Below the pieces are notes generated by a model. The model worked only from the letters and a program-made list of their open reading frames with translations. It was not told where the DNA came from and did no database searches. A DNA stretch of 64,000 nt from Gammaproteobacteria bacterium. Lineage in GTDB: Bacteria; Pseudomonadota; Gammaproteobacteria; Steroidobacterales; XN24. This document shows, in pieces, positions 1 to 64,000 of this stretch (position 1 is the first letter of the stretch; every line of letters starts with the position of its first letter). Where the stretch lies: assembly GCA_024640085.1 (NCBI GenBank), contig JAHEFR010000004.1, positions 40,855 to 104,854 of the forward strand, in the 5' to 3' direction. The position numbers and the translations under genes were made by a program.

Positions 1-477
1 CTGCGCCACCGCGTCGGCGGTGCGCGGCACGGCCTCCAGGGTCAATGCAACGCGCCGGGAGAAGCGCTCGGTATCCACACCCAGCCAGGCCAGGGGGCTG
101 AGGCACAGGGCGACGGCGGCGGCAAGTTCCGGGGCGGGCGTGGTCTGGCGGATGAGCTCCACGGTACAGACCAGCAACACCAGCACACCGGCGCGTCGCA
201 AGGCAAGTTCAACGTCGGACCAGCCGGGCAGTATGCCCCACCGGGCGGTCGGGTCGGGCTCCGGGGCAACAAAGAGATAGATGACGGCAAGGGACAAGAG
301 CAGCCACCGGATGCGGCGGAGTGCCCGAAACGCCTGCGCGAGTGAGGTCGATTCCCACGAGGCGGCCAGGATGCCAAGCACCGCGGCCAGACAAAGTTGG
401 GCCGACAGGCTGTAACGGAACAGGGCAGCCCCCAGGGCCAGCAGGGCTACCAGCCGAAAGACAGGAGGAAGTCGCAC
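1..477 (-). CDS. EcfT/CbiQ-like membrane protein, partial (runs off the left edge)
   Basis: An open frame begins at a GTG at 477, 46 bases after the fimV stop, and stays open to base 1 (159 codons, no stop), so the protein is cut by the window. A GGGAG lies about nine bases before the GTG. The translation is rich in hydrophobic segments (LVALLALGAALF, LAAVLGILAA, WLLLSLAVIYLFV, AGVLVLLVCTV) and ends in a basic/amphipathic stretch containing RRVALTLEAVPRTADAV. This layout resembles the transmembrane T component of energy-coupling-factor transporters (CbiQ/EcfT), whose coupling helices follow the membrane segments. I recall such a gene between fimV and truA in some gammaproteobacteria, but that is memory rather than something the window shows. 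No ECF ATPase or substrate-binding subunit is in view. The family call is tentative; an integral membrane protein is secure. Confidence 0.6.
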   Translation of the reverse strand, partial: MRLPPVFRLVALLALGAALFRYSLSAQLCLAAVLGILAASWESTSLAQAFRALRRIRWLLLSLAVIYLFVAPEPDPTARWGILPGWSDVELALRRAGVLVLLVCTVELIRQTTPAPELAAAVALCLSPLAWLGVDTERFSRRVALTLEAVPRTADAVAQ

Positions 478-523
478 CGACCCGATCTCCCTGCCAGACG
501 CCGTCGCTGGCGCCCGTGGGTCG

Positions 524-3409
524 TCAGCTCAAGCCATCCAGAAGCTGGCGGGCTTCTTTCTGCTGAGCGTCATCGCCCTCGTCAATGACTTCTTCAAGGA
601 TACTGCGCGCGCCGTCAGGGTCACCCATGTCCATATACGCCCTGGCGAGATCGAGTTTTGTCCCGACCTCGCTGAGCGTGACATCTGAAGGCTTAACCTC
701 CGGCATCTCCCGCGTCGGCTCCATGTCGTCGGCGCGTCCGATCGGAGCGATCTTGGTCTCGTCGTCGTCGCCGAAGATCTCCTCGATCAGCGTGTCGGCA
801 TCCGGGCCCTGGCCGGCAATCGGGATCTCAGCGGTCTTGTCCAGGTCGTCATCGTATGAAGCGGTCAGGTCATCCAGATCCAGATCGTCCTCGCTCAACG
901 CCTCGATCTCACCGGTATCCTCATCGGTCACCGCCGCGACATCGAGCGCAGGCAGTTCCTTGGTCTCGCCGGCGCTCTCCAGGTCCTCGATATCCAGGTC
1001 TTCAGCTCGGATCACCGCGGTCTCGTCGTCGGCCGCCTGGTCCACCCGATTCAGCACCTCGGTCAAGCCGGTCTCTTCTTCGGGCTCCCCTTCCATCACC
1101 TCGGTCAAGCCGGTCTCTTCTTCGGCCTCCGCGGCATCCGCTTCCATCACTTCCGTCTGGCCGGTCTCGTCCTCCGGCTCATCGGGCCGGTCCAGCACTT
1201 CGGTCTTGCTGGTCTCCTCGGCTTCCGCGGCGGAGGGTTGCTCGTCTTCCCGGTCACCTTCTCCCAGCGGCAGGTCCACGTCGAGGCCGAGCTCTTCTAT
1301 CTCAAGCTCCGCGGTGGCATCGGGCGAGGGCGTTGCCTCCCCCATCTTCACCATCGGGATTTCACCGGTGCTGCCGACGTCGAAGTCGATGCTGTCAGAT
1401 TCGCCGCCACGGCCAGATTCCGGACCAAGATCGAAATCGAGATCGGCCGCATCGCTGGCGCCGGATTCAGACGGGGCACCGCCTTCCCCTTCAGCCGGGC
1501 CGCCCGTGAACAGCTCTGCATCGGGGCAGATCTGCCGTCCCATGATCGCAACTCGCTCCCAGTCACTGGATGCCGCCCCGCCGATCCTCGACTGCAGCTC
1601 GGTGGCCTCCTGGAGGAATTCGTCCTGCTTGCCCCAAACGAACAGGATGTCCAGGAGCTTCATCCTCAGGTCCATCCTGTCGGGCTCACGTTCCACGGCC
1701 TTCTGGATCAGGTCTGCGGCCTGGTCGTACAGACCGTAGGCCATATGAAAATCGGCTTCGGCCAACGGGTCCGACTGCTCGAGATTAATGCCGGTGGCGC
1801 CAGCGATGGTGTCTTCGAAGGGGTAGGCGTACTCGCCCGTCGTGTCCGGCGTATCGTCATCGGCGGGTTTGACCGCGGGTTTCCGGGCGGGCTCCGGCTC
1901 CGGCCGCGGAGCGGGTTCGGGCTCGACCGGCGCTTCCTCTTCGGAATCCTCGAATGGCTCGAATTCATCAGGCTCGGCCTGGACGTCCTCGATGGCCGTC
2001 GCAGTGGCCGAACTTCCGGCGGCCACGGCCGACGGTGCGGCGCCACGCCCGGCGGTGGACGCCCAGCTCTCGTACCCTTCATCCGGCTGGCTTTCCTGCC
2101 GGCGCCTCCAGACGACGGCGCCAGCGGCCAGCGCGACGATGACGATCAGTAGCCACGTCCACATGGAGCTGAAGATGCCGCCCTCGTCCTCCGGCTCGGC
2201 CAGCTTGGCCGGCGGCGGCGCGGGCGGTTCTGCCTTCACGGGTGCGGCCGGGGTGGTAGCGGGTTCGGTGGCCGTTTCTACGGCCTGCCCCGCGCCGGTT
2301 TCGCCGGCGGGAACCTCCGCGCGACCCTCTTCCAGCCCAGCGAGGCGATCCTGCAACGCGGCGATCTCGCCGTCCTTGAGGGAAATCTCCTGCCGCGTCT
2401 CCTCAAGCTCCCGGCGCAGTGACTGGACGGCGGCCAGCAATTCCTCATTCAGAGCTTCCTGCTCCGCCCTGTATTCGGCGGCGTTGTCGGCTGATGCCGA
2501 TGCGCCCTGGCCGGCCACGGCCTCGGGTTCTCGGGAGGGGGGCACGAGTTTCAGCCTGCTCGGCTCCGGCTCCTCGACCGGGGCCGCCGCGGCCTGACCG
2601 GGTTCCGGGACGGCCCTGGTTTCTGCCGCCCGCCTCCAGTCCGTGTTATGCCGCCTGACCTCGGCCGCGGCCTCGGCGCGACTCAGCCGGCTCATGCCGG
2701 AAAAATCCGGCACCTGCAGGCGCGCACCCGCGCGCAGTCGATTGATGTTCCCGTCGAACGCATCGGGGTTGGCTTGGAACAGGGAAATCATCACCTGGTT
2801 CATGCTCAGTCCCGGATCGGGCCGGACCTGTTCGGCAATACCCCAGAGCGTTTCGTTACGGCGCACTGGGCCGTAGGTGGTGGGAGCCGCCACCGCCGCC
2901 GGACGAGTTTCCTGTCGAGCAGGCTCCTGTCGGGGCCTGGCGATCGCACCGGCAGAAGGCGCCGGCTGGATCGGCGCTGCGGACGGTGCCTCTACCTGCT
3001 CCGGCTCCGGCAGAAACAGGGGGGGGTCCAGCAGGACCGTATATTCACGAAGCAGGCGCCCACCGCTGGAACGGGCTTCGATGAGGAATGTCAGGAAGGG
3101 CTCGACCACGGGGTCGGGCGACGTGATGCGAACGACGGCCTGACCACCCGGCCCGCTCTCTACAGTGAAGCGAAGTTTGTCGAGCATATCCGCCCGGTCG
3201 ATACCGAATCGCTCGAACACATCCCTTGACGCCACCTCGACTCTCAGCGAGTTCAGTTCGTCTGGCCCGGAAACACTGACAGCTATCTGGGCATCCAGGC
3301 GCTCGTTCAGGTACGAGTTGAGGGTGATGTCTCCCAGGCCCAGCGAACTGGCGCTGGCCGGGATCAGGATCAAGGCGATGATGCCTAACCATCGAGAACT
3401 AGAAGTCAT
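524..3409 (-). CDS. fimV: FimV-like inner-membrane hub protein (LysM, acidic repeats, TPR)
   Basis: 961 residues. Order of parts: signal peptide (about 1-22), conserved FimV N-terminal domain (23-130, with LGLGDITLNSYLNERLDAQI), LysM peptidoglycan-binding domain (about 178-235), coiled coil (about 312-362), one transmembrane helix (about 416-434), a long acidic cytoplasmic region with a TPR-like segment (550-605), and the FimV C-terminal TPR cap (about 915-961). FimV proteins sit at the cell pole and organise type IV pilus assembly and cAMP/c-di-GMP signalling. Start ATG has a GGGAG ribosome site five bases upstream. It lies directly after asd, the usual gammaproteobacterial position. The region 680-900 carries about eleven short acidic motifs centred on threonine (such as ETGLTEVM), including a 29-base DNA direct repeat; see findings. 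Family identity is secure; the role is inferred from the family. Confidence 0.93.
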   Translation of the reverse strand: MTSSSRWLGIIALILIPASASSLGLGDITLNSYLNERLDAQIAVSVSGPDELNSLRVEVASRDVFERFGIDRADMLDKLRFTVESGPGGQAVVRITSPDPVVEPFLTFLIEARSSGGRLLREYTVLLDPPLFLPEPEQVEAPSAAPIQPAPSAGAIARPRQEPARQETRPAAVAAPTTYGPVRRNETLWGIAEQVRPDPGLSMNQVMISLFQANPDAFDGNINRLRAGARLQVPDFSGMSRLSRAEAAAEVRRHNTDWRRAAETRAVPEPGQAAAAPVEEPEPSRLKLVPPSREPEAVAGQGASASADNAAEYRAEQEALNEELLAAVQSLRRELEETRQEISLKDGEIAALQDRLAGLEEGRAEVPAGETGAGQAVETATEPATTPAAPVKAEPPAPPPAKLAEPEDEGGIFSSMWTWLLIVIVALAAGAVVWRRRQESQPDEGYESWASTAGRGAAPSAVAAGSSATATAIEDVQAEPDEFEPFEDSEEEAPVEPEPAPRPEPEPARKPAVKPADDDTPDTTGEYAYPFEDTIAGATGINLEQSDPLAEADFHMAYGLYDQAADLIQKAVEREPDRMDLRMKLLDILFVWGKQDEFLQEATELQSRIGGAASSDWERVAIMGRQICPDAELFTGGPAEGEGGAPSESGASDAADLDFDLGPESGRGGESDSIDFDVGSTGEIPMVKMGEATPSPDATAELEIEELGLDVDLPLGEGDREDEQPSAAEAEETSKTEVLDRPDEPEDETGQTEVMEADAAEAEEETGLTEVMEGEPEEETGLTEVLNRVDQAADDETAVIRAEDLDIEDLESAGETKELPALDVAAVTDEDTGEIEALSEDDLDLDDLTASYDDDLDKTAEIPIAGQGPDADTLIEEIFGDDDETKIAPIGRADDMEPTREMPEVKPSDVTLSEVGTKLDLARAYMDMGDPDGARSILEEVIDEGDDAQQKEARQLLDGLS
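1055..1125. repeat. 29-bp direct repeat inside fimV
   Basis: Bases 1055-1083 and 1097-1125 are identical over 29 bases, with a 42-base period. On the minus strand each copy encodes the motif EETGLTEV, so the repeat adds one 14-residue acidic unit to FimV. It may be a recent in-frame duplication, because neighbouring units share the motif at protein level only. Confidence 0.85.
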
Positions 3410-3429
3410 CTCTACTCCCTGGCCCCCGT

Positions 3430-3510
3430 GCCCTGTCAGGGCGTTAAAACCGGTCGTCGGACAAATGTGCGCCCGCCTGGCGATTCCCGGAGTCTATAAA
3501 GTGCTTTATA
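3430..3510 (-). promoter_or_regulatory. fimV leader with two palindromes
   Basis: The 121 bases between asd and fimV hold two inverted repeats: TATAAAG-TG-CTTTATA at 3495-3510, with 7-base perfect arms, and GCCCTG-T-CAGGGC at 3430-3442. The first is AT-rich in a GC-rich genome and could overlap a -10 element (TATAAA or TATAGA on the minus strand), but no good -35 box is placed to match. No T-run follows either repeat, so neither looks like an intrinsic terminator for asd. Function is unknown. Confidence 0.35.
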
Positions 3511-3530
3511 AAACTGGCCTAACTATAACT

Positions 3531-4559
3531 TTACAGATAGGTTTTTACCAACAACTCAGCGATTTGAATACTATTGAGGGCAGCGCCTTTACGTACGTTA
3601 TCGGCAACGACCCAGAGGTCAAGCCCGCGCGGGTGCGAAATATCCTCGCGGATTCTGCCCACGTACACAGCATCGTTGCCCGCGGCCTCCGTCACCGGCG
3701 TAGGGTAACCGCCGGCATCACGGTGGTCGAGGACCTGAACTCCAGGCGCGGCCTCGAGCAAGGCCCGGGCATCCCCCGCGCTGATTCGGTCGCGGGTCTC
3801 GATGTGGATAGCCTCGCTGTGGCCAAAGAACACGGGCACCCTGACGGCGGTCGCGTTGACCAGAATCGAGGGGTCGTCGAAGATCTTGCGCGTCTCCCGC
3901 AACATCTTCATCTCTTCTTTGGTATATCCGTTGTCCTCCCAGACGTCGATCTGAGCCAACAGATTGAAAGCGATCTGCCTGGAAGTGGTCATTTCGGCCT
4001 CTCTCAGGGGCCGCCCGTTCAACAGCAGGGCTGTCTGACTGGCCAGGTCCTCGACCAGCTGCCTTCCCGCCCCCGACACCGCCTGGTAGGTGGCCACGTT
4101 GATTCGCTCGATGCCCACAGCCCGGTAAATCGGGTTCAGCGCGACGACCATCTGGATGGTGGAACAATTCGGGTTGGCGATGACGTTCCGCATCGTGTAT
4201 CCCGCCAGGGCTTCCGGATTCACCTCGGGCACGACCAGCGGTACGTCGTCATCCATCCGGAAACACGAGGTATTGTCGATCACGACGCAGCCTGCGTCAC
4301 CGGCTTTCGGGGCATAAACCGCCGACACCGAAGCGCCCGCCGAGAACAGTCCGATGTCGGCCTCTGAAAAATCGAAACCAGCCACGTCGATGACGGGGAG
4401 GCTCTTCCCGCGGAATCGGACAGTCGCGCCGGCAGAACGCTCGCTGGCGAGCGGAAACAATTCCCGCACCGGGAAGTCCCTCTGCTCCAGGATGGATATC
4501 ATGGTCTCGCCGACCAGACCCGTCGCGCCCAGCACTGCTACCGAATAAGAATCACTCAT
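3531..4559 (-). CDS. asd: aspartate-semialdehyde dehydrogenase
   Basis: 342 residues. It reduces L-aspartyl-4-phosphate to L-aspartate-4-semialdehyde with NADPH, the branch point to lysine/diaminopimelate, methionine and threonine. Visible signatures are the NADP-binding GATGLVG at 11-17, the catalytic cysteine in NPNCSTIQ (Cys132), and the RVPVFFGHSEA block with the likely catalytic histidine at 247. Length and motifs fit the short, widespread bacterial Asd type rather than the longer enterobacterial form. The neighbours, MFS permease upstream and fimV downstream, match the usual gammaproteobacterial order. The gap to the MFS gene is 20 bases, suggesting co-transcription. Confidence 0.96.
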   Translation of the reverse strand: MSDSYSVAVLGATGLVGETMISILEQRDFPVRELFPLASERSAGATVRFRGKSLPVIDVAGFDFSEADIGLFSAGASVSAVYAPKAGDAGCVVIDNTSCFRMDDDVPLVVPEVNPEALAGYTMRNVIANPNCSTIQMVVALNPIYRAVGIERINVATYQAVSGAGRQLVEDLASQTALLLNGRPLREAEMTTSRQIAFNLLAQIDVWEDNGYTKEEMKMLRETRKIFDDPSILVNATAVRVPVFFGHSEAIHIETRDRISAGDARALLEAAPGVQVLDHRDAGGYPTPVTEAAGNDAVYVGRIREDISHPRGLDLWVVADNVRKGAALNSIQIAELLVKTYL

Positions 4560-4579
4560 GCCCTGTTATCCCACCGCCT

Positions 4580-5749
4580 CTACCGGACGTCGCCCGCAGG
4601 GGGCGCCGTGAAATGCACCAGCGAAGCCGCCACGGCCGCCAGCGCTGCCGCAGCCAGCCATGCTGGCGTCGGCCCCAGATAGCCCCAGAGGTACCCTGCC
4701 AACAGGCTGCCTGCGGCACCTCCCAGTCCGAATCCCAGACTGGTGTACAGAGCTTGCCCCCTATTCTGCAAACGCCCGCCGAAATACCGGTGCACGAGAT
4801 AAACGGCGACAGAGTGCGAGATCCCGAAGCCTGCGAGATGGAGCGTCTGGGCCAGGAGCAGGATCCACGCCGAATCCGGAAACCCGGCTGTCAACAACCA
4901 CCTTGCAGAGGTGGCGGCAAGCGCCGTCGTCAGCAGTCCGTGGGGCGACCAACGTTGCAGCAAGCGGGGAGTATAGGCAAAGACCACGATTTCGGCAGCT
5001 ACTCCCCAGGCCCACATCAGGCCGGCCGTTTCCGAGGAGAACCCATGATCCCGCAGGTAGATGGTAAAAAAGACGTAATAGACTCCGAAACTGGCCTGTA
5101 ACAGCACGCAGCCCGTCAGCAACCCAAGCACCTCCCTGCGCATCAGTGTCTTCACAAGCCCACCGGTGTCTGCGTGCGTACGGCGGGCCGGCGCCGGCGG
5201 AGTCAGCACGATCGCAAGAGCCGCGGCTGCGAGAAATGCCAGGGCGGCGGCCGGCACCAGGCTGACCCGGTCGCCCGCGAACAGCCACCCCCCAGACACC
5301 ACCGCAAAGATGAATCCCAGAGATCCCCACAGCCTCATCTTTCCGTATCGCTGCGGCTCCGAGCCCAGATGATCCAGCGTGTTGGCCTCGAACTGGGGCA
5401 GGATGCCGCCCCATGCGCAACCGAACAGCGCCAGCGAGAGGGCCGCTGCGGGAAAACTACCGGCCATCGCCACCCCGGCAAAGCAGATCGGCGCGACCAC
5501 CGCCGCTGAACGCATCAGCATTGTCCGGTGGCCGGTGATGTCGGCCAGCCACGCCCACAGGCCGGGAGTCACGATGCGCATGGCCATCAGCACCGCCATG
5601 AGCTGACCGATCGCCACCGGCTGGAAACCGATGCTGCTGAAGTACAGGCCCAGGAACGGGAGCAGGATGCCGATGGCCCCGAAGTAACAGGCATAGAACG
5701 CGGAGATTCGCGCGAACGGCAGCCGAGGAGTCACCCGGGGCCCGTTCAC
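4580..5749 (-). CDS. MFS transporter of the HcaT/PPP-type (MFS_1-like) family
   Basis: 389 residues with about twelve hydrophobic helices in two six-helix halves, joined by a basic loop around 190-205. The beginning (FYACYFGAIGILLPFLGLYF) and the PQFEANTLDHLG and YGKMRLWGSLGFI blocks match the branch annotated as 3-phenylpropionate transporter HcaT or nucleoside-H+ symporter-like. Substrate cannot be read from the sequence; HcaT-type names spread by homology and should not be trusted here. The start is a GTG at 5749 with a weak ribosome site. The gene sits between aroC and asd, a common arrangement that does not reveal function. The 158 bases upstream, toward aroC, show no gene or clear signal. 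Confidence 0.85.
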   Translation of the reverse strand: MNGPRVTPRLPFARISAFYACYFGAIGILLPFLGLYFSSIGFQPVAIGQLMAVLMAMRIVTPGLWAWLADITGHRTMLMRSAAVVAPICFAGVAMAGSFPAAALSLALFGCAWGGILPQFEANTLDHLGSEPQRYGKMRLWGSLGFIFAVVSGGWLFAGDRVSLVPAAALAFLAAAALAIVLTPPAPARRTHADTGGLVKTLMRREVLGLLTGCVLLQASFGVYYVFFTIYLRDHGFSSETAGLMWAWGVAAEIVVFAYTPRLLQRWSPHGLLTTALAATSARWLLTAGFPDSAWILLLAQTLHLAGFGISHSVAVYLVHRYFGGRLQNRGQALYTSLGFGLGGAAGSLLAGYLWGYLGPTPAWLAAAALAAVAASLVHFTAPPAGDVR

Positions 5750-5907
5750 TCTCGTCGGGATACGGAGTCCGGGCCAGGCCCGGTGCGAAATCGGCGGCCG
5801 CAGTACCCGACCCCATGCCTTGCCGGCGTAGTTCTCCTGAGGGTGCCGGCCCCCTTTGAATGATCCTTCGCCAAGTGAACTTCGTCCGGCCGCGCTGGGG
5901 TCTGCGG

Positions 5908-7005
5908 CTAGACCTCGCCCGGGATCACCGGCACGCCGGAGTCCACCCTGGCGTTCTGTGCCCGATGCCGCAGAAGATGGTCCATCAGCACCAGCGCCAG
6001 CATCGCCTCGGCGATGGGCGTGGCGCGAAGGCCCACGCAGGGATCGTGGCGGCCGGTGGTCACAACCTCAACCGGCTTGCCGGCCTCGTCGATCGAGCGG
6101 CAGGGCAAGCGCAGGCTGGAGGTCGGTTTCAGGGCAATGCTGACCCGTACGTCCTGGCCAGAAGAAATGCCGCCGAGGGTCCCGCCGGCGTGGTTGGTAA
6201 GGAAACCGGCCGGGGTTATCTCGTCCCTGTGATGGGTGCCCTTCTGGGCGACGGACCTGAAACCGTCGCCGATCTCCACACCCTTGACGGCGTTGATGCC
6301 CATCATGGCGTGGGCGATATCGGCGTCCAGCTTGTCGAAGACCGGCTCGCCAAGACCCGGGGGGACCCCGGTCGCCACCACGTCCACCCGGGCGCCTACC
6401 GAATCACCCTCCTTGCGCAGAGCGTCCATGAACGCTTCGAGCTCGGCCACCCTGGAGGGATCGGGACAGAAGAATGGATTGTCGTCCACAGTCTCGGGTG
6501 CGACGGGATCGAGGACCAGCGGGCCGAGTTGGGAGAGGTAGCCATAGATCGTCACCCCGACAGTCTCGGCGAGGTATTTGCGGGCGATGGCCCCTGCCGC
6601 AACCCGCATGACCGTCTCCCTCGCCGATGACCTTCCGCCGCCCCGGTAGTCCCGGATCCCGTACTTCTGCGCGTAGGTGTAATCGGCATGTCCCGGTCGG
6701 AAGCTGTGTGCGATCTTGCCGTAGTCCCGGGGCCTCTGATCCACGTTCTCCACCATCAGACCGATCGGCGTGCCGGTCGTGCGGCCCTCGAACACCCCGG
6801 ACAGTATCCGTACGGCGTCCGGCTCCCGCCGTTGGCTGGTGTGCCGGGACTTGCCTGAACGCCGGCGCTCCACATCGCGCTGGATGTCCTCTTCGGTCAG
6901 CGTCATCCCCGGGGGGCAGCCGTCGACGATACACCCGAGAGCCGGACCGTGGCTCTCACCGAAACTCGTGACCGTAAACAGCCTGCCGAAAGTGTTGCCT
7001 GACAT
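5908..7005 (-). CDS. aroC: chorismate synthase
   Basis: 365 residues. It converts 5-enolpyruvylshikimate-3-phosphate to chorismate using reduced FMN, the last step of the shikimate pathway. Family signatures are present: [10 protein letters not shown] near the N-terminus, the [14 protein letters not shown] segment, [10 protein letters not shown], and the C-terminal [15 protein letters not shown]. Length is normal for the family. The start is five bases after the prmB stop, so the two are almost certainly translated from one message. No unusual residue changes were noticed. Confidence 0.97.
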
Positions 7006-7010
7006 CGTTC

Positions 7011-7943
7011 TTACTCCCGGGCGGGCTTGGCCGCCTCCAGCTCCTCGCGGGTCAGCAGGAAGACTCCTGCGCCGCCTCGGGCGAAATCCAGCCAGGTGAG
7101 GGGAAGATCCGCGAATGCCTCCGCGGCCACTGCCTCGCTGTTGCCTACCTCGACCACGAGAATGCCGCCCGGCTGAAGACGCCCGGCGGCGCCGGCGATG
7201 ATCCGTCTGACCACCGCAAGACCCTCTTCTCCGGCAACCAGGCCGAGCTCCGGTTCGTGGCGATACTCGTCGGGGAGGGTCTCGTATTCTTCCTTTGGGA
7301 CGTATGGGGGATTGCTGACGATGATGTCGTAGCGACCCGGATCGAGGCCGTCATAGACGTCAGCCTCGATCGCCCTCACCCTGTCATCCAGATCATGGCG
7401 ACGGATGTTGTCCCTGGCGACCGCAAGGGCGGCCTCCGAAATGTCGGTCACGTCCACCCGGGCATGGGGGATGTGGCATGCACTGGCGATGCCGATGCAG
7501 CCGCATCCCGTACAAAGGTCGAGGATGCGGTGCACCCGATCGGCATCGATCCAGGGAGCAAAGCGCGCCTCGATCAGTTCGCCGATGGGGGACCTGGGGA
7601 TCAGCACGCGCTCGTCCACCGAGAATGGAAGCCCGGCGAACCAGGCCTCGCCGGTCAGATAGGCCGTCGGCCTGCGTTCTTCGACCCGGCGGCGGATCAA
7701 CCCCGCGATGGCATCACGCTCGCCGGCAGTCAGGGCAGCCTGGAAGAACTCCACCGGCATAGGCAAAGGAAGACGCAGGCCGTGGGCGACAAGCTGGAGC
7801 GCCTCGTCCACCGGGTTGTCGGTCCCGTGGCCGAAATGGAGCCCGGCCCCGCCGAACCGGCTAGCCGCCCAGCGTACGAAATCCACCACCGTGCGCAGGC
7901 CTTCCGCCGACGCCTCAGGACGGTTGTCGGGACCATTCGCCAT
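7011..7943 (-). CDS. prmB: ribosomal protein L3 glutamine methyltransferase
   Basis: 310 residues. PrmB N5-methylates a glutamine of ribosomal protein L3 using S-adenosylmethionine. The SAM-binding motif [13 protein letters not shown] is at 141-153 and the substrate-amide NPPY motif at 211-214; the N-terminal helical domain (about 1-90) is also as in PrmB. PrmC (release-factor methylase) shares these motifs, but the aroC linkage and the [16 protein letters not shown] segment support PrmB. The gene heads a minus-strand run prmB-aroC-MFS-asd-fimV and is divergent from the sco gene, with 52 bases between starts. Confidence 0.93.
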
Positions 7944-7958
7944 GGCGTCGGATCATAC

Positions 7959-7987
7959 CTGACCGACCTTCATGCGTGTGGGATAAT
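7959..7987 (+). promoter_or_regulatory. candidate sco promoter giving a near-leaderless transcript
   Basis: CTGACC (7959-7964), a 17-base spacer, and GATAAT (7982-7987) resemble a sigma70 promoter. The sco ATG is at 7996, only eight bases past the -10 box, so transcription would begin at or just before the start codon. No Shine-Dalgarno sequence precedes that ATG. Confidence 0.45.
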
Positions 7988-7995
7988 GACCCGCT

Positions 7996-8622
7996 ATGTC
8001 CCGGCTTCCCAGATTTGCGCTGCCGGCCCTCGTGGCGGTCCTGGCCGCCGTCCTCGGCGCGGTCGTGGCGCTGCAAGGGAACAGGCCGGAGCCGCTGCGA
8101 AAGGCCCTCGTGCTCGACTCCCCCCGGCCCCTGCCGGTTTTCAGTCTGACGGACCACGACGGCGCATCGTTCGACAGGGCCCGGCTGGAGGGCCATTGGA
8201 CGCTGATGTTCTTCGGCTTCACGCACTGCCCGGACGTGTGTCCGACGACGCTCTTCACCCTGGCCCGCGTGGCAGAGCAACTCGGGAACCTGCCCGATCA
8301 GGACAGACCGGAGGTGGTCATGGTGAGCGTGGACCCGAACCGGGACACGCCGGAGATCCTGGCGTCCTACGTAGCCTATTTCCATCCGGGGTTTGTCGGC
8401 GTCACGGGCGACATGCCCCGCATCCTCGGGCTGACCCAGGCGATGGGTGTCGCCTTCGCCTACACACCGGTCGAGGGATCGGAGGGCGGGTATGCAGTGG
8501 ATCACACCGCGTCCATCTTTTTGGTGGACCCGACCGGCAGGCTGGCGGCAATTTTCGGAAGCCCCCACGTAGCTGATGACATCGCACATGATTACCGTCT
8601 GATACTGGAGAGCAGGCAATGA
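7996..8622 (+). CDS. SCO1/SenC/PrrC family copper chaperone
   Basis: 208 residues with an N-terminal membrane anchor (about 8-27) and a periplasmic thioredoxin-fold domain. The copper-binding CxxxC is in HCPDVCP (Cys78, Cys82) and the distal histidine ligand in VDHTAS (His170). Sco proteins deliver copper to the CuA site of cytochrome c oxidase or reduce its cysteines. The downstream PCu(A)C lipoprotein overlaps by four bases (ATGA), so the two chaperones are translationally coupled, matching their known cooperation. No cox or cbb3 oxidase genes are in the window. The start rests on frame and promoter spacing; there is no ribosome site. Confidence 0.93.
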   Translation: MSRLPRFALPALVAVLAAVLGAVVALQGNRPEPLRKALVLDSPRPLPVFSLTDHDGASFDRARLEGHWTLMFFGFTHCPDVCPTTLFTLARVAEQLGNLPDQDRPEVVMVSVDPNRDTPEILASYVAYFHPGFVGVTGDMPRILGLTQAMGVAFAYTPVEGSEGGYAVDHTASIFLVDPTGRLAAIFGSPHVADDIAHDYRLILESRQ

Positions 8623-9068
8623 GACTTGTAATTGTTGCCGTCGTGACGGCATTACTTTCCGCCTGCTCCCCGGGAGCCCCGCCGGCCAGCCCCTCGGTAT
8701 CGGACTCGTGGATCCGGGAGGCTCCGCCGGGCGCGGGGATGACAGCCGGCTACATGACTGTGGTGAACCCGACGGATCGGGAGATCGAGATCGTCGGCGT
8801 GCGGTCGGAGGACTTTGGGTCGATCGAACTCCACATCACCACCACCGAGGACGGCGTCGCGAAGATGCGCGCGCAGGATTCCGTGACGGTTCCCCCAGGT
8901 GGGATGGTCGTCTTCGAGCCCGGCGGCCGTCACCTGATGATGTTCGACCCGGTCCGTCCCCTGGGGGAAGGCGATACGGTAATGATGACGGTTGTCCTGG
9001 CAGACGGGTCGGAGATTACCGCGGAGTCGAAGATCGCCCGCGGCGCTCACACCCATCACGAGCATTAA
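8619..9068 (+). CDS. PCu(A)C copper chaperone, lipoprotein
   Basis: 149 residues. The N-terminal signal peptide ends in a lipobox (LLSAC, Cys16), so it is probably a lipoprotein facing the periplasm. The copper-binding signature of the PCu(A)C (DUF461) family is complete: His72, ten residues, Met83, twenty-one residues, His105-Leu-Met107. A histidine-rich tail (HTHHEH) may bind extra metal. These proteins supply Cu(I) to Sco or directly to CuA centres. It overlaps the sco stop by four bases. The psd gene follows at once, a neighbour with no obvious functional link. Confidence 0.93.
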   Translation: MRLVIVAVVTALLSACSPGAPPASPSVSDSWIREAPPGAGMTAGYMTVVNPTDREIEIVGVRSEDFGSIELHITTTEDGVAKMRAQDSVTVPPGGMVVFEPGGRHLMMFDPVRPLGEGDTVMMTVVLADGSEITAESKIARGAHTHHEH

Positions 9069-9069
9069 G

Positions 9070-9960
9070 TTGAGATCTTCGCCCATTGACAGGCTCTTTG
9101 TGTGGATGCAGTACCTGCTGCCCCAGCACACCATATCGAGAATCGTCCACCGGGCTACCCGAATCCGGGCGCACTGGTTCAAGAACGCCCTGATCCGCGG
9201 ATTCATCCGCGCTTTCCGTGTGGACATGAGGGATGCGGCTGAATCCCGCCCCGAGGCGTTCGAGCATTTCAACGCGTTCTTTACCCGGGCCCTGGCGCCT
9301 GGGTGCCGACCACTGCCCAACACGCCGGACGAGATCGCCAGTCCGGTGGACGGCACCGTCAGCATGACCGGCACGATCACCGGAGAGACGCTGGTCCAGG
9401 CAAAGGACCGCTGGTACCGGATGGCCGACCTCCTGGGCGACGACAGGATGGCCGTCGAGTTCGACGGCGGAGCGTTCGCGACACTGTACCTGGCCCCCTA
9501 CGACTACCACCGGATCCACATGCCGCTGGATGGCCGGCTGACCCACATGCGGTACATCCCGGGGCGCCTGTTCAGCGTCAACGCGGCCACCGTCAGGAGC
9601 GTGCCCCGCCTGTTCGCCCGCAACGAGCGGGTCGTCTGTCGATTCGAAACGGCTGTCGGGGCGATGGTCATGGTGCTGGTCGGGGCGCTCAATGTGGGCA
9701 GTATCGAAACAGTATGGGCCGGCGAAGTTGCGCCGGGGCGGCCGCGCCGTGGTCGCGCCGAGACCTATCCGCAAGGTCAGGCGTTGCTGCGCGGCGAAGA
9801 AATGGGCCGGTTCAACATGGGATCCACGGTCATCGTCGCCTTCGCGCCCGGGCACGCCGGTCTGGACGGCGGGCTATTGCCCGGATCCCGGGTGCGCATG
9901 GGAACGGCGATGGGCCGGTTGGTCCCCGGACCGGTTCAATCCTCCAGCGAACCGACGTAA
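9070..9960 (+). CDS. psd: phosphatidylserine decarboxylase proenzyme
   Basis: About 296 residues from the TTG at 9070. It makes phosphatidylethanolamine at the inner membrane. The proenzyme self-cleaves at a conserved Gly-Ser to create the pyruvoyl cofactor; here the site is MGST in FNMGSTVIVAF (Gly251-Ser252), where many homologues have LGST. YHRIHMP and the FFTR and SPVDG segments also match Psd. The frame is open back to 8992, but that start would overlap the PCu(A)C gene by 77 bases and add residues unlike the family. TTG 9070 gives the usual N-terminus; GTG 9100 and ATG 9106 are alternatives. Its 3' end overlaps the convergent msrC-type gene by 25 bases. Confidence 0.93.
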   Translation: MRSSPIDRLFVWMQYLLPQHTISRIVHRATRIRAHWFKNALIRGFIRAFRVDMRDAAESRPEAFEHFNAFFTRALAPGCRPLPNTPDEIASPVDGTVSMTGTITGETLVQAKDRWYRMADLLGDDRMAVEFDGGAFATLYLAPYDYHRIHMPLDGRLTHMRYIPGRLFSVNAATVRSVPRLFARNERVVCRFETAVGAMVMVLVGALNVGSIETVWAGEVAPGRPRRGRAETYPQGQALLRGEEMGRFNMGSTVIVAFAPGHAGLDGGLLPGSRVRMGTAMGRLVPGPVQSSSEPT

Positions 9961-10427
9961 CGGCCAGCAAGGCACTCCAGCCCGCTGGCATCGTCCGCGT
10001 CAAATCGCGCCCTGTGGGGACTGTCCAGGTCGAGGACGCCGAGCAGAACACCGTCTGACCGGATCAGCGGGATCACGATCTCGGATCGGGATGCGGCGTC
10101 GCAAGGGATATGGCCCGGAAAATCATCCACGTCGTCGACGACAATCGTCTTCCGCCCGGCGGCAGCGGACCCGCACACCCCCCGTCCCATCGCGATCCGG
10201 ACGCAGGCCGGGCGCCCCTGGAACGGCCCCACCACGAGCTCTCCTTCCTTGAGAAAATAGAACCCGGCCCAGTTGAGACCGGGCAACTGGTGAAAAATGA
10301 GCGCGGCGAGGTTGGCGGCGTTCGCCACCGGGTCGGACTCTCCCGCAAGCAAGGCGCCCGCCTGGGCATCGAGCGCCCGGTAGGCTGCCTGCTTGTCAGC
10401 AAAATCCGTCTCGTCCATCCGGAACAT
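9936..10427 (-). CDS. msrC: free methionine-(R)-sulfoxide reductase (GAF domain)
   Basis: 163 residues, a single GAF domain of the fRMsr family, which reduces free L-methionine-(R)-sulfoxide to methionine in the cytosol. The three family cysteines are at 75 (ACVRI), 85 (GVCG) and 109 (HIPCD). Their 10- and 24-residue spacing equals that of the E. coli enzyme as I recall it (84, 94, 118). The VDDVDDFPGHI and SRSEIVIPL blocks also match. The gene is convergent with psd and lies about twenty bases downstream of epmA on the same strand. Confidence 0.94.
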   Translation of the reverse strand: MFRMDETDFADKQAAYRALDAQAGALLAGESDPVANAANLAALIFHQLPGLNWAGFYFLKEGELVVGPFQGRPACVRIAMGRGVCGSAAAGRKTIVVDDVDDFPGHIPCDAASRSEIVIPLIRSDGVLLGVLDLDSPHRARFDADDASGLECLAGRYVGSLED

Positions 10428-10447
10428 GATCGCCCTCCCCAGCCGGC

Positions 10448-11422
10448 CTAGGCCCTTGAAATGTCAAAAGCCATGACCTCGCCGATGCTGGCCGCGCCTG
10501 CGAGAAACATCAACAGCCTGTCGACGCCCACTGCCACCCCGCAACAATCAGGGAGTCCGGCCCGGAGCGCGTCTACCAGCCGCCAGTCCATGGGCGGCAA
10601 CTCAAGACCTGCCTCGGCTCGCTGCGCCAGCTCTTGCTCGAACCTGGCCTGCTGTTCTCCGGCATCCGCCAGCTCGTGGAAGCCGTTCGCCAGCTCCATC
10701 CCGCCCAGGAACAGTTCGAAGCGCTCGGCTACGGTCGGCTGCCCGGACCGCAACCTGGCCAGGGCCGCATGCCAGGGCGGGAAATCGTAGACGAAAACCG
10801 GTCGCGCGGGGTCCAGGGACGGCTCGATCACCGTGGACAACGCCAGATCCAGTAGCGCCTCCCGGCCATGCTCCCCGCCCTCGGGCAACGCGACGCCCCT
10901 GGATCTCAGGAGCGAGGAAATTGCCTCGGCGTCCGTCTCGAACGGGTCGAGTCGCACGGTCCGCAGGAACAGATCCCGGTAGGTCAGGCGCTGCGCCGGG
11001 CCAAAATCGCGACGGCCGGCACAGAGCGCCCGGAGCATCGTTTCCACATCATCCATCATCCCGTCCAGATCCAGACCGAGGCGGTACCACTCGAGCATCG
11101 TGAACTCGGGGTTGTGACGAGATCCGGCCTCGCCGTCGCGGAAAACGTGGCACAGCTGGTAGATGTCTCCGGAGCCGGCGGCGAGCAGCCGCTTCATGGG
11201 GAACTCCGGGGAGGTATGCAACCACCAGGACTGCCCGGCCGAGGGAACGGCAAAACTATGGATGCCGCGGTCAGTCGCCGCCGCTGCCGAGAGCATTGGG
11301 GTATCGACTTCCAGGACACCTGCCTGGAAGAACCATTCCCTCAGATCGCGGACGACATCAGCTCTCAGGCAGAGCGTCGCCAGATCCGCGCCTGGCGCCC
11401 AGTTGGGCGGTTGCCCCGTCAT
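10448..11422 (-). CDS. epmA: EF-P--(R)-beta-lysine ligase
   Basis: About 324 residues. It is a class II lysyl-tRNA-synthetase-like enzyme without an anticodon-binding domain that attaches (R)-beta-lysine to Lys34 of EF-P. Synthetase motifs are visible: the LEVDTPMLS segment (motif 1), FPMKRLLAAGSGDIYQLCHVFRD region (motif 2) and GVAVGVDRLLMFL (motif 3). The frame is open to 11476, but that extension overlaps efp. ATG 11422 gives the family N-terminus and follows AGGAG embedded in the efp stop region, so epmA is probably coupled to efp. EpmB and EF-P are adjacent, making the modification system complete here except for the hydroxylase EpmC. Confidence 0.95.
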   Translation of the reverse strand: MTGQPPNWAPGADLATLCLRADVVRDLREWFFQAGVLEVDTPMLSAAAATDRGIHSFAVPSAGQSWWLHTSPEFPMKRLLAAGSGDIYQLCHVFRDGEAGSRHNPEFTMLEWYRLGLDLDGMMDDVETMLRALCAGRRDFGPAQRLTYRDLFLRTVRLDPFETDAEAISSLLRSRGVALPEGGEHGREALLDLALSTVIEPSLDPARPVFVYDFPPWHAALARLRSGQPTVAERFELFLGGMELANGFHELADAGEQQARFEQELAQRAEAGLELPPMDWRLVDALRAGLPDCCGVAVGVDRLLMFLAGAASIGEVMAFDISRA

Positions 11423-11432
11423 CGGGCGCGAG

Positions 11433-12002
11433 TCACTCCTTGACCCGCGACACGTATGCGCCCGAGCGGGTGTCAACCCGGATCACCTCGCCCTCCTCCA
11501 CAAACAGCGGCACCTTGACCACGGCATCGGTCTCCAGGGTGGCGGGCTTCACGCCGCCCTGTGCCGTGTCCCCACGGACGCCGGGATCGGTCTGGACGAT
11601 CCTCAGATCCACGAAGTTGGGCGGCGTCACTGTCAACGGCGCGTTATTCCAGAGTGTGATCTGGCAATGGTCCTGCTCCTTGAGCCAGGGCAGCGCGTCC
11701 GCGACAGCGGTCTTGTCGGCGGCATACTGCTCGAATGTATCCGGCACCATGAAGTGCCAGAACTCCCCGTCCGTGTAGAGATACTGCATCTCGGTGTCAA
11801 CGACGTCGGCCGCCTCCAGCGAATCGCCCGACTTGTAAGTCTTGTCGACGACCCGGCCTGTCTTGAGGTTGCGGATGCGGACGCGGTTGAACGCCTGGCC
11901 CTTACCGGGCTTGACGAACTCGTTCTCGACAATGACGCACGGGTCTCCGTCGATGAGAATCTTCAGGCCTGAGCGGAACTCGTTGGTACTATAAGTCGCC
12001 AT
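11433..12002 (-). CDS. efp: translation elongation factor P
   Basis: 189 residues. EF-P rescues ribosomes stalled at polyproline stretches. The start MATYSTNEF at 12002 is the family N-terminus; the frame is open further but the extra residues do not fit. The modification site lies in KPGKGQAF, with the modified lysine at position 34, consistent with EpmA/EpmB-type beta-lysylation by the adjacent genes rather than rhamnosylation, which needs an arginine there. Three beta-barrel domains are expected from length. epmB diverges upstream, with 53 bases between the start codons chosen here. Confidence 0.97.
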
Positions 12003-12055
12003 ACTGCCACCGGGACACGGATTGAGACATGCAGGTCGCCCTGGGTAAAGGAGCA

Positions 12056-12085
12056 ATGATAACCCGCCGCGAGACGACGAGTCAG
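12056..12085 (-). promoter_or_regulatory. candidate efp promoter overlapping the epmB start
   Basis: On the minus strand CTGACT (12080-12085), an 18-base spacer, and TATCAT (12056-12061) resemble a sigma70 promoter reading toward efp. The -10 box covers the proposed epmB start codon, so transcription of the two divergent genes could interfere. The -35 match is only moderate. Confidence 0.35.
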
Positions 12086-13111
12086 CCGGCGTGGCGGCAT
12101 GAACTGGCTCGGGCCATCAGCGATCCCGACACCTTGCTGGAGGCTCTCGGGCTGGATCGGAGTTTGCTGCCCGGCGCCCGCGATGCGGCCCGCCGGTTCC
12201 GGCTCCGGGTGCCGCTCGGGTATGTCGCCAGGATGGTCCCTCGAGACCCTCACGATCCCTTGCTCCGCCAGGTCCTGCCGTTGGGCGACGAACTGGCCCA
12301 GGTCGAAGGTTACGTCGACGATCCCGTCGGCGACCGGAGCGCGGAGATCACGCCCGGTCTTCTGCAGAAATACGCCGGCCGGGCGCTGCTGATCACCAGC
12401 GGTGCCTGCGCCGTCAATTGCCGCTACTGCTTCCGCAGGGAATTCCCCTATGCCCGGCACTCGGCGACGCGCGGCAAATGGGTCGCGGTTGTCGAAGCCA
12501 TCGCCAACGATCCGTCCATCGACGAGGTCATCCTCAGCGGGGGCGACCCGTTGATGCTCAGCGACGAGCGGCTCCGGGAGTTGACTGATGCCTTGGCGCA
12601 CGTGCCTCACCTCGCCCGCCTGCGGGTACACACCCGGATGCCGGTGGTCTTGCCCGAGCGCGTGGACGACGGTCTCGAGCGTTGGCTCTCGTCCTTGCCC
12701 TGGCCTATAGCGGTGGTAGTCCACGCCAATCACGCTCGCGAGATCGATCATGCGGTATCAGAGGGGTTCCGGCGCATGCGGGAGGCGGGAGCCGTTTTGC
12801 TCAACCAGTCGGTTCTGCTCAAAGGTGTCAACGATGGAGTCGGTCCGCTGGCCGAACTCAGCGATGCGCTGTTCGCCGCGGGCGTTCTGCCTTACTACCT
12901 CCACATGCTCGATCCGGTCAGCGGCGCGGCTCACTTCGGGGTCGGAGAACCGCGCGGCCGGCGCATCATGGCGGCACTCCGGGACTGTCTGCCAGGCTAT
13001 CTGGTCCCGCGTCTGGTCCGGGAGACCGTGGGGGCCGGGTCCAAACATCCCGTCGACCTGACTCCGATGCTCGATGACTCCGAGGCTGTCAGCCCGCCCC
13101 TGCCGATGTAA
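12056..13111 (+). CDS. epmB: EF-P beta-lysylation protein, lysine 2,3-aminomutase-like
   Basis: About 351 residues. It is a radical-SAM enzyme that converts (S)-alpha-lysine to (R)-beta-lysine for EpmA to load onto EF-P. The iron-sulfur CxxxCxxC is CAVNCRYC (Cys118, Cys122, Cys125); the following FRREFPY and the SGGDPLM glycine motif are typical of KamA/EpmB. ATG 12056 gives a family-like N-terminus (MITRRE, then [16 protein letters not shown]) but its AAGGAG is only two bases away. ATG 12029 is an in-frame alternative with a weaker site. The 3' end overlaps the frame of the next gene if that gene uses its first ATG. Confidence 0.93.
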
Positions 13112-15287
13112 AATCCCGGAGATAACGAGAACGGAGACCCAGATTATCGACGCCGCCCCCAATATCGACCCGAGGATAGCCGACGCCTCCGAGCCCCCTG
13201 GCCTGCGCCTCGATGCGGACAAGGTTCGGGTCCTGATCGTCACAGATCGGCAGGACAGTGCCGAGACCATCAACAGCATCCTCCGTAACGGTGGCATCGC
13301 CCTGCATTACCGGAGGATCGGCGCCGCCGCCGAGGTCGACGAATCGATCTCCCAGGAGTACGACCTGGCGGTAGTGTTCGCCGACGAGGATCCGGACCTG
13401 TTGGGCACCGTGATCCGCGCCAGAGATCAGCACAACAGGAGCCTTCCGGTCATCAGTTGTCGGGCGTCAGTCGACCCGGAGAAGTTGAGCGCCGACATGA
13501 TCGCCGGAGCTGCCGACCTGGTATCGCTGAACCAGCGACAGAGACTCTTCCGGGTCTTCCAGAGAGAGCTTCGATCGGCCCGGCTCGAACGCGCGTTGCG
13601 CGAAGCCGTCGGCACCGCAGCCTCCTACCGGGAGCAGCTGAAGACCTTTATGGCAGGCTCGGCAGAGGCTATCGCCCATGTACAGGAAGGCGTCGTACTG
13701 GACGCCAATCCAGCCTGGAATCAGATATTCGGGCGCGAGGACGCCACCGCCCTGCTGGGAACGCCGATCATGGACCTGTTCGCCATGGAGTCCCATGCCT
13801 CGTTGAAAGGCGCCCTCGTGGCCTGTATGCAGGGTCGCTGGCCGGGAGACGCTCTGAGATGCACCGGCGTGGACGGAACCGGGCGCGAACTCTCCCTGGA
13901 GTTGACTCTGGAGCCTTCGCAGTTCGAGGGTGAGCCCTGCATCCGCATTAGCATCCAGCCGACCGTGGCGGACGACAACCGCCTGATGCAGGAGCTGCGT
14001 GAGGCGGTCAACCGGGATCCGGCTACCGGCCTGTTTACCCGACGATACCTCGTCGACCGCCTGAAGGAGGCCGTGGAAGAACCGCTCAAGGGCGGCTTGC
14101 GCGGCCTGGCGGTGATACGCCCGGACGCCTTCGGCAGAGTGGTGGAGTCGGTCGGTAGCATGGCCAGCGAACAGGTGATCCAGGGCATCGCCGAAATCCT
14201 CAAGGATCACGTCCATCCAAAAGACGTATATGGACGGTTCGGAGGCACGCTGTTTGCCGTCCTCCTGCCTCGCGGCAACGTGAGGGACCTGCGCGCCTGG
14301 GCCGAGAGTCTGTGCCGCAAGGTCAGCGCCAAGCTGTTCGAGATCGGAGACAAATCCGTTTCCGTCAGTTGCTCGGTGGGTATCTCCACCGCTGAGGAGC
14401 CCGTCGGCTCGCTGGATGAAGTCATCTCTCAGGCCCTGGAGGCCTGCGCGGAGGGCCGCGCGGGCGGCGGCGACTGCGTGCGCATGAGTGCCGCCGACAA
14501 GGCGATCACCGAGATCGAGGAGAGCGACCGTCTCTGGGTGCCGAGGATCCGGCAAGCGCTGGTGGATCAGCGATTCCGGCTTGCACCGCAACCCATAGGC
14601 GGCCTCGCGGCATCGGCAGACGGCTTCTACGACGTCCTTGTCAGGATGCTCGACGAACAGGGCGAAGACATCCTGCCGGGGCAGTTCATGCCGGCGGCGG
14701 AGAGGAATCATCTGATCAAGAATATCGATCGCTGGGTGATTGCCTCGACCATTACCCTGTGCGCAGAGAAGCCGGTGACCAGGGCTTTCGTGCGTCTCTC
14801 CCAGCCCAGCGTGGAGGACGAGAACCTGGTTCGCTGGCTCCTCGAACAGGTGGAGGCTGCGCGTGTCGGACCCGAACGGCTGGTGTTCCAGGTCCCGGAG
14901 ATCGCCGCCGAGAAGCACCTCAAGGCGACCCGGGATCTCGCCGAGGAGTTGAGATCCCTCGGGTTCGGCTTTGCCATCGAGCATTTCGGAGTCGGAAACC
15001 GCCCGATGCAGGTCCTCAATCATGTGCCGATGGAGTTTCTCAAGATCGACGGGTCTCTGATGCAGGGCATCGCCAGGGAACCGCACCTCCAGACAAAGGT
15101 CGCCGATCTGGTGGCAGGGGCCCGCGAAAAGGGGATCCTGACGGTCGCCGAGCGCGTCGAGGACGCCAACACCCTGGCAGTACTGTGGCAGATCGGCGTC
15201 GAGTACATACAGGGCTATCAGGTACAGGAGCCCGAGATCGTCCTCGCTGAGGATCCTCCGCGGGGTCTAGCCCCCAACGCCGACTAG
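13074..15287 (+). CDS. FimX-like degenerate GGDEF/EAL c-di-GMP effector (REC-like, PAS)
   Basis: 737 residues from the ATG at 13074. Domains: receiver-like (about 50-165), PAS (about 185-295), GGDEF-like (310-470) and EAL-like (490-730). The GGDEF signature is replaced by GGTLF (390-394), and the EAL motif by DVL in YDVLVRM, with other catalytic acidic positions altered (for example QPIGG near 506). It therefore probably neither makes nor degrades c-di-GMP but binds it, like Pseudomonas FimX, which controls type IV pilus assembly and twitching. The receiver-like domain lacks a clear phospho-aspartate. The ATG overlaps epmB by 38 bases; the only start-like alternative with a good ribosome site is an ATT at 13143. 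The 3' end overlaps parC by four bases, convergently. Confidence 0.8.
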
Positions 15288-17542
15288 CCGGGGGCCTCGA
15301 CGCCGAGGGTATCGACCTTGCGCCATCCACGGGGCAGAAGCGCCCCGCGACGTCCCCGGATGCCGATGTATTTCTCCAGGTCCCGTGGTTTCAGGGTCAT
15401 GGTCCGCTGGCCGCAATGAACCAGGACCGCCGCCTGCGCCGACACCACCACGGCGGCCACCATCTTCTCCTCGCCCGCTTTGAGCTTCTTCGGCGGGATA
15501 CCGATGATCTTGTTGCCCTTGCCGCGGGCGAGTTCCGGGAGTTCCTCCAGGGGGAAGGCCAGCATCCGTCCTTCGGACGTGGCCGCGACCACCATCGCAT
15601 CGTCCCCCGAATCGGGCACCGGCGCGGGGATCAGCACCTCGGCTCCCTTGGGCACCTTCAGGACCGCCTTCCCCGCGCGGTTGCGTGAATAGAGATCTTC
15701 CAGCCGTGCGACGAACCCATAGCCGATGTTGGTGGCGAGCAGCACCTTGTCTTCCGGCCGGCCAGTCACGACTCCGGCGAACCCCGCGCCGTCCGGAGGA
15801 TTGACCCGTCCCGACAGGGGCTCCCCCTGGCCCCTGGCCGAAGGCAGGGTGTGGGTCATCACGGTGTAAGCCCGCCCGGTAGTGTCCATGAACACCGCAG
15901 GACGATTGCTACGCCCCGGGGCCGCGGCCAGGAACGAGTCTCCCGACTTGTAGCTCAATTGCTGCGGATCGATCTCGTGGCCCTTCGCCGCTCTGATCCA
16001 GCCGTGCCGCGACAGGACCACAGTCACCGGTTCGCTGGAGATCAGTGTGGACTCGTCCAGGGCCTGGGCCGCCCGTCGCTGAACGATAGCAGTCCGGCGA
16101 TCGTCGCCGAAGCGCTCCGCGTCCGTGTTGATCTCGTCGCGGACCAGCTTCCGCAGGCGGGCCTTGCTGCCCAGAATCCCGGAAAGTGACTTGCGCTTCT
16201 TGGCAAGCTCCTCCTGCTCGCCGCGAATCCTTATCTCCTCAAGACGCGCGAGGTGCCGAAGCTTGAGATCGAGGATGGCGTCGGCCTGTACCTCGGTCAG
16301 GCTGAAAGTCTTCATCAGCACCGGTCTTGGAGAGTCCTCGCTGCGGATGATCCTGATGACCTCGTCGATGTTCAGATACGCCACCAGGAGGCCATCGAGG
16401 ATGTGCAGGCGCTTCTCCACCTGTTCGAGCCGGAACTCCAGGCGGCGGATGACGGTGTCCAGCCGGAACCTGATCCAGTCCTTGAGCAGTCCCGCCAGGT
16501 CGTGGACCCGCGGCCGGCCGTCCAGACCGATGACATTCATGTTGACGCGCACCGTCCTCTCGAGGTCGGTGGTAGCGAAAAGGTGATTCATCAGCCCCTC
16601 GAGATCCACACGATTCGAGCGCGGCACGATCACCAGGCGGGTCGGGTTCTCATGATCCGACTCGTCGCGCAGGTCCTCGACCATGGGCAGTTTCTTGGCC
16701 CGCATCTGCGCGGCGATCTGCTCCAGTATCTTTCCTCCCGACACCTGGTGGGGCAGCTCCGTAACGACGACCTCTCCAGCCTCGGTCTCCCATCGAGCAC
16801 GCACCCGGAGCGTGCCGCCACCGGTCTCGTAGATCTGCCTGATATCCGCTGGCGGACTGACGATCTCCGCACCGCCGGGGAAGTCGGGCCCCTTGATGTG
16901 CTCGCAGAGATCGGCGGTCGTCGACTTGGGCGCCTCCAGCAACCTGATGCACGCGGCGGCGACCTCGCGGAGATTGTGGGGCGGAACATCGGTGGACATA
17001 CCCACCGCAATGCCGGACGCACCGTTCAGCAATACGTTGGGCAACCGCGACGGCAGGCGGATCGGCTCGTCAAGTGTGCCGTCGAAATTGGGCGACCAGT
17101 CCACCGTGCCCTGGCCCAGTTCCGAAAGCAGGACCGCCGCATAAGGGGTCAGTCGAGCTTCTGTATACCGCATGGCCGCGAACGACTTCGGGTCGTCCGC
17201 CGATCCCCAGTTACCCTGACCGTCGATCAGCGGATATCGATAGCTGAAGGACTGGGCCATCAGCACCATGGCCTCGTAGCAGGCGGAGTCGCCGTGGGGA
17301 TGGTACTTGCCGATGACGTCGCCCACGGTACGAGCCGATTTCTTGTGCTTGGAGGCAGCCGCCAGACCCAGTTCGCTCATGGCGAAGATGATCCGTCGCT
17401 GGACCGGTTTCAGGCCGTCGCCGACGTGGGGCAGGGCCCGGTCCAGGATCACGTACATGGAATAATCCAGGTACGCCTTCTCGGCGAAGGCCCTGAGCGG
17501 CTGTTGCTCTACGCCTTCGAGGTCGAGTTCGAGTGTTTCCAT
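15284..17542 (-). CDS. parC: DNA topoisomerase IV subunit A
   Basis: 752 residues. With ParE it decatenates daughter chromosomes. The catalytic Arg-Tyr pair is in [10 protein letters not shown] (Arg125-Tyr126). The quinolone-resistance region [12 protein letters not shown] keeps a serine (86) and a glutamate (90) at the positions equivalent to E. coli Ser80 and Glu84, so no classical resistance change is seen. Length and the C-terminal beta-pinwheel segment match ParC rather than GyrA. parE lies 31 bases upstream on the same strand, so the pair is one operon. It converges on the FimX-like gene with a 4-base overlap. Confidence 0.96.
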
Positions 17543-17573
17543 CGATGATCTCTCGTCGGGCCGGGGCCCGGAA

Positions 17574-19552
<1,979 letters not shown>

Positions 19553-19558
19553 TGCCCC

Positions 19559-20146
19559 TCAGGCCAGATCGGAGGCCAGCGAGTCCCGTACCGCGGGCGC
19601 GACCGGCGATACAGATTCCCTGAGGGCCGGATGGTCACTGCCAATCGAAAGGGCGGCGCCGCTCTTCAGGGCAGTAATCATCCCGTGTGTGAATTCGAAG
19701 CGCAGGAAATGGACCGAGGACGTCTTCTCCCCGGTCTCACGCTCCAGATCCTCGTCCGCGATGGCCATGACCTTGCCGAAGCCTTCGACCTGCATCCATA
19801 TCCGGTCCTCGACGCCGATCAGGCCGGCCAGGGCCTCGCGCCGCTGCTCGACGTCCGGGTATTCCAGCATCAGCGTGGCCTTGAGGTTGGTGCCATCGGG
19901 GATCAGTGCATTGTAGGCCTGAAGTTCTTCTTCTATGCCCTCGGGCTCAAAGATCCTTTCGACGCGAAGCATCTCCTGGACCTGGTACTGCATGGTGACG
20001 CGGTCCTCGAAATAGAGCGTCGCATGGGACCCCAGGGCCACCCGGCGATCGCGTTTGTGTTCCATGACCCGGCGTCGGAAATCAGTTCGGATGCGAGCGT
20101 ATTCCTCGAGGCCGTAGAGATCGTCCCGGGTGAGAACAGCAGGCAT
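19559..20146 (-). CDS. DUF3501 family protein
   Basis: 195 residues, a full-length member of the uncharacterised DUF3501 family (MPAVLTRDDLYGLEEY start, RIFEPEGIEEELQAYNALIPDG core). No cofactor motif, signal peptide or membrane segment is visible; it is probably a cytoplasmic protein. It is the last gene of a minus-strand set behind the rubrerythrin and the CCG-domain Fe-S protein, with 29 bases between it and the Fe-S gene. DUF3501 genes recur next to such Fe-S proteins and rubrerythrin in proteobacteria, as I recall. That suggests a shared role in peroxide or iron-related redox chemistry, which remains an inference from context. Confidence 0.88.
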   Translation of the reverse strand: MPAVLTRDDLYGLEEYARIRTDFRRRVMEHKRDRRVALGSHATLYFEDRVTMQYQVQEMLRVERIFEPEGIEEELQAYNALIPDGTNLKATLMLEYPDVEQRREALAGLIGVEDRIWMQVEGFGKVMAIADEDLERETGEKTSSVHFLRFEFTHGMITALKSGAALSIGSDHPALRESVSPVAPAVRDSLASDLA

Positions 20147-20175
20147 AGGTTCGATTCTCCTCTCGCGTTTCCGGT

Positions 20176-21519
20176 CTACACGCCGTAGGCGCGGCGCAGC
20201 AGGCTGATTGGGTGTTCGGCATGCATTCCGCCGCCGACGCCGTGGGCGATCTGGTCCCCCGCCATGGGACAGTCACTGGTGAAATGGTCGCAAGACGCGG
20301 CCTTGACCTTGTTGACGACGGGCCGGGCGATCTTTACCGAAGCGTCGCGGAACTCTTTCTTCACGGCGTAGGTGCCGTCGTGCCCCGAACAGCGCTCGAT
20401 GGTCTCGACCTCCGTGCCCGGCACGAGTTGCAGGCAATCCCGGGTCTTGAGCCCAATGTTCTGGACCCGCAGGTGACAGGGCACCTGGTAGGACACCTTG
20501 CCGAGTTCCGCCTTGAAATCGGTCCTGAGCCTGCCGTGCTTGTGACGCAGCATCAGGTACTCGAAGGGATCGAAAATGGCCCTGGCCACCTTCTTGACCT
20601 GTTCGTCGTCGGGGAACATCAATGGCAGTTCCTGCTTGAACATGAGCACGCAGGAAGGCACCGGTGCGACGATATCCCATCCTTCGTCGACCATCGACGC
20701 CATCACCGGCACATTGGCATCCTTGGCCTCCTCCACCATTTCCAGGTCGCCGAGTTCAAGCTTTGGCATGCCGCAACAACGTTCCGACGACAGGAGCGTT
20801 ACCGGGATACCGTTGTGCTCCAACACGGCAACCAGGTCCTCGCCGACCTCCGGCACGTTTCGGTTGCCATAACAGGTCGTGAACAGCGCCACCCGGCCCC
20901 GGGTTGCGCCGGCCGGCTCGGCGACCCCCCTAGACGCGTGTCCGGCAAGGCGCTTGCGGAGTGATCGACTGTGATAGGTCGGTACCGGGGCATCCCGATG
21001 GACCCCCAGGGCCTTCTCGAGGAGACCACGACCCGTCGCGCTCCGGTTGACCGCATTGACCGCCTGGGAGATGACCGGGATTCCTGCCAACCTGCCGACA
21101 CCGTCGGTGGCGCTGAGAATCCTGTCCCGGGTACTTGCCCCGTCCTTCCTGAAACGGACTGCCTTGGCCCGGAGCATCAGGTGCGGGAAATCGATGTTCC
21201 ACGGATGGGGAGGCACATATGGGCACTTGGACATGTAGCACATGTCGCACAGGTAACAGTGGTCCACCACGTCCCAGTAGACCTCGCGCGCGACCCCGTC
21301 CAGTTCCATGGTGTCCGATTCGTCAATCGCGTCGAACAGCGTCGGGAAAGAATTGCACAGATTGAAACAACGACGACAGCCATGGCATACGTCAAATACA
21401 CGCTCCAGTTCCTCGAACAGGGCGGTCTCTTGGTAGAAGGAATCGGACTTCCAGTCCAGCGGATGCCGGGTTGGCGCTTCGAGGCTGCCCTCGCGTCCCG
21501 CCGGTGTGTCGGCGCTCAT
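20176..21519 (-). CDS. heterodisulfide-reductase/GlpC-like Fe-S protein
   Basis: 447 residues. Two 4Fe-4S clusters are predicted from CHGCRRCFNLC (Cys45, 48, 51, 55) and CYLCDMCYMSKCP (Cys88, 91, 94, 99; the last spacing is one residue longer than usual, then Pro). The C-terminal half has two CCG-type (cysteine-rich) domains with SSERCCGMPKLE and ERCSGHDGTY as remnants of the CCG motif, as in GlpC and HdrB. The protein should pass electrons between a donor and a partner enzyme. No flavin-binding dehydrogenase is adjacent, so its partner is unknown; rubrerythrin (72 bases upstream) and DUF3501 (downstream) are the obvious candidates. No membrane anchor is seen. Confidence 0.88.
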   Translation of the reverse strand: MSADTPAGREGSLEAPTRHPLDWKSDSFYQETALFEELERVFDVCHGCRRCFNLCNSFPTLFDAIDESDTMELDGVAREVYWDVVDHCYLCDMCYMSKCPYVPPHPWNIDFPHLMLRAKAVRFRKDGASTRDRILSATDGVGRLAGIPVISQAVNAVNRSATGRGLLEKALGVHRDAPVPTYHSRSLRKRLAGHASRGVAEPAGATRGRVALFTTCYGNRNVPEVGEDLVAVLEHNGIPVTLLSSERCCGMPKLELGDLEMVEEAKDANVPVMASMVDEGWDIVAPVPSCVLMFKQELPLMFPDDEQVKKVARAIFDPFEYLMLRHKHGRLRTDFKAELGKVSYQVPCHLRVQNIGLKTRDCLQLVPGTEVETIERCSGHDGTYAVKKEFRDASVKIARPVVNKVKAASCDHFTSDCPMAGDQIAHGVGGGMHAEHPISLLRRAYGV

Positions 21520-21543
21520 CTTGGACTCCTTGTCATAGCGAAG

Positions 21544-21571
21544 CGACCGCCGGCCGCCCGGCCGGCAGTCG
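21544..21571 (-). other. strong intercistronic hairpin after rubrerythrin
   Basis: CGAC-C-GCCGGCC, loop GCCC, GGCCGGC-A-GTCG forms an 11-pair stem with one internal mismatch. It lies between the rubrerythrin stop and the Fe-S protein start, with no following T-run on the minus strand. It could act as an mRNA 3'-end stabiliser or a partial terminator, giving more rubrerythrin than the downstream proteins. Confidence 0.6.
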
Positions 21572-21591
21572 TTGCCTGAAGACTTGTTGAC

Positions 21592-22014
21592 CTAGCTGTC
21601 GAGAGTGTCCAGCGCCTTCTGGAAACGGTTGGCGTGGCTGCGCTCGGCCTTCGCCAGCGTCTCGAACCAGTCGGCGATCTCGTCGAAACCCTCATCCCTG
21701 GCGCTCTTGGCCATGCCGGGGTACATATCCGTGTACTCGTGGGTCTCGCCGGCGATAGCGGCCTTCAGATTTTTCGAAGTGCCGCCTATCGGGAGGCCGG
21801 TAGCGGGATCTCCCACGGCCTCCAGGTACTCGAGGTGCCCGTGCGCATGGCCGGTCTCGCCCTCGGCCGTGGACCGGAATACGGCGGCCACGTCGTTGTA
21901 TCCCTCCACGTCGGCTTTCGATGCGAAGTACAGATAACGGCGGTTGGCCTGCGATTCTCCGGCAAATGCATCCTTCAGATTCTGCTCGGTCTTCGAGCCC
22001 TTCAGATCAGCCAT
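21592..22014 (-). CDS. rubrerythrin (erythrin-type, no rubredoxin domain)
   Basis: 140 residues, a four-helix ferritin-like diiron protein. Metal-ligand glutamates appear in [15 protein letters not shown] (Glu20) and the [13 protein letters not shown] segment (Glu53, His56), with the second half pair in [11 protein letters not shown] and AERSHANRF. Rubrerythrins reduce hydrogen peroxide to water. The usual C-terminal rubredoxin domain (two CxxC) is absent, so an outside electron donor is needed; the Fe-S protein downstream is a plausible source. It is the first gene of the operon, preceded by a strong promoter and a Fur/PerR-like palindrome. Confidence 0.93.
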
Positions 22015-22067
22015 GAAATGTCTCCTTCGACTTTGCGCAAGTGCCGTCCGCAGGGGGTCGGCACAGA

Positions 22068-22086
22068 ATTTAGAGTGGTTCTAAAT
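22068..22086 (-). promoter_or_regulatory. Fur/PerR-like 19-bp operator upstream of rubrerythrin
   Basis: ATTTAGA-GTGGT-TCTAAAT is a perfect 7-base inverted repeat with a 5-base centre. Its 19-base length and TTAGA/TCTAA half-sites resemble boxes bound by Fur-superfamily regulators (PerR, Irr). It begins about ten bases past the -10 box of the rubrerythrin promoter, a position where a bound repressor would block transcription. The regulator itself is not encoded in the window. Confidence 0.6.
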
Positions 22087-22096
22087 AGTTACTGGA

Positions 22097-22125
22097 ACTG
22101 TAGTATCTGCCTCGGACAGTGTCAA
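22097..22125 (-). promoter_or_regulatory. rubrerythrin operon promoter
   Basis: On the minus strand TTGACA (22120-22125), a 17-base spacer and TACAGT (22097-22102) form a strong sigma70-type promoter. The -35 is a perfect consensus. The predicted start of transcription falls just before the 22068-22086 palindrome, roughly 75 bases ahead of the rubrerythrin ATG. Confidence 0.65.
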
Positions 22126-22150
22126 CAACCCCAAAGTGTAGCAGGGGAAA

Positions 22151-22179
22151 TTGACCGTTCAGGGACGGCCCGCTAAGGT
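22151..22179 (+). promoter_or_regulatory. candidate xseB-ispA promoter
   Basis: TTGACC (22151-22156), a 17-base spacer and TAAGGT (22174-22179) resemble a sigma70 promoter, with a good -35 and weak -10, 29 bases before the xseB ATG. It stands back-to-back with the rubrerythrin promoter; the two -35 boxes are 25 bases apart. Confidence 0.42.
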
Positions 22180-22208
22180 ATCGCCGCTGATCGCAACGGA
22201 CACTTCAG

Positions 22209-22448
22209 ATGACCGACAAAAACACCCCTCAGCCCGATTTTGAGGCGGCCCTGGACGAGCTGGAGAAGCTCGTGGCCCGAATGGAGGAAGGGGACCTGTC
22301 ACTCGAGGACACGCTGAAACAGTTCGAGCGCGGCATCGATCTTACGCGCCAGTGTCAGAAAGCCCTGGCAGACGCGGAGCAGAAAGTAGATATCCTGGTG
22401 GAGAAGGCCGGGCATACGGAGGTCGAGCCGTTCGACACCGATCATTGA
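22209..22448 (+). CDS. xseB: exodeoxyribonuclease VII small subunit
   Basis: 79 residues. It is the small subunit of exonuclease VII, which degrades single-stranded DNA into oligonucleotides. The family helical pattern is clear (FEAALDELEKLVARMEEGDL, then a LxxFERGIxLxRxCQxAL segment). Its stop overlaps the ispA start codon, so the two are translationally coupled, the standard xseB-ispA-dxs arrangement. The large subunit xseA is not in the window. Confidence 0.95.
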   Translation: MTDKNTPQPDFEAALDELEKLVARMEEGDLSLEDTLKQFERGIDLTRQCQKALADAEQKVDILVEKAGHTEVEPFDTDH

Positions 22449-23335
22449 CCTTCCGATCCCGACTGGCGAAACATCTGGCCCGGGTCGAGGCCGTTTTGGA
22501 GACCGTCCTGCCCCCTGAAGGCCGCGCGCCGGAACGGCTGCACGCCGCCATGCGGTATGCCGTGCTCGGAGGCGGCAAGCGGGTCCGTCCATTGCTCGTC
22601 TATCTGGCCGGTGAAGTCCTCGGCGCGCCGCTTGAGCGCCTCGACGCCCCGGCAGCCGCGGTAGAACTCATCCATGCCTACTCGCTGGTCCACGACGACC
22701 TGCCGGCCATGGACGACGACGACCTGCGCCGGGGGCGGCCCACCTGCCATCGGGCGTTCGGGGAGGCGACCGCGATCCTGGCCGGGGACGCCCTCCAGGT
22801 TCTCGCCTTCGAACTCCTGACCACGGACTCGAAGATGGTGTCCGACGATCACCAGCGAATGGCGATCGCACGCGAGCTGGCCACCGCGAGCGGCACTGCC
22901 GGCATGGCCGGCGGACAGGCCATCGACCTGTCCGCCCAGGGACGCCAGATGGACGTCGACACCCTCGAAACCATGCACTCCCTCAAGACCGGTGCTCTCA
23001 TCAGGGCCAGCGTGCTGATGGGTGCCTGGAGCGCGGACAAACCGCCCCCGGAAGCCGTGTGGGCCCTTTCCGAGTTCGGATCAGCCATCGGCCTCGCGTT
23101 TCAGATCCAGGACGACATCCTCGATGTAGAAGGTGACACGGACACCCTGGGCAAGACCGTGGGTGCTGACAGCGCCAGACAGAAACCCACCTACCCCAGT
23201 GTCGCCGGCATGGAAGCGGCCAAGGGGCGGGCGGCCGAATTGTGCGAGATCGCGATCGCTGCCCTCTCGGCACTGGGCAGCCCGGCGTATCCCTTACGGG
23301 ACATGGCGCGATACATCGTGCACCGGGAGTCCTGA
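22445..23335 (+). CDS. ispA: (2E,6E)-farnesyl diphosphate synthase
   Basis: About 296 residues from a TTG at 22445 that overlaps the xseB stop (TTGA). It condenses isopentenyl diphosphate with dimethylallyl and geranyl diphosphate to give farnesyl diphosphate. The two aspartate-rich magnesium sites are HDDLPAMDDDDLRRG and FQIQDDILD. The frame is open to 22352, but that N-terminus would lie inside xseB and does not match the family. An extra aspartate in the first motif (DDDD) is common in bacterial IspA. dxs follows after a gap holding its own promoter. Confidence 0.95.
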   Translation: MTFRSRLAKHLARVEAVLETVLPPEGRAPERLHAAMRYAVLGGGKRVRPLLVYLAGEVLGAPLERLDAPAAAVELIHAYSLVHDDLPAMDDDDLRRGRPTCHRAFGEATAILAGDALQVLAFELLTTDSKMVSDDHQRMAIARELATASGTAGMAGGQAIDLSAQGRQMDVDTLETMHSLKTGALIRASVLMGAWSADKPPPEAVWALSEFGSAIGLAFQIQDDILDVEGDTDTLGKTVGADSARQKPTYPSVAGMEAAKGRAAELCEIAIAALSALGSPAYPLRDMARYIVHRES

Positions 23336-23358
23336 CCCAGCGACGCCCGCACCGGGCT

Positions 23359-23387
23359 TGGACAAGTCCCTGTTTCTCGCGGATAAT
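23359..23387 (+). promoter_or_regulatory. dxs promoter
   Basis: TGGACA (23359-23364), a 17-base spacer and GATAAT (23382-23387) make a good sigma70 promoter within the 127-base ispA-dxs gap. The predicted transcript would start near 23394, leaving a leader of about 70 bases. It means dxs can be expressed separately from xseB-ispA. Confidence 0.55.
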
Positions 23388-23462
23388 CGCTCCGACACTC
23401 GGTGGCGCCAGCAGGCGCTCTGGTTTCCATTTTGACGGCGCCCGCCGGCGGCAACTCACCCG

Positions 23463-25355
23463 ATGGATATTTCAGACAGATATCCGCTCCTGGCCAGGAT
23501 CGACAGCCCGGCGGACCTCCGGGGACTGCCTGAAGAGTCGCTGGAGCCGCTGACGCAGGAACTCCGGGACTTCCTGATCCAGACCATGAAGCATACCGGT
23601 GGCCACTTCGCCGCCAACCTGGGCTCGGTGGAGTTGGCCACGGCCCTGCACTACGTGTTCGATACGCCGCGGGACCGCATCGTCTGGGACGTCGGGCATC
23701 AGGCCTATCCCCACAAGATTCTTACGGGGCGGAGAGACCGGCTGGCGTCCATCCGGCACCTCGGCGGGCTGGCGCCCTTTCCGACGCGCAATGAGAGCGA
23801 GTACGACACGTTCGGGGTCGGGCACTCTAGCACTTCCGTCAGCGCCGCCCTGGGCATGGCTATCGCCGCCGCCAGGAGCGGGGAGGCGCGCCGCGTGGTG
23901 GCGGTGATCGGCGACGGCGCCATGACCGCCGGGCTGGCCTACGAGGCCCTTAATCATGCCGGCAGCCTGGACGTGGATATGCTCGTGATCCTCAACGATA
24001 ACGACATGTCGATTTCCGAGAACGTGGGCGCCATGTCCAACTACCTGGCCAAGCTCCTCTCCGGCAAGCTTTACTCGAGCATCCGCGAAGGCAGCAAGAA
24101 GCTGATCCGCCGCATGCCGACCGTGTGGGAACTGGCCCGGCGGTCCGAGGAGCACTTCAAGGGAATGGTCCTGCCCGGAACGCTGTTCGAGGAACTCGGG
24201 CTCAACTATGTCGGCCCGATCGACGGCCACGATCTGGACGCATTGCTGCCCACCCTGCGGAATCTCAAAGACCTCAAGGGGCCCCAGTTCCTGCATGTGA
24301 TGACACGCAAGGGCAAGGGCTACGCACCAGCGGAGAAAGATCCCATCAAGTGGCACGGTCCCGGGCCCTTCGATCCCGAGAAGGGCGAACTCATCAAGAA
24401 GGCACCTGGCGGCCCCAGCTATTCCAGGATATTCGGCGACTGGCTCATGGACATGGCCGCCGCCGACCCGCGCATAATCGGTATCACTCCGGCCATGCGA
24501 GAAGGGTCGGGGATGGTCGAATTCGAGAAGCGCTTCCCGGACCGTTACTTCGACGTCGGTATCGCCGAGCAGCACTCGGTAACGCTCGCCGCGGGCATGG
24601 CCTGCGACGGGATGAAGCCGGTCGTGGCCATATACTCCACGTTCTTGCAGCGGGCCTACGACCAACTGATCCACGACGTCGCCCTGCAGAATTTGCCGGT
24701 CCTGTTCGCCATCGACCGTGGTGGGCTGGTGGGCGCCGACGGGCCGACCCATCACGGCGCCTTTGACCTGAGCTATCTGCGCTGCATACCCAACATGGTC
24801 GTGATGGCCCCCGCCGACGAACTGGAGTGCAGGCAGATGCTGTCGACCGGCATCGCGCTGGAGCAGCCGTCGGCGGTGAGGTATCCACGGGGCGTGGGCC
24901 CAGGCGTCGTCGCCGGCAAGACCCTCGAGCCGCTACCGGTGGGCAAGGCGGAGATCCGGCGGGAGGGCTCGAAAGTTGCGATCCTGGCCTTCGGCGCGAT
25001 GGTCCCGGTGGCTGAGGCGGTGGCGCCGGACATCAACGCCACCGTCGTCAACATGCGCTTCATCAAGCCCCTGGACCAGGAACTGGTCCTGCGTCTTGCA
25101 AGGAGCCATCGAGCTATCGTAACCCTCGAGGACAATGCGGTCTCCGGTGGTGCCGGCAGCGCCGTCAATGAGGTTCTTGCCCTGCATAATCTTGCGCTCC
25201 CGACGCTGAACCTCGGTATCCCCGACCGATTCATCGAGCATGGGTCCCGTGCCGAGTGCCTGGCGGCCGCCGGGCTGGATGCGGCTTCAGTGGCTGCCGG
25301 CATCCGGACCTGGGTGGGGGAGACGATACGGTTCCGGGCAGGCCACAGCGCCTGA
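23463..25355 (+). CDS. dxs: 1-deoxy-D-xylulose-5-phosphate synthase
   Basis: 630 residues. It condenses pyruvate and glyceraldehyde-3-phosphate with thiamine diphosphate, the first and flux-setting step of the MEP isoprenoid pathway. Signatures include [13 protein letters not shown], the ThDP motif [15 protein letters not shown], the long [17 protein letters not shown] segment and the transketolase-like pyrimidine domain ([15 protein letters not shown]). Length is standard. It lies behind ispA, as in most proteobacteria, and has its own upstream promoter. Confidence 0.97.
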
Positions 25356-25393
25356 GGCGGGCCCGGGCCAACGCCTCCTGGGGCTCTCCCGGC

Positions 25394-25402
25394 TGATATA
25401 AT
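25394..25402 (+). promoter_or_regulatory. extended -10 promoter for folE2
   Basis: TGATATAAT matches the extended -10 consensus TGnTATAAT exactly (the TATAAT is 25397-25402). No -35 box is evident, as is usual for this class. The predicted start near 25409 gives a leader of about 100 bases before the folE2 ATG. No Zur-like palindrome was recognised in it. Confidence 0.55.
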
Positions 25403-25511
25403 GTCGGGTCTCGTCGGCCATGGGGACGCTCGACGTACCGCTCCGCTATCCGTGAAACCGGCCGTGACAGTCGGGCGAAAACAGTTGCCAGTACCGCCAG
25501 GAACCACCTAC

Positions 25512-26345
25512 ATGCGCAAAACCCTCCACGAAGGCACGGCCACGGTCGACCCGATCGAAGACGTTCAGGGCACCGCCGACCTGCGGCGTATCCCGATCAA
25601 CAAGGTGGGGATCAAGGATATCTTCCATCCTGTACGTGTGCGTGACCGTAACGGCGGCGACCAGCAGACTATCGCCAACTTCAACATGTATGTGGATTTA
25701 CCCCACGACTTCAAGGGTACCCACATGTCTCGATTCGTGGAGATCCTGAACAACCACGAACGCGAGATAAGCGTGAAGTCGTTCCGCGACATGATGTCCG
25801 AACTGACCGACAGGCTCGACGCGGACTCTGGCCATATCGAGATGAGCTTCCCTTACTTCGTGACCAAGAAGGCGCCCGTCAGCGGCGTGGAAAGCCTGAT
25901 GGACTACCAGGCCAGCCTGATTGGAGAACGCAAGGAGGGGAAGAACACGATCTACATCAAGGTCGTGGTGCCGGTCACCAGCCTCTGCCCCTGTTCCAAG
26001 CAGATCTCGGATTTCGGAGCTCACAACCAGCGCTCACACGTGACGATCAAGGCCAGGATCGATAGTTTCATGTGGATCGAGGAACTGATCGATATCGCCG
26101 AGCAGGAGGCCTCCTGCGAGCTTTATGGGATCCTCAAACGTCCTGACGAGAAATACGTCACGGAGCGTGCCTACCAGAATCCGAAGTTCGTAGAGGATAT
26201 GGTTCGGGACGTCGCCGTACGGTTGAACGCGGATGAGAGAGTCCGGGCGTATACGGTCGAGTCGGAGAATTTCGAGTCTATCCACAATCACTCGGCATAT
26301 GCGCTGATCGAGAAAGACAAGGATGCGGAGTCCGAGGGCCGCTGA
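25512..26345 (+). CDS. folE2: GTP cyclohydrolase FolE2 (type IB)
   Basis: 277 residues from ATG 25512, preceded by AGGAA with good spacing. It opens the imidazole ring of GTP to make 7,8-dihydroneopterin triphosphate, the first step of folate synthesis. It is the FolE2 (COG1469) type rather than the zinc-dependent FolE. The metal-site cysteines are in [10 protein letters not shown] (Cys159, Cys161), with GAHNQRSHV following and the conserved [15 protein letters not shown] near the end. FolE2 can use several metals and often serves under zinc limitation; whether a zinc FolE also exists cannot be judged here. The frame is open to 25401, but the extra residues are not FolE2-like. A strong terminator follows. 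Confidence 0.95.
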
Positions 26346-26370
26346 GGCACTCGCCAGGCCCCGTGCGCCC

Positions 26371-26409
26371 AGACCCGCTCCGGCAACGTAGCGGGTCTTT
26401 TATTTTTCT
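26371..26409 (+). terminator. intrinsic terminator after folE2
   Basis: AGACCCGCT (26371-26379), a 10-base loop and AGCGGGTCT (26390-26398) form a perfect 9-pair stem followed by TTTATTTTT. It ends the plus-strand block before the convergent minus-strand kinase gene and is the clearest intrinsic terminator in the window. Confidence 0.9.
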
Positions 26410-26440
26410 CGTCCCTGCGCCGCGCACCCTTCCGGGCAGC

Positions 26441-27706
26441 TCAGTCGCGGTTGCCCCCGCTCTGCAGACGGCTGATGAGGGTGCGCAGGAACACGCGGTT
26501 GAACCGGAGCTGGCATGCGGTCGACAGGGTCTCCAGCAGCGTGGAACTCAGCCTGAGCAGGATGGCGTCCCCCCTCGCGACGATACTGGCCCGCCGCGAC
26601 GCCCCTATCACGTAGCTGGTTTCGCCGAAACACTCCCCGGCGCCCATGTGGCCGATCGCGTCGCCGCCGCTCATCACATCCACTTCGCCCGTGACGACGA
26701 TGTAGAACCGGTCATCCAGATCCCCCTCCTTGACGACTTCCTGACCCTCGGCATAGGTCATCCATTCTCCCGCCCGCATCAGCTCACGGATCTCCGCGTG
26801 AGAGAAATCGTGGAAAAAATGCAGCCCCCGGAGGATATCGAAGTGCTCCTGCTCGTCGTAATCCTTGGCCTGCTCCCGTAACTTCTGATGCACCTTGGTC
26901 AGCTTGGCGGCGAACTCCAGCCCGGTGGCGTAGCGCTCTTCCTGGCGCTTGTTCAGAGCCTTCATGACCACTTCCTCCAGCTCCTCGGAAACCTCCTGCC
27001 GGAGCTGGTGAATGGGCGCGGGTGTCGAGAACACGATCTTCTGCAGCAGCTTCGCCAGACTGGAGGCCCGGAAGGGGCGTTGCCCGGTCAGCAGTTCGTA
27101 CATGACGACGCCGAGGGAATAGATATCGGATCGTGAGGTTATGTCCTCCGACTTGACCTGTTCCGGCGACATGTAGCTCGGCGAACCGGCGATGCCGTCG
27201 ATTCGTGAGATGTCCGAGTCAGTGCAGAGCGCGATACCGAAATCGATGATGCGTATCTGGTTGTCCAGGGTCAGGATAATGTTGCTGGGCTTGATGTCCC
27301 GGTGGATAACGCCTCGGGAATGTGCGTAATGCAGGGCCCGGGCGCAGGTGAACACGATCCTGAGCGCGTCGTCGAGGGGCAGCAGGTTGCCGGCCCGGCA
27401 ATAGGTGCTCAGGGTCCGGGCGCCGTGGACGTGCTCCATGACCACGTAATAGCGGTCGTTCTCGACGCCCGCGTCGTGGATCGGAAGGATGTTGGGATGC
27501 TGCAGACGGCCTACCATCTGCGCCTCGGTGAAGAACATCTTCTTGGTCGTGCGCGCCCGCTCTTCGTCTTCCCCCGCGACCTCGGCGTTATAGAGCTTGA
27601 TGGCTACATCACGGCCGTAATATGGATCGTGGGACAGGTAGACCGTGCCTGTACTACCCTGGCCGACCTCGTTGATGATCCGGTATTTTCCGATCTTGTC
27701 AGGCAA
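26441..27706 (-). CDS. Ser/Thr protein kinase with C-terminal cyclic-nucleotide-binding-type domain
   Basis: 421 residues. Hanks-type kinase domain (about 8-270): GQGSTGTVYL glycine loop, Lys37 in VAIKLY, catalytic HRDIKPSN (135-142), DFG (155-157) and the activation-loop end GSPSYMSPEQ. All catalytic residues are present. A cNMP-binding-like domain follows (about 290-405), with GAGECFGETSYVIGASRRASIVA resembling the phosphate-binding cassette of CRP/PKA-type domains, including the arginine. No membrane segment or PASTA repeat is present, so it is a soluble kinase. Start TTG at 27706, with GAGGAG overlapping the pgpA stop, implies translational coupling to pgpA. The ligand could be cAMP or cGMP, or none; the sequence cannot tell. 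Confidence 0.9.
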   Translation of the reverse strand: MPDKIGKYRIINEVGQGSTGTVYLSHDPYYGRDVAIKLYNAEVAGEDEERARTTKKMFFTEAQMVGRLQHPNILPIHDAGVENDRYYVVMEHVHGARTLSTYCRAGNLLPLDDALRIVFTCARALHYAHSRGVIHRDIKPSNIILTLDNQIRIIDFGIALCTDSDISRIDGIAGSPSYMSPEQVKSEDITSRSDIYSLGVVMYELLTGQRPFRASSLAKLLQKIVFSTPAPIHQLRQEVSEELEEVVMKALNKRQEERYATGLEFAAKLTKVHQKLREQAKDYDEQEHFDILRGLHFFHDFSHAEIRELMRAGEWMTYAEGQEVVKEGDLDDRFYIVVTGEVDVMSGGDAIGHMGAGECFGETSYVIGASRRASIVARGDAILLRLSSTLLETLSTACQLRFNRVFLRTLISRLQSGGNRD

Positions 27707-27718
27707 GACCTCGTCTCC

Positions 27719-28201
27719 TCAGGCGCCTGCCCAGTTCCGGGCAACCCAAATGACCGCCGCCGTGAAAATCCCGGCGACGAGGTCGTCCAGCATAATACCG
27801 GTTCCACCGGACAAACCGCGATCCAGGTCGCGGATCGGCCAGGGCTTCCAGATATCGAACAACCTGAACAGGCAAAAACCCGCGGCAATCCAGATCCAGC
27901 CCGCGGGCGCAGCCAACATCGCCAGAAGGAATCCGGCGATCTCGTCCCAAACGATACCGGGATGATCATGCTCTCCCAGGCGCCGGGCGCTCTCGCCGCA
28001 CAGCCAGAAGCCCGCCAGGCAGACCAGCGCTACGGCGGCAACCCTCAGGGGAAGCGCGAGGCCGCTTAGCCCGAGCCAGATCGGGATGGCAACGACGGTT
28101 CCGAATGTGCCCGGAGCCCACGGTGCGAGCCCCGCGCCGAAGCCGAACGCGAGGAAGTGGACCGGATCGGAGAATACCGTGCGGGCGGGCACCCGGCTCA
28201 C
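27719..28201 (-). CDS. pgpA: phosphatidylglycerophosphatase A
   Basis: 160 residues from a GTG at 28201 that overlaps the thiL stop (GTGA). It dephosphorylates phosphatidylglycerophosphate to phosphatidylglycerol at the inner membrane. Visible are the FGFGAGLAPWAPGTFGT opening, the acidic IVWDEIAGFLLAM segment, the FRLFDIWKPWPIRDLD block and several transmembrane helices. The frame is open upstream to 28381 but that part lies in thiL. A purine-rich AGGGGGGG ribosome site precedes the GTG. The thiL-pgpA order is standard. Confidence 0.94.
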   Translation of the reverse strand: MSRVPARTVFSDPVHFLAFGFGAGLAPWAPGTFGTVVAIPIWLGLSGLALPLRVAAVALVCLAGFWLCGESARRLGEHDHPGIVWDEIAGFLLAMLAAPAGWIWIAAGFCLFRLFDIWKPWPIRDLDRGLSGGTGIMLDDLVAGIFTAAVIWVARNWAGA

Positions 28202-29160
28202 GCGCCCCCCCCTGAAAAATGACTCCACGATCGTGACAGGTCGGGAACGAACGGCCGCCCACCCTTTTCGAACCCGACACCCCCGCCCCTCTCCACTCGC
28301 CCGATACGGCTGAGAGCGCAGCGCCAGTGCCGCGCGACCGCGAGCAGGTCCGCTTTCCGTTCGGGCGTCGTGGTAAAGCACAACTCGTAGTCGTCACCCC
28401 CGGCGATGATCGCGTCGATCGACATGGATTCGCCGAACAAGCCGACCAGCTCCGGGGCGACGGGCAGGTCGTCGGCCTCGATGACGATCCTCGCGCCGCT
28501 GGCAGCAGCAATGCGCCCGGCGTCCGTGGCCAGACCGTCCGAGAGGTCGATCGCGGCCGTCGCAAGACCGGCGAGGGCCTGTCCTTCGGCAACCCGTGGC
28601 TCGGGCCACAGGAAGCGCTCGATCAGGCGTGAGCCCGGCGCTCCCGATCGGAGCAACCCCAGGCCCGCCATGGCCTCTCCCGGCGCACCGGTGACGAACA
28701 CCACGTCGCCGGGCCGGGCGCCGTCGCGGGTCAGCGCTCGCCCCGGGTGGACGAAGCCGGTCAGGTGCACGGAGATACTCAAGGGACCCTCTACCGTATC
28801 GCCACCGACGATCGCTACATGCCATCGTTTCGCAAGCTCGCCCAGACCACCGGCGAAACCCCGGACCCAGTCCCGGTCGGGCACGGGAAGCGAAAGGGAA
28901 AGCTCGGCCCACGCCGGTTCGGCACCCATGGCCGCCAGGTCGCTGAGATTCACCGCAAGAGCCCTGTGCCCGACAGCGGCCGGTTCCGTGCCGGCCGGGA
29001 AGTGCACGCCCTCATTGAGGGTGTCCAGCACGCTCACGAGCTGAAGGCCGGGAGGCGGCTCGAGGACCGCACCATCGTCTCCGATACCGCGGATCACGTC
29101 CGCGCGCGCCGGGGATACGGTGCGGATAGCCTCGATCACCTCCGCCTCGGACAGGGTCAC
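28198..29160 (-). CDS. thiL: thiamine-monophosphate kinase
   Basis: 320 residues from a GTG at 29160. It phosphorylates thiamine monophosphate to thiamine diphosphate, the cofactor of Dxs and of the ThDP enzyme elsewhere in the window. Family signatures include GIGDDGAVL, VNLSDLAAMGAEPAW, IVGGDTVEG, the IDLSDGLATDAGRIA block and GGDDYELCFT. pgpA overlaps its stop by four bases, and DUF2889 lies six bases upstream, inserted between nusB and thiL, which are usually adjacent. Confidence 0.95.
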   Translation of the reverse strand: MTLSEAEVIEAIRTVSPARADVIRGIGDDGAVLEPPPGLQLVSVLDTLNEGVHFPAGTEPAAVGHRALAVNLSDLAAMGAEPAWAELSLSLPVPDRDWVRGFAGGLGELAKRWHVAIVGGDTVEGPLSISVHLTGFVHPGRALTRDGARPGDVVFVTGAPGEAMAGLGLLRSGAPGSRLIERFLWPEPRVAEGQALAGLATAAIDLSDGLATDAGRIAAASGARIVIEADDLPVAPELVGLFGESMSIDAIIAGGDDYELCFTTTPERKADLLAVARHWRCALSRIGRVERGGGVGFEKGGRPFVPDLSRSWSHFSGGGA

Positions 29161-29166
29161 CGGCGA

Positions 29167-29712
29167 TCAGCCCCGGAACCAGCGAGGATGAATCTCCTCT
29201 ACCACCGGTCCATCGCTGCGCAAGGCATGACAGGTGTCGATCTGCGGCGGACGGCGATCGGGGTCGCCGAATTTGCCCTCCCGCATGAGCAGGTTGGCGA
29301 CCGTCTGGATCGCCACGACGGCGAGTTCCTGCAACAACCGCGTCTGGTGAGTGCACCCCCGTTCATCCCCCAGCAGTTCCCTCACCTTGCGGTTCCACCC
29401 GGACCTCAGTTTCGTGCCAACCAGCTTGCCGTAATCCGGCGTGATGTCCGGGCAGGTCGGATAGGGATGAGCATCCGTGACCGCTTCCACGGCGACGATC
29501 TCCAGCCTGTCTGTCACCGTGATCCTGAGCCACATGTCGTGTACGGGCGTGCCGGCACCGACTTCCCCGCGGTAACGGTTGTCAAAGGCGTACGTCTTGG
29601 TGTCGACCATATGGCCCTCTATGTCCCAGAGGCCGTCATCACGACGGTAGCCACGGCAATCGATTTCCCGCGTATGGATGTGCGTCCTGTCCGTGGGTTT
29701 GCTAAGGGGCAT
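29167..29712 (-). CDS. DUF2889 family protein
   Basis: 181 residues, matching the uncharacterised DUF2889 family (IDCRGYRRDDGLWDIEGHMVDTK near the N-terminus, and CTHQTRLLQELAVVAIQT). Conserved His/Cys residues in GCTHQ and DTCHALR might bind a metal, but no function is established. No signal or membrane segment. It is wedged between nusB and thiL on the same strand with short gaps, so it is part of the rib-nus-thi operon. Such genes are also found near aromatic-degradation loci, which offers no clear clue here. Confidence 0.85.
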   Translation of the reverse strand: MPLSKPTDRTHIHTREIDCRGYRRDDGLWDIEGHMVDTKTYAFDNRYRGEVGAGTPVHDMWLRITVTDRLEIVAVEAVTDAHPYPTCPDITPDYGKLVGTKLRSGWNRKVRELLGDERGCTHQTRLLQELAVVAIQTVANLLMREGKFGDPDRRPPQIDTCHALRSDGPVVEEIHPRWFRG

Positions 29713-29730
29713 GGGTCCTCCGCGGCGGAC

Positions 29731-30183
29731 TTATGACTCCGCCGTTTTCTCTGGCGTCCGCAGCTCGCGGGCGGCCCGGTCGAGTAACGCGTTGACGAAC
29801 TTGTGGCCGTCCTCGGCACCAAAAGCTCGACAGAGTTCCACCGCCTCGTTAATCACGACCCGATAGGGGACATCCGGGCTGTGGAGGAGTTCGTAGACCC
29901 CGATCAGGAGGATCGCGTGCTCTACCGGGTCGAGCTGAGCCACGGCCCGGTCGGAATAGCCGCCGATCGCCGCATCCAGCGTCTCCCGCTCGGCGATAAC
30001 CTCCCGCACGAGGTCGCGGAACATATCGTGATCTGTCCGCTCATGTTCCGGATCGGCCGAGAATTGCAGGACAATATCCGCGGCCGACTGGTCGTTGAGC
30101 TGCCACTGATAGAGCGCCTGCATCGCGCGCCTCCGGGCGAGGCTCCGGGCGCCGGCTCTTACTTCGCTGCGACGCCCGCTCAA
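29731..30183 (-). CDS. nusB: transcription antitermination protein NusB
   Basis: 150 residues from a TTG at 30183, three bases past the ribH stop, with GGAG eight bases upstream. NusB binds boxA RNA with NusE in the rRNA antitermination complex. The N-terminal RRSEVRAGARSLARRRAMQALYQWQ and C-terminal VVINEAVELCRAFGAEDGHKFVNALLDRAAREL are family hallmarks. The frame runs further upstream into ribH, but those residues are not NusB-like. The ribH-nusB linkage is typical of proteobacteria. Confidence 0.95.
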   Translation of the reverse strand: MSGRRSEVRAGARSLARRRAMQALYQWQLNDQSAADIVLQFSADPEHERTDHDMFRDLVREVIAERETLDAAIGGYSDRAVAQLDPVEHAILLIGVYELLHSPDVPYRVVINEAVELCRAFGAEDGHKFVNALLDRAARELRTPEKTAES

Positions 30184-30185
30184 GC

Positions 30186-30662
30186 TCAGCTCTCCAGCTG
30201 ACGGAGCAGGTTGGCCATCTCGATGGCCGACATCGCGGCCTCCGCCCCCTTGTTGCCCGCCTTGGTGCCGGCGCGCTCGATAGCCTGCTCGATGGTGTCG
30301 GTGGTCAGGACTCCGAAGGCGACCGGCACGTCCTCGCCGTGGCTTGCCTGAGCGATACCCTTGACGCACTCGCCGGCCACGTATTCGAAGTGTGGTGTGG
30401 CGCCACGGATGACCGCGCCCAGGGCGATGATGGCGTCGAAACGGTGGCGCGTGGCCATCCGCTTCACCGTCAGCGGGATCTCCCAGGCACCGGGGACGCG
30501 GACCAGGGTGATGTCACGCTCCCGGACGCCGTGTCTTACGAGGGCGTCCACCGCGCCCTTGACCAGCGACTCCACGATAAAGTCGTTGAACCGGGAGGCG
30601 ACGATGCCGATGCGCAGGTCCCTGGCAACCAGTGTCGCCTCGACCACATTGATGTCCTTCAT
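30186..30662 (-). CDS. ribH: 6,7-dimethyl-8-ribityllumazine synthase
   Basis: 158 residues from ATG 30662. It condenses 5-amino-6-ribitylaminouracil with 3,4-dihydroxy-2-butanone-4-phosphate to lumazine, the penultimate step of riboflavin synthesis, and normally forms a 60-mer or pentameric shell. Signatures are [41 protein letters not shown] (with the catalytic histidine) and [18 protein letters not shown]. An open frame continues upstream to 30998 but overlaps ribBA and is not family-like. Confidence 0.97.
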
Positions 30663-30717
30663 GTCGGTCTCCTGGCTGGAAATTTCGCCTGCATCACGGG
30701 GCCGGCAGAGGGCCTGG

Positions 30718-31831
<1,114 letters not shown>

Positions 31832-31848
<17 letters not shown>

Positions 31849-32482
31849 AACCTGCCTCCTTTAACTTGTCGAACGTGAGTCCGCCGGGCGCATCCTCGCC
31901 GAGCAACCGCTCCAGGTAGCGCGCGACGATGTCGACCTCCAGGTTGACCCGCCGGCCCGGAATCCACTCGTCCAGGTTGGTGGCCTGGAGCGTATGGGGC
32001 ACGATGTTGACCTCGAATCGCGTCCCCTCTATCCGATTCACGGTCAGGCTGACGCCGTCGATACAGACGGACCCCTTGCGCGCCACGTAGCGGGCCAGAT
32101 CGGCTGGAACGGACAGGACGAACCGCAGGGACCGGGCCTCCTCCGCCCGCTCCAGCACCTCACCGACACCGTCCACGTGCCCGGTCACCAGATGGCCCCC
32201 GAGTGGCGTCGCCAGGGTGAGTGCGGGCTCAAGATTGACCCGCCCACCGGTACGCATCTGACCCAGGGTCGTCAGGCCCAGAGTTTCCCTCGATACGTCG
32301 GCTTCGAAGCAGGCACCCCCGAAAGCCACGGCGGTCAGGCAGACGCCGTTCACCGAAATGCTGTCACCGCGGGCCATGCCCTGGAGGTCCATCGTCGGGC
32401 ACCGCACCCGCAGGCGTACGTCTCCGCCGCGGGACTCGATCCCGTCGATAATGCCCGTCGCCTGTACGATCCCGGTGAACAT
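31832..32482 (-). CDS. ribE: riboflavin synthase (alpha chain)
   Basis: 216 residues. It dismutates two 6,7-dimethyl-8-ribityllumazine molecules to riboflavin and 5-amino-6-ribitylaminouracil. The two homologous barrels are visible: [10 protein letters not shown] with SVNGVCLTA and [13 protein letters not shown] in the first, and [10 protein letters not shown] with [14 protein letters not shown] in the second. Five bases separate it from ribD, and its 3' end overlaps ribBA. Some databases name this gene ribC; the symbol follows the E. coli-type riboflavin synthase. Confidence 0.96.
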
Positions 32483-32487
32483 CGGTC

Positions 32488-33594
32488 CTACGGAGTCTCG
32501 CGTCGGACCCGGGCGTGGATACGGAAATCGTCTCCGACCCGCCGCAGGTCCAGGATCTGCAATTGTACCCTGTCATCCATCCGATCCAGGCCAGGGAGGC
32601 TGAACATGCCCCTGGCGCCATCTCCCATCAGGTGGGGCGCCAGATAGATGACAAGCTCGTCGACCAGGCCGCTGGCGACCAGGGAACCGCAGAGAGCCGG
32701 CCCCGCCTCCACCAGCACGTCATTGCATCCCCGCTCGCCCAGGTCACGAAGAAGCTGGTCCAGATCAACCCTGCCGTCGTCCCCCTGGCAGCGCACGAGG
32801 ATGGCACCGGCAGCCTCCAGGGCCGTCCCGGGGGCTCCACCGGCGTAGGCGACCAGGGTTTCGCCTTCCAACCCGAGCATCCGAGCCATGGCCGGCATCC
32901 GCAGGCTCGAATCCACGACCACCCGGAGCGGCGCGCGCCCCGCCGTATCGCAAACCGCCGATCGGACCGTTAGAGACGGATCGTCGGCGAGGACCGTGCC
33001 GATCCCGGTCATGATGGCGGAGCTGGCGGCTCTCAGGCGTTGAACGTCCTCCCGGGCTGCGGCGCCGGAAATCCAGCGGCTCTCGCCGTCCGCCATGGCC
33101 GTCCGGCCATCCAGACTGGCGGCGATCTTCACGGTGACCCTTGGTCGCCCTTGGGTCATCCTTCGGATGAACCCCGCATTGAGCCGGGTCGCCTCGTCTT
33201 CGAGCAGGCCCGCGTCAACGGCGATGCCCTCCCGCGCAAGATAACCGAGGCCGTCACCGGCGACCGCGGGATTTGGATCCTTCATGGCGGCCACTACCCT
33301 GGTGACGCCGGCTCTGACGAGTGCCGGCGCGCACGGTCCGGTCCGACCCTGGTGATTGCAGGGCTCGAGACTGACATACACCGTAGCCCCGCGAGCCTTC
33401 TCTGCCGCGGCATCCAGCGCCACGATCTCCGCGTGGGGCCCCCCCGCGATCTGATGCCAGCCCTCACCCACGATCACACCGCCGGCGACGATCACGCAGC
33501 CGACCCGTGGATTCGGTTGGGTCGTGTATATGCCGCGCCGGGCCAGGGTGAGCGCGTGGGCCATGTAGCGGTGATCGTCGAGGGAAAAAGCCAA
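32488..33594 (-). CDS. ribD: bifunctional riboflavin deaminase/reductase RibD
   Basis: 368 residues. The N-terminal deaminase domain (about 1-145) carries the zinc motif HAEIVALDAA and PCNHQGRTGPCAPAL; the C-terminal reductase domain (about 150-360) has VTVKIAASLDGRTAMADGES and NDVLVEAGPALCGSLV. Together they perform two consecutive steps of riboflavin synthesis. The apparent start is a TTG at 33594 with a close AGGA; an internal ATG would remove ten residues. nrdR lies 92 bases upstream; that gap shows no clear signal. Confidence 0.95.
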   Translation of the reverse strand: MAFSLDDHRYMAHALTLARRGIYTTQPNPRVGCVIVAGGVIVGEGWHQIAGGPHAEIVALDAAAEKARGATVYVSLEPCNHQGRTGPCAPALVRAGVTRVVAAMKDPNPAVAGDGLGYLAREGIAVDAGLLEDEATRLNAGFIRRMTQGRPRVTVKIAASLDGRTAMADGESRWISGAAAREDVQRLRAASSAIMTGIGTVLADDPSLTVRSAVCDTAGRAPLRVVVDSSLRMPAMARMLGLEGETLVAYAGGAPGTALEAAGAILVRCQGDDGRVDLDQLLRDLGERGCNDVLVEAGPALCGSLVASGLVDELVIYLAPHLMGDGARGMFSLPGLDRMDDRVQLQILDLRRVGDDFRIHARVRRETP

Positions 33595-33686
33595 TGTCCT
33601 AGCCTGGCAACCTCAACGCCGTCCCGGGCAGCGGCGGGATTCCCAGTCGCCGCGACCCCACGCCGGATCGAAAACCGTAGCCATGG

Positions 33687-34184
33687 TTAGCTCTCGTCGC
33701 CCAGCAGCGACATCTGCTCACGGCTTTCCAGGGACGATTCCTGCAGGCGCTCCACTGCCTCGCGGAACTCCTGCACATCCTGGAAACGCCGGTAAACAGA
33801 GGCGAAGCGCACGTACGCCACTTCGTCCATATCCTTGAGCTCCTCCATTACCAGGTCGCCGACGAGCCGGGCCGCGACTTCCCGTTCTCCCGTGGTGCGC
33901 AGCCGGTGGACGATACGGGCGATGGCCGCCTCGACCTGCTCGGCGCTGACCGGACGTTTCTCCAGTGCCCGGATCATCCCGGACCTGAGTTTCTCCTCGT
34001 CGAAAGGCTCGCGACGATCGTCGCTCTTGATCAGCCGCGGCACCACCAGCTCGGCGGTTTCGAAGGTCGTGAATCGCTCGGCGCACTCCAGGCACTCCCG
34101 TCGACGACGGACCTGGCGCCCCTCGCCCGCGAGGCGGGAGTCGATTACTTTCGTCTCGGGATGTCCGCAGAAAGGGCAGTGCAC
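33687..34184 (-). CDS. nrdR: transcriptional repressor NrdR
   Basis: 165 residues. The N-terminal zinc ribbon has Cys3, Cys6, Cys31 and Cys34 (MHCPFC and ECLEC), followed by an ATP-cone domain ([21 protein letters not shown] onward). NrdR binds NrdR boxes upstream of ribonucleotide reductase genes and represses them when dATP is high. The glyA-nrdR-ribD order is a common gammaproteobacterial arrangement; the gap to glyA is 18 bases. No ribonucleotide reductase gene is in the window. Confidence 0.96.
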
Positions 34185-34202
34185 GGCATCCCCTTGACGA
34201 AC

Positions 34203-35459
34203 TCAGCTCGCGTAGACCGGGAAACGGCCGCAGAGATCGAGGACCTGACTCCGCACCTGATCGATGGTCGCATCGTTCCCGATATCGTCCAGGATGTCGG
34301 CGATCCATCCGGCCAGCGCCCTGCATTCGGTCTCTCCAAAACCACGGGTGGTGATCGCCGGCGTGCCCATCCGCAGTCCGCTGGTCACGAACGGCGAGCG
34401 CGGATCGTTCGGAACGGTGTTCTTGTTGACGGTGATATACGCGCGGCCGAGGGCCGCATCCGCGTCCTTTCCCGTAAACTCCTTGCCGATAAGATCGACA
34501 AGGAACAGGTGATTGTCCGTGCCGCCGGAGACTATCTTGTAGCCCCGCTCCATCAAGGTTCCGGCCATGGCGCGGGCATTGGCCACCACCTGTTCCTGGT
34601 AGGCGCGGAAACCGGGCTCCAGGGCCTCCTTGAAGGCGACGGCCTTGGCCGCTATGACATGCATCAGGGGCCCTCCCTGGGTACCGGGGAACACCAGGGA
34701 ACTGAACTTCCTCGTCAGCTCGTCGTTTTCCCTGGCCAGGATCATCCCGCCCCTGGGCCCGCGAAGGGTCTTGTGGGTGGTGGTGGTCACCACGTCCGCC
34801 ACCGGCACCGGGCTCGGATAGACGCCGGCGGCGATCAACCCTGCCACGTGCGCGATGTCGGCCATGAGGTAGGCGCCGACCGAATCGGCGATGTCCCGGA
34901 ATCGCTGCCAGTCCACCACTCGGGAATAGGCCGAGAATCCGGAGATAATCAGTCTGGGCCGGTGTTCGGCCGCCAGCGCCTCGACCTGATCGTAGTCGAT
35001 CTCTCCCGTGGACTCGTCCAGACCGTACTGGTGGGCGTCGTAGAAACGGCCGGAGAAGTTGGGCTTCGCCCCGTGGGTCAGGTGGCCGCCGTGGGCCAGG
35101 CTCATTCCGAGGATGCTGTCCCCTGGTTTCAGCAGCGCGGCGAACACGGCAACATTTGCCTGGCTGCCCGAATGGGGCTGGACGTTGGCGTAGGCAGCCC
35201 CGAACAGCTCCTTCGCGCGGGCGATGGCGAGATCCTCCGCTATGTCCACGTTCTCGCAGCCGCCGTAGTAGCGTCGGTGAGGGTAGCCCTCGGCGTACTT
35301 GTTTGTCAGCACCGTGCCCTGGGCCTCCAGCACCCGTGGGCTGGCGTAATTCTCAGAAGCGATCAGCTCGACGTGCTCTTCCTGCCGCCGACGTTCAGCC
35401 TGGATAGCTGCGGCCAGTTCGTCATCGTATCCGGCGATGCGCATATCTGGGCTGAACAT
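34203..35459 (-). CDS. glyA: serine hydroxymethyltransferase
   Basis: 418 residues from ATG 35459. It interconverts serine plus tetrahydrofolate with glycine plus 5,10-methylenetetrahydrofolate, the main one-carbon entry point. The PLP lysine is in [31 protein letters not shown] and [12 protein letters not shown] are family hallmarks. The frame is open to 35570, but those residues overlap the deacetylase gene and do not fit. It leads the nrdR-rib operon. Confidence 0.97.
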
Positions 35460-35494
35460 GAATCGAAGCTCCGGGCGTTTGGAAACAGGCGCGC

Positions 35495-35500
35495 ATTGTA
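35495..35500 (-). promoter_or_regulatory. candidate -10 box for glyA
   Basis: TACAAT on the minus strand, within the context GGTACAATGCGCGCC, looks like a housekeeping -10 element. No convincing -35 lies 16-18 bases upstream, so the call rests on the hexamer and position, about 35 bases before the glyA start. Confidence 0.4.
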
Positions 35501-35530
35501 CCGCAGCATCACGCGCCAGGGGCCGTCCGC

Positions 35531-36496
35531 TCAGCTCCGGTCGACCATCTCCTGGACGACCCGCGACCACCCCGTGGCGATGTTATGCCGGTTGTATCCA
35601 CCACCCCCGAGCGCGACCAGGCGGCCCTGGGCATGCCGGTCGGCGATCTCGCAGAGAGACGCGGCGGCAGTCCCATGCGCATTCTCTGAGAACTGCAGGT
35701 GAGTCAAGGGATCTCCCGCCAGGCTGTCAGCGCCACACTGGAACACGATGAATTCCGGCCGGGCCTCATTCAGATAGGTCTCGATCTCTTCCCAGGCCGA
35801 CAGGAACTCCTCGTCCCCTGCGCCCGGGAACAGCGGGATGTTGAGTTTGGTGCCGATCGCGGATCCCTGCCCGGTCTCGTCGCGGCCGCCGGTGCCCGGG
35901 AACAGAAATCGTCCGTCCTCATGGATGTCGGCGAACAGCACCTCGGGGTTGTCCGCGAACCCGTAATAGACGCCGTCGCCGTGATGGGCGTCGATATCCA
36001 CGTACGCGACGCGTTTGAGGCCGTGCCGGCGTTGAAGTGCCTCGATCAGCACGGCGCAGTCGTTGAAGACGCAGAACCCGGAGGTCCGCATCCGCGCCGC
36101 ATGGTGCAGCCCGGCGATGGGCACGAAGGCGCGCCGGGCCTGGCCGGCCATGACCAGTTCGCCGGCCCGTAGCGTTGTCCCGACGACCGATCGCGCGGCA
36201 TCGTAGATTCCAGGGAAAGCCGGCGTATCGCCGAAGTCCAGGAATCCCTTCCCGGCCAGGGACATCTCCTCCACGAACTCCACGTGGTGGGGATCGTGGA
36301 ACAGCTTGATGTCGTCCTCTGAGGCGTCGGCCGGCTGTTCGATGTTTACCCTGCCGGCAATGTCCCGCTCGTCCAGCCCCCGTAGAAAGGCGTCCTGCCG
36401 ATCGGGACCGAAGGGATGACCCTCGCCGAATCCATAGCGGGCGATTGCCTCACCGGCGAGGACAGTGACGGAGTGATGACTGGTTTTCGAGGTCAT
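35531..36496 (-). CDS. histone deacetylase family hydrolase (AcuC/acetylpolyamine amidohydrolase-like)
   Basis: 321 residues, the arginase/deacetylase fold. Zinc and active-site signatures are present: the tandem histidines in [18 protein letters not shown], the metal-binding [16 protein letters not shown], the [14 protein letters not shown] block and the C-terminal ALGGGGYN. It should remove acetyl groups from lysine or polyamines; the AcuC branch deacetylates acetyl-CoA synthetase. Which substrate applies cannot be told from sequence. It lies upstream of glyA on the same strand but is separated by a probable glyA promoter. Confidence 0.92.
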
Positions 36497-36794
36497 GGCA
36501 TTGGCGACGCCTCCTGCCCGGCTTCTGTACAGAGCTTACCGAAAATGCGGCCGGCACGGAGGCTCCACGCCAACCGGCTCCAGACCACGATCGCTCACCC
36601 ACTGGGTCGACGACGCCTGACCGTTCGGGAAGACCGCCACACACTGTCCAGGCGCCTCCCTCCCAAGGGATAGCCACCGGTCGCGGCAAGATTCATTCCG
36701 GCCCGTCGCCGCATTCGCGGTGGTACAGCTTGCCGCGATACCGGATAATCTGCGCCCTTTTTCAATCGCCCCCCCGGAGAGGCACACTCAAACC
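36497..36794. other. intergenic region between deacetylase and ettA
   Basis: About 298 bases between two divergent genes. Short open frames on both strands show no family resemblance or ribosome site. The only recognisable element is a GATAAT -10-like hexamer at 36744-36749 (context CCGGATAATCTGCGCC) reading toward ettA, without a good -35. Nothing else was identified. Confidence 0.5.
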
Positions 36795-38462
36795 ATGGCC
36801 CAGTTCATCTACACCATGAATCGCGTCGCGAAGATCGTACCGCCCAAACGGCAGATCATCCGCGACATTTCCCTGTCCTTCTTTCCGGGGGCGAAGATCG
36901 GGGTGCTGGGTCTGAACGGTTCGGGTAAATCCACCCTGCTCCGGATCATGGCTGGCATTGATACCGAGATCGAGGGCGAGGCCCGACCGCAGCCGGGCAT
37001 CAACATCGGCTATCTGCCCCAGGAACCCCATCTGGATCCGTCCAAGGACGTGCGCGGCAACGTGGAAGACGGGGTCGCCGGGATCAAGCAGGCGATGGCC
37101 CGGCTCGACGAGGTCTATGCGGCCTATGCGGAGCCGGACGCGGACTTCGACAAGCTTGCCGACGAGCAGGCGCGGCTGGAGAACATCATCCAGGCAGGCG
37201 ACGGGCATGACCTGGATCGTACCCTGGAGATTGCCGCGGATGCCCTGCGACTGCCGCCGTGGGATGCCAAGGTAGACACCCTCTCGGGGGGCGAGCGACG
37301 GCGGGTGGCCCTGTGTCGACTGATCCTGTCGCGGCCCGACATGCTGCTGCTGGACGAGCCCACCAACCACCTGGATGCCGAGTCGGTGGCATGGCTCGAG
37401 CAATTCCTCCACGACTACCCGGGCACGGTAATCGCCGTGACCCACGACCGCTACTTCCTTGACAACGTCGCGGGCTGGATCCTCGAACTGGATCGCGGCC
37501 ACGGCATACCGTGGGAGGGGAACTATTCGTCCTGGCTGGAACAGAAGGAACAGCGCCTGGAGATGGAAGAGAAGCAGGAAGCGGCCCGGGTACGGACGAT
37601 GAAAAGGGAACTGGAGTGGGTCCGGGCCAATCCGAAGGGCAGGCACGCCAAGGCCAAGGCCCGGCTGCAGAGATTCGAGGAGCTCTCGTCACGGGAGTTC
37701 CAGCGTCGCAACGAGACCAATGAGATCTACATCCCCCCCGGCCCGAGGCTTGGGGACCTGGTCGTGGAGGCCAAAGCACTGCGCAAGGCCTTCGGCGACA
37801 GGCTCCTGTTCGAGGACCTGTCATTCAACCTCCCGCCCGGTGGCATCGTCGGCGTCATCGGCCCCAACGGCGCGGGCAAGACCACGCTGTTCAGGATCAT
37901 CACCGGCGCAGAGAACCCAGACGCCGGCGAACTACGACTGGGGGAGACCGTCCAGCTTGCCTACGTGGACCAGAGCCGGGACACGCTGGACGGCGCCAGG
38001 ACCGTCTGGGAGGAGATTTCCGAGGGCCAGGACATCATCCGCGTCGGCAGCTACGAGACGCCGTCGCGGGCCTACTGCGGCCGCTTCAACTTCAAGGGCC
38101 CCACCCAGCAGCAACGGGTAGGAGAACTCTCGGGCGGCGAGCGCAACCGCGTCCACCTGGCCAAGGTGCTGCGTTCCGGCGGCAACCTCCTCCTGCTCGA
38201 CGAACCGACCAACGACCTGGACGTGGAGACCTTGCGGGCGCTGGAGGAGGCGCTGCTGAATTTCCCTGGTTGCGCCGTGGTGATCTCCCATGACCGGTGG
38301 TTCCTCGATCGGGTCGCGACTCATATGCTGGCCTTCGAGGGCGACAGTGAAGTGGTCTGGTTCGAGGGTAACTACGCCGACTACGAGGAGGATCTGAAGC
38401 GCCGCAAGGGAGAAGATGCGGCCCAGCCTCACCGGATACGATACCGCCGGATCGAGGCCTGA
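36795..38462 (+). CDS. ettA: energy-dependent translational throttle protein EttA (ABC-F)
   Basis: 555 residues from ATG 36795. Two ABC ATPase domains: Walker [10 protein letters not shown] (39-47) with LSGGERRR, and GPNGAGKTT with LSGGERNR. The charged inter-domain linker and the arm insert typical of ABC-F proteins lie between them and within the first domain. The opening [19 protein letters not shown] is the EttA N-terminus. EttA binds the ribosomal E site and gates translation by the ATP/ADP ratio; it has no membrane domain and is not a transporter. Upstream in-frame codons from 36720 are not family-like. It ends one base before the convergent reductase gene. Confidence 0.96.
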
Positions 38463-39200
38463 TCAGGTCCGGGCCGAGAGGTATTTCTCGCGCCGGACGG
38501 ACTTGACGCCGAACCCGGCGGCTTTGAGAAACTCCGCCGCCTCGTCCACCATGCCGGGGTTGCCGCAGAGATAGGCGATGTCGGTCTCGGCGGAGACGCC
38601 GAGATCCGTCAGCCGGCTCTGCACGTAGCCCCTGCACTCCCACGCCGACGCTGCCTCCGGATCGGACCGGCTGTAACAGGCGTGGAAGCTGAAATTCTCG
38701 TGCGCCTCGGCCATGGCCCGGAATTCCTCGCCATAGAGGAGCTCGCGCGGCTCCCGGACGCCGAGCAGCAGGTCTACCCGGTAGTCCCCCGCTGCCAGCA
38801 GCGTCTTGAGTTCCGGCAACATGGCCCGGTAGGGCGTGACACCCGTGCCCGTAGCCACCAGCAGGTAGCGGCACGGTGGATCGTCCCTCAGCACGAAGCG
38901 GCCATAGGGCCCGCTGGCTTCTACCATATCCCCGGGCGCCAGTCCCTGGAGCTTGCCGGTGGCGAAGCCGCCCTCAACCGGGGCCATGGCGAGTTCCACC
39001 AGGTCGCTCTGCCCCGGCGGATTGGCGACGCTGTAGCTCCGATGTGTCCGCTTGCCGTCCCTCTCCCAGTGCAGGTTGACGAATTGTCCCGCCGTGTACT
39101 GGAACGGTTCCCTGTCGGCCCTCCGGAACGCGAAGTGACGGACCGTGGGTGTGATGTCGGAGCTCCACTCCAGGATGAGGGGAAATGTATTCCAGGTCAT
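38463..39200 (-). CDS. ferredoxin--NADP(+) reductase-type flavoprotein
   Basis: 245 residues. FAD-binding barrel (about 1-105) with the RSYSVAN flavin motif, then an NAD(P)-binding domain with LVATGTGVTPYRAML and CGNPGMVDEAAEFL. It ends in REKYLSA rather than the longer aromatic tail of some Fpr proteins. It should move electrons between NAD(P)H and a ferredoxin or flavodoxin. Its partner and direction are unknown. It stands alone, convergent with ettA; the 176 bases upstream toward hutG show no recognisable gene. Confidence 0.9.
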   Translation of the reverse strand: MTWNTFPLILEWSSDITPTVRHFAFRRADREPFQYTAGQFVNLHWERDGKRTHRSYSVANPPGQSDLVELAMAPVEGGFATGKLQGLAPGDMVEASGPYGRFVLRDDPPCRYLLVATGTGVTPYRAMLPELKTLLAAGDYRVDLLLGVREPRELLYGEEFRAMAEAHENFSFHACYSRSDPEAASAWECRGYVQSRLTDLGVSAETDIAYLCGNPGMVDEAAEFLKAAGFGVKSVRREKYLSART

Positions 39201-39376
39201 GATTCGCTTCCTGAACGAAGGCGCCGTTTTATCACAGGCACCCCCACCGGGACAGTTCCGCGCCGATTCGCCACCTCCCGAATCCCGGCGCAGACCGATG
39301 CAATGTCCCCGACCCGTGAAAGCCGGCAGACCGGGGACGCCGATCGCCAGGGGGACGGCAGGCGCCTGGGCAAGAC

Positions 39377-40180
39377 CTAAGCGATCCGAGCAGCGAGCGC
39401 CGTGAATACCCGGGTCAGCGACAGCCGGGTCAGACCGAAGCGGGGGTGCCGGAGAGCGGCGCCAGGATCGTCTTCATCCATATAGACCCGCTGGCACATC
39501 TCGATCTGGATGGCGTCCACGCCCGCCTGCCTCCCGTAGTGGTCCGTGATGTACCCCCCCTTGTAGGGATCGTTCAGGTTCACCGTCAGGCCCTCGACCT
39601 CGAAGCCCGTACGCAGGCAGTCCCGCAGCCAGGCGCCACAGGTCTCGCCATCCCGATCGCCCAGGTAGATGTCTTTTTTCAAGGGCCCATGAAGACGACT
39701 GGCAGCGCTCGCCACGCTGTGGGCGTCCACCAGGACGACCCGCCCGTGCGCCCGGACCTGTTCCTCGAGAAGCGCCAGCAGCGCCCCGTGGTAGGGTGCA
39801 TGGACGGCGTCCCGGAGCGCCCGTGTCTCCTCATCGCGCGGCGGATCGGCGAACACCGGGTCGCCCTGGAAGGTCTCCAGCGGCACCAGCCCTGTCTCAA
39901 AACGTCCCGGGTAGAGTGCGCGCCCGTCAGGAGGACGGTTCAGATCCGCCACGAAACGGCTGTAGACGGCATGGATGGTGGTGATCCCCAGCCCGGGAAG
40001 GAAATCGTACAGATGGTGCAGATGCCAGTCGGTCATGGGCTGGCACGCCATCGCGGCAGACGCCAGCCGCCGACGGGTGTCTTCCGGCAGCAACGTGCCC
40101 GTGTGCGGGATGCTGACCACCAGCGGAATCGCAGGGCACTCGGGCCGTCGCACCACGAAAGGTGCCGGAGAAATCGTCAC
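39377..40180 (-). CDS. hutG: N-formylglutamate deformylase
   Basis: 267 residues from a GTG at 40180 that overlaps the hutF stop (GTGA). It hydrolyses N-formyl-L-glutamate to glutamate and formate, the last step of the five-step histidine pathway. SIPHTGTLLPED, YSRFVADLNRPPDG, LVDAHSVAS and LNDPYKGGYITDHYGR are the family motifs. A longer open frame upstream overlaps hutF and is arginine-rich noise. hutF and hutG are translationally coupled, which fits their consecutive reactions. Confidence 0.95.
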   Translation of the reverse strand: MTISPAPFVVRRPECPAIPLVVSIPHTGTLLPEDTRRRLASAAMACQPMTDWHLHHLYDFLPGLGITTIHAVYSRFVADLNRPPDGRALYPGRFETGLVPLETFQGDPVFADPPRDEETRALRDAVHAPYHGALLALLEEQVRAHGRVVLVDAHSVASAASRLHGPLKKDIYLGDRDGETCGAWLRDCLRTGFEVEGLTVNLNDPYKGGYITDHYGRQAGVDAIQIEMCQRVYMDEDDPGAALRHPRFGLTRLSLTRVFTALAARIA

Positions 40181-41526
40181 AACCTTTCCCTCAGGCCGTC
40201 CAGCGCCGCGGAATAAGACGCCGAGATCGCATCCCCCTGTCGATGTATGCCAGACTCGACTATCCGGCGACCGCCTACGTAGACTGCGGCGATATCCCGT
40301 GCGCCGCCTGCTGTTACCAGCGCATCCAGGGCTGGGTCGCCGTTCAGCCCGCCCAGCACGACGCTGTCCTTCGCCAGCACGACCAGGTCGGCCCACGCAC
40401 CCGTCGCCAACCGCCCCGCCGGCAATCCCAGGGCCCGACCGCCCGCCGCCGCGGCTGCGCTCCAAAGAGGTCGCCCCAGCCCCTGTTCGGTGGCCAGGCA
40501 GGCGCGGCGCTCGCGCCGCAGGCGCTGACCGTACTCGAGCATCCTCAGTTCTTCCACGGCATCGATCCTGATGTTGCTGTCCGACCCGATGGCCATCGAC
40601 CCGCCGCCTCCGATGAACTCCACTGCGTCGAAGATTCCGTCGCCGAGGTAGGCCTCGGTGATCGGACACAGGACGGCCCTGGCGCCCGAGCGGTTCATCA
40701 GGCCGATCTCGCCGGCCGTTGCGTGCGTGGCGTGCACGAGGTTCCAGCGTCCGTCCAGCGCCACGTGCTCGGCCAGCAGTTCTATCGGCGACAAGCCGTA
40801 TCGGTCGAGACAGTCGGAAACCTCGCGGCGCTGCTCCGAGACATGGATATGGCGGGGGAACCCTTCCCCGAGCATGGTCTCCGCCGCCCCATCAAGTTCG
40901 GCAATCACCTCCGGCGCCACCGCCCGGAGCGAGTGGGCGGCGATCCCCAGGGACAGATCCCGGAGGCCGCCAAGGAGTCGCAGATAGTCATCGAGCCTGC
41001 GATGAACGAAACGCTCCTGTCGGGGCCCAGGAGGCTCCCCGAATCCCCCGCTCTGGTAGAGGACCGGCAGCATCGCCAGCCTGATCCCGGCCCGATCGGC
41101 GCCGTCTGCCACCGCTCTCGCCATCTCCTCGCCGGGTGCGCCATCGGGCAGGTGGTGCAGATAGTGGAATTCGGCGACGCTGGTAAAACCTCCCGCCAGC
41201 ATGTCTGTGAACGCGCGCGCGGCCACGTCCGCCATCTCCTCGGGCGTGATGACCGCGGCCAGTCCGTACATCGACTCCCGCCAGCTCCAGAATGAATCGG
41301 CGCCCGTCGCGGCCTCGCCAAGTCCCACCATGGCCCGCTGAAAGCAGTGGCTGTGTGCGTTCGGCATGCCGGGCAGGGCAAGCCAGCCGTCGAAGACCGG
41401 CCCGGGCTCGTCGGTGATATCCAGGATCATGCCGGCGGCATCGATCTCGAGGCGTTTCTGGCACTCCAGCCCGTCCGGGGTGAGAATATGCTCGAAACGC
41501 AGAATCGCGCTCTTCTCCACTCCCAC
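40177..41526 (-). CDS. hutF: formimidoylglutamate deiminase
   Basis: 449 residues from a GTG at 41526. It deiminates N-formimidoyl-L-glutamate to N-formyl-L-glutamate and ammonia. It is an amidohydrolase-fold enzyme: metal motif NAHSHCFQRAM, IHVSEQRREV, LVHATHATAGEI and the GSDSNIRIDAVEELRMLEYGQRL block characteristic of HutF. The open frame continues upstream to 41700, over hutI; the chosen GTG follows AGGAG, and a second GTG at 41520 is equally possible. Its start is only 19 bases from the divergent hutI start. The HutF/HutG route replaces the one-step formimidoylglutamase route. Confidence 0.93.
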   Translation of the reverse strand: MGVEKSAILRFEHILTPDGLECQKRLEIDAAGMILDITDEPGPVFDGWLALPGMPNAHSHCFQRAMVGLGEAATGADSFWSWRESMYGLAAVITPEEMADVAARAFTDMLAGGFTSVAEFHYLHHLPDGAPGEEMARAVADGADRAGIRLAMLPVLYQSGGFGEPPGPRQERFVHRRLDDYLRLLGGLRDLSLGIAAHSLRAVAPEVIAELDGAAETMLGEGFPRHIHVSEQRREVSDCLDRYGLSPIELLAEHVALDGRWNLVHATHATAGEIGLMNRSGARAVLCPITEAYLGDGIFDAVEFIGGGGSMAIGSDSNIRIDAVEELRMLEYGQRLRRERRACLATEQGLGRPLWSAAAAAGGRALGLPAGRLATGAWADLVVLAKDSVVLGGLNGDPALDALVTAGGARDIAAVYVGGRRIVESGIHRQGDAISASYSAALDGLRERL

Positions 41527-41545
41527 GCCTCTCCTGGTCAACGCC

Positions 41546-42724
41546 GTGCACGACGTCATTTTTGAAAACGCCAGATTGTATCCCATGGACCCGGGTGTCC
41601 AGTTGTCAGGCGTCGGCTGCCTCGCGGTCACCGACGGGCGTTTCTCCGCGGTCGGCGAGGATGTCCCGGCCAGTCGTCGCGTGGACCTCGACGGCCGCAT
41701 GGTGCTGCCCGGATTGGTGGACTGCCATACCCATCTCGTATTCGCGGGGGACCGGGCGGCGGAACACGCGCTGCGGCTGACGGGGGCGAGCTACGAAGAG
41801 ATCGCTCGCTCCGGAGGCGGCATCCTGTCCACGGTGGAAGCGGTCAGGCGTTCCTCGGAAGAAGAACTCGTGGAGCTTGCCCTGCCCAGGGCCCGCACCC
41901 TGATTCGGGAGGGCGTCACGGCGTTGGAGATCAAGAGTGGCTATGGCCTCGATCTGGCGACAGAGTTGAAGATGTTGCGCGCCATCCGGCGGCTGGACGA
42001 GATGTTGCCTATCCGCGTACGCGCCACATTCCTGGGCGCCCACGCGATTCCGCCGGGCCGCACCCGGGCCCGGTACATGGACGAGGTGGTAGAAGAGATG
42101 CTTCCTGCCGTCGCCGACGCAGGCCTCGCCGACAGCGTGGACATCTTCGTCGAACGTATCGGATTCGGCGTCGACGACCTGGATCGCCTCGCCGCCCGAG
42201 CAGCGGAACTCGGTCTGCCGTTGCGGGTCCATGCGGAGCAGCTTTCCAGCATGGGCGGGACCGCCGCCGGAGCCCGGCTAGGCGCCTTGTCCTGCGATCA
42301 CCTCGAGTATGCCGACGAGCGGGACGTGGCTGCGCTGGCGGAGAGTGACACCGTGGCCGTGCTGTTGCCGGGTGCCTTCTATTTCCTCCGGGAGACCCGA
42401 CGTCCTCCGGTCGAGGCTCTTCGGCGGGCCGACGTCCGGATGGCAGTGGCCAGCGACTTCAATCCCGGCTCGTCGCCGGTAGCCAGCCTATTGATCAGCG
42501 CCCACCTGGCCTGCACGCTCTTTGGCCTGACGGCCATGGAGGCAGTGCAGGCGATCACGCGTCACGGCGCGGCCGCCATGGGGCTGGGCCATTCAGCGGG
42601 ATGTATCGCACCCGGCAGGTCCGCGGATTTCACAGTCTGGGATCTGCCCTCGCCCGAACATCTCGTCTACCAACTGGGCGGCCTTTACCCTGTGCAGGTC
42701 TACGTCGAAGGCGAACCGCTATGA
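41546..42724 (+). CDS. hutI: imidazolonepropionase
   Basis: 392 residues from a GTG at 41546. It hydrolyses 4-imidazolone-5-propanoate to N-formimidoyl-L-glutamate. Amidohydrolase metal ligands and family motifs are clear: LVDCHTHLVFAGDRA, IKSGYGLD, LRVHAEQLSSMGG, LSCDHLEY and VASDFNPGSSP. The start is placed to include the N-terminal beta strand (VIFENARLYPM); there is no good ribosome site, and upstream in-frame codons lie in hutF. hutH overlaps its stop by four bases (ATGA). Confidence 0.94.
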   Translation: MHDVIFENARLYPMDPGVQLSGVGCLAVTDGRFSAVGEDVPASRRVDLDGRMVLPGLVDCHTHLVFAGDRAAEHALRLTGASYEEIARSGGGILSTVEAVRRSSEEELVELALPRARTLIREGVTALEIKSGYGLDLATELKMLRAIRRLDEMLPIRVRATFLGAHAIPPGRTRARYMDEVVEEMLPAVADAGLADSVDIFVERIGFGVDDLDRLAARAAELGLPLRVHAEQLSSMGGTAAGARLGALSCDHLEYADERDVAALAESDTVAVLLPGAFYFLRETRRPPVEALRRADVRMAVASDFNPGSSPVASLLISAHLACTLFGLTAMEAVQAITRHGAAAMGLGHSAGCIAPGRSADFTVWDLPSPEHLVYQLGGLYPVQVYVEGEPL

Positions 42725-44259
42725 ACGAACTTGTGCTCACGGGACGTGACCTGACGCTGGACGATGTCCTCGGCTTCGAGGCCCGTCGGCCGAAAGTCAT
42801 TCTGTCGCCCGACGCGATCCGGCGCATGGCCAGGAGCGTCGAGACTGTGGCGCAGGTCGTATCGACCGGCCGGGTCTGCTACGGCATCAATACCGGCTTC
42901 GGCGCCTTCGCCAACCAGCGGATTTCCGCGGAACAGGTCGCCCGGCTCCAGCTCAATCTGGTCCGAAGCCACGCCGCGGGTACCGGGTGCCCCCTCACCC
43001 CACCGCTTGTCAGACGGATCATGTTGCTCAAGGCGAACAGTCTTGCGGCAGGATTCTCCGGGATCCGGAGCGAGGTCGTCGAGACGCTTCTAGATATGCT
43101 CAATGCCGACGTCCTGCCGGTCATTCCCGATCGCGGGTCCGTGGGAGCATCAGGAGACCTGGCACCCCTGGCCCACCTGGCGCTCTCCCTGATCGGTGAA
43201 GGCGAGGCGGTCCAGGGCGACCGGTGTCTGGAGGGTCCGGCCGTCACCGAGGCAGTGGGGCGACCCCCGGTGACCCTGGCTGCCAAGGAAGGTCTGGCGC
43301 TGCTCAATGGCACCCAGGCCAGCGCCGCGCTGGCCATGGCCGGGCTGCAGCAGGCCGAGCGCCTGCTGCTGTCCGGGATCCTCGCCGGCGCGCTGACAGT
43401 CGAGGGGCTGGCGGGCAGCTTCGCACCCTTCGACCGCCGCATTCACCAGGCCCGGGCTATGACCGGCCAGAGGGCGGTCGCCGCCCTGTTCCGGCAGCTT
43501 CTGGGCGAGAGCGAGATCAACCGCAGCCACGAGGACTGCGACCGGGTGCAGGACCCCTACGCAGTCCGCTGCATGCCCCAGGTCTACGGAGCGGTCTGGG
43601 ACACGCTGCGGCACGCCGCCGGTGTCCTGGCCGAAGAGTGCAACGGCGTATCCGACAATCCACTGATCTTCGACGACGACATCCTTTCGGGCGGGAACTT
43701 CCATGCCGAGCCTCTGGCGTTTGTCAGCGACTTCCTGGCTATCGCGGTGTCCGAGATCGGCGGCATGTCCGAGCGGCGGACCGACCTGCTCGCCCGCCGC
43801 GTCAATCCCGGCCTCACCATGTTCCTTACCGACACGCCCGGTCTCGAGTCCGGCATGATGATCGCCCACGTGACGGCCGCGGCACTGGCGTCGGAGAACA
43901 AGTCGCTGGCGCATCCGGCCTCGGTGGACAGCCTGCCTACCTCCGCCGGGCAAGAGGATCACGTGAGCATGGCGCCCTGGGCCGGACTCAAGCTCTTGAC
44001 CATCTGCGGCAACGTCGCCACGATCCTCGCCATCGAGCTCCTGGCCGCGGCCCTGGCCATCGACGATCAGCGGCCGCTCAGGACGACCGCCGCCCTGGAG
44101 GCCCTGCACGCCAGAATCCGGGAGATCGTCCCGGATACACCGGGCGACCACCGTCTCGACAAGGAGATCCGTGCCATGGCGGAGCAAGTGGGCGGCGGAG
44201 CGCTGACGGAGCTGATGCCGGAGAAACGCACAGGGGCCCTGGACGGTGCCCGGGACTGA
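42721..44259 (+). CDS. hutH: histidine ammonia-lyase
   Basis: 512 residues from ATG 42721. It deaminates L-histidine to urocanate. The Ala-Ser-Gly at 143-145 in GSVGASGDLAPLAH cyclises to the MIO electrophile; Tyr54 in CYGINTGFG and the SLPTSAGQEDHVSMAPWAG segment are also conserved. It is coupled to hutI by an ATGA overlap. Urocanase (hutU), needed between HutH and HutI, is not in the window. The next gene starts inside its 3' end. Confidence 0.96.
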   Translation: MNELVLTGRDLTLDDVLGFEARRPKVILSPDAIRRMARSVETVAQVVSTGRVCYGINTGFGAFANQRISAEQVARLQLNLVRSHAAGTGCPLTPPLVRRIMLLKANSLAAGFSGIRSEVVETLLDMLNADVLPVIPDRGSVGASGDLAPLAHLALSLIGEGEAVQGDRCLEGPAVTEAVGRPPVTLAAKEGLALLNGTQASAALAMAGLQQAERLLLSGILAGALTVEGLAGSFAPFDRRIHQARAMTGQRAVAALFRQLLGESEINRSHEDCDRVQDPYAVRCMPQVYGAVWDTLRHAAGVLAEECNGVSDNPLIFDDDILSGGNFHAEPLAFVSDFLAIAVSEIGGMSERRTDLLARRVNPGLTMFLTDTPGLESGMMIAHVTAAALASENKSLAHPASVDSLPTSAGQEDHVSMAPWAGLKLLTICGNVATILAIELLAAALAIDDQRPLRTTAALEALHARIREIVPDTPGDHRLDKEIRAMAEQVGGGALTELMPEKRTGALDGARD

Positions 44260-45835
44260 GGACAGCAGCGCGGCCTTTTCGATCCGGTCCCTGTTATCGC
44301 CGGAGTGCTTCCCCCACCCGGCGGACCCGGTCGAGCTCATCGAGACCCACATCTCCTGGGTGCTCCTGGCCGGCGACTTCGCCTACAAGCTCAAAAAACC
44401 GGTGGATCTCGGATTCCTGGATTTCACGACCCTGGAGCGGCGCGCCCATTTTTGCGCCGAGGAATTGCGCATCAATCGGCGGCTGGCGCCGGAACTGTAT
44501 CTGGATGTCGTCACCCTGCGCCGGGCCGGCGGCCGACTCCGGTTCGGGGACCAGGGGGACATCGTGGAGTACGCCGTCCGGATGCGGCGCTTCGACCAGG
44601 ACCAGCAGCTCGACCGGTGTCTCGACCGGGGCGATCTCGGCGCAACCGACGTGGATGAAATCGCCGCTCTCATCGGGACCTTCCACGAGTCGGCGGCCAC
44701 GGCACCCGACACCAGCGACTGGGGTACTCCCGAGGCAGTGCTCAGACCCGTGCGCGAAAACTTCGCCCACCTCGGTCCGGGGCTTGGCGACGTCAGCCGG
44801 GAGCGCGCCGTGGCGCAGCTGAGGCGATGGACGGACGCTGTCTTTCCGGTCCTGTCCCCGGTGATCGCCGATCGTCGCCACGGTGGCCGGGTGCGGGAAT
44901 GCCACGGTGACCTGCACTTGCGCAATATGGCGAGGGTCGGGGGCAGGATCGTGGCTTTCGACGGCATCGAGTTCGATCCCGCGCTGCGCTGGATCGACGT
45001 CCTGTCCGACAGTGCGTTCCTGATCATGGACCTGGAGTCCCGGGGCCGCCGCGGCCTGGCCTGGCGATTCCTCAACGGCTGGCTTCGGATCACGGGGGAC
45101 TTCGAAGGACTCGCCTTGCTCCGGTGGTACCTGGCCTATCGCCACATGGTCAGGGCGAAAGTGGACGCCATCCGTCTCACCCAGCCTGGACTCGAACCCG
45201 ATGAGGACAGTCGGCTCCGCGGGAGGATCGACGGGCACCTGGCACTGGCCATGGAGGCTGCGGCTGAGCCCTCGCCTGTGCTGATCATCGCAAGCGGCGT
45301 ATCCGGATCCGGCAAGAGCTGGCTGGCCGAGCGGATAGCTGAACGCCTGCCGGCCGTGTGGCTCCGCTCTGACATTGAGCGTAAGCGGCTGTTCGGCCTG
45401 GACCCGACCGAGCGGCCCGGCCCGGAGCGCGTGGCCGAGATCTACGGCCCCGGAGCGACCCGTCGGACATACAGGCGCCTGGCGGACCTCGCTGGCATCG
45501 TGCTCAGGGCCGGCCTCAACGTGATTGTCGACGCCACCTATCTCAGCCGGGTCGAACGAGAATCCCTGGTCGCGTTGGCGGACACCCTCGGGGTGCCGGC
45601 GGTCATCCTCGCCTGCCACGCCCCGCCGGCCGAGCTGGAGCGCAGAGTACGTCGGCGGCGGCAGGCCGGCCGGGACCCGTCGGACGCGGATCTGAACGTA
45701 CTGCGCGACCAGCTCCGCCGACAGGAACCCTTCGCCATGTCCGAGCCAGTCATTGAAGTGTTAACCGATGAGACCCTAGACATCGGTGAACTCCTGGCCG
45801 ACATCCGGGGCCGGCTGACGGAGCCCGGCCGATGA
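44246..45835 (+). CDS. bifunctional aminoglycoside-phosphotransferase-like / P-loop ATPase protein
   Basis: 529 residues. The N-terminal half (about 1-330) is an APH/protein-kinase-like domain with HISWVLLAGDFAYKLKKPVD, the Brenner-like ECHGDLHLRNM and FDGIEFDPALRWIDV. The C-terminal half (about 335-529) is an AAA/zeta-toxin-like P-loop kinase with GVSGSGKSW and RSDIERKRLFG. The same two-domain protein is widespread in proteobacteria; its substrate is unknown and there is no reason to call it a resistance gene. The GTG start overlaps hutH by 14 bases, so it may be co-expressed with histidine breakdown by accident or design. The next gene overlaps its stop (ATGA). Confidence 0.85.
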   Translation: MPGTEDSSAAFSIRSLLSPECFPHPADPVELIETHISWVLLAGDFAYKLKKPVDLGFLDFTTLERRAHFCAEELRINRRLAPELYLDVVTLRRAGGRLRFGDQGDIVEYAVRMRRFDQDQQLDRCLDRGDLGATDVDEIAALIGTFHESAATAPDTSDWGTPEAVLRPVRENFAHLGPGLGDVSRERAVAQLRRWTDAVFPVLSPVIADRRHGGRVRECHGDLHLRNMARVGGRIVAFDGIEFDPALRWIDVLSDSAFLIMDLESRGRRGLAWRFLNGWLRITGDFEGLALLRWYLAYRHMVRAKVDAIRLTQPGLEPDEDSRLRGRIDGHLALAMEAAAEPSPVLIIASGVSGSGKSWLAERIAERLPAVWLRSDIERKRLFGLDPTERPGPERVAEIYGPGATRRTYRRLADLAGIVLRAGLNVIVDATYLSRVERESLVALADTLGVPAVILACHAPPAELERRVRRRRQAGRDPSDADLNVLRDQLRRQEPFAMSEPVIEVLTDETLDIGELLADIRGRLTEPGR

Positions 45836-46479
45836 GCCTCACCTGGATCGGCCTCGGGCTCGCGCTGGCGGCCGTCGCCCTGGGCTGGGGATCGATCCGT
45901 ATGATCGTCCGCGGCCGGATCCTGTCGGCCAGCGGCGCGGGTCTGCTCACGCTGGTCTTCTGCGCTGCGGGAGGCTTGTGCCTCGGACTGTCCACGGCAT
46001 TCGTCGCCGTGGACAGACTCGTGGACGAGATGGACCTGGGCACGGTGGAACTCAGGTCCCTCGAGCCGGGTGTGTACCTGGCGACGCTGGATCTGGACCG
46101 ATCGGGACCGAAGCATTACCGGCTTGCCGGCGATCACTGGCAGCTGGACTTGCGGTTCCTCCGCTGGCAGGTGCCCGCCCGCTTGCTGGGCGCCGACAGC
46201 ATGTACCAGCTCGACCGGATTTCGGGGCGATATGCCGAACCCTCGAAAATGGCGCACGCCGAGCTCACGGCATACAGCCTCTCCGACGCATCGGGACGCA
46301 TGATGTGGAAGTTGGCGTCAGAGGCGGCGCGGCGACTGCCCTGGGTGGACGCCGAATATGGCACGTCCGTGTACCTGCCGATGGCAGACGGGGCCCGCTA
46401 TCGCGTGGCGGTCACGGACAGCGGGCTGACGGCCCGTCCGGACAATGTCCCTGCCCGCGACGCCGCCGCCGACTGGTGA
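45832..46479 (+). CDS. conserved hypothetical membrane-anchored protein
   Basis: 215 residues. I do not recognise the family. Two N-terminal transmembrane helices (about 5-25 and 33-58) are followed by a soluble domain of roughly 150 residues with several beta-strand-like stretches (YLATLDLDRSGPKHYRLAG, WQLDLRFLRW). There are no cysteine motifs. The soluble part probably faces the periplasm if both helices insert as a hairpin and the short N-terminus is periplasmic, but topology is uncertain. Its ATG overlaps the stop of the APH/P-loop gene. The 140 bases after it contain only weak promoter-like hexamers ahead of the zinc-ribbon gene. Confidence 0.65.
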   Translation: MSLTWIGLGLALAAVALGWGSIRMIVRGRILSASGAGLLTLVFCAAGGLCLGLSTAFVAVDRLVDEMDLGTVELRSLEPGVYLATLDLDRSGPKHYRLAGDHWQLDLRFLRWQVPARLLGADSMYQLDRISGRYAEPSKMAHAELTAYSLSDASGRMMWKLASEAARRLPWVDAEYGTSVYLPMADGARYRVAVTDSGLTARPDNVPARDAAADW

Positions 46480-46619
46480 CGGCGAGCCGGGTTGACATAA
46501 TTCCGGTGTTAGCCAGGGGACCCGGCTTTGGATACACTCGGCAGTGGGGGGATTTCCACGGTTGACGCAGATCATCCAGGTGGAATCCTGGAACGATAAA
46601 GCTGTGGGAAAATAACCAC

Positions 46620-47327
46620 ATGTCCATCTTTGTTGATACGGACGATAAGTTTCACCACGCCCATGGACAACACTTCGCCGTCGTCTGCCCATCTTGCGCG
46701 GTGCTGTCCCACATTTCGCCTGTTTCGACACCGCGATATGACGAGTTGGTTCGCTACAAACCGAAGGAAATCGGCCTCGTCTTTCGGTGCGATGCCTGCA
46801 GTGCGCCGGTCTTCCTGAAATATCCGGTCAAGAACTACGCCGAGGACCGCGTCGAACTGAGCTCCAATTATCTTGAGATCGAGCGGCCGTTAGAGCAGTT
46901 CGACTTCACCTATCTCCCGGAGGACAGCGAGTTGCTGTTCCGGGAAGCCCTGACCTGCTTCTCCCACAACGCGACGAATGCATTCGCGTCAATGTGTCGC
47001 CGGACCGTCCGCCAGGTCTTCCGCGATCTGGGAGAAACCGGCAAGATGCAGATCTTCGACCAGTGCAACGATATACGGGTGTTGGCGGAACTGGACGATG
47101 ACACCTTCGAACTCGTGCGGCGGGTGCTCTTCGACTCGGAAGACGGCCGCGAATCGATGCCCCTGCTCAATGCGTCCCAGGCCGGCGTGCTGCTGGAATT
47201 CATGCGGGACATCCTCTATCAGTCCTATATCCGCAAGGGCAAGCTCCAACAGGCCATGATGATGCGGCGCTACCTGACCGAAGACAGCGACCGGGACGCT
47301 GAATACGAATCCCGCTCGGCCGGCTGA
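46620..47327 (+). CDS. DUF4145-like protein with N-terminal zinc ribbon
   Basis: 235 residues. Two CxxC pairs (CPSC at about 23-26 and CDAC at about 57-60) suggest a zinc ribbon; a helical region follows (LLFREALTCFSHNATNAFASMCRRTVRQVFRDLG) that resembles the DUF4145 core, then an acidic tail. DUF4145 proteins are often found with restriction or defence genes, but also alone. The function here is unknown. The gene is single on the plus strand, flanked by a hypothetical membrane protein upstream and a convergent unknown gene 16 bases downstream. Confidence 0.7.
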   Translation: MSIFVDTDDKFHHAHGQHFAVVCPSCAVLSHISPVSTPRYDELVRYKPKEIGLVFRCDACSAPVFLKYPVKNYAEDRVELSSNYLEIERPLEQFDFTYLPEDSELLFREALTCFSHNATNAFASMCRRTVRQVFRDLGETGKMQIFDQCNDIRVLAELDDDTFELVRRVLFDSEDGRESMPLLNASQAGVLLEFMRDILYQSYIRKGKLQQAMMMRRYLTEDSDRDAEYESRSAG

Positions 47328-47343
47328 GCGCTGGCTTGTCCGG

Positions 47344-47868
47344 CTAGAAACTGATCTGCCTCGGATCCTGGTCCATCAGGGCGGGGATAGCGGCTTTGTG
47401 ATTATCGGCGACGAACTGCAGAGTGCGGAGGATCGGATACTGCTGCGGCACCGGTTGGCCGGCCAGTTCCCCGCCGCGGAAGGCGCCAAGGATCTGGGCC
47501 AGGAACTCCCCAAGTGAATGGACCTCATCTCCGCCCAGGCCAGGGTGATTGGTGCTGCTGCCGAGCCCCACTAACGCAACCTGCCGCAGCCGCCAGTTCC
47601 TGTTCTTGCCACCGATAAGACCGGGGATGAACCGCCGACCGAGCTCGAACCTGGCTTGGTAGCGTTTCTCGCGCTTCTCCCAGCTGTGGGCGTCCATGGA
47701 CGGTTCTACCTGCACAACGTCGCCGCGCTCCAGGTGGACAGCCAGGATCGCCAGTTCTCCCTCGAAGCCGCCGGCGGCCTTCGGGCCCACCATGAGCTGC
47801 CGCCGCACAAAGAACCCGCGATACTCGTACCACTCCGCGGCAAGCTGTTCCAGATAGTTCGAGCTCAC
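47344..47868 (-). CDS. conserved hypothetical protein, possible nuclease-fold relative
   Basis: 174 residues, not assigned with certainty. The N-terminal block (LAAEWYEYRGFFVRRQLMVG, then GGFEGELAILAVHLERGDVVQVEPSMDAHSW) has the strand-E-L-strand-E-P-S pattern that recalls PD-(D/E)xK restriction-like folds. However, the position where an aspartate would follow Glu-Leu is alanine, so an active nuclease is doubtful. The second half has no motif. There is no signal peptide. It lies 70 bases downstream of the cupin gene on the same strand and could end a pepQ-cupin operon. Confidence 0.55.
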   Translation of the reverse strand: MSSNYLEQLAAEWYEYRGFFVRRQLMVGPKAAGGFEGELAILAVHLERGDVVQVEPSMDAHSWEKREKRYQARFELGRRFIPGLIGGKNRNWRLRQVALVGLGSSTNHPGLGGDEVHSLGEFLAQILGAFRGGELAGQPVPQQYPILRTLQFVADNHKAAIPALMDQDPRQISF

Positions 47869-47938
47869 GATCTCCTCCCCTTCCGCGACTCAATGGGAAT
47901 TGTACCTCCCGCACGTGCTGCGGGCTCCGGGCGGCGCG

Positions 47939-48319
47939 TCAGTCCGCGTCGATGCGGACGGCCAGCCAGACGGTGGGAACATCCGGATCGGTATACGAGA
48001 TACGATGCCGGCATCGGGCAGGCAGGTAAACGGAGTCTCCCGGCGTCATCCGGATCTCCCGATCATCATCGAAGGTCACCACCCCGCACCCGGCGATCAC
48101 AACCACCCATTCGTCATGCGCCTGGTCGTACCAGAATCCCGGCGGGGACTGGTAACCCCGTGAGACGATGCGCTCTATCCTCACGTGCTGGCTTTCCAAA
48201 AGCACCTGGACGGATTCCGCACCGGGCGCCGCCTGAATATCTTCCAGCAGACGAACGTAATCCGTGGCCACGACCTCCTCCGCGGCAGCAGATCCGGGAG
48301 ACGGGGATCGCGGAACCAT
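47939..48319 (-). CDS. cupin domain protein
   Basis: 126 residues with a single small beta-barrel cupin. The motif HDEWVVVIAGCGVVTFDD supplies a histidine and the glycine-rich turn, and the second motif MTPGDSVYLPARCRHRISY provides PGD and a histidine. A metal site is likely but incomplete relative to the full HxH...H pattern, so catalytic activity is uncertain. An internal start near VVATDYVRLLEDI would remove a low-complexity N-terminus. It starts five bases after pepQ and is probably co-translated with it. Confidence 0.8.
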   Translation of the reverse strand: MVPRSPSPGSAAAEEVVATDYVRLLEDIQAAPGAESVQVLLESQHVRIERIVSRGYQSPPGFWYDQAHDEWVVVIAGCGVVTFDDDREIRMTPGDSVYLPARCRHRISYTDPDVPTVWLAVRIDAD

Positions 48320-48324
48320 GGAGT

Positions 48325-49662
48325 TCAGTCCTCCATGGCGAGAAACGCGTCGCGGGTCAGGTTCTCTACGCCTCGGTTCGTCACGTACACATCGTCCTCG
48401 ATCCGGACTCCCCCATAGGGTGTCAGCGCCGCCACTTTCTCCCAGTCCACCTGCGCTCCCGCCGGTGAACCCCGAAGTGGGTCCAGCAACTGAGGGATGA
48501 AATACAGGCCCGGCTCGATGGTGAAGACGTTTCCAGCTTCCACGAACCGGAGGTTGCGCAGAAATGGATGCTTCTCCGGCTGGCCGATGATCGCGCCGCG
48601 CTTGTCGGCCAGCTTGCCGCCGACGTCATGCACTTGCAGGCCAAGATGATGACCTAGGCCGTGGGGGAAGAATGCGCAGGTCAGCGACTGTTCCACCATG
48701 GCCTCCGGCGACATCGTCACCAAACCGGTGCCAGCAAGGATACCCCCGATGAGGAGATGCATCTCCATGTGGAGATCGACGTAGGAGACGCCGATGGCCA
48801 CCCGGTCCGCCAGGGACTGCTGTGCGTCATCCAGGCGATGGATGAGTTCGCCGAACTGACCTTCCGATGCGCTCCACGTTCGCGTCACGTCCGCCGCGTA
48901 CCCAAAGTAGGCAGCGCCGGCGTCGATGAGCAGGGAGCGTGCCTCGCCGGGCTTTCCCTTATCGGGACAGTCGTAATGGAGTGTGGCGCCGTGCTCGTCA
49001 AAAGCAACGATATTCGGGTATGGCAGGTCACGCTCGAGCTGGCGGGACGCCGACAGGTAGGCCAGATGCACATCCAGCTCGGAGACTCCCGCCCTGAATG
49101 CATCGCGGGCCGCGAGGTGGCCGGCCACGGCGATGCGATTCGCGCGACGGATACACTCCGCCTCGTACTCGGTCTTGTACACCCGCTGATAATCCAGCAA
49201 AGCCACCATGGCTGCCGGATTGACCGCGTCGGGGGCGGTCCCCTCCGGCGTAGCCAGGGGGTCACCGAGGAATGCATAACCACTTTCGGAATCCGGCAGT
49301 TCGCGGATGCCGTCCGCCGGTGTCGTGACACATACAATATCGAAGCGATCGGTCCAGTCACCGGCCGGCGCAGCCGCCACTGCGTGCCAGTAGTCCCTGG
49401 GCTGATAGCAGATCAGCATCGGCCGGTGGGCCGGGCGTACCACGACGAAGGAGTGCGTGTAGTCGCCCGTTGGGACCCATTGCCGGAATCTCGGGTTCAC
49501 CCGGAACGGAAATGCCTGGTCGTCGCCGGCGACCGGCACGGGGACACCCGAGGCTACTACCGCAACATCCCGGGATGCGGCCTCCAGCGCCTCCTCGTAA
49601 TGCGCCTGAAGGCGCGTGTGGTGTTCAACGTAAAACCCCTTGATGGGGTCGGTGTCTGCCAT
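48325..49662 (-). CDS. pepQ: Xaa-Pro dipeptidase (prolidase, PepQ/OPAA type)
   Basis: 445 residues. It hydrolyses dipeptides with C-terminal proline; relatives also cleave organophosphates. The N-terminal domain contains FRVNPRFRQWVP and YQPRDYWHAV, characteristic of the gammaproteobacterial PepQ/organophosphorus acid anhydrolase branch. The C-terminal pita-bread domain carries the five metal ligands: LLIDAGAAY and DVTRTW (Asp), HGLGHHLGLQVHD (His), TIEPGLYF and RIEDDVYV (Glu). The protein is cytoplasmic. It is followed by a cupin gene. The 151 bases upstream, toward the GNAT gene, show nothing recognisable. Confidence 0.93.
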   Translation of the reverse strand: MADTDPIKGFYVEHHTRLQAHYEEALEAASRDVAVVASGVPVPVAGDDQAFPFRVNPRFRQWVPTGDYTHSFVVVRPAHRPMLICYQPRDYWHAVAAAPAGDWTDRFDIVCVTTPADGIRELPDSESGYAFLGDPLATPEGTAPDAVNPAAMVALLDYQRVYKTEYEAECIRRANRIAVAGHLAARDAFRAGVSELDVHLAYLSASRQLERDLPYPNIVAFDEHGATLHYDCPDKGKPGEARSLLIDAGAAYFGYAADVTRTWSASEGQFGELIHRLDDAQQSLADRVAIGVSYVDLHMEMHLLIGGILAGTGLVTMSPEAMVEQSLTCAFFPHGLGHHLGLQVHDVGGKLADKRGAIIGQPEKHPFLRNLRFVEAGNVFTIEPGLYFIPQLLDPLRGSPAGAQVDWEKVAALTPYGGVRIEDDVYVTNRGVENLTRDAFLAMED

Positions 49663-49813
49663 CGCACAAGACCTCGTGACAATGCCCTGACTTTAGCACG
49701 CTGGCAGGTAATCGCGGGCTGCTACCCGGCCAGACGACACCAGTCCCGAGCACCGGACCGACGACTGTCAGAATGCCGCCGCCATGACGAGCACGGTCAC
49801 GTCGGGAGACCCC

Positions 49814-50338
49814 TCACTCCACCGTGTGTCCGATCCGCCGAGTCATGAGCAGACGATCGTGATCGACAAATCCGAATCCACGATACAGGTCTCGCGTGCG
49901 GGTCTTGGCTCGGGCCACTTCCAGGTGGACGGCGCGTACCTGGAATTCCGGGCAGGCCTCGGTCAACGCCGCCAGCAAGAGCGCGCCGACGCCGTTGCCG
50001 CGATATTCGGGGAGGACGAAAAGGTCGTCGACGAAGGCGTCTCTACCCATGAACTCGAGGCTGAAACCCAAAGTCAGTGCGATATACCCGACGACTTCGC
50101 CGTCACATTCTGCGACCCAGACCCGGCCCAGCGAACTGTCGCCGATGAGACGGCCGACGGCCGTTCTGGCCGGGTCCGGCGCGAACGGCATCCCGTCCTC
50201 GGCATAGAAGGCGGCCATGAGGTCGACGACAGCTGCTGTATCGTCGTGCCGCGCCACTCGGACCCTGGTATCGCGGGCATCCCGCGGCCCTTCAGCCACA
50301 AGTGCTTTGGCGCGCCGCCGGGTACCGGCGGCGCTCAC
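49814..50338 (-). CDS. GNAT family N-acetyltransferase
   Basis: 174 residues from a GTG at 50338 that overlaps the preceding stop (GTGA), with GAGAGGAG just upstream. The acetyl-CoA-binding segment is DLFVLPEYRGNGVGALLLAAL (motif A, QxxGxG-like RGNGVG), followed by HLEVARAKTRTRDLYRGFGF. The acceptor is unknown. It is the last gene of a tight group: GNAT, small membrane protein, strictosidine-synthase-like protein, GNAT. Confidence 0.88.
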   Translation of the reverse strand: MSAAGTRRRAKALVAEGPRDARDTRVRVARHDDTAAVVDLMAAFYAEDGMPFAPDPARTAVGRLIGDSSLGRVWVAECDGEVVGYIALTLGFSLEFMGRDAFVDDLFVLPEYRGNGVGALLLAALTEACPEFQVRAVHLEVARAKTRTRDLYRGFGFVDHDRLLMTRRIGHTVE

Positions 50339-51408
50339 GGCTCCTCTCTGGCCGGCGGGGGCAGCGACAGGCGACACACATGATCCATCACGATGCTGCC
50401 CATCAGCAGGCTCCCACCCAGATCATTGGCGCTGGTGATGGAATAGCATCGTCCGGTAGTGTCCTTCAGACTGTACTTCACCCTGCCCTCGGGACTGATC
50501 GCGACAACCCAGCCAACCGGTGGTAACTCGACCTTGCGTATCATCTCCGGCAGGCGCATCAGGATTTCCCTCAGCCAGGGCTTGCCCGCCAGGCGCTCCA
50601 GCTTCGGTTGCTGCGGCGAGGCCAGGGCGATCCAGAACAGTCCGCTGCCGTCGAAGGAAAGGTTGTCCGGATAGCCCGGCAGACCGGCGACGAAGATTTC
50701 AGACTCCCCCGCCCGGGGTCCCTTTATCCACAGCCGCTTGATGCGCCGCAACCAGGTTTCGTTGACGAGCACGTAGGCATCGTCAGGCCCAAGAGCGACG
50801 CCGTTGGCGAACATCAGCCCGTCGAGACGGACGGTGGTCTGGCCGGTTGTCGGGTCGAAGCTCAGCAGCCGGCCGGTTGCCCGGCCTTCCATCATGTCCA
50901 GCTTCCAGTCGCGTTGATCGAAGCGTGTCGAGGCGTCACTGAACCAGATGGTGCCGTCGTCGGCGATGTCCAGGTCGTCTACGAACTTCATCGGCTGTCC
51001 GTCCACCTCGGACACCAATTCGGTCACTGACCCGTCGGGCGCCACAAGTAGAAGGCCCCGGAACGCATCGGCAACGATAAGGTTGCCCGCTGGATCGAAC
51101 TGCAGCCCCAAGGGCCGCCCGCCGGTATCGACGAACTCCTCCCACCGATATCCGCGGAATCGCAGGACGCGACCGTCCTGCAGCCCCGTATAGAAGTTCC
51201 CGTCCGGACCGAGCGTCACGTCCTCCGGTCCGGGGCCGACGCCTCCGGCGAGGACCTCGGCTACACCAAGGACATCGTCGGCCTCGAAGGTGACCCGGTC
51301 GGGATCCACCCCGGGGAACCAGGCCACTGCATCGATGGGCACGGGCCAGAAAAGCAGATAGCCGGCGGCGAGCGCCAGCAGCACGAGGATCCGTTTGAAC
51401 CAGCGCAT
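50335..51408 (-). CDS. SMP-30/strictosidine-synthase-like beta-propeller protein, membrane-anchored
   Basis: 357 residues. An N-terminal hydrophobic segment (about 6-24) anchors a six-bladed beta-propeller, visible in repeated blades such as GPEDVTLGPDGNFYTG, GLQFDPAGNLIVADAFRGL and DDLDIADDGTIWFSDAS. The ending resembles the APMAP/strictosidine-synthase group (ANGVALGPDDAYVLVNETW). Such proteins are calcium-dependent lactonases or esterases; the substrate is unknown. It overlaps the downstream GNAT by four bases and is 36 bases from the small membrane protein upstream. Confidence 0.88.
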   Translation of the reverse strand: MRWFKRILVLLALAAGYLLFWPVPIDAVAWFPGVDPDRVTFEADDVLGVAEVLAGGVGPGPEDVTLGPDGNFYTGLQDGRVLRFRGYRWEEFVDTGGRPLGLQFDPAGNLIVADAFRGLLLVAPDGSVTELVSEVDGQPMKFVDDLDIADDGTIWFSDASTRFDQRDWKLDMMEGRATGRLLSFDPTTGQTTVRLDGLMFANGVALGPDDAYVLVNETWLRRIKRLWIKGPRAGESEIFVAGLPGYPDNLSFDGSGLFWIALASPQQPKLERLAGKPWLREILMRLPEMIRKVELPPVGWVVAISPEGRVKYSLKDTTGRCYSITSANDLGGSLLMGSIVMDHVCRLSLPPPAREEP

Positions 51409-51444
51409 AAGACCCTCCTCACGTCATCCCTCGGCGGTAGCCGC

Positions 51445-51648
51445 TCAGCGCCCGCTTCGTTCCAGCCTCCGACGCAGAAAAGCGGCGATAGCAAGATCTC
51501 CCACTCCTGCCAGGACCATGGCGGCTCCCAGTAGGGGCACTTCCGCAACAAACCACACGAACAGGCCTGCGACGGCGAGAGCGTAGCCGATGACCCGCGT
51601 CATGCTGGCGACTTTCTGCCGTGCTTCCCGGTCTGTACCGTCGTTCAT
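51445..51648 (-). CDS. small two-helix membrane protein
   Basis: 67 residues from ATG 51648, which overlaps the stop of the upstream GNAT gene (ATGA). Two transmembrane segments (about 17-35 and 38-55) are followed by a basic tail (RRRLERSGR). No family is recognised. The coupling to its neighbours and good frame support a real gene; its function is unknown. Confidence 0.65.
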   Translation of the reverse strand: MNDGTDREARQKVASMTRVIGYALAVAGLFVWFVAEVPLLGAAMVLAGVGDLAIAAFLRRRLERSGR

Positions 51649-52127
51649 GACATCGTCTCCCATCGTTCAAGATCGATGACGTGCATGCCGTGGATCAAAC
51701 CTCTGAACATCACGTCGCGTTCGTAGCGGAGGCCGTTTTTCCCGGCCACGCGCAGAGATGCGATGTTGTCCGGGCGGATCAGCGACACCACGCGGGAGTG
51801 CCCTGCCCGGTCGAAGGCGTAAGCCATCACCGCTCGCGCAGCCTCCGTCGCGATCCCGCGGCCGTGACAGGACCTTACCAGATGGTACCCGACCTCGATC
51901 TCGGTGCCGTGATCCAGTCGCTGTTCCAGCAACCCGCAGATCCCGACGAGCCTGAGGTCAGGCCGCTCCGTCACAGCGAGGAACCCGTACGGCCATCCGC
52001 CGCCCACGGACCGGTCCATGACCCGCCCCGTGTCGAGCCAATCCATGGCCGCGACCGAGTCGCGATCGGCCTCCCGGAGGCGTCTCATGGCCAGACGCGG
52101 CGTCTGGATGATGCATTCGCTGTTCAT
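51645..52127 (-). CDS. RimJ/RimL-type GNAT acetyltransferase
   Basis: 160 residues. The opening IIQTPRLAMRRLREADRD is typical of the RimJ/RimL-like GNAT branch, and YHLVRSCHGRGIATEAARAVMAYAF holds the acetyl-CoA pyrophosphate-binding motif (Arg-Gly-Ile-Ala). Substrate could be a protein N-terminus or a small amine. It is the first gene of a four-gene minus-strand set and is divergent from fhs, with 123 bases between starts. Confidence 0.88.
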   Translation of the reverse strand: MNSECIIQTPRLAMRRLREADRDSVAAMDWLDTGRVMDRSVGGGWPYGFLAVTERPDLRLVGICGLLEQRLDHGTEIEVGYHLVRSCHGRGIATEAARAVMAYAFDRAGHSRVVSLIRPDNIASLRVAGKNGLRYERDVMFRGLIHGMHVIDLERWETMS

Positions 52128-52250
52128 GACTGTTGCCCGGAGCCGATTATGGGCGAGAATCGGCCGTGGCCAAAGGCCCGGCGGATTGGACAGGGGCGAG
52201 GCTCGGGCCTAGGCTTGCCGCCATCACCACCAGTCAGAAGGGAGGCCGTG

Positions 52251-53888
52251 ATGGCTGCACAGCGCCCCATCCAGGAGACTGCAGAAAGCCTCGGCATCGC
52301 TCCAGAGTACGTGCTGCTACATGGCAACGACAAGGCGAAGATCCGCCTGGAGGCTGGCGCCGCCACCGGGCGCCGCCCCGGCAAGCTGATCCTGGTCTCG
52401 GCGATGACGCCGACAGGGGCCGGCGAGGGCAAGACGACTACGACCATCGGCCTGGCCCAGGGTATGGCAAGACTCGGCCTGAGCACCTGCATCGCCCTGC
52501 GCGAACCATCCCTCGGCCCGACCTTCGGCATGAAGGGCGGCGCCACCGGGGGCGGCCGATCGGTACTGGTGCCAGCCGAAGACATCAACCTGCACTTCAC
52601 CGGTGATTTCCACGCTATTACGTCGGCGCACAATCTGCTGGCGGCGTTGCTGGACAATCACATCCACCGCAACAAGCCTCCCCACCTCGATCCCCGGCGC
52701 ATCCTGTGGCCTCGGGTCATGGACCTCAACGATCGTTCCCTGAGGCACCTGGTGGTGGGCCTGGGGGGCGCGCTTCAAGGCATCCCGAGGGAGACCGGAT
52801 TCGAGATCACACCGGCCTCCGAGATCATGGCCGCCCTGTGCCTCGCCGAGGACCGCGAGGATCTGCGCGCCAGGATCGAGCGGCTTATCGTCGCCGAGGC
52901 CAGCGACGGCACGCCCTTTACCGCTCATGATCTCGGTGCGGTCGGCGCCATGATGGTTCTGCTCCGCGACGCGATACGCCCCAACCTGGTCCAGACTGCC
53001 GAGGGCGTGCCGGCGTTCGTTCACGGAGGTCCGTTCGCCAATATTGCTCATGGCTGTAATTCGGTGATCGCCACCAAGATGGCCATGTCCCACGCCGACT
53101 GGACTGTCACCGAGGCCGGATTCGGCTTCGACCTGGGTGGCGAGAAATTCTTTGACATCAAGTGCGCCTCCGCCGGACTGGACACGGCGGCCGTGGTGCT
53201 GGTGGTCACGGCCCGGGCCCTGAAACGACACGGCGGTGTCGCCCGGGACAAGCTGACCGTCCCGGACCCTGAGGCAGTGCGATGGGGCCTCGGCAATCTG
53301 CGCAAACACGTGGAGTCGGTGAGGATCTTCCGCGAGACCCCGATTGTCGCGATCAATCGTTTCGATGCGGACAGCGAGGAAGAGATCGCCGTCATCCGGG
53401 AGGCCTGCGACGACATGCGGGTGCCGAGCGAAGTGGCGGATCATTTTCAGCACGGCGGCGACGGGGCAACCGCCCTGGCCGAGGCCGTCATCAAGCACGC
53501 AGAGAAGGAGATGAAGCCGTTCGATCCGCTGTATGCCTGGTCAGAGCCTGTCAAGGACAAGCTGCATCGCGTTGCCAGCGCCATGTACGGCGCCGGACAT
53601 GTGACGTACGAATACCCGGCAGAGAAGGACATCGAGCGTATCGACCGGCTCGGTCATGCCGGGCTGCCACTGTGCGTAGCCAAGACACCCCTGTCGTTCA
53701 CAGGCGACGCGACCATCGTGGGGCGGCCGCGAGACTTCGAACTGAAGATCCGTCGGGTGCTGCTCTCAGCCGGGGCCGGCTATCTTGTGCCCCTGGTGGG
53801 CGATATCGTCCGCATGCCGGGTCTGCCGGCGGATCCCCAGGCCACCCGCATGGACCTGATCGACGGCGAGGTCACCGGACTGGTGTAA
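52251..53888 (+). CDS. fhs: formate--tetrahydrofolate ligase
   Basis: 545 residues from ATG 52251, preceded by GGGAGG. It makes 10-formyltetrahydrofolate from formate, ATP and tetrahydrofolate. The P-loop region TPTGAGEGKTTTTIGLAQG (about 53-71), LREPSLGPTFGMKGGA and EAGFGFDLGGEKFFDIKC are family hallmarks. The open frame reaches back to 51681, but that part overlaps the divergent GNAT gene and is not Fhs-like. It stands alone. A functional link to hutG, which releases formate, is plausible but not shown by gene order. Confidence 0.96.
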   Translation: MAAQRPIQETAESLGIAPEYVLLHGNDKAKIRLEAGAATGRRPGKLILVSAMTPTGAGEGKTTTTIGLAQGMARLGLSTCIALREPSLGPTFGMKGGATGGGRSVLVPAEDINLHFTGDFHAITSAHNLLAALLDNHIHRNKPPHLDPRRILWPRVMDLNDRSLRHLVVGLGGALQGIPRETGFEITPASEIMAALCLAEDREDLRARIERLIVAEASDGTPFTAHDLGAVGAMMVLLRDAIRPNLVQTAEGVPAFVHGGPFANIAHGCNSVIATKMAMSHADWTVTEAGFGFDLGGEKFFDIKCASAGLDTAAVVLVVTARALKRHGGVARDKLTVPDPEAVRWGLGNLRKHVESVRIFRETPIVAINRFDADSEEEIAVIREACDDMRVPSEVADHFQHGGDGATALAEAVIKHAEKEMKPFDPLYAWSEPVKDKLHRVASAMYGAGHVTYEYPAEKDIERIDRLGHAGLPLCVAKTPLSFTGDATIVGRPRDFELKIRRVLLSAGAGYLVPLVGDIVRMPGLPADPQATRMDLIDGEVTGLV

Positions 53889-53896
53889 GCCGTCCC

Positions 53897-54403
53897 TCAG
53901 CTACGGTCGCGGTAGATAGCCGCAGGCAGGATGCGCGGGAAGAAACGTCCGGTCCCGGCAGCATAATCGCGCCAGGCCTGGCCGAACTGGTCCTCCATGA
54001 CCCGCTCCTCCTTGCGGATGACCCAGTGCCACACGGGGTGCAGGGCGATGGCCCACGCGACGAAGGCCCAGTGACCCAGATAGATGGCGAAGCCGAAGTC
54101 GAACCAACTCAGGAACGACGCGTAGAGGGGGTGGCGGACGTAGCGGAATGGCCCGGCCGTGCAGAGCACCTGTCCGCGCTCGCTCGGTCTTAGCGTCCGG
54201 ATACTCCACCACACCAGCACGACAGCGCCGGCAACGCCCACGTTCAGGGCCACGACCTTGGTGTCTTCGGAAATCCCCATCCACCCTCCGGGGGTCGTCC
54301 AGGCCAGCAACACCGCCGTGAACAACAGCCCGATGGACAACACCGATCCGAACGGTCCGACGCCGAATACACGCTGCAACCTGCTCTGTTTGACCGCCAT
54401 CAA
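53897..54403 (-). CDS. isoprenylcysteine-methyltransferase-like (ICMT/PEMT) membrane protein
   Basis: 168 residues with about four transmembrane helices. The C-terminal signature PFRYVRHPLYASFL and the following KEERVMEDQFGQAWRDYAAGTGRFFP match the ICMT/PEMT family of membrane methyltransferases that bind SAM. Bacterial members methylate lipids or small molecules rather than prenylated proteins; the substrate is unknown. Its ATG overlaps the esterase stop (ATGA). It converges on fhs with eight bases between stops. Confidence 0.85.
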   Translation of the reverse strand: MMAVKQSRLQRVFGVGPFGSVLSIGLLFTAVLLAWTTPGGWMGISEDTKVVALNVGVAGAVVLVWWSIRTLRPSERGQVLCTAGPFRYVRHPLYASFLSWFDFGFAIYLGHWAFVAWAIALHPVWHWVIRKEERVMEDQFGQAWRDYAAGTGRFFPRILPAAIYRDRS

Positions 54404-56052
54404 TACCTCCAGCTGGTCAGATCGGCGCCCTCGGGGGCGCTCGCTTCAATCCGCCTGACGATCCTGTCCATATAGAACAGGTTGTACCGCAGACGCGAGA
54501 TCCAGATTGGATTCTCGTGGTCCCCATTCCAGCAATGCTCCGCCCGGTCGCCGTAATCCACCTCGCCCGCGTAATACGGATCCCGGGTGCTCTCCAGGAA
54601 CTCGTCCAGCAGGTACACGGCATTGTTCAGGTAGAAGTTGTCCATGTCACCGCAGTAGACGTTGATCTTGCCCTCCAGCTTCGGCCCGAGGGTCGCCCAG
54701 TCCCGCTGCAGGATGTGGCTCAGGTCGTAATTCTCCCGCCAGTGGGCGGCAACCTCGAAATCGATGTCGCCGGTGCGTTTGTCCCAGAGCCTGCGCGGAT
54801 ACCCGTCGTCCCCCTGGGGCGAGTAGACCGCTTCCCAGATGTCGAACTGCTGGCCCGAGCGGCTGCGGGTGCCGAGCACGAGTTCCAGGTGATTGTCGTC
54901 CTCCATGGTCGAGCTGATCTGTCCCAGGGCATTGCGGAACGACGGTTTGGGGAGCCGGCGGAACGGGCCCGCCCGCCAGTACGCGTTCTCGTCCTCGTAG
55001 ATGTTGGTCAGCATGAAGGCGCGGAAGTCCACCGGATCGGGGCAGGCCGCGAAACAACCGTTGTACTCGTCCGGATAGAAGACCTGGGCCGCAAGCGACT
55101 CCCATCCCCCGGTCGAGCCGCCGTACAGGAATCGCGCCCATCCCTGCCCGATACCCCGGAACCGCTCCTCGATATACGGGATGAGTTCGTACTGGATGGC
55201 GTCACCCCACGGTCCCAGGTTGGCCGAGTTGACCGCATAGGAATCGTCGTAATAGGGGTTGGCGTGCTGGATCTCGACGATCAGCATCCGCGGCACATCG
55301 CTTCCCCTCCACGCCTGATAGAACTTCCAGGCCTCCTGTTCCTGGACACGGTTGTATCCCTCCACTCCGAAGCGCTCACTGAATTCGGGCTCCAGCTCCG
55401 GGTCCGGCGGCACTTCCCGCCAGCCGCTGAGATCCTCCGGGAAGTGGCCGTGGAACACCACCAGCGGGTACCGGGCCTCGGGGTGGTCGTCGAATCCCTC
55501 CGGCAACAGCACATGGGCGCCCAGGTGCATCGGACAACCCCAGAACTTGGTCAGGCGAGGGCTCTCGATCCGGATGTGCCTCACGTACCGGGTATCCGCG
55601 GGCGGCTCGATGGGCAGGATGGCTTCCTCCATCCAGAGCTTGTGGGTCAAGTCGTCCCCGGGGTCCAGTTTCAGCTTGACCGGCCGGCTAAAGAAATTCC
55701 CCGGCTTCTTGTTCCATCTCTGCCCTTCGCCACGATCGCGTGGCAGCTTCACCGTGTGGCCGGTGGCCAGCCGGAACGTGTCGTATCGATTGAGGACGGC
55801 CTGCACCAGGTACTCCCCGGGCGGTAGATTGGTGAGGCTGGCGTGGGGATAGCCAAAGACGGTGTCGTCTATCGTCACCGGCTCCCCCGGCGCCAGTCCG
55901 TCCACGTCTGCGCCGAAGACCTGTATCGCCTTCAGACCGGACTGGACCTGGAATCGGGGTTCGACGTCATCGCGGTCGGAGATCATCAGGATAACGCGCC
56001 CGTCCACCGGGCCGCTGTCGAGGGCTGCATCGTAATGAATGGCGAATCGCAT
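54400..56052 (-). CDS. esterase-type alpha/beta hydrolase
   Basis: 550 residues. The N-terminal 130 residues look like a beta-rich accessory domain. The catalytic domain has a nucleophile elbow GGSTGGWES (Ser313), an oxyanion segment YPLVVFHGHFPED and a late histidine in DRAEHCWNGDHENP. The family is the esterase-D/Fes-like putative esterase group. No signal peptide is present, so it should be cytoplasmic, unusual for large esterases of this sort. Substrate unknown. It is coupled to the downstream methyltransferase and lies 28 bases after the GNAT gene. Confidence 0.82.
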   Translation of the reverse strand: MRFAIHYDAALDSGPVDGRVILMISDRDDVEPRFQVQSGLKAIQVFGADVDGLAPGEPVTIDDTVFGYPHASLTNLPPGEYLVQAVLNRYDTFRLATGHTVKLPRDRGEGQRWNKKPGNFFSRPVKLKLDPGDDLTHKLWMEEAILPIEPPADTRYVRHIRIESPRLTKFWGCPMHLGAHVLLPEGFDDHPEARYPLVVFHGHFPEDLSGWREVPPDPELEPEFSERFGVEGYNRVQEQEAWKFYQAWRGSDVPRMLIVEIQHANPYYDDSYAVNSANLGPWGDAIQYELIPYIEERFRGIGQGWARFLYGGSTGGWESLAAQVFYPDEYNGCFAACPDPVDFRAFMLTNIYEDENAYWRAGPFRRLPKPSFRNALGQISSTMEDDNHLELVLGTRSRSGQQFDIWEAVYSPQGDDGYPRRLWDKRTGDIDFEVAAHWRENYDLSHILQRDWATLGPKLEGKINVYCGDMDNFYLNNAVYLLDEFLESTRDPYYAGEVDYGDRAEHCWNGDHENPIWISRLRYNLFYMDRIVRRIEASAPEGADLTSWRY

Positions 56053-56080
56053 CAGGTTCCCTGTGGACGCTGGATCTGCG

Positions 56081-56551
56081 TCAGTCCTGCAGGTAAAGCT
56101 TGAGTCCGTGGTGGGAATCTACGAACCCCAGGCGTTCGTAGAACCGCGCGGCCTGGGGTCGCTGCCGGTTGGTAGTCAACTGCAGCATGTGACAGCCGGC
56201 TTCGCCGGCCAGGGCCTTGGCGTGCTCCATGAGGGCCCTGCCGATGCCCCTGCCCCGGGCCTCGGACGCAATCCTGACGCCCTCCACCTGTGCCCGCCGG
56301 CGACCCCCGTAGGTGAGATTGGGAAGGATGGACAACTGCAGGGTACCGACGATGCGATCGTCCATTTCCGCTACCAGGAGCGTCTGGCGTGGGTCGGAAT
56401 CGATTTCTCCGAACGCCGCGTGATAGGCCTCCGGGAGCGGGTCCCTCGGCGCCTCCCGATCGGACCCGAGAAGATCGTCGGCCAGCAGTCCCACGATCGC
56501 CGCCAGATCTTCCTTTCGCGCCCCCCGAATCACGACATCCTGCTGATCCAT
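56081..56551 (-). CDS. GNAT family N-acetyltransferase
   Basis: 156 residues from ATG 56551, preceded by GGGAGG at good spacing; an upstream in-frame ATG at 56572 is less likely. The acetyl-CoA motif is VEGVRIASEARGRGIGRALMEHAKALA and the C-terminal block is ARFYERLGFVDSHHGLKLYL, the pattern common in PhnO-like or amino-acid-acetylating GNATs. The acceptor is unknown. Confidence 0.88.
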   Translation of the reverse strand: MDQQDVVIRGARKEDLAAIVGLLADDLLGSDREAPRDPLPEAYHAAFGEIDSDPRQTLLVAEMDDRIVGTLQLSILPNLTYGGRRRAQVEGVRIASEARGRGIGRALMEHAKALAGEAGCHMLQLTTNRQRPQAARFYERLGFVDSHHGLKLYLQD

Positions 56552-56603
56552 CCTGTGCCTCCCAACGGCCAACGCGCAGCATACCGGCGGCGGCCCCGGT
56601 GCG

Positions 56604-57311
56604 CTAATTCCCCGTATCCATCAACGCAGCGGCGAGCAGCAGGAGCAGCCCTGCCGCCCACCAGAGGATGTGCGACATTGCCGGCTTGCCCTCGCGGCCC
56701 TCGCGGAACTGGGGGATCAGGTCCGCGGCGCCGATATAGAGGAAATTCCCGGCGGCGAAGGGGAGCAGGAAATTCAACTCCACCAGCGACGAGGACGCCC
56801 ACGCCAGGACGCCCCCGATGGGGAATGTCAGAGCGGAAAGGAAGTTCGCCGCCAAGGCCTTGCGCGGCGGCCATCCCGAGTGGACGAGGACACCGAAGTC
56901 ACCGAGTTCCTGGGGCACCTCGTGCATCGCCGCCGCGATCCATGCCAGCATGCCGAGGCGGACGTCAGCCACGAAGGCGGCGCCGATGGCCAGGCCGCCG
57001 ACAAGGTTATGCACGGAATCGCCGACCAGGAGCAGGACACCCATCGGTTTGCGGTGATCGTGAGCCGGCCGGTGGCAGTGATGCCAGTTGAGGACGTGCT
57101 CCAGCGTCAGGAAGGTCAGGAAACCCGCCGCCACCCACACATAGACGGCCGGTACGTTGCCCATCAGCGCCACGCCGCCGGGCAGCAGATGGAACAGCGC
57201 GCCGCCGATCAGGGATCCGGACGACAGCGCCACCAGCGGCAACACCAGCCGGTTCACGCGGTCCTCTCCCAGCCACAGGACGAACGCGCCGGACAGTGCG
57301 ATCACGCTCAT
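56604..57311 (-). CDS. ZIP family divalent-metal transporter
   Basis: 235 residues from ATG 57311, with seven or eight transmembrane helices. The metal-binding helices are present: HNLVGGLAIGAAF and HEVPQELGDFGVLV (the HxxPxE-type motif). A histidine-rich loop (NWHHCHRPAHDH) lies between helices 3 and 4, as in many ZIPs. It probably imports zinc or another divalent cation. Helix 1 looks cut short by this start; in-frame CTG codons about 30-42 bases upstream (with GGGAAG before them) would restore it. It follows a small membrane protein gene, with the start 43 bases from that stop. Confidence 0.88.
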   Translation of the reverse strand: MSVIALSGAFVLWLGEDRVNRLVLPLVALSSGSLIGGALFHLLPGGVALMGNVPAVYVWVAAGFLTFLTLEHVLNWHHCHRPAHDHRKPMGVLLLVGDSVHNLVGGLAIGAAFVADVRLGMLAWIAAAMHEVPQELGDFGVLVHSGWPPRKALAANFLSALTFPIGGVLAWASSSLVELNFLLPFAAGNFLYIGAADLIPQFREGREGKPAMSHILWWAAGLLLLLAAALMDTGN

Positions 57312-57354
57312 GGCGAAGCCCGAGAGGAGGATGGCCGTCAGGGGGCTCAGCGGA

Positions 57355-57615
57355 CTACTTCCCGGCGACGGGACCCGTGCGGGACCGTCTCAGGCGCGCG
57401 CCACCGGCCTGCCCGCCGAAATACGCCGCCACCATCAGCGGCAGGATGGCGAGACTCCACCGGATCCCCAGCGACATCCGCATGACGATCACGATAGGGA
57501 CGGCCGCATGGACGGCCACGAACCAGGCGGGGGAGAACTTGCGCACGCCCTCCCGCCAGTACCCGAAAGGCAGGTTGACGATAAATATGCCAGCGATCAG
57601 AAGCGCCAGTGACAT
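57355..57615 (-). CDS. small conserved membrane protein
   Basis: 86 residues from ATG 57615. Three hydrophobic segments (ALLIAGIFIVNLPFGYW, FVAVHAAVPIVIVM, LAILPLMVAAYFGGQ) and a basic C-terminus. It resembles short uncharacterised bacterial membrane proteins containing the NLPFGYWR block. The open frame extends to 57792, but that part overlaps the ThDP enzyme's 3' end and is not membrane-like. It lies between the ThDP enzyme and the ZIP transporter on the same strand. Confidence 0.7.
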   Translation of the reverse strand: MSLALLIAGIFIVNLPFGYWREGVRKFSPAWFVAVHAAVPIVIVMRMSLGIRWSLAILPLMVAAYFGGQAGGARLRRSRTGPVAGK

Positions 57616-57688
57616 CCTGTTGGCCCCGCGGAATCTGTGAGACCCAGTATAGCCGCAGTGCCTGTTGCCCCTGTCGGCCAGGCCCGGG

Positions 57689-59416
57689 TCAGATCGACAG
57701 GGAACCTTCGCGGAAGTCGCTGCGATCGAGGATGGCGTTGACCAGAACAGGATGGCCGTCGGCCGCGATGTCCCCGGCCTGCCCGAGGACATCGGCGATC
57801 TCCTCGTCGGTGTGGATCACCAGCCCGCCTGCGCCGAAACCTGCCGCGACCCGGTGATAGTCGGTACGCGCCAGCATGACGCCAGTGTCGTCGCCCAGGA
57901 TCTTGACCTGCTCTCGGGCGATCTGGCTCCAGCACGCGTCATTGCCGACGACTGCGATGACCGGAATCCGGTGCCGGACGAAGGTATCGAACTCGGCGAG
58001 GCTGTAGCCCACCGAACCGTCACCGAACATCCCCCAGATTCTGGCGCCCGGACAACAGGCCGCCGCGCCGAGGATGAATCCTGCTCCGACTCCCAGGGTG
58101 CCGAAGGCGCCCGGATCCAGCCACCGAAGCGGTCGGCGGGTCCTGACGATATAGGAAGCGGTGCCGACGAAATCTCCGCCGTCCGCCACCACGACGCTGC
58201 TCTCGCCGAGCATGCGATCGACATTCCTGCAAAGGGCCAGAGGGTTGACGTGTTCTCCGCTGTGTTCGGACTGCTGCTGGATCTGCGATTCCCGCTCCCT
58301 GTCCCTGGCCTCCAGTTCCTCCCGCCAGGACGCCCAGGCGCCGCCCGCCGCCGGCGCTGCGCGGGCCAGGTCGACGAGGAACACGCCGGGGTCCGCATGG
58401 ATCGGGTGATCCGGCTTGCGGTTGAGTTTGAGATCGTGGCGACTCCGGTTCGCGGACACCAGCGTCGTGTTCCGGCGTATCTGGCGGCCGTAGTCCAGCC
58501 TGAAATCGCAGGGCACGCCTGCCAGGATGACCAGGTCCGCCGCCTTGATGGCGTCCCGGCGGCGATGTCTGAAGTGGAGGGGATGCCGGGCGCCGAGCAG
58601 CCCCCGCGCCATTCCCGACAGGTAAACCGGCACCCCGAGGCGATCGGCGGCCTCGGCGACGGCAGCGACGCGGTCCGGCTCACAGACCGCCTGACTGCCG
58701 ATCACCATGAGGGGCTTCCTCGCGGCCTTGAGCTTCTGCGCGATCTGCAGGACCTTCTCGGAATCCGGTGCCGGTACCGGTTCGATCATGGCCGGGCCCG
58801 GTTGCTGCCGGTCGGCATCCCTGAACATGCGCTGGACGTGCGTGGCCAGGTACATCCGCTGTGCCCATCCGGTCAGGCCCCCGCCGCCACGGCCGAGTCC
58901 GTACCAGTCCCGGACCACGCTTTGGGGATACAGCAAGTCCACCGGGCACTCTACGAAGACCGGGCCGGGCACGCCCGACCTGGCGGCCGCGAATGCCCTT
59001 TCGAGGGTCGGCACCAGCTCCCTGACCCGCCGAGTCTGGAACATCTCCTTGACGTGGGGCGCCATGAGCGAAGACTGGTCGATATCCTGCAAGGCGCCCT
59101 TGCCCTTCAGGACCGTCGCCGTCGCGCCGCCGATCAGGACCAGCGGCGACTGGGCAAGCTGCGCGTTCTTGACCGCGGTAAGGGTATTGGTCAATCCCGG
59201 ACCGGCCGTCACCGCCGCCACACCGGGGATGCCCGTCAGCCGGGCGACGGCGTCGGCGGCGAACACCGCAGTGGCCTCGTGACGCGTATCGATGACCTTG
59301 ATACCGGCGGCCTGGCAACCGGTGAGAATGGGGGAGATGTGGCCTCCGCAGAGGGTGAACAGCGTCCTGACGCCCTGGGCTTTCAGAACCGCCGCTACAT
59401 GATCACCGCCGTGCAT
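57689..59416 (-). CDS. ILVBL/HACL2-like thiamine-diphosphate enzyme (acetolactate-synthase family)
   Basis: 575 residues. Three ThDP-fold domains: Pyr (about 1-165, with the catalytic glutamate in [18 protein letters not shown], Glu47), central (about 205-345) and PP (about 390-545, with the ThDP/Mg motif GDG at 465-467 and Asn492). The Pyr domain is very like human ILVBL (2-hydroxyacyl-CoA lyase 2) as I remember it, including [19 protein letters not shown] and GPVFVE.PVD. HACL enzymes split 2-hydroxyacyl-CoA into formyl-CoA and an aldehyde. Acetolactate synthase, oxalyl-CoA decarboxylase or another lyase remain possible. AAGGAG precedes the ATG. A CoA-transferase ends 21 bases upstream. Confidence 0.85.
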
Positions 59417-59437
59417 GCGCCTCTCCTTGCTGCATCC

Positions 59438-61138
59438 TCAGGTGCCGGACGGCCATTCCAGCCGGAACCCGTCGCCCGTGACCACGGACGGATCGACCAC
59501 CGGCACATCGCCGGGAACGATGAGCCGCGCGCCCGAATGGGCGAGCACGTCCCGCTCGAGGTCGATGCCGGGCATTCGTCGGACCATCGTAAGGCCTTCC
59601 GGTGTCAGTTGGAAAACGCCGACGCTGGTAACGTAATAGACCTGCTTACCGTCCGCCAGTCCCCGGGCACCGCTGAACGTCACCTCGTCCACCCGATCGA
59701 CGAACTTTGGCTGCCCGGCCCGGTCCAGACTCAACCGAGCCCCGTCTATCGACCAGCGCGCGCCGGTCATCCAGGTGCCGATGAATATCACCGTACGGGC
59801 GCCCTGGATGATCGAGGGGAAGCCCCCGGGACCCACGTAGTCGGTCACTCGCGGGCCGCGCCGGGATACATTGACGTTGCCGTCGGAATCCACCTGCAGG
59901 AAACCCAGAACGGTGGCATCCAGGTTATCCCTGTAGAAGCGGAACATCCACGCCGAAGACTCGAACCGGTCGGGATTGACGGCGGCACCGAAGTACACAC
60001 CGGGCGCCGGCATCCCTCCCAGGACGCCGGTCTCGGTGGTAAACACCAGATCGGGATTGAGTTCGCTGTCGTAGACCTCCCGGCAGACTTCCTCCGGAAA
60101 CCCGACCCCGATGTTCACGTACGCTCCGGGCGGCACCACCTCGGAGAACAACCTCGCGCCCAGTCTGCCCAGCGCCTGCTCGACCGGGCCCCGGACGGGC
60201 GTGATCCGCAGAACCTGGTTGATGAAGCGCAGGGTCTCGATGGCCTTGGTATCGTCCCCGTCGCCCCCGGGGCAGAACATCTTCCACGGTTCCTGCTGCC
60301 AGGCCAGGATGGTCTGCTCGTTATAGGGGTTGACGACCACGGCATCCAGTAGCCTCGCTGGGACCCGCGGCGCGGACTTGTCCTCATCGACGAGCCCGCC
60401 CACCACGGCCATGGCCAGCCCGCCGTTGGCCCGCGCGGCCCGAACGGACTCGTGGGTCTCCGTGAGCGTCGCCACATCCGTCAGGTAGACATTGCCGTTG
60501 CGGTCGGCATAAGCCCCGCAGAACAGGGCCACGTCGATGGCCGGCATGCGATATACCAGTTCGTCGCCATCCGCCCGCACCAGATTGGCGCCGTCCCGCG
60601 ACACCACAGCCGATCCCCTGCCACACCGCGGATCGAGGAAAGTGTCCAGGCCGGTCCGGCTATGGACGCTGTGCACGTCCCTGGCCTGACCGGCGATGAG
60701 TTCCGTCATCTCGCCCTGGGGAAGGACATGGAGATCAATCTTGCCGGCTTCGGCAAGCTCCAGCATCGCTTTGGCGGTCTCTACATGGCCGCTGATGTAA
60801 CAGCTCAGCAGACCGGCCAGACCGACCTCCTCGACGGTACCGGGAGCCTTGCCCCGCCCCCCCTGGCCACCGACGCTGATCCAAGTCAGCCCCCGTGGGT
60901 GTCCGTGGGCCTGGAAACGTTCCCTGATCGCCCAGAAAAAGGCCGAACAACGGGAATTGCCGGCCATGCCGGAGCTGATGACCGTGGCGCCGTCGGGAAT
61001 CATCGCCGCCGCGTCACGGCCCGTGACAATCTTGTCCGAGACGCCGCCGTCCGGCCGATAGTCCAGGTCCCGGCGATCCCAGCGCGCCCGCCAAACGAGG
61101 ATACGGCCCAGCAGCAGGGCCTTCTCGACAAGCGTCAT
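59438..61138 (-). CDS. fused alpha-beta family I CoA-transferase
   Basis: 566 residues, both halves of a family I CoA-transferase in one chain. The N-terminal half (about 35-290) has the ISSGMAGNS substrate region; the C-terminal half (about 310-560) has the GVGFPEEV oxyanion motif and the catalytic glutamate in FTTETGVLGGMP (Glu369). These enzymes form a glutamyl-CoA thioester and move CoA between carboxylic acids. The fused layout resembles YdiF/propionate CoA-transferase. The substrate is unknown; the ThDP lyase immediately downstream suggests a 2-hydroxy acid or formyl-CoA. A methyltransferase lies 45 bases upstream. Confidence 0.9.
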   Translation of the reverse strand: MTLVEKALLLGRILVWRARWDRRDLDYRPDGGVSDKIVTGRDAAAMIPDGATVISSGMAGNSRCSAFFWAIRERFQAHGHPRGLTWISVGGQGGRGKAPGTVEEVGLAGLLSCYISGHVETAKAMLELAEAGKIDLHVLPQGEMTELIAGQARDVHSVHSRTGLDTFLDPRCGRGSAVVSRDGANLVRADGDELVYRMPAIDVALFCGAYADRNGNVYLTDVATLTETHESVRAARANGGLAMAVVGGLVDEDKSAPRVPARLLDAVVVNPYNEQTILAWQQEPWKMFCPGGDGDDTKAIETLRFINQVLRITPVRGPVEQALGRLGARLFSEVVPPGAYVNIGVGFPEEVCREVYDSELNPDLVFTTETGVLGGMPAPGVYFGAAVNPDRFESSAWMFRFYRDNLDATVLGFLQVDSDGNVNVSRRGPRVTDYVGPGGFPSIIQGARTVIFIGTWMTGARWSIDGARLSLDRAGQPKFVDRVDEVTFSGARGLADGKQVYYVTSVGVFQLTPEGLTMVRRMPGIDLERDVLAHSGARLIVPGDVPVVDPSVVTGDGFRLEWPSGT

Positions 61139-61183
61139 GGCTGACGCCGCGCAAGCCGGAAGCCCATCACTGGATTGACCGGT

Positions 61184-61882
61184 TCAAGGAGCCCGCTCCA
61201 CGTCAGGCACACCCTTGCCCGGGGACAGGCGGGCAAGCACGATCTCGGAAGGGAATCCGAACTGGCTGACACGCGATTGCCGTTCGATCAGGAACCCGGC
61301 CTGAGTCAGCGGCGCGGTCATCTTCACGCCCCGGCATCCGCCGAGGAGTGGCGGGTGAACCCGGTAGACGGTCTCCCAGATCCGCTCCGCTGCCCGGTCG
61401 GCCAATGTCATGTTAATCAGCGCCAGCCGCCCCCGGGGGGCCATGACCCGCGCGAACTCGTCCAGGACTACGGTGAACTCGCTCTCCGGCAGCAGATCGA
61501 ACATATAGCTGTTGATGACCAGGTCGACGACGCCGGATCGGATGGGCAGGCTGCGGGCATCACCGCGGAGCAGGTCGTAGCCGCAGCCGGCACGGTTCGA
61601 TCGGACAGCGGCCCGCCTGAGCATGCCCGGTGAAAGGTCAACCCCGATACCCCTGGCCCGGGGGGCTTTTTCCAGCACTTTGCCGAGCAGGGCGCCCGTG
61701 CCGGTCGCCACGTCGAGCACCAGGCCGACGTCTTCCAGGTCGAGCCAGTCCAGGCAAAGCTCGTGCGCCCGTGTTTCGGCTAGCCGGCCCCAGAGATCGT
61801 AGATCGGTGCGATCCGGTTGTAGGCCGATATGACGCCCGGGGCGTCGAGGCGGGCTCCCAGCATGGTCTGCTCTCGGGACAT
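61184..61882 (-). CDS. class I SAM-dependent methyltransferase (UbiE-like)
   Basis: 232 residues. The SAM-binding motif is LVLDVATGTGALLGKVL, with GVDLSPGMLRRA and the acidic GDARSLPI motif following, and LLPESEFTVVLDEFARVMAPRGRLAL typical of the UbiE/COQ5-like Methyltransf_11 group. The N-terminal ISAYNRIAPIYDLWGRLAE is also common there. Substrate unknown. It heads the minus-strand run that continues with the CoA-transferase and ThDP enzyme and may or may not share their pathway. Confidence 0.87.
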   Translation of the reverse strand: MSREQTMLGARLDAPGVISAYNRIAPIYDLWGRLAETRAHELCLDWLDLEDVGLVLDVATGTGALLGKVLEKAPRARGIGVDLSPGMLRRAAVRSNRAGCGYDLLRGDARSLPIRSGVVDLVINSYMFDLLPESEFTVVLDEFARVMAPRGRLALINMTLADRAAERIWETVYRVHPPLLGGCRGVKMTAPLTQAGFLIERQSRVSQFGFPSEIVLARLSPGKGVPDVERAP

Positions 61883-62232
61883 ATAAGTGAAGAATAGGCC
61901 TTACTCGCACCATGGCAATACCTGGGACCCCGCCGGGATCATTCGGCGGCTGCTCGGGTAATCCGAATATCGCTCACGTACGAAATGTTCAGGCAGACGA
62001 TTCGGGCAGGAAGGAAACACCCGGTAAGGACGCGACTCCGGCGCTCCGGTCTGCGCGCCGCCCCGTCTCGGCCGTCCATCAGCAGGGCTGCCACCGAAGA
62101 AGGAGCGAACCGGATGGCAGCATGATCGGGGCGAGATTTGGTGACGGATGTGCCAACATTATGATTCGGGAGAATGCATGAAGAACCTGACGCCCCGTCC
62201 TGATAGCCGGACACCTCGTTGCAGGGCAGCCC
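61883..62232. other. 350-base intergenic region between divergent genes
   Basis: No open frame here has family resemblance or a ribosome site. A candidate promoter reading plus-ward is TTGGTG (62138-62143), 16 bases, TATGAT (62160-62165), about 67 bases before the B12-protein ATG. Base composition is less GC-rich in places than the coding DNA. It is the longest stretch without a gene in the window and the likely control region for the methyltransferase and the B12 protein. Confidence 0.5.
62138..62165 (+). promoter_or_regulatory. candidate promoter for the B12-binding protein gene
   Basis: TTGGTG, 16-base spacer, TATGAT. The -10 is good (five of six), the -35 weak. The leader would be about 60 bases. 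No clear direct repeats of the CarH-operator kind were recognised near it. Confidence 0.35.
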
Positions 62233-63309
62233 ATGACCGAGCCTGACAAGTTCGTTGCCAAGATGCTCGTAGTCAGTGCCGCTGCCTACGCCGGCGCAGC
62301 CGCGACTCGCCTCCTGGAGGAACACCCGTCCGTTGCCGAACACTTCGCGCCGGGGGGCTGGTCAGCGTGGAAAGCCCACTATTTGCAGCGCGTGTATGAG
62401 CTGGCGGCATCCGTTTCCTGCGGCGTCCCGGAGGTGTTCGCCGGCCGGATCTCCTGGACACGCCAGGCATTTTTGAGCCGATCGGTGCCGGAAGATGATC
62501 TCAAGTACAGCCTGGACTGCCTTCGCGAAGTGCTGGACAGAGAACTCCCCGATCCGGCCCGGGCCGCGGTCGCTTCGGCCCTGGCGGCGGCTTCGGAAGT
62601 CCTGGAGCAGCCCGTCACCGCTGAGCAGTGTGCGATCCCGTCCGGCACAAGGGTGGGCCGGGTAGCGCTCGCTTACCTTGTCGCCGCCCTCGAGGGCGAT
62701 GCACGCCTCGCCGTCGACACCGTCACGGCTGCCATAGATGACGGCATGGACCTCGGTGACGCGTATTCAGGGATCGTCGTACCGGTACAGAAAGAGCTGG
62801 GGCGTATGTGGCACGCCGGCGAACTCAGCGTAGCCCAGGAACACCTGGTGACCTCGACCACCCAGCGCCTGCTCTATGTCCTCTCTTCCAGGGCGCCTGC
62901 CGTCGAGCCCAACGGCAGGAAGGCGCTGGTCGCCGGGGTGTCCGGGGACGTCCACGACATCGCGCTGCGGGCGCTGGCCAACATGCTGGAGCTGGATGGC
63001 TGGCAAGCGATATGCCTCGGAAGTGACGTGCCGGACACGGAGATCGCGGCGGCGGCGGATTACTTCGGCGTGGATGTCATGTTGCTGTCCGCGACCCTGC
63101 CGCAGCACCTGCAGGGCGTGGAAAGGACCATTTCTGCAGTGAGAGAGCTGGATGACCGACGGATACCGATCCTGGTCGGGGGGCTGGCTTATCATGACAC
63201 CGGCGACCTCTGGCGGCGCCAGGGCGCGGATGGTCATTCGGAAAACCTGCAAGGGGCAGTGGTCGCCGCCCGGCGGCTCGCCGCCGGGGCCGACACCGCA
63301 GATGCCTGA
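62233..63309 (+). CDS. stand-alone cobalamin-binding protein with CarH-type Wx9EH motif
   Basis: 358 residues. The N-terminal ~130 residues are helical and unassigned. A four-helix B12 cap (about 140-225) contains MWHAGELSVAQEHL: Trp193, nine residues, Glu203-His204, the Wx9EH motif of the CarH photoreceptor cap. The Rossmann B12-binding domain (about 228-350) has SGDVHDIALRALANML with Asp239 and the candidate lower-ligand His241; the usual glycine of DxHxxG is alanine (244). SLL-type glycine motifs follow (LLSATLPQH, ILVGGLAY). No HTH domain or catalytic domain is attached, so it probably signals through protein contact. A Frag1/DRAM/Sfk1-like membrane protein starts 24 bases downstream. Confidence 0.85.
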   Translation: MTEPDKFVAKMLVVSAAAYAGAAATRLLEEHPSVAEHFAPGGWSAWKAHYLQRVYELAASVSCGVPEVFAGRISWTRQAFLSRSVPEDDLKYSLDCLREVLDRELPDPARAAVASALAAASEVLEQPVTAEQCAIPSGTRVGRVALAYLVAALEGDARLAVDTVTAAIDDGMDLGDAYSGIVVPVQKELGRMWHAGELSVAQEHLVTSTTQRLLYVLSSRAPAVEPNGRKALVAGVSGDVHDIALRALANMLELDGWQAICLGSDVPDTEIAAAADYFGVDVMLLSATLPQHLQGVERTISAVRELDDRRIPILVGGLAYHDTGDLWRRQGADGHSENLQGAVVAARRLAAGADTADA

Positions 63310-63333
63310 CCGACCTCCGACGGGTTCCGGGCC

Positions 63334-64000
63334 ATGACCGGGCGATCCGGCGTCCCCGCCTCCGGTGTCGCCATGGCCGCCGCCATCTTGCCGGCCGTCC
63401 TGTTCCCCACCACCTATCTCATCGCCGCCGGCGGAGGCCACGTGGACTGGTGTCTGCCGCCGCTTCAGGGCTGCACCGATATCACCCACACCGGTCTGAA
63501 GTTCCCCGAGTCGCATATCTTCAGGGTGGCCATGCCTTTTGTCTGCGTCCTGTTTGCCCTGGCGTGGCTGATTGCCCACGAATGGGCCCGTCAGATCCGC
63601 GGTGAGACCGGCGCCCGCGAACGGCGTTTCCGCAACCTGGGGGTGATCGCCGCCCTTGCCCTGCTGGTCGGCGAGATGACCCTGCAGGGCAAAGAGACTG
63701 TCTGGGCGATCCACGGGGCCGGCGCGACCCTGTTTTTCGTCCTGACCTACGCCGCGCTGGTGATCCATCAACGTAGCGTGGGCGAATTGGCGGTGTTGCT
63801 CCCCGGCGCCATGTCGTCGACATCTCTCGGCGCAAAGCGATTCATCGTCCGATTGTTGACGGCATTGCTCATCGCAGCGATCGCCGCGAAGGTAGCGCAC
63901 TGGCGGGAGGGCGGCAGGATCGCTCAATGGTTGAGCACCTACGCGATACTCGCCTACATCGGGAGCTTATCCGTGGACTGGCGGGGATACCGCCTCGGCT
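63334..64000 (+). CDS. Frag1/DRAM/Sfk1-like membrane protein, partial (runs off the right edge)
   Basis: An open frame from ATG 63334 continues past base 64000 (222 codons seen). An alternative start is ATG 63373. About six hydrophobic helices are visible. The loop after helix 1 contains CTDITHTGLKFPESHIFRVAMP, which resembles the ISxTGxxxPExxIFRxG block of the Frag1/DRAM/Sfk1 family. Eukaryotic members affect lipid distribution and autophagy; bacterial ones are uncharacterised. It is probably co-transcribed with the B12 protein. The C-terminus is not visible, so family limits cannot be checked. Confidence 0.65.
   Translation, partial: MTGRSGVPASGVAMAAAILPAVLFPTTYLIAAGGGHVDWCLPPLQGCTDITHTGLKFPESHIFRVAMPFVCVLFALAWLIAHEWARQIRGETGARERRFRNLGVIAALALLVGEMTLQGKETVWAIHGAGATLFFVLTYAALVIHQRSVGELAVLLPGAMSSTSLGAKRFIVRLLTALLIAAIAAKVAHWREGGRIAQWLSTYAILAYIGSLSVDWRGYRLG

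Follow-up and report, generated by a model that had tools for sequence, protein, structure and literature searches.

A gene cluster for an 'aerobic-type' rubrerythrin, a DUF3501 protein and an Fe-S protein named RFO was described in 2016, and RFO was proposed as the electron-transfer partner (PMC5114695). The triad was also noted in Acidihalobacter (PMC7760498). In our literature search, no paper was found that names its operator or regulator.

Irr-type control has been studied mainly in alphaproteobacteria. For Irr of Rhodobacter sphaeroides, the purified protein was shown to bind at the promoters of mbfA and ccpA, with manganese favoring the complex; the mbfA start lies inside the Irr box, and mutation of irr raises the resistance to peroxide (PMC3413700). 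In Bradyrhizobium, the rubrerythrin-like gene blr7895 is bound and repressed by Irr, and bll6680 is under Irr control as well (2006 paper, as cited in PMC3413700 and PMC6515984). Since PMC3413700 likens blr7895 to mbfA, this gene is probably not the rubrerythrin of the triad. An Irr-type gene was also predicted in Acidithiobacillus, there for the control of haem synthesis (PMC2631029).

The triad operon and its promoter region

The window analyzed here is a stretch of 64,000 nucleotides from a gammaproteobacterial genome. It contains a minus-strand operon with the order rbr, RFO, DUF3501 and intergenic gaps of 72 and 29 bases (Table 1). All three genes and the consensus promoter in front of them were found at the places given in the preliminary description. 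Its claim that the rubrerythrin lacks the rubredoxin domain agrees with the Pfam search, in which a weaker Ferritin match accompanied the Rubrerythrin match and a rubredoxin domain was absent. Its alignment with solved rubrerythrins and with sulerythrin runs over the full length. A rubrerythrin of this kind, co-located with RFO and DUF3501, is the combination that characterizes the aerobic-type triad.

Table 1. Features of the triad locus and the candidate regulator gene.
Feature	Position	Strand	Basis
rbr, 'aerobic-type' rubrerythrin, operon gene 1	21592-22014	-	140 aa; Pfam PF02915 Rubrerythrin, 106 bits
RFO, GlpC-like Fe-S protein	20176-21519	-	447 aa; CCG domain, Pfam PF02754
DUF3501 protein	19559-20146	-	195 aa; function unknown
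Sigma-70-type promoter TTGACA-17-TACAGT	22097-22125	-	consensus scan, 10/12
19-base palindrome ATTTAGA-GTGGT-TCTAAAT, likely operator of the Irr-like repressor	22068-22086	.	exact 7-5-7 inverted repeat and conservation
Irr-like protein	G000:C41:20547-20948		134 aa; contig other than that of the window; best families IrrA, Irr

Among the relatives in the class sample, the rubrerythrin is far more conserved (79-97% identity to the copy in the window, median 90%) than RFO (median 65%) and DUF3501 (median 60%). RFO carries two 4-cysteine clusters in addition to CCG-type cysteines, and none of its 15 probable cofactor cysteines varies across the 104 aligned rows, with the window counted twice. Against the GlpC models it stays under the cut-offs (228.9 of 278 and 149.2 of 279.9). 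RFO is a predicted electron carrier, and a role as electron donor to the rubrerythrin is plausible. In DUF3501 many charged residues are invariant, and the sole clear match of its model is an uncharacterised solved relative (3fjv); an assembly or partner function is a guess. Hydrogen peroxide would be reduced at the di-iron site of the rubrerythrin; RFO would stand in for the missing rubredoxin domain by passing on electrons, with DUF3501 perhaps assisting as partner.

A scan of positions 19300-22300 returned one promoter only (shuffles: mean 0.6, sd 0.8). The perfect 19-base palindrome, claimed earlier to stand at the predicted transcription start, is exact. The -10 hexamer starts 17 bases before it and ends at 22097, so that the palindrome begins approximately at the predicted start. 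Taken alone, the repeat is near chance and proves little: the window contains 7 perfect 7-5-7 repeats compared to 3.9 expected, and a second one, inside xseB, falls within the same 801 bases. We regard the palindrome as real because it is conserved upstream of rbr in relatives. The exact form TTTAGA-N5-TCTAAA occurs once in the 3.19-Mb assembly, at rbr.

Conservation of the palindrome and distribution of the Irr-like gene

A search for DUF3501 in 274 genomes of the class gave 119 positives, and DNA was fetched around 111 of the genes. The preliminary description had pointed to the three-gene neighborhood and the palindrome as features to look for in other genomes, and both recur. Wherever all three genes were found, they follow the order rbr-RFO-DUF3501 on one strand (103/103 loci); the other eight fetched loci lack one or two of them, in six cases rbr, where the fetched stretch is too short. 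For the palindrome, 106 upstream regions (105 relatives and the window) were scored by their best match to TTTAGA-N5-TCTAAA in the 350 bases before rbr. At a threshold of at least 10/12 a site is present in 82 of the 106, a score reached by about 2% of dinucleotide shuffles.

The site tends to go together with an Irr-like gene, called where a protein scored at least 80 bits to that of the window's genome, a level at which the scores drop from 83 to 56. The initial split was 74/79 positive versus 8/27 negative genomes. With one genome (G006) reclassified as positive after a more sensitive search, 75 of 80 genomes with the gene have the site in front of rbr, compared to 7 of 26 without it (p 4e-11); by family the split is 55/59 versus 2/17. 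The 75 include one genome (G118) whose match, 281 bases upstream of rbr, is not a true palindrome; leaving it out gives 74/80.

Speaking against an Irr-like switch, the site is kept in seven of the 26 genomes in which no Irr-like gene was detected (G011, G151, G178, G193, G232, G241, G267) and missing in five of the 80 positives (G021, G055, G061, G064, G247). One of the seven, G178, has a genome completeness of 72%, and five of them have a sampled Irr-like-positive genome within their own family. In G247 a second rbr copy does carry the site. Excluded from the site counts were seven genomes with DUF3501 fragments only and six whose fetched stretch stops before rbr. Three of these six have rbr and site on another contig, together with an Irr-like gene in the genomes G067 and G110 and with none in G215. 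One further genome (G208), with neither a DUF3501 hit nor an Irr-like gene, has rbr with the site; these four genomes stand outside both 75/80 and 7/26.

Over all 274 genomes, 86 have both the Irr-like gene and DUF3501, 33 DUF3501 only, 24 the Irr-like gene only and 131 neither. A 200-genome sample of the phylum contained eight genomes outside the class, probably alphaproteobacteria, with a rubrerythrin 84-90% identical to that of the window. Among ten non-window genomes of this sample with a rubrerythrin of the window's type, the upstream site (at least 10/12) was present in 5/7 with an Irr-like gene versus 0/3 without.

A nearby Fur-family gene, which the preliminary description proposed to look for, is present at part of the loci. 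In the window's genome the single Irr-like gene is on a contig other than that of the triad. No triad was found within up to 5 kb on each side of the Irr-like gene in the best 80 named relatives (0/80), which include Thioalkalivibrio, Ectothiorhodospira, Thiohalophilus, Woeseiaceae, Chromatiales and Burkholderiales; the association of site and regulator is therefore mostly one between unlinked loci. An irr-like gene adjoins the triad in 7 of the 111 fetched class loci (G006, G093, G142, G202, G214, G250, G255), and six of these seven genes stand tail to tail with DUF3501. In four of the eight phylum genomes outside the class, irr immediately precedes rbr, both being on one strand, and these four irr genes score over the Irr and IrrA cut-offs (193-213 bits; IrrA cut-off 150).

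The 81 sites give the consensus TTTAGACTNAGTCTAAA. The core letters are partly fixed by construction, the sites having been picked by match, while the preferences at the inner positions and a flanking T (72%) are independent of that selection. The motif resembles the ICE box. The distance from the start of the best -10 hexamer to the site is 13-19 bases in 53 of the 81 promoters; in the other 28 the hexamer lies elsewhere, including 12 in which it falls inside the site. With the site most often at the predicted transcription start, a bound protein would be expected to block transcription.

The candidate regulator and a possible wider regulon

The window's genome (73 contigs, 95.8% complete) contains three Fur-family genes. 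One encodes Fur (202.9 bits, cut-off 146) and the second is Zur-like. The third product scores 132.9 bits with IrrA (cut-off 150), 129.8 with Irr (cut-off 170), 85 with PerRA and 43 with Fur; it is called Irr-like because it stays under both curated NCBIfam cut-offs. The residues H33, D81, H87, H89 and D100 are kept in all 110 of its beta/gamma relatives, and H88 in 100 of them. A CxxC zinc site occurs in none of the 110, and 68 have no cysteine at all. The protein of the window's genome itself has HHH at the HxH motif and no CxxC.

A five-ligand set with Asp where Fur has Glu is typical of PerR, and the Fur of the window's genome has Glu at that position. The same five residues are kept in 29/29 Irr rows of the phylum search; being kept in both sets, they do not tell whether haem or peroxide is the signal. 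In a tree of the regulators, a long branch with 100/100 support parts Fur from both groups of Irr rows. The tree, which has no PerR, puts Zur in a wrong place on a very long branch, and its deep forks have weak support.

The regulator does not look like a canonical PerR: the structural CxxC zinc site is found in 0/110 relatives, and PerR models give at most 85 bits with the candidate. The first reading of the sequence had left a Fur-, PerR- or Irr-type switch side by side. The conserved site that tracks the Irr-like gene gives good support to a Fur-superfamily switch of the Irr type, and the case for Fur or canonical PerR is weakened by the missing CxxC and by the other Fur-family hits that 26 of the 32 Irr-like-negative DUF3501 genomes still have. 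Of the PerR/Irr guess, the Irr half is thus the better one.

As the palindrome occurs mainly in genomes with an Irr relative, the Irr-like protein likely switches this predicted peroxide-defense set off and on. The course of events that we consider likely is that this Fur-family repressor, encoded at an unlinked place in the genome, binds the 19-base palindrome and, lying on the predicted start, blocks transcription of rbr, RFO and DUF3501 until a rise of peroxide, haem or iron lifts the block.

Sites beyond rbr hint at further targets. With at most one mismatch, TTTAGAMTNAKTCTAAA occurs in 72/111 Irr-like-positive versus 22/163 negative genomes, and among genomes free of DUF3501 in 15/24 versus 14/131. 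Among the non-rbr sites examined, 19 of 40 in positive genomes stand before katG (7), a di-haem peroxidase of the CCP/MauG family (5), a peroxiredoxin (3), bfr, sodB, glutaredoxin or irr; in negative genomes it is 1 of 17, a sodB, and 9 of the 14 sites with listed surroundings fall inside open frames. Two of the three peroxiredoxin-linked sites come from the same genus. Single matches were assumed to be the rbr site where the rbr site of the genome fits, and a second site of G062 (between rbr and RFO), one site of G187 and those of G041, G087 and G104 were left out of the count. Since the gene list was drawn post hoc and some rows are close kin, the pattern is a lead and not a test.

No iron-uptake gene is among the identified neighbors of the sites. 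In the window's genome katG is present and a monofunctional catalase was not found; neither katG nor the irr-like gene is preceded by a site there (8/12). Together with the exact motif at rbr only, this indicates that the regulon of this genome may be one operon.

Alternative readings and comparison with known systems

The closest alternative concerns the signal and leaves the Irr-like switch in place: the repressor would respond to haem or iron status, acting when iron is short and being released by haem, with peroxide as an indirect influence only. We consider this a serious possibility, if a somewhat less than even one. The closest curated families of the candidate are Irr, it keeps the HxH motif named for haem binding in PMC3413700, iron-replete medium induces the rubrerythrin gene blr7895 of Bradyrhizobium (PMC6515984), and rubrerythrin is itself an iron protein. 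The targets in relatives, in contrast, are mostly peroxide enzymes, and the lack of iron-uptake genes next to the identified sites points the same way. Both signals may be one, as reactive oxygen promotes the haem-dependent loss of Irr (PMC3413700).

That another protein, such as Fur, Zur, OxyR or a regulator not considered here, binds the palindrome and the Irr-like gene merely travels along appears unlikely. Fur and Zur-like genes are indeed present in the window's genome, and seven counted genomes have a site but no detected Irr-like gene. However, most of the Irr-like-free DUF3501 genomes lack the site, with other hits in 26 of 32 in a search that covered the Fur family, and the motif tracks the Irr-like gene even where DUF3501 is missing. 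An RNA hairpin in the leader is very improbable. The palindrome does lie just downstream of the predicted start, and there is an association between spacer positions 6 and 10 (C-G 39, A-T 12; Fisher p 0.004), but non-pairing combinations are common at these positions (C-T 14, A-G 6, C-A 4, A-A 2, A-C 1; n=81), site presence tracks an unlinked gene, and a terminator scan found none at the palindrome. A dimer that reads half-sites accounts for the inner-position pattern no less well than a hairpin does. A functionless chance repeat, which the surplus of perfect repeats in the window and the second one nearby might suggest, has a negligible probability in view of the site being kept in 82/106 upstream regions against about 2% of shuffles.

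Returning to repression by the Irr-like protein, a wider proposal can be offered tentatively, and we hold it to be less likely than not: in beta/gamma lineages an Irr-like repressor that is poor in cysteine and lacks the zinc site of PerR might govern a dispersed peroxide regulon, sensing peroxide directly or through haem and peroxide, as a third peroxide switch beside OxyR and PerR. Its targets would be the rubrerythrin triad as the most constant one, katG, di-haem peroxidase, peroxiredoxin, bfr and sodB, reduced to one operon in the window's genome. For a widespread and little-tested cluster (DUF3501 in 119/274 genomes), a candidate operator and regulator make expression and function testable. 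The distribution suggests that Irr-type control is common in beta/gamma lineages and leans there to peroxide defense. Haem versus peroxide sensing by Irr-type proteins becomes testable as well, in a cysteine-poor version with perhaps one target.

The cluster of PMC5114695 consists of the same three families, with a rubrerythrin that lacks the rubredoxin domain; the cited account gives no operator or regulator, and the terms 'palindrom', 'promoter', 'binding site' and 'PerR' do not occur in the main text of that paper. PerR regulators share the peroxide-defense targets and the five-ligand set with Asp, and differ by the CxxC that is lacking in 110/110 of the Irr-like relatives. The Acidithiobacillus gene is likewise an Irr-type Fur-family gene outside the alphaproteobacteria, whereas its predicted role is haem synthesis, with no link to rubrerythrin in the cited account (PMC2631029). 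Bradyrhizobium blr7895 offers a rubrerythrin-like gene under Irr repression. Irr of Rhodobacter sphaeroides resembles the present case in the type of protein, the box at the transcription start (mbfA) and a peroxidase target; it belongs to another class, the triad is not among the targets given in the cited account, and the protein of the window's genome stays under the Irr and IrrA cut-offs. In comparison to these systems three points are new: the likely operator is conserved, it covaries with an Irr-like gene across beta/gamma lineages, and there are hints that a peroxide regulon exists.

Surroundings and conservation of the operon

The operon of rubrerythrin, Fe-S protein (RFO) and DUF3501 genes lies in a conserved block that extends into both flanks in the window. 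With the window counted in, xseB and ispA matches were found at 59 of the 112 DUF3501 loci compared and parE matches at 49. The window rubrerythrin itself is unusually conserved, as are its homologues, while its operon partners drift. Its identity to homologues is still 84–90% in another class of the phylum, and the overall pattern reads as if the entire protein surface were constrained.

Operator-like sites and a different repeat

At some rubrerythrin promoters there is a pair of operator-like sites, spaced by roughly 30 bases. Lone motif matches also occur in genomes without an Irr-like gene, e.g. L241 (G232) and L243 (G233); no marker gene was found near these single matches, which are taken as chance. 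Two triads from a single genus, L084 (G150) and L097 (G262), both without an Irr-like gene, exhibit a GATAG-N7-CTATC inverted repeat 119 bases upstream of rubrerythrin, perhaps pointing towards a different regulator.

Zur-like gene of the host genome

The third Fur-family gene of the window's genome is Zur-like (114.7 bits against a cut-off of 167). Its open frame includes a long N-terminal extension, probably a wrongly placed start.

Coordinates of the features
Feature	Position or locus	Genome
Rubrerythrin gene, minus strand	21592-22014	window
Conserved flanks	17574-19460; 22209-23335	window
Zur-like gene	G000:C47:36642-37001 (L003)	G000
Double operator-like sites, rubrerythrin promoter	L214/L223	G241
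Double operator-like sites, rubrerythrin promoter	L219/L228	G185
Double operator-like sites, rubrerythrin promoter	G126:C4:64925-64972	G126
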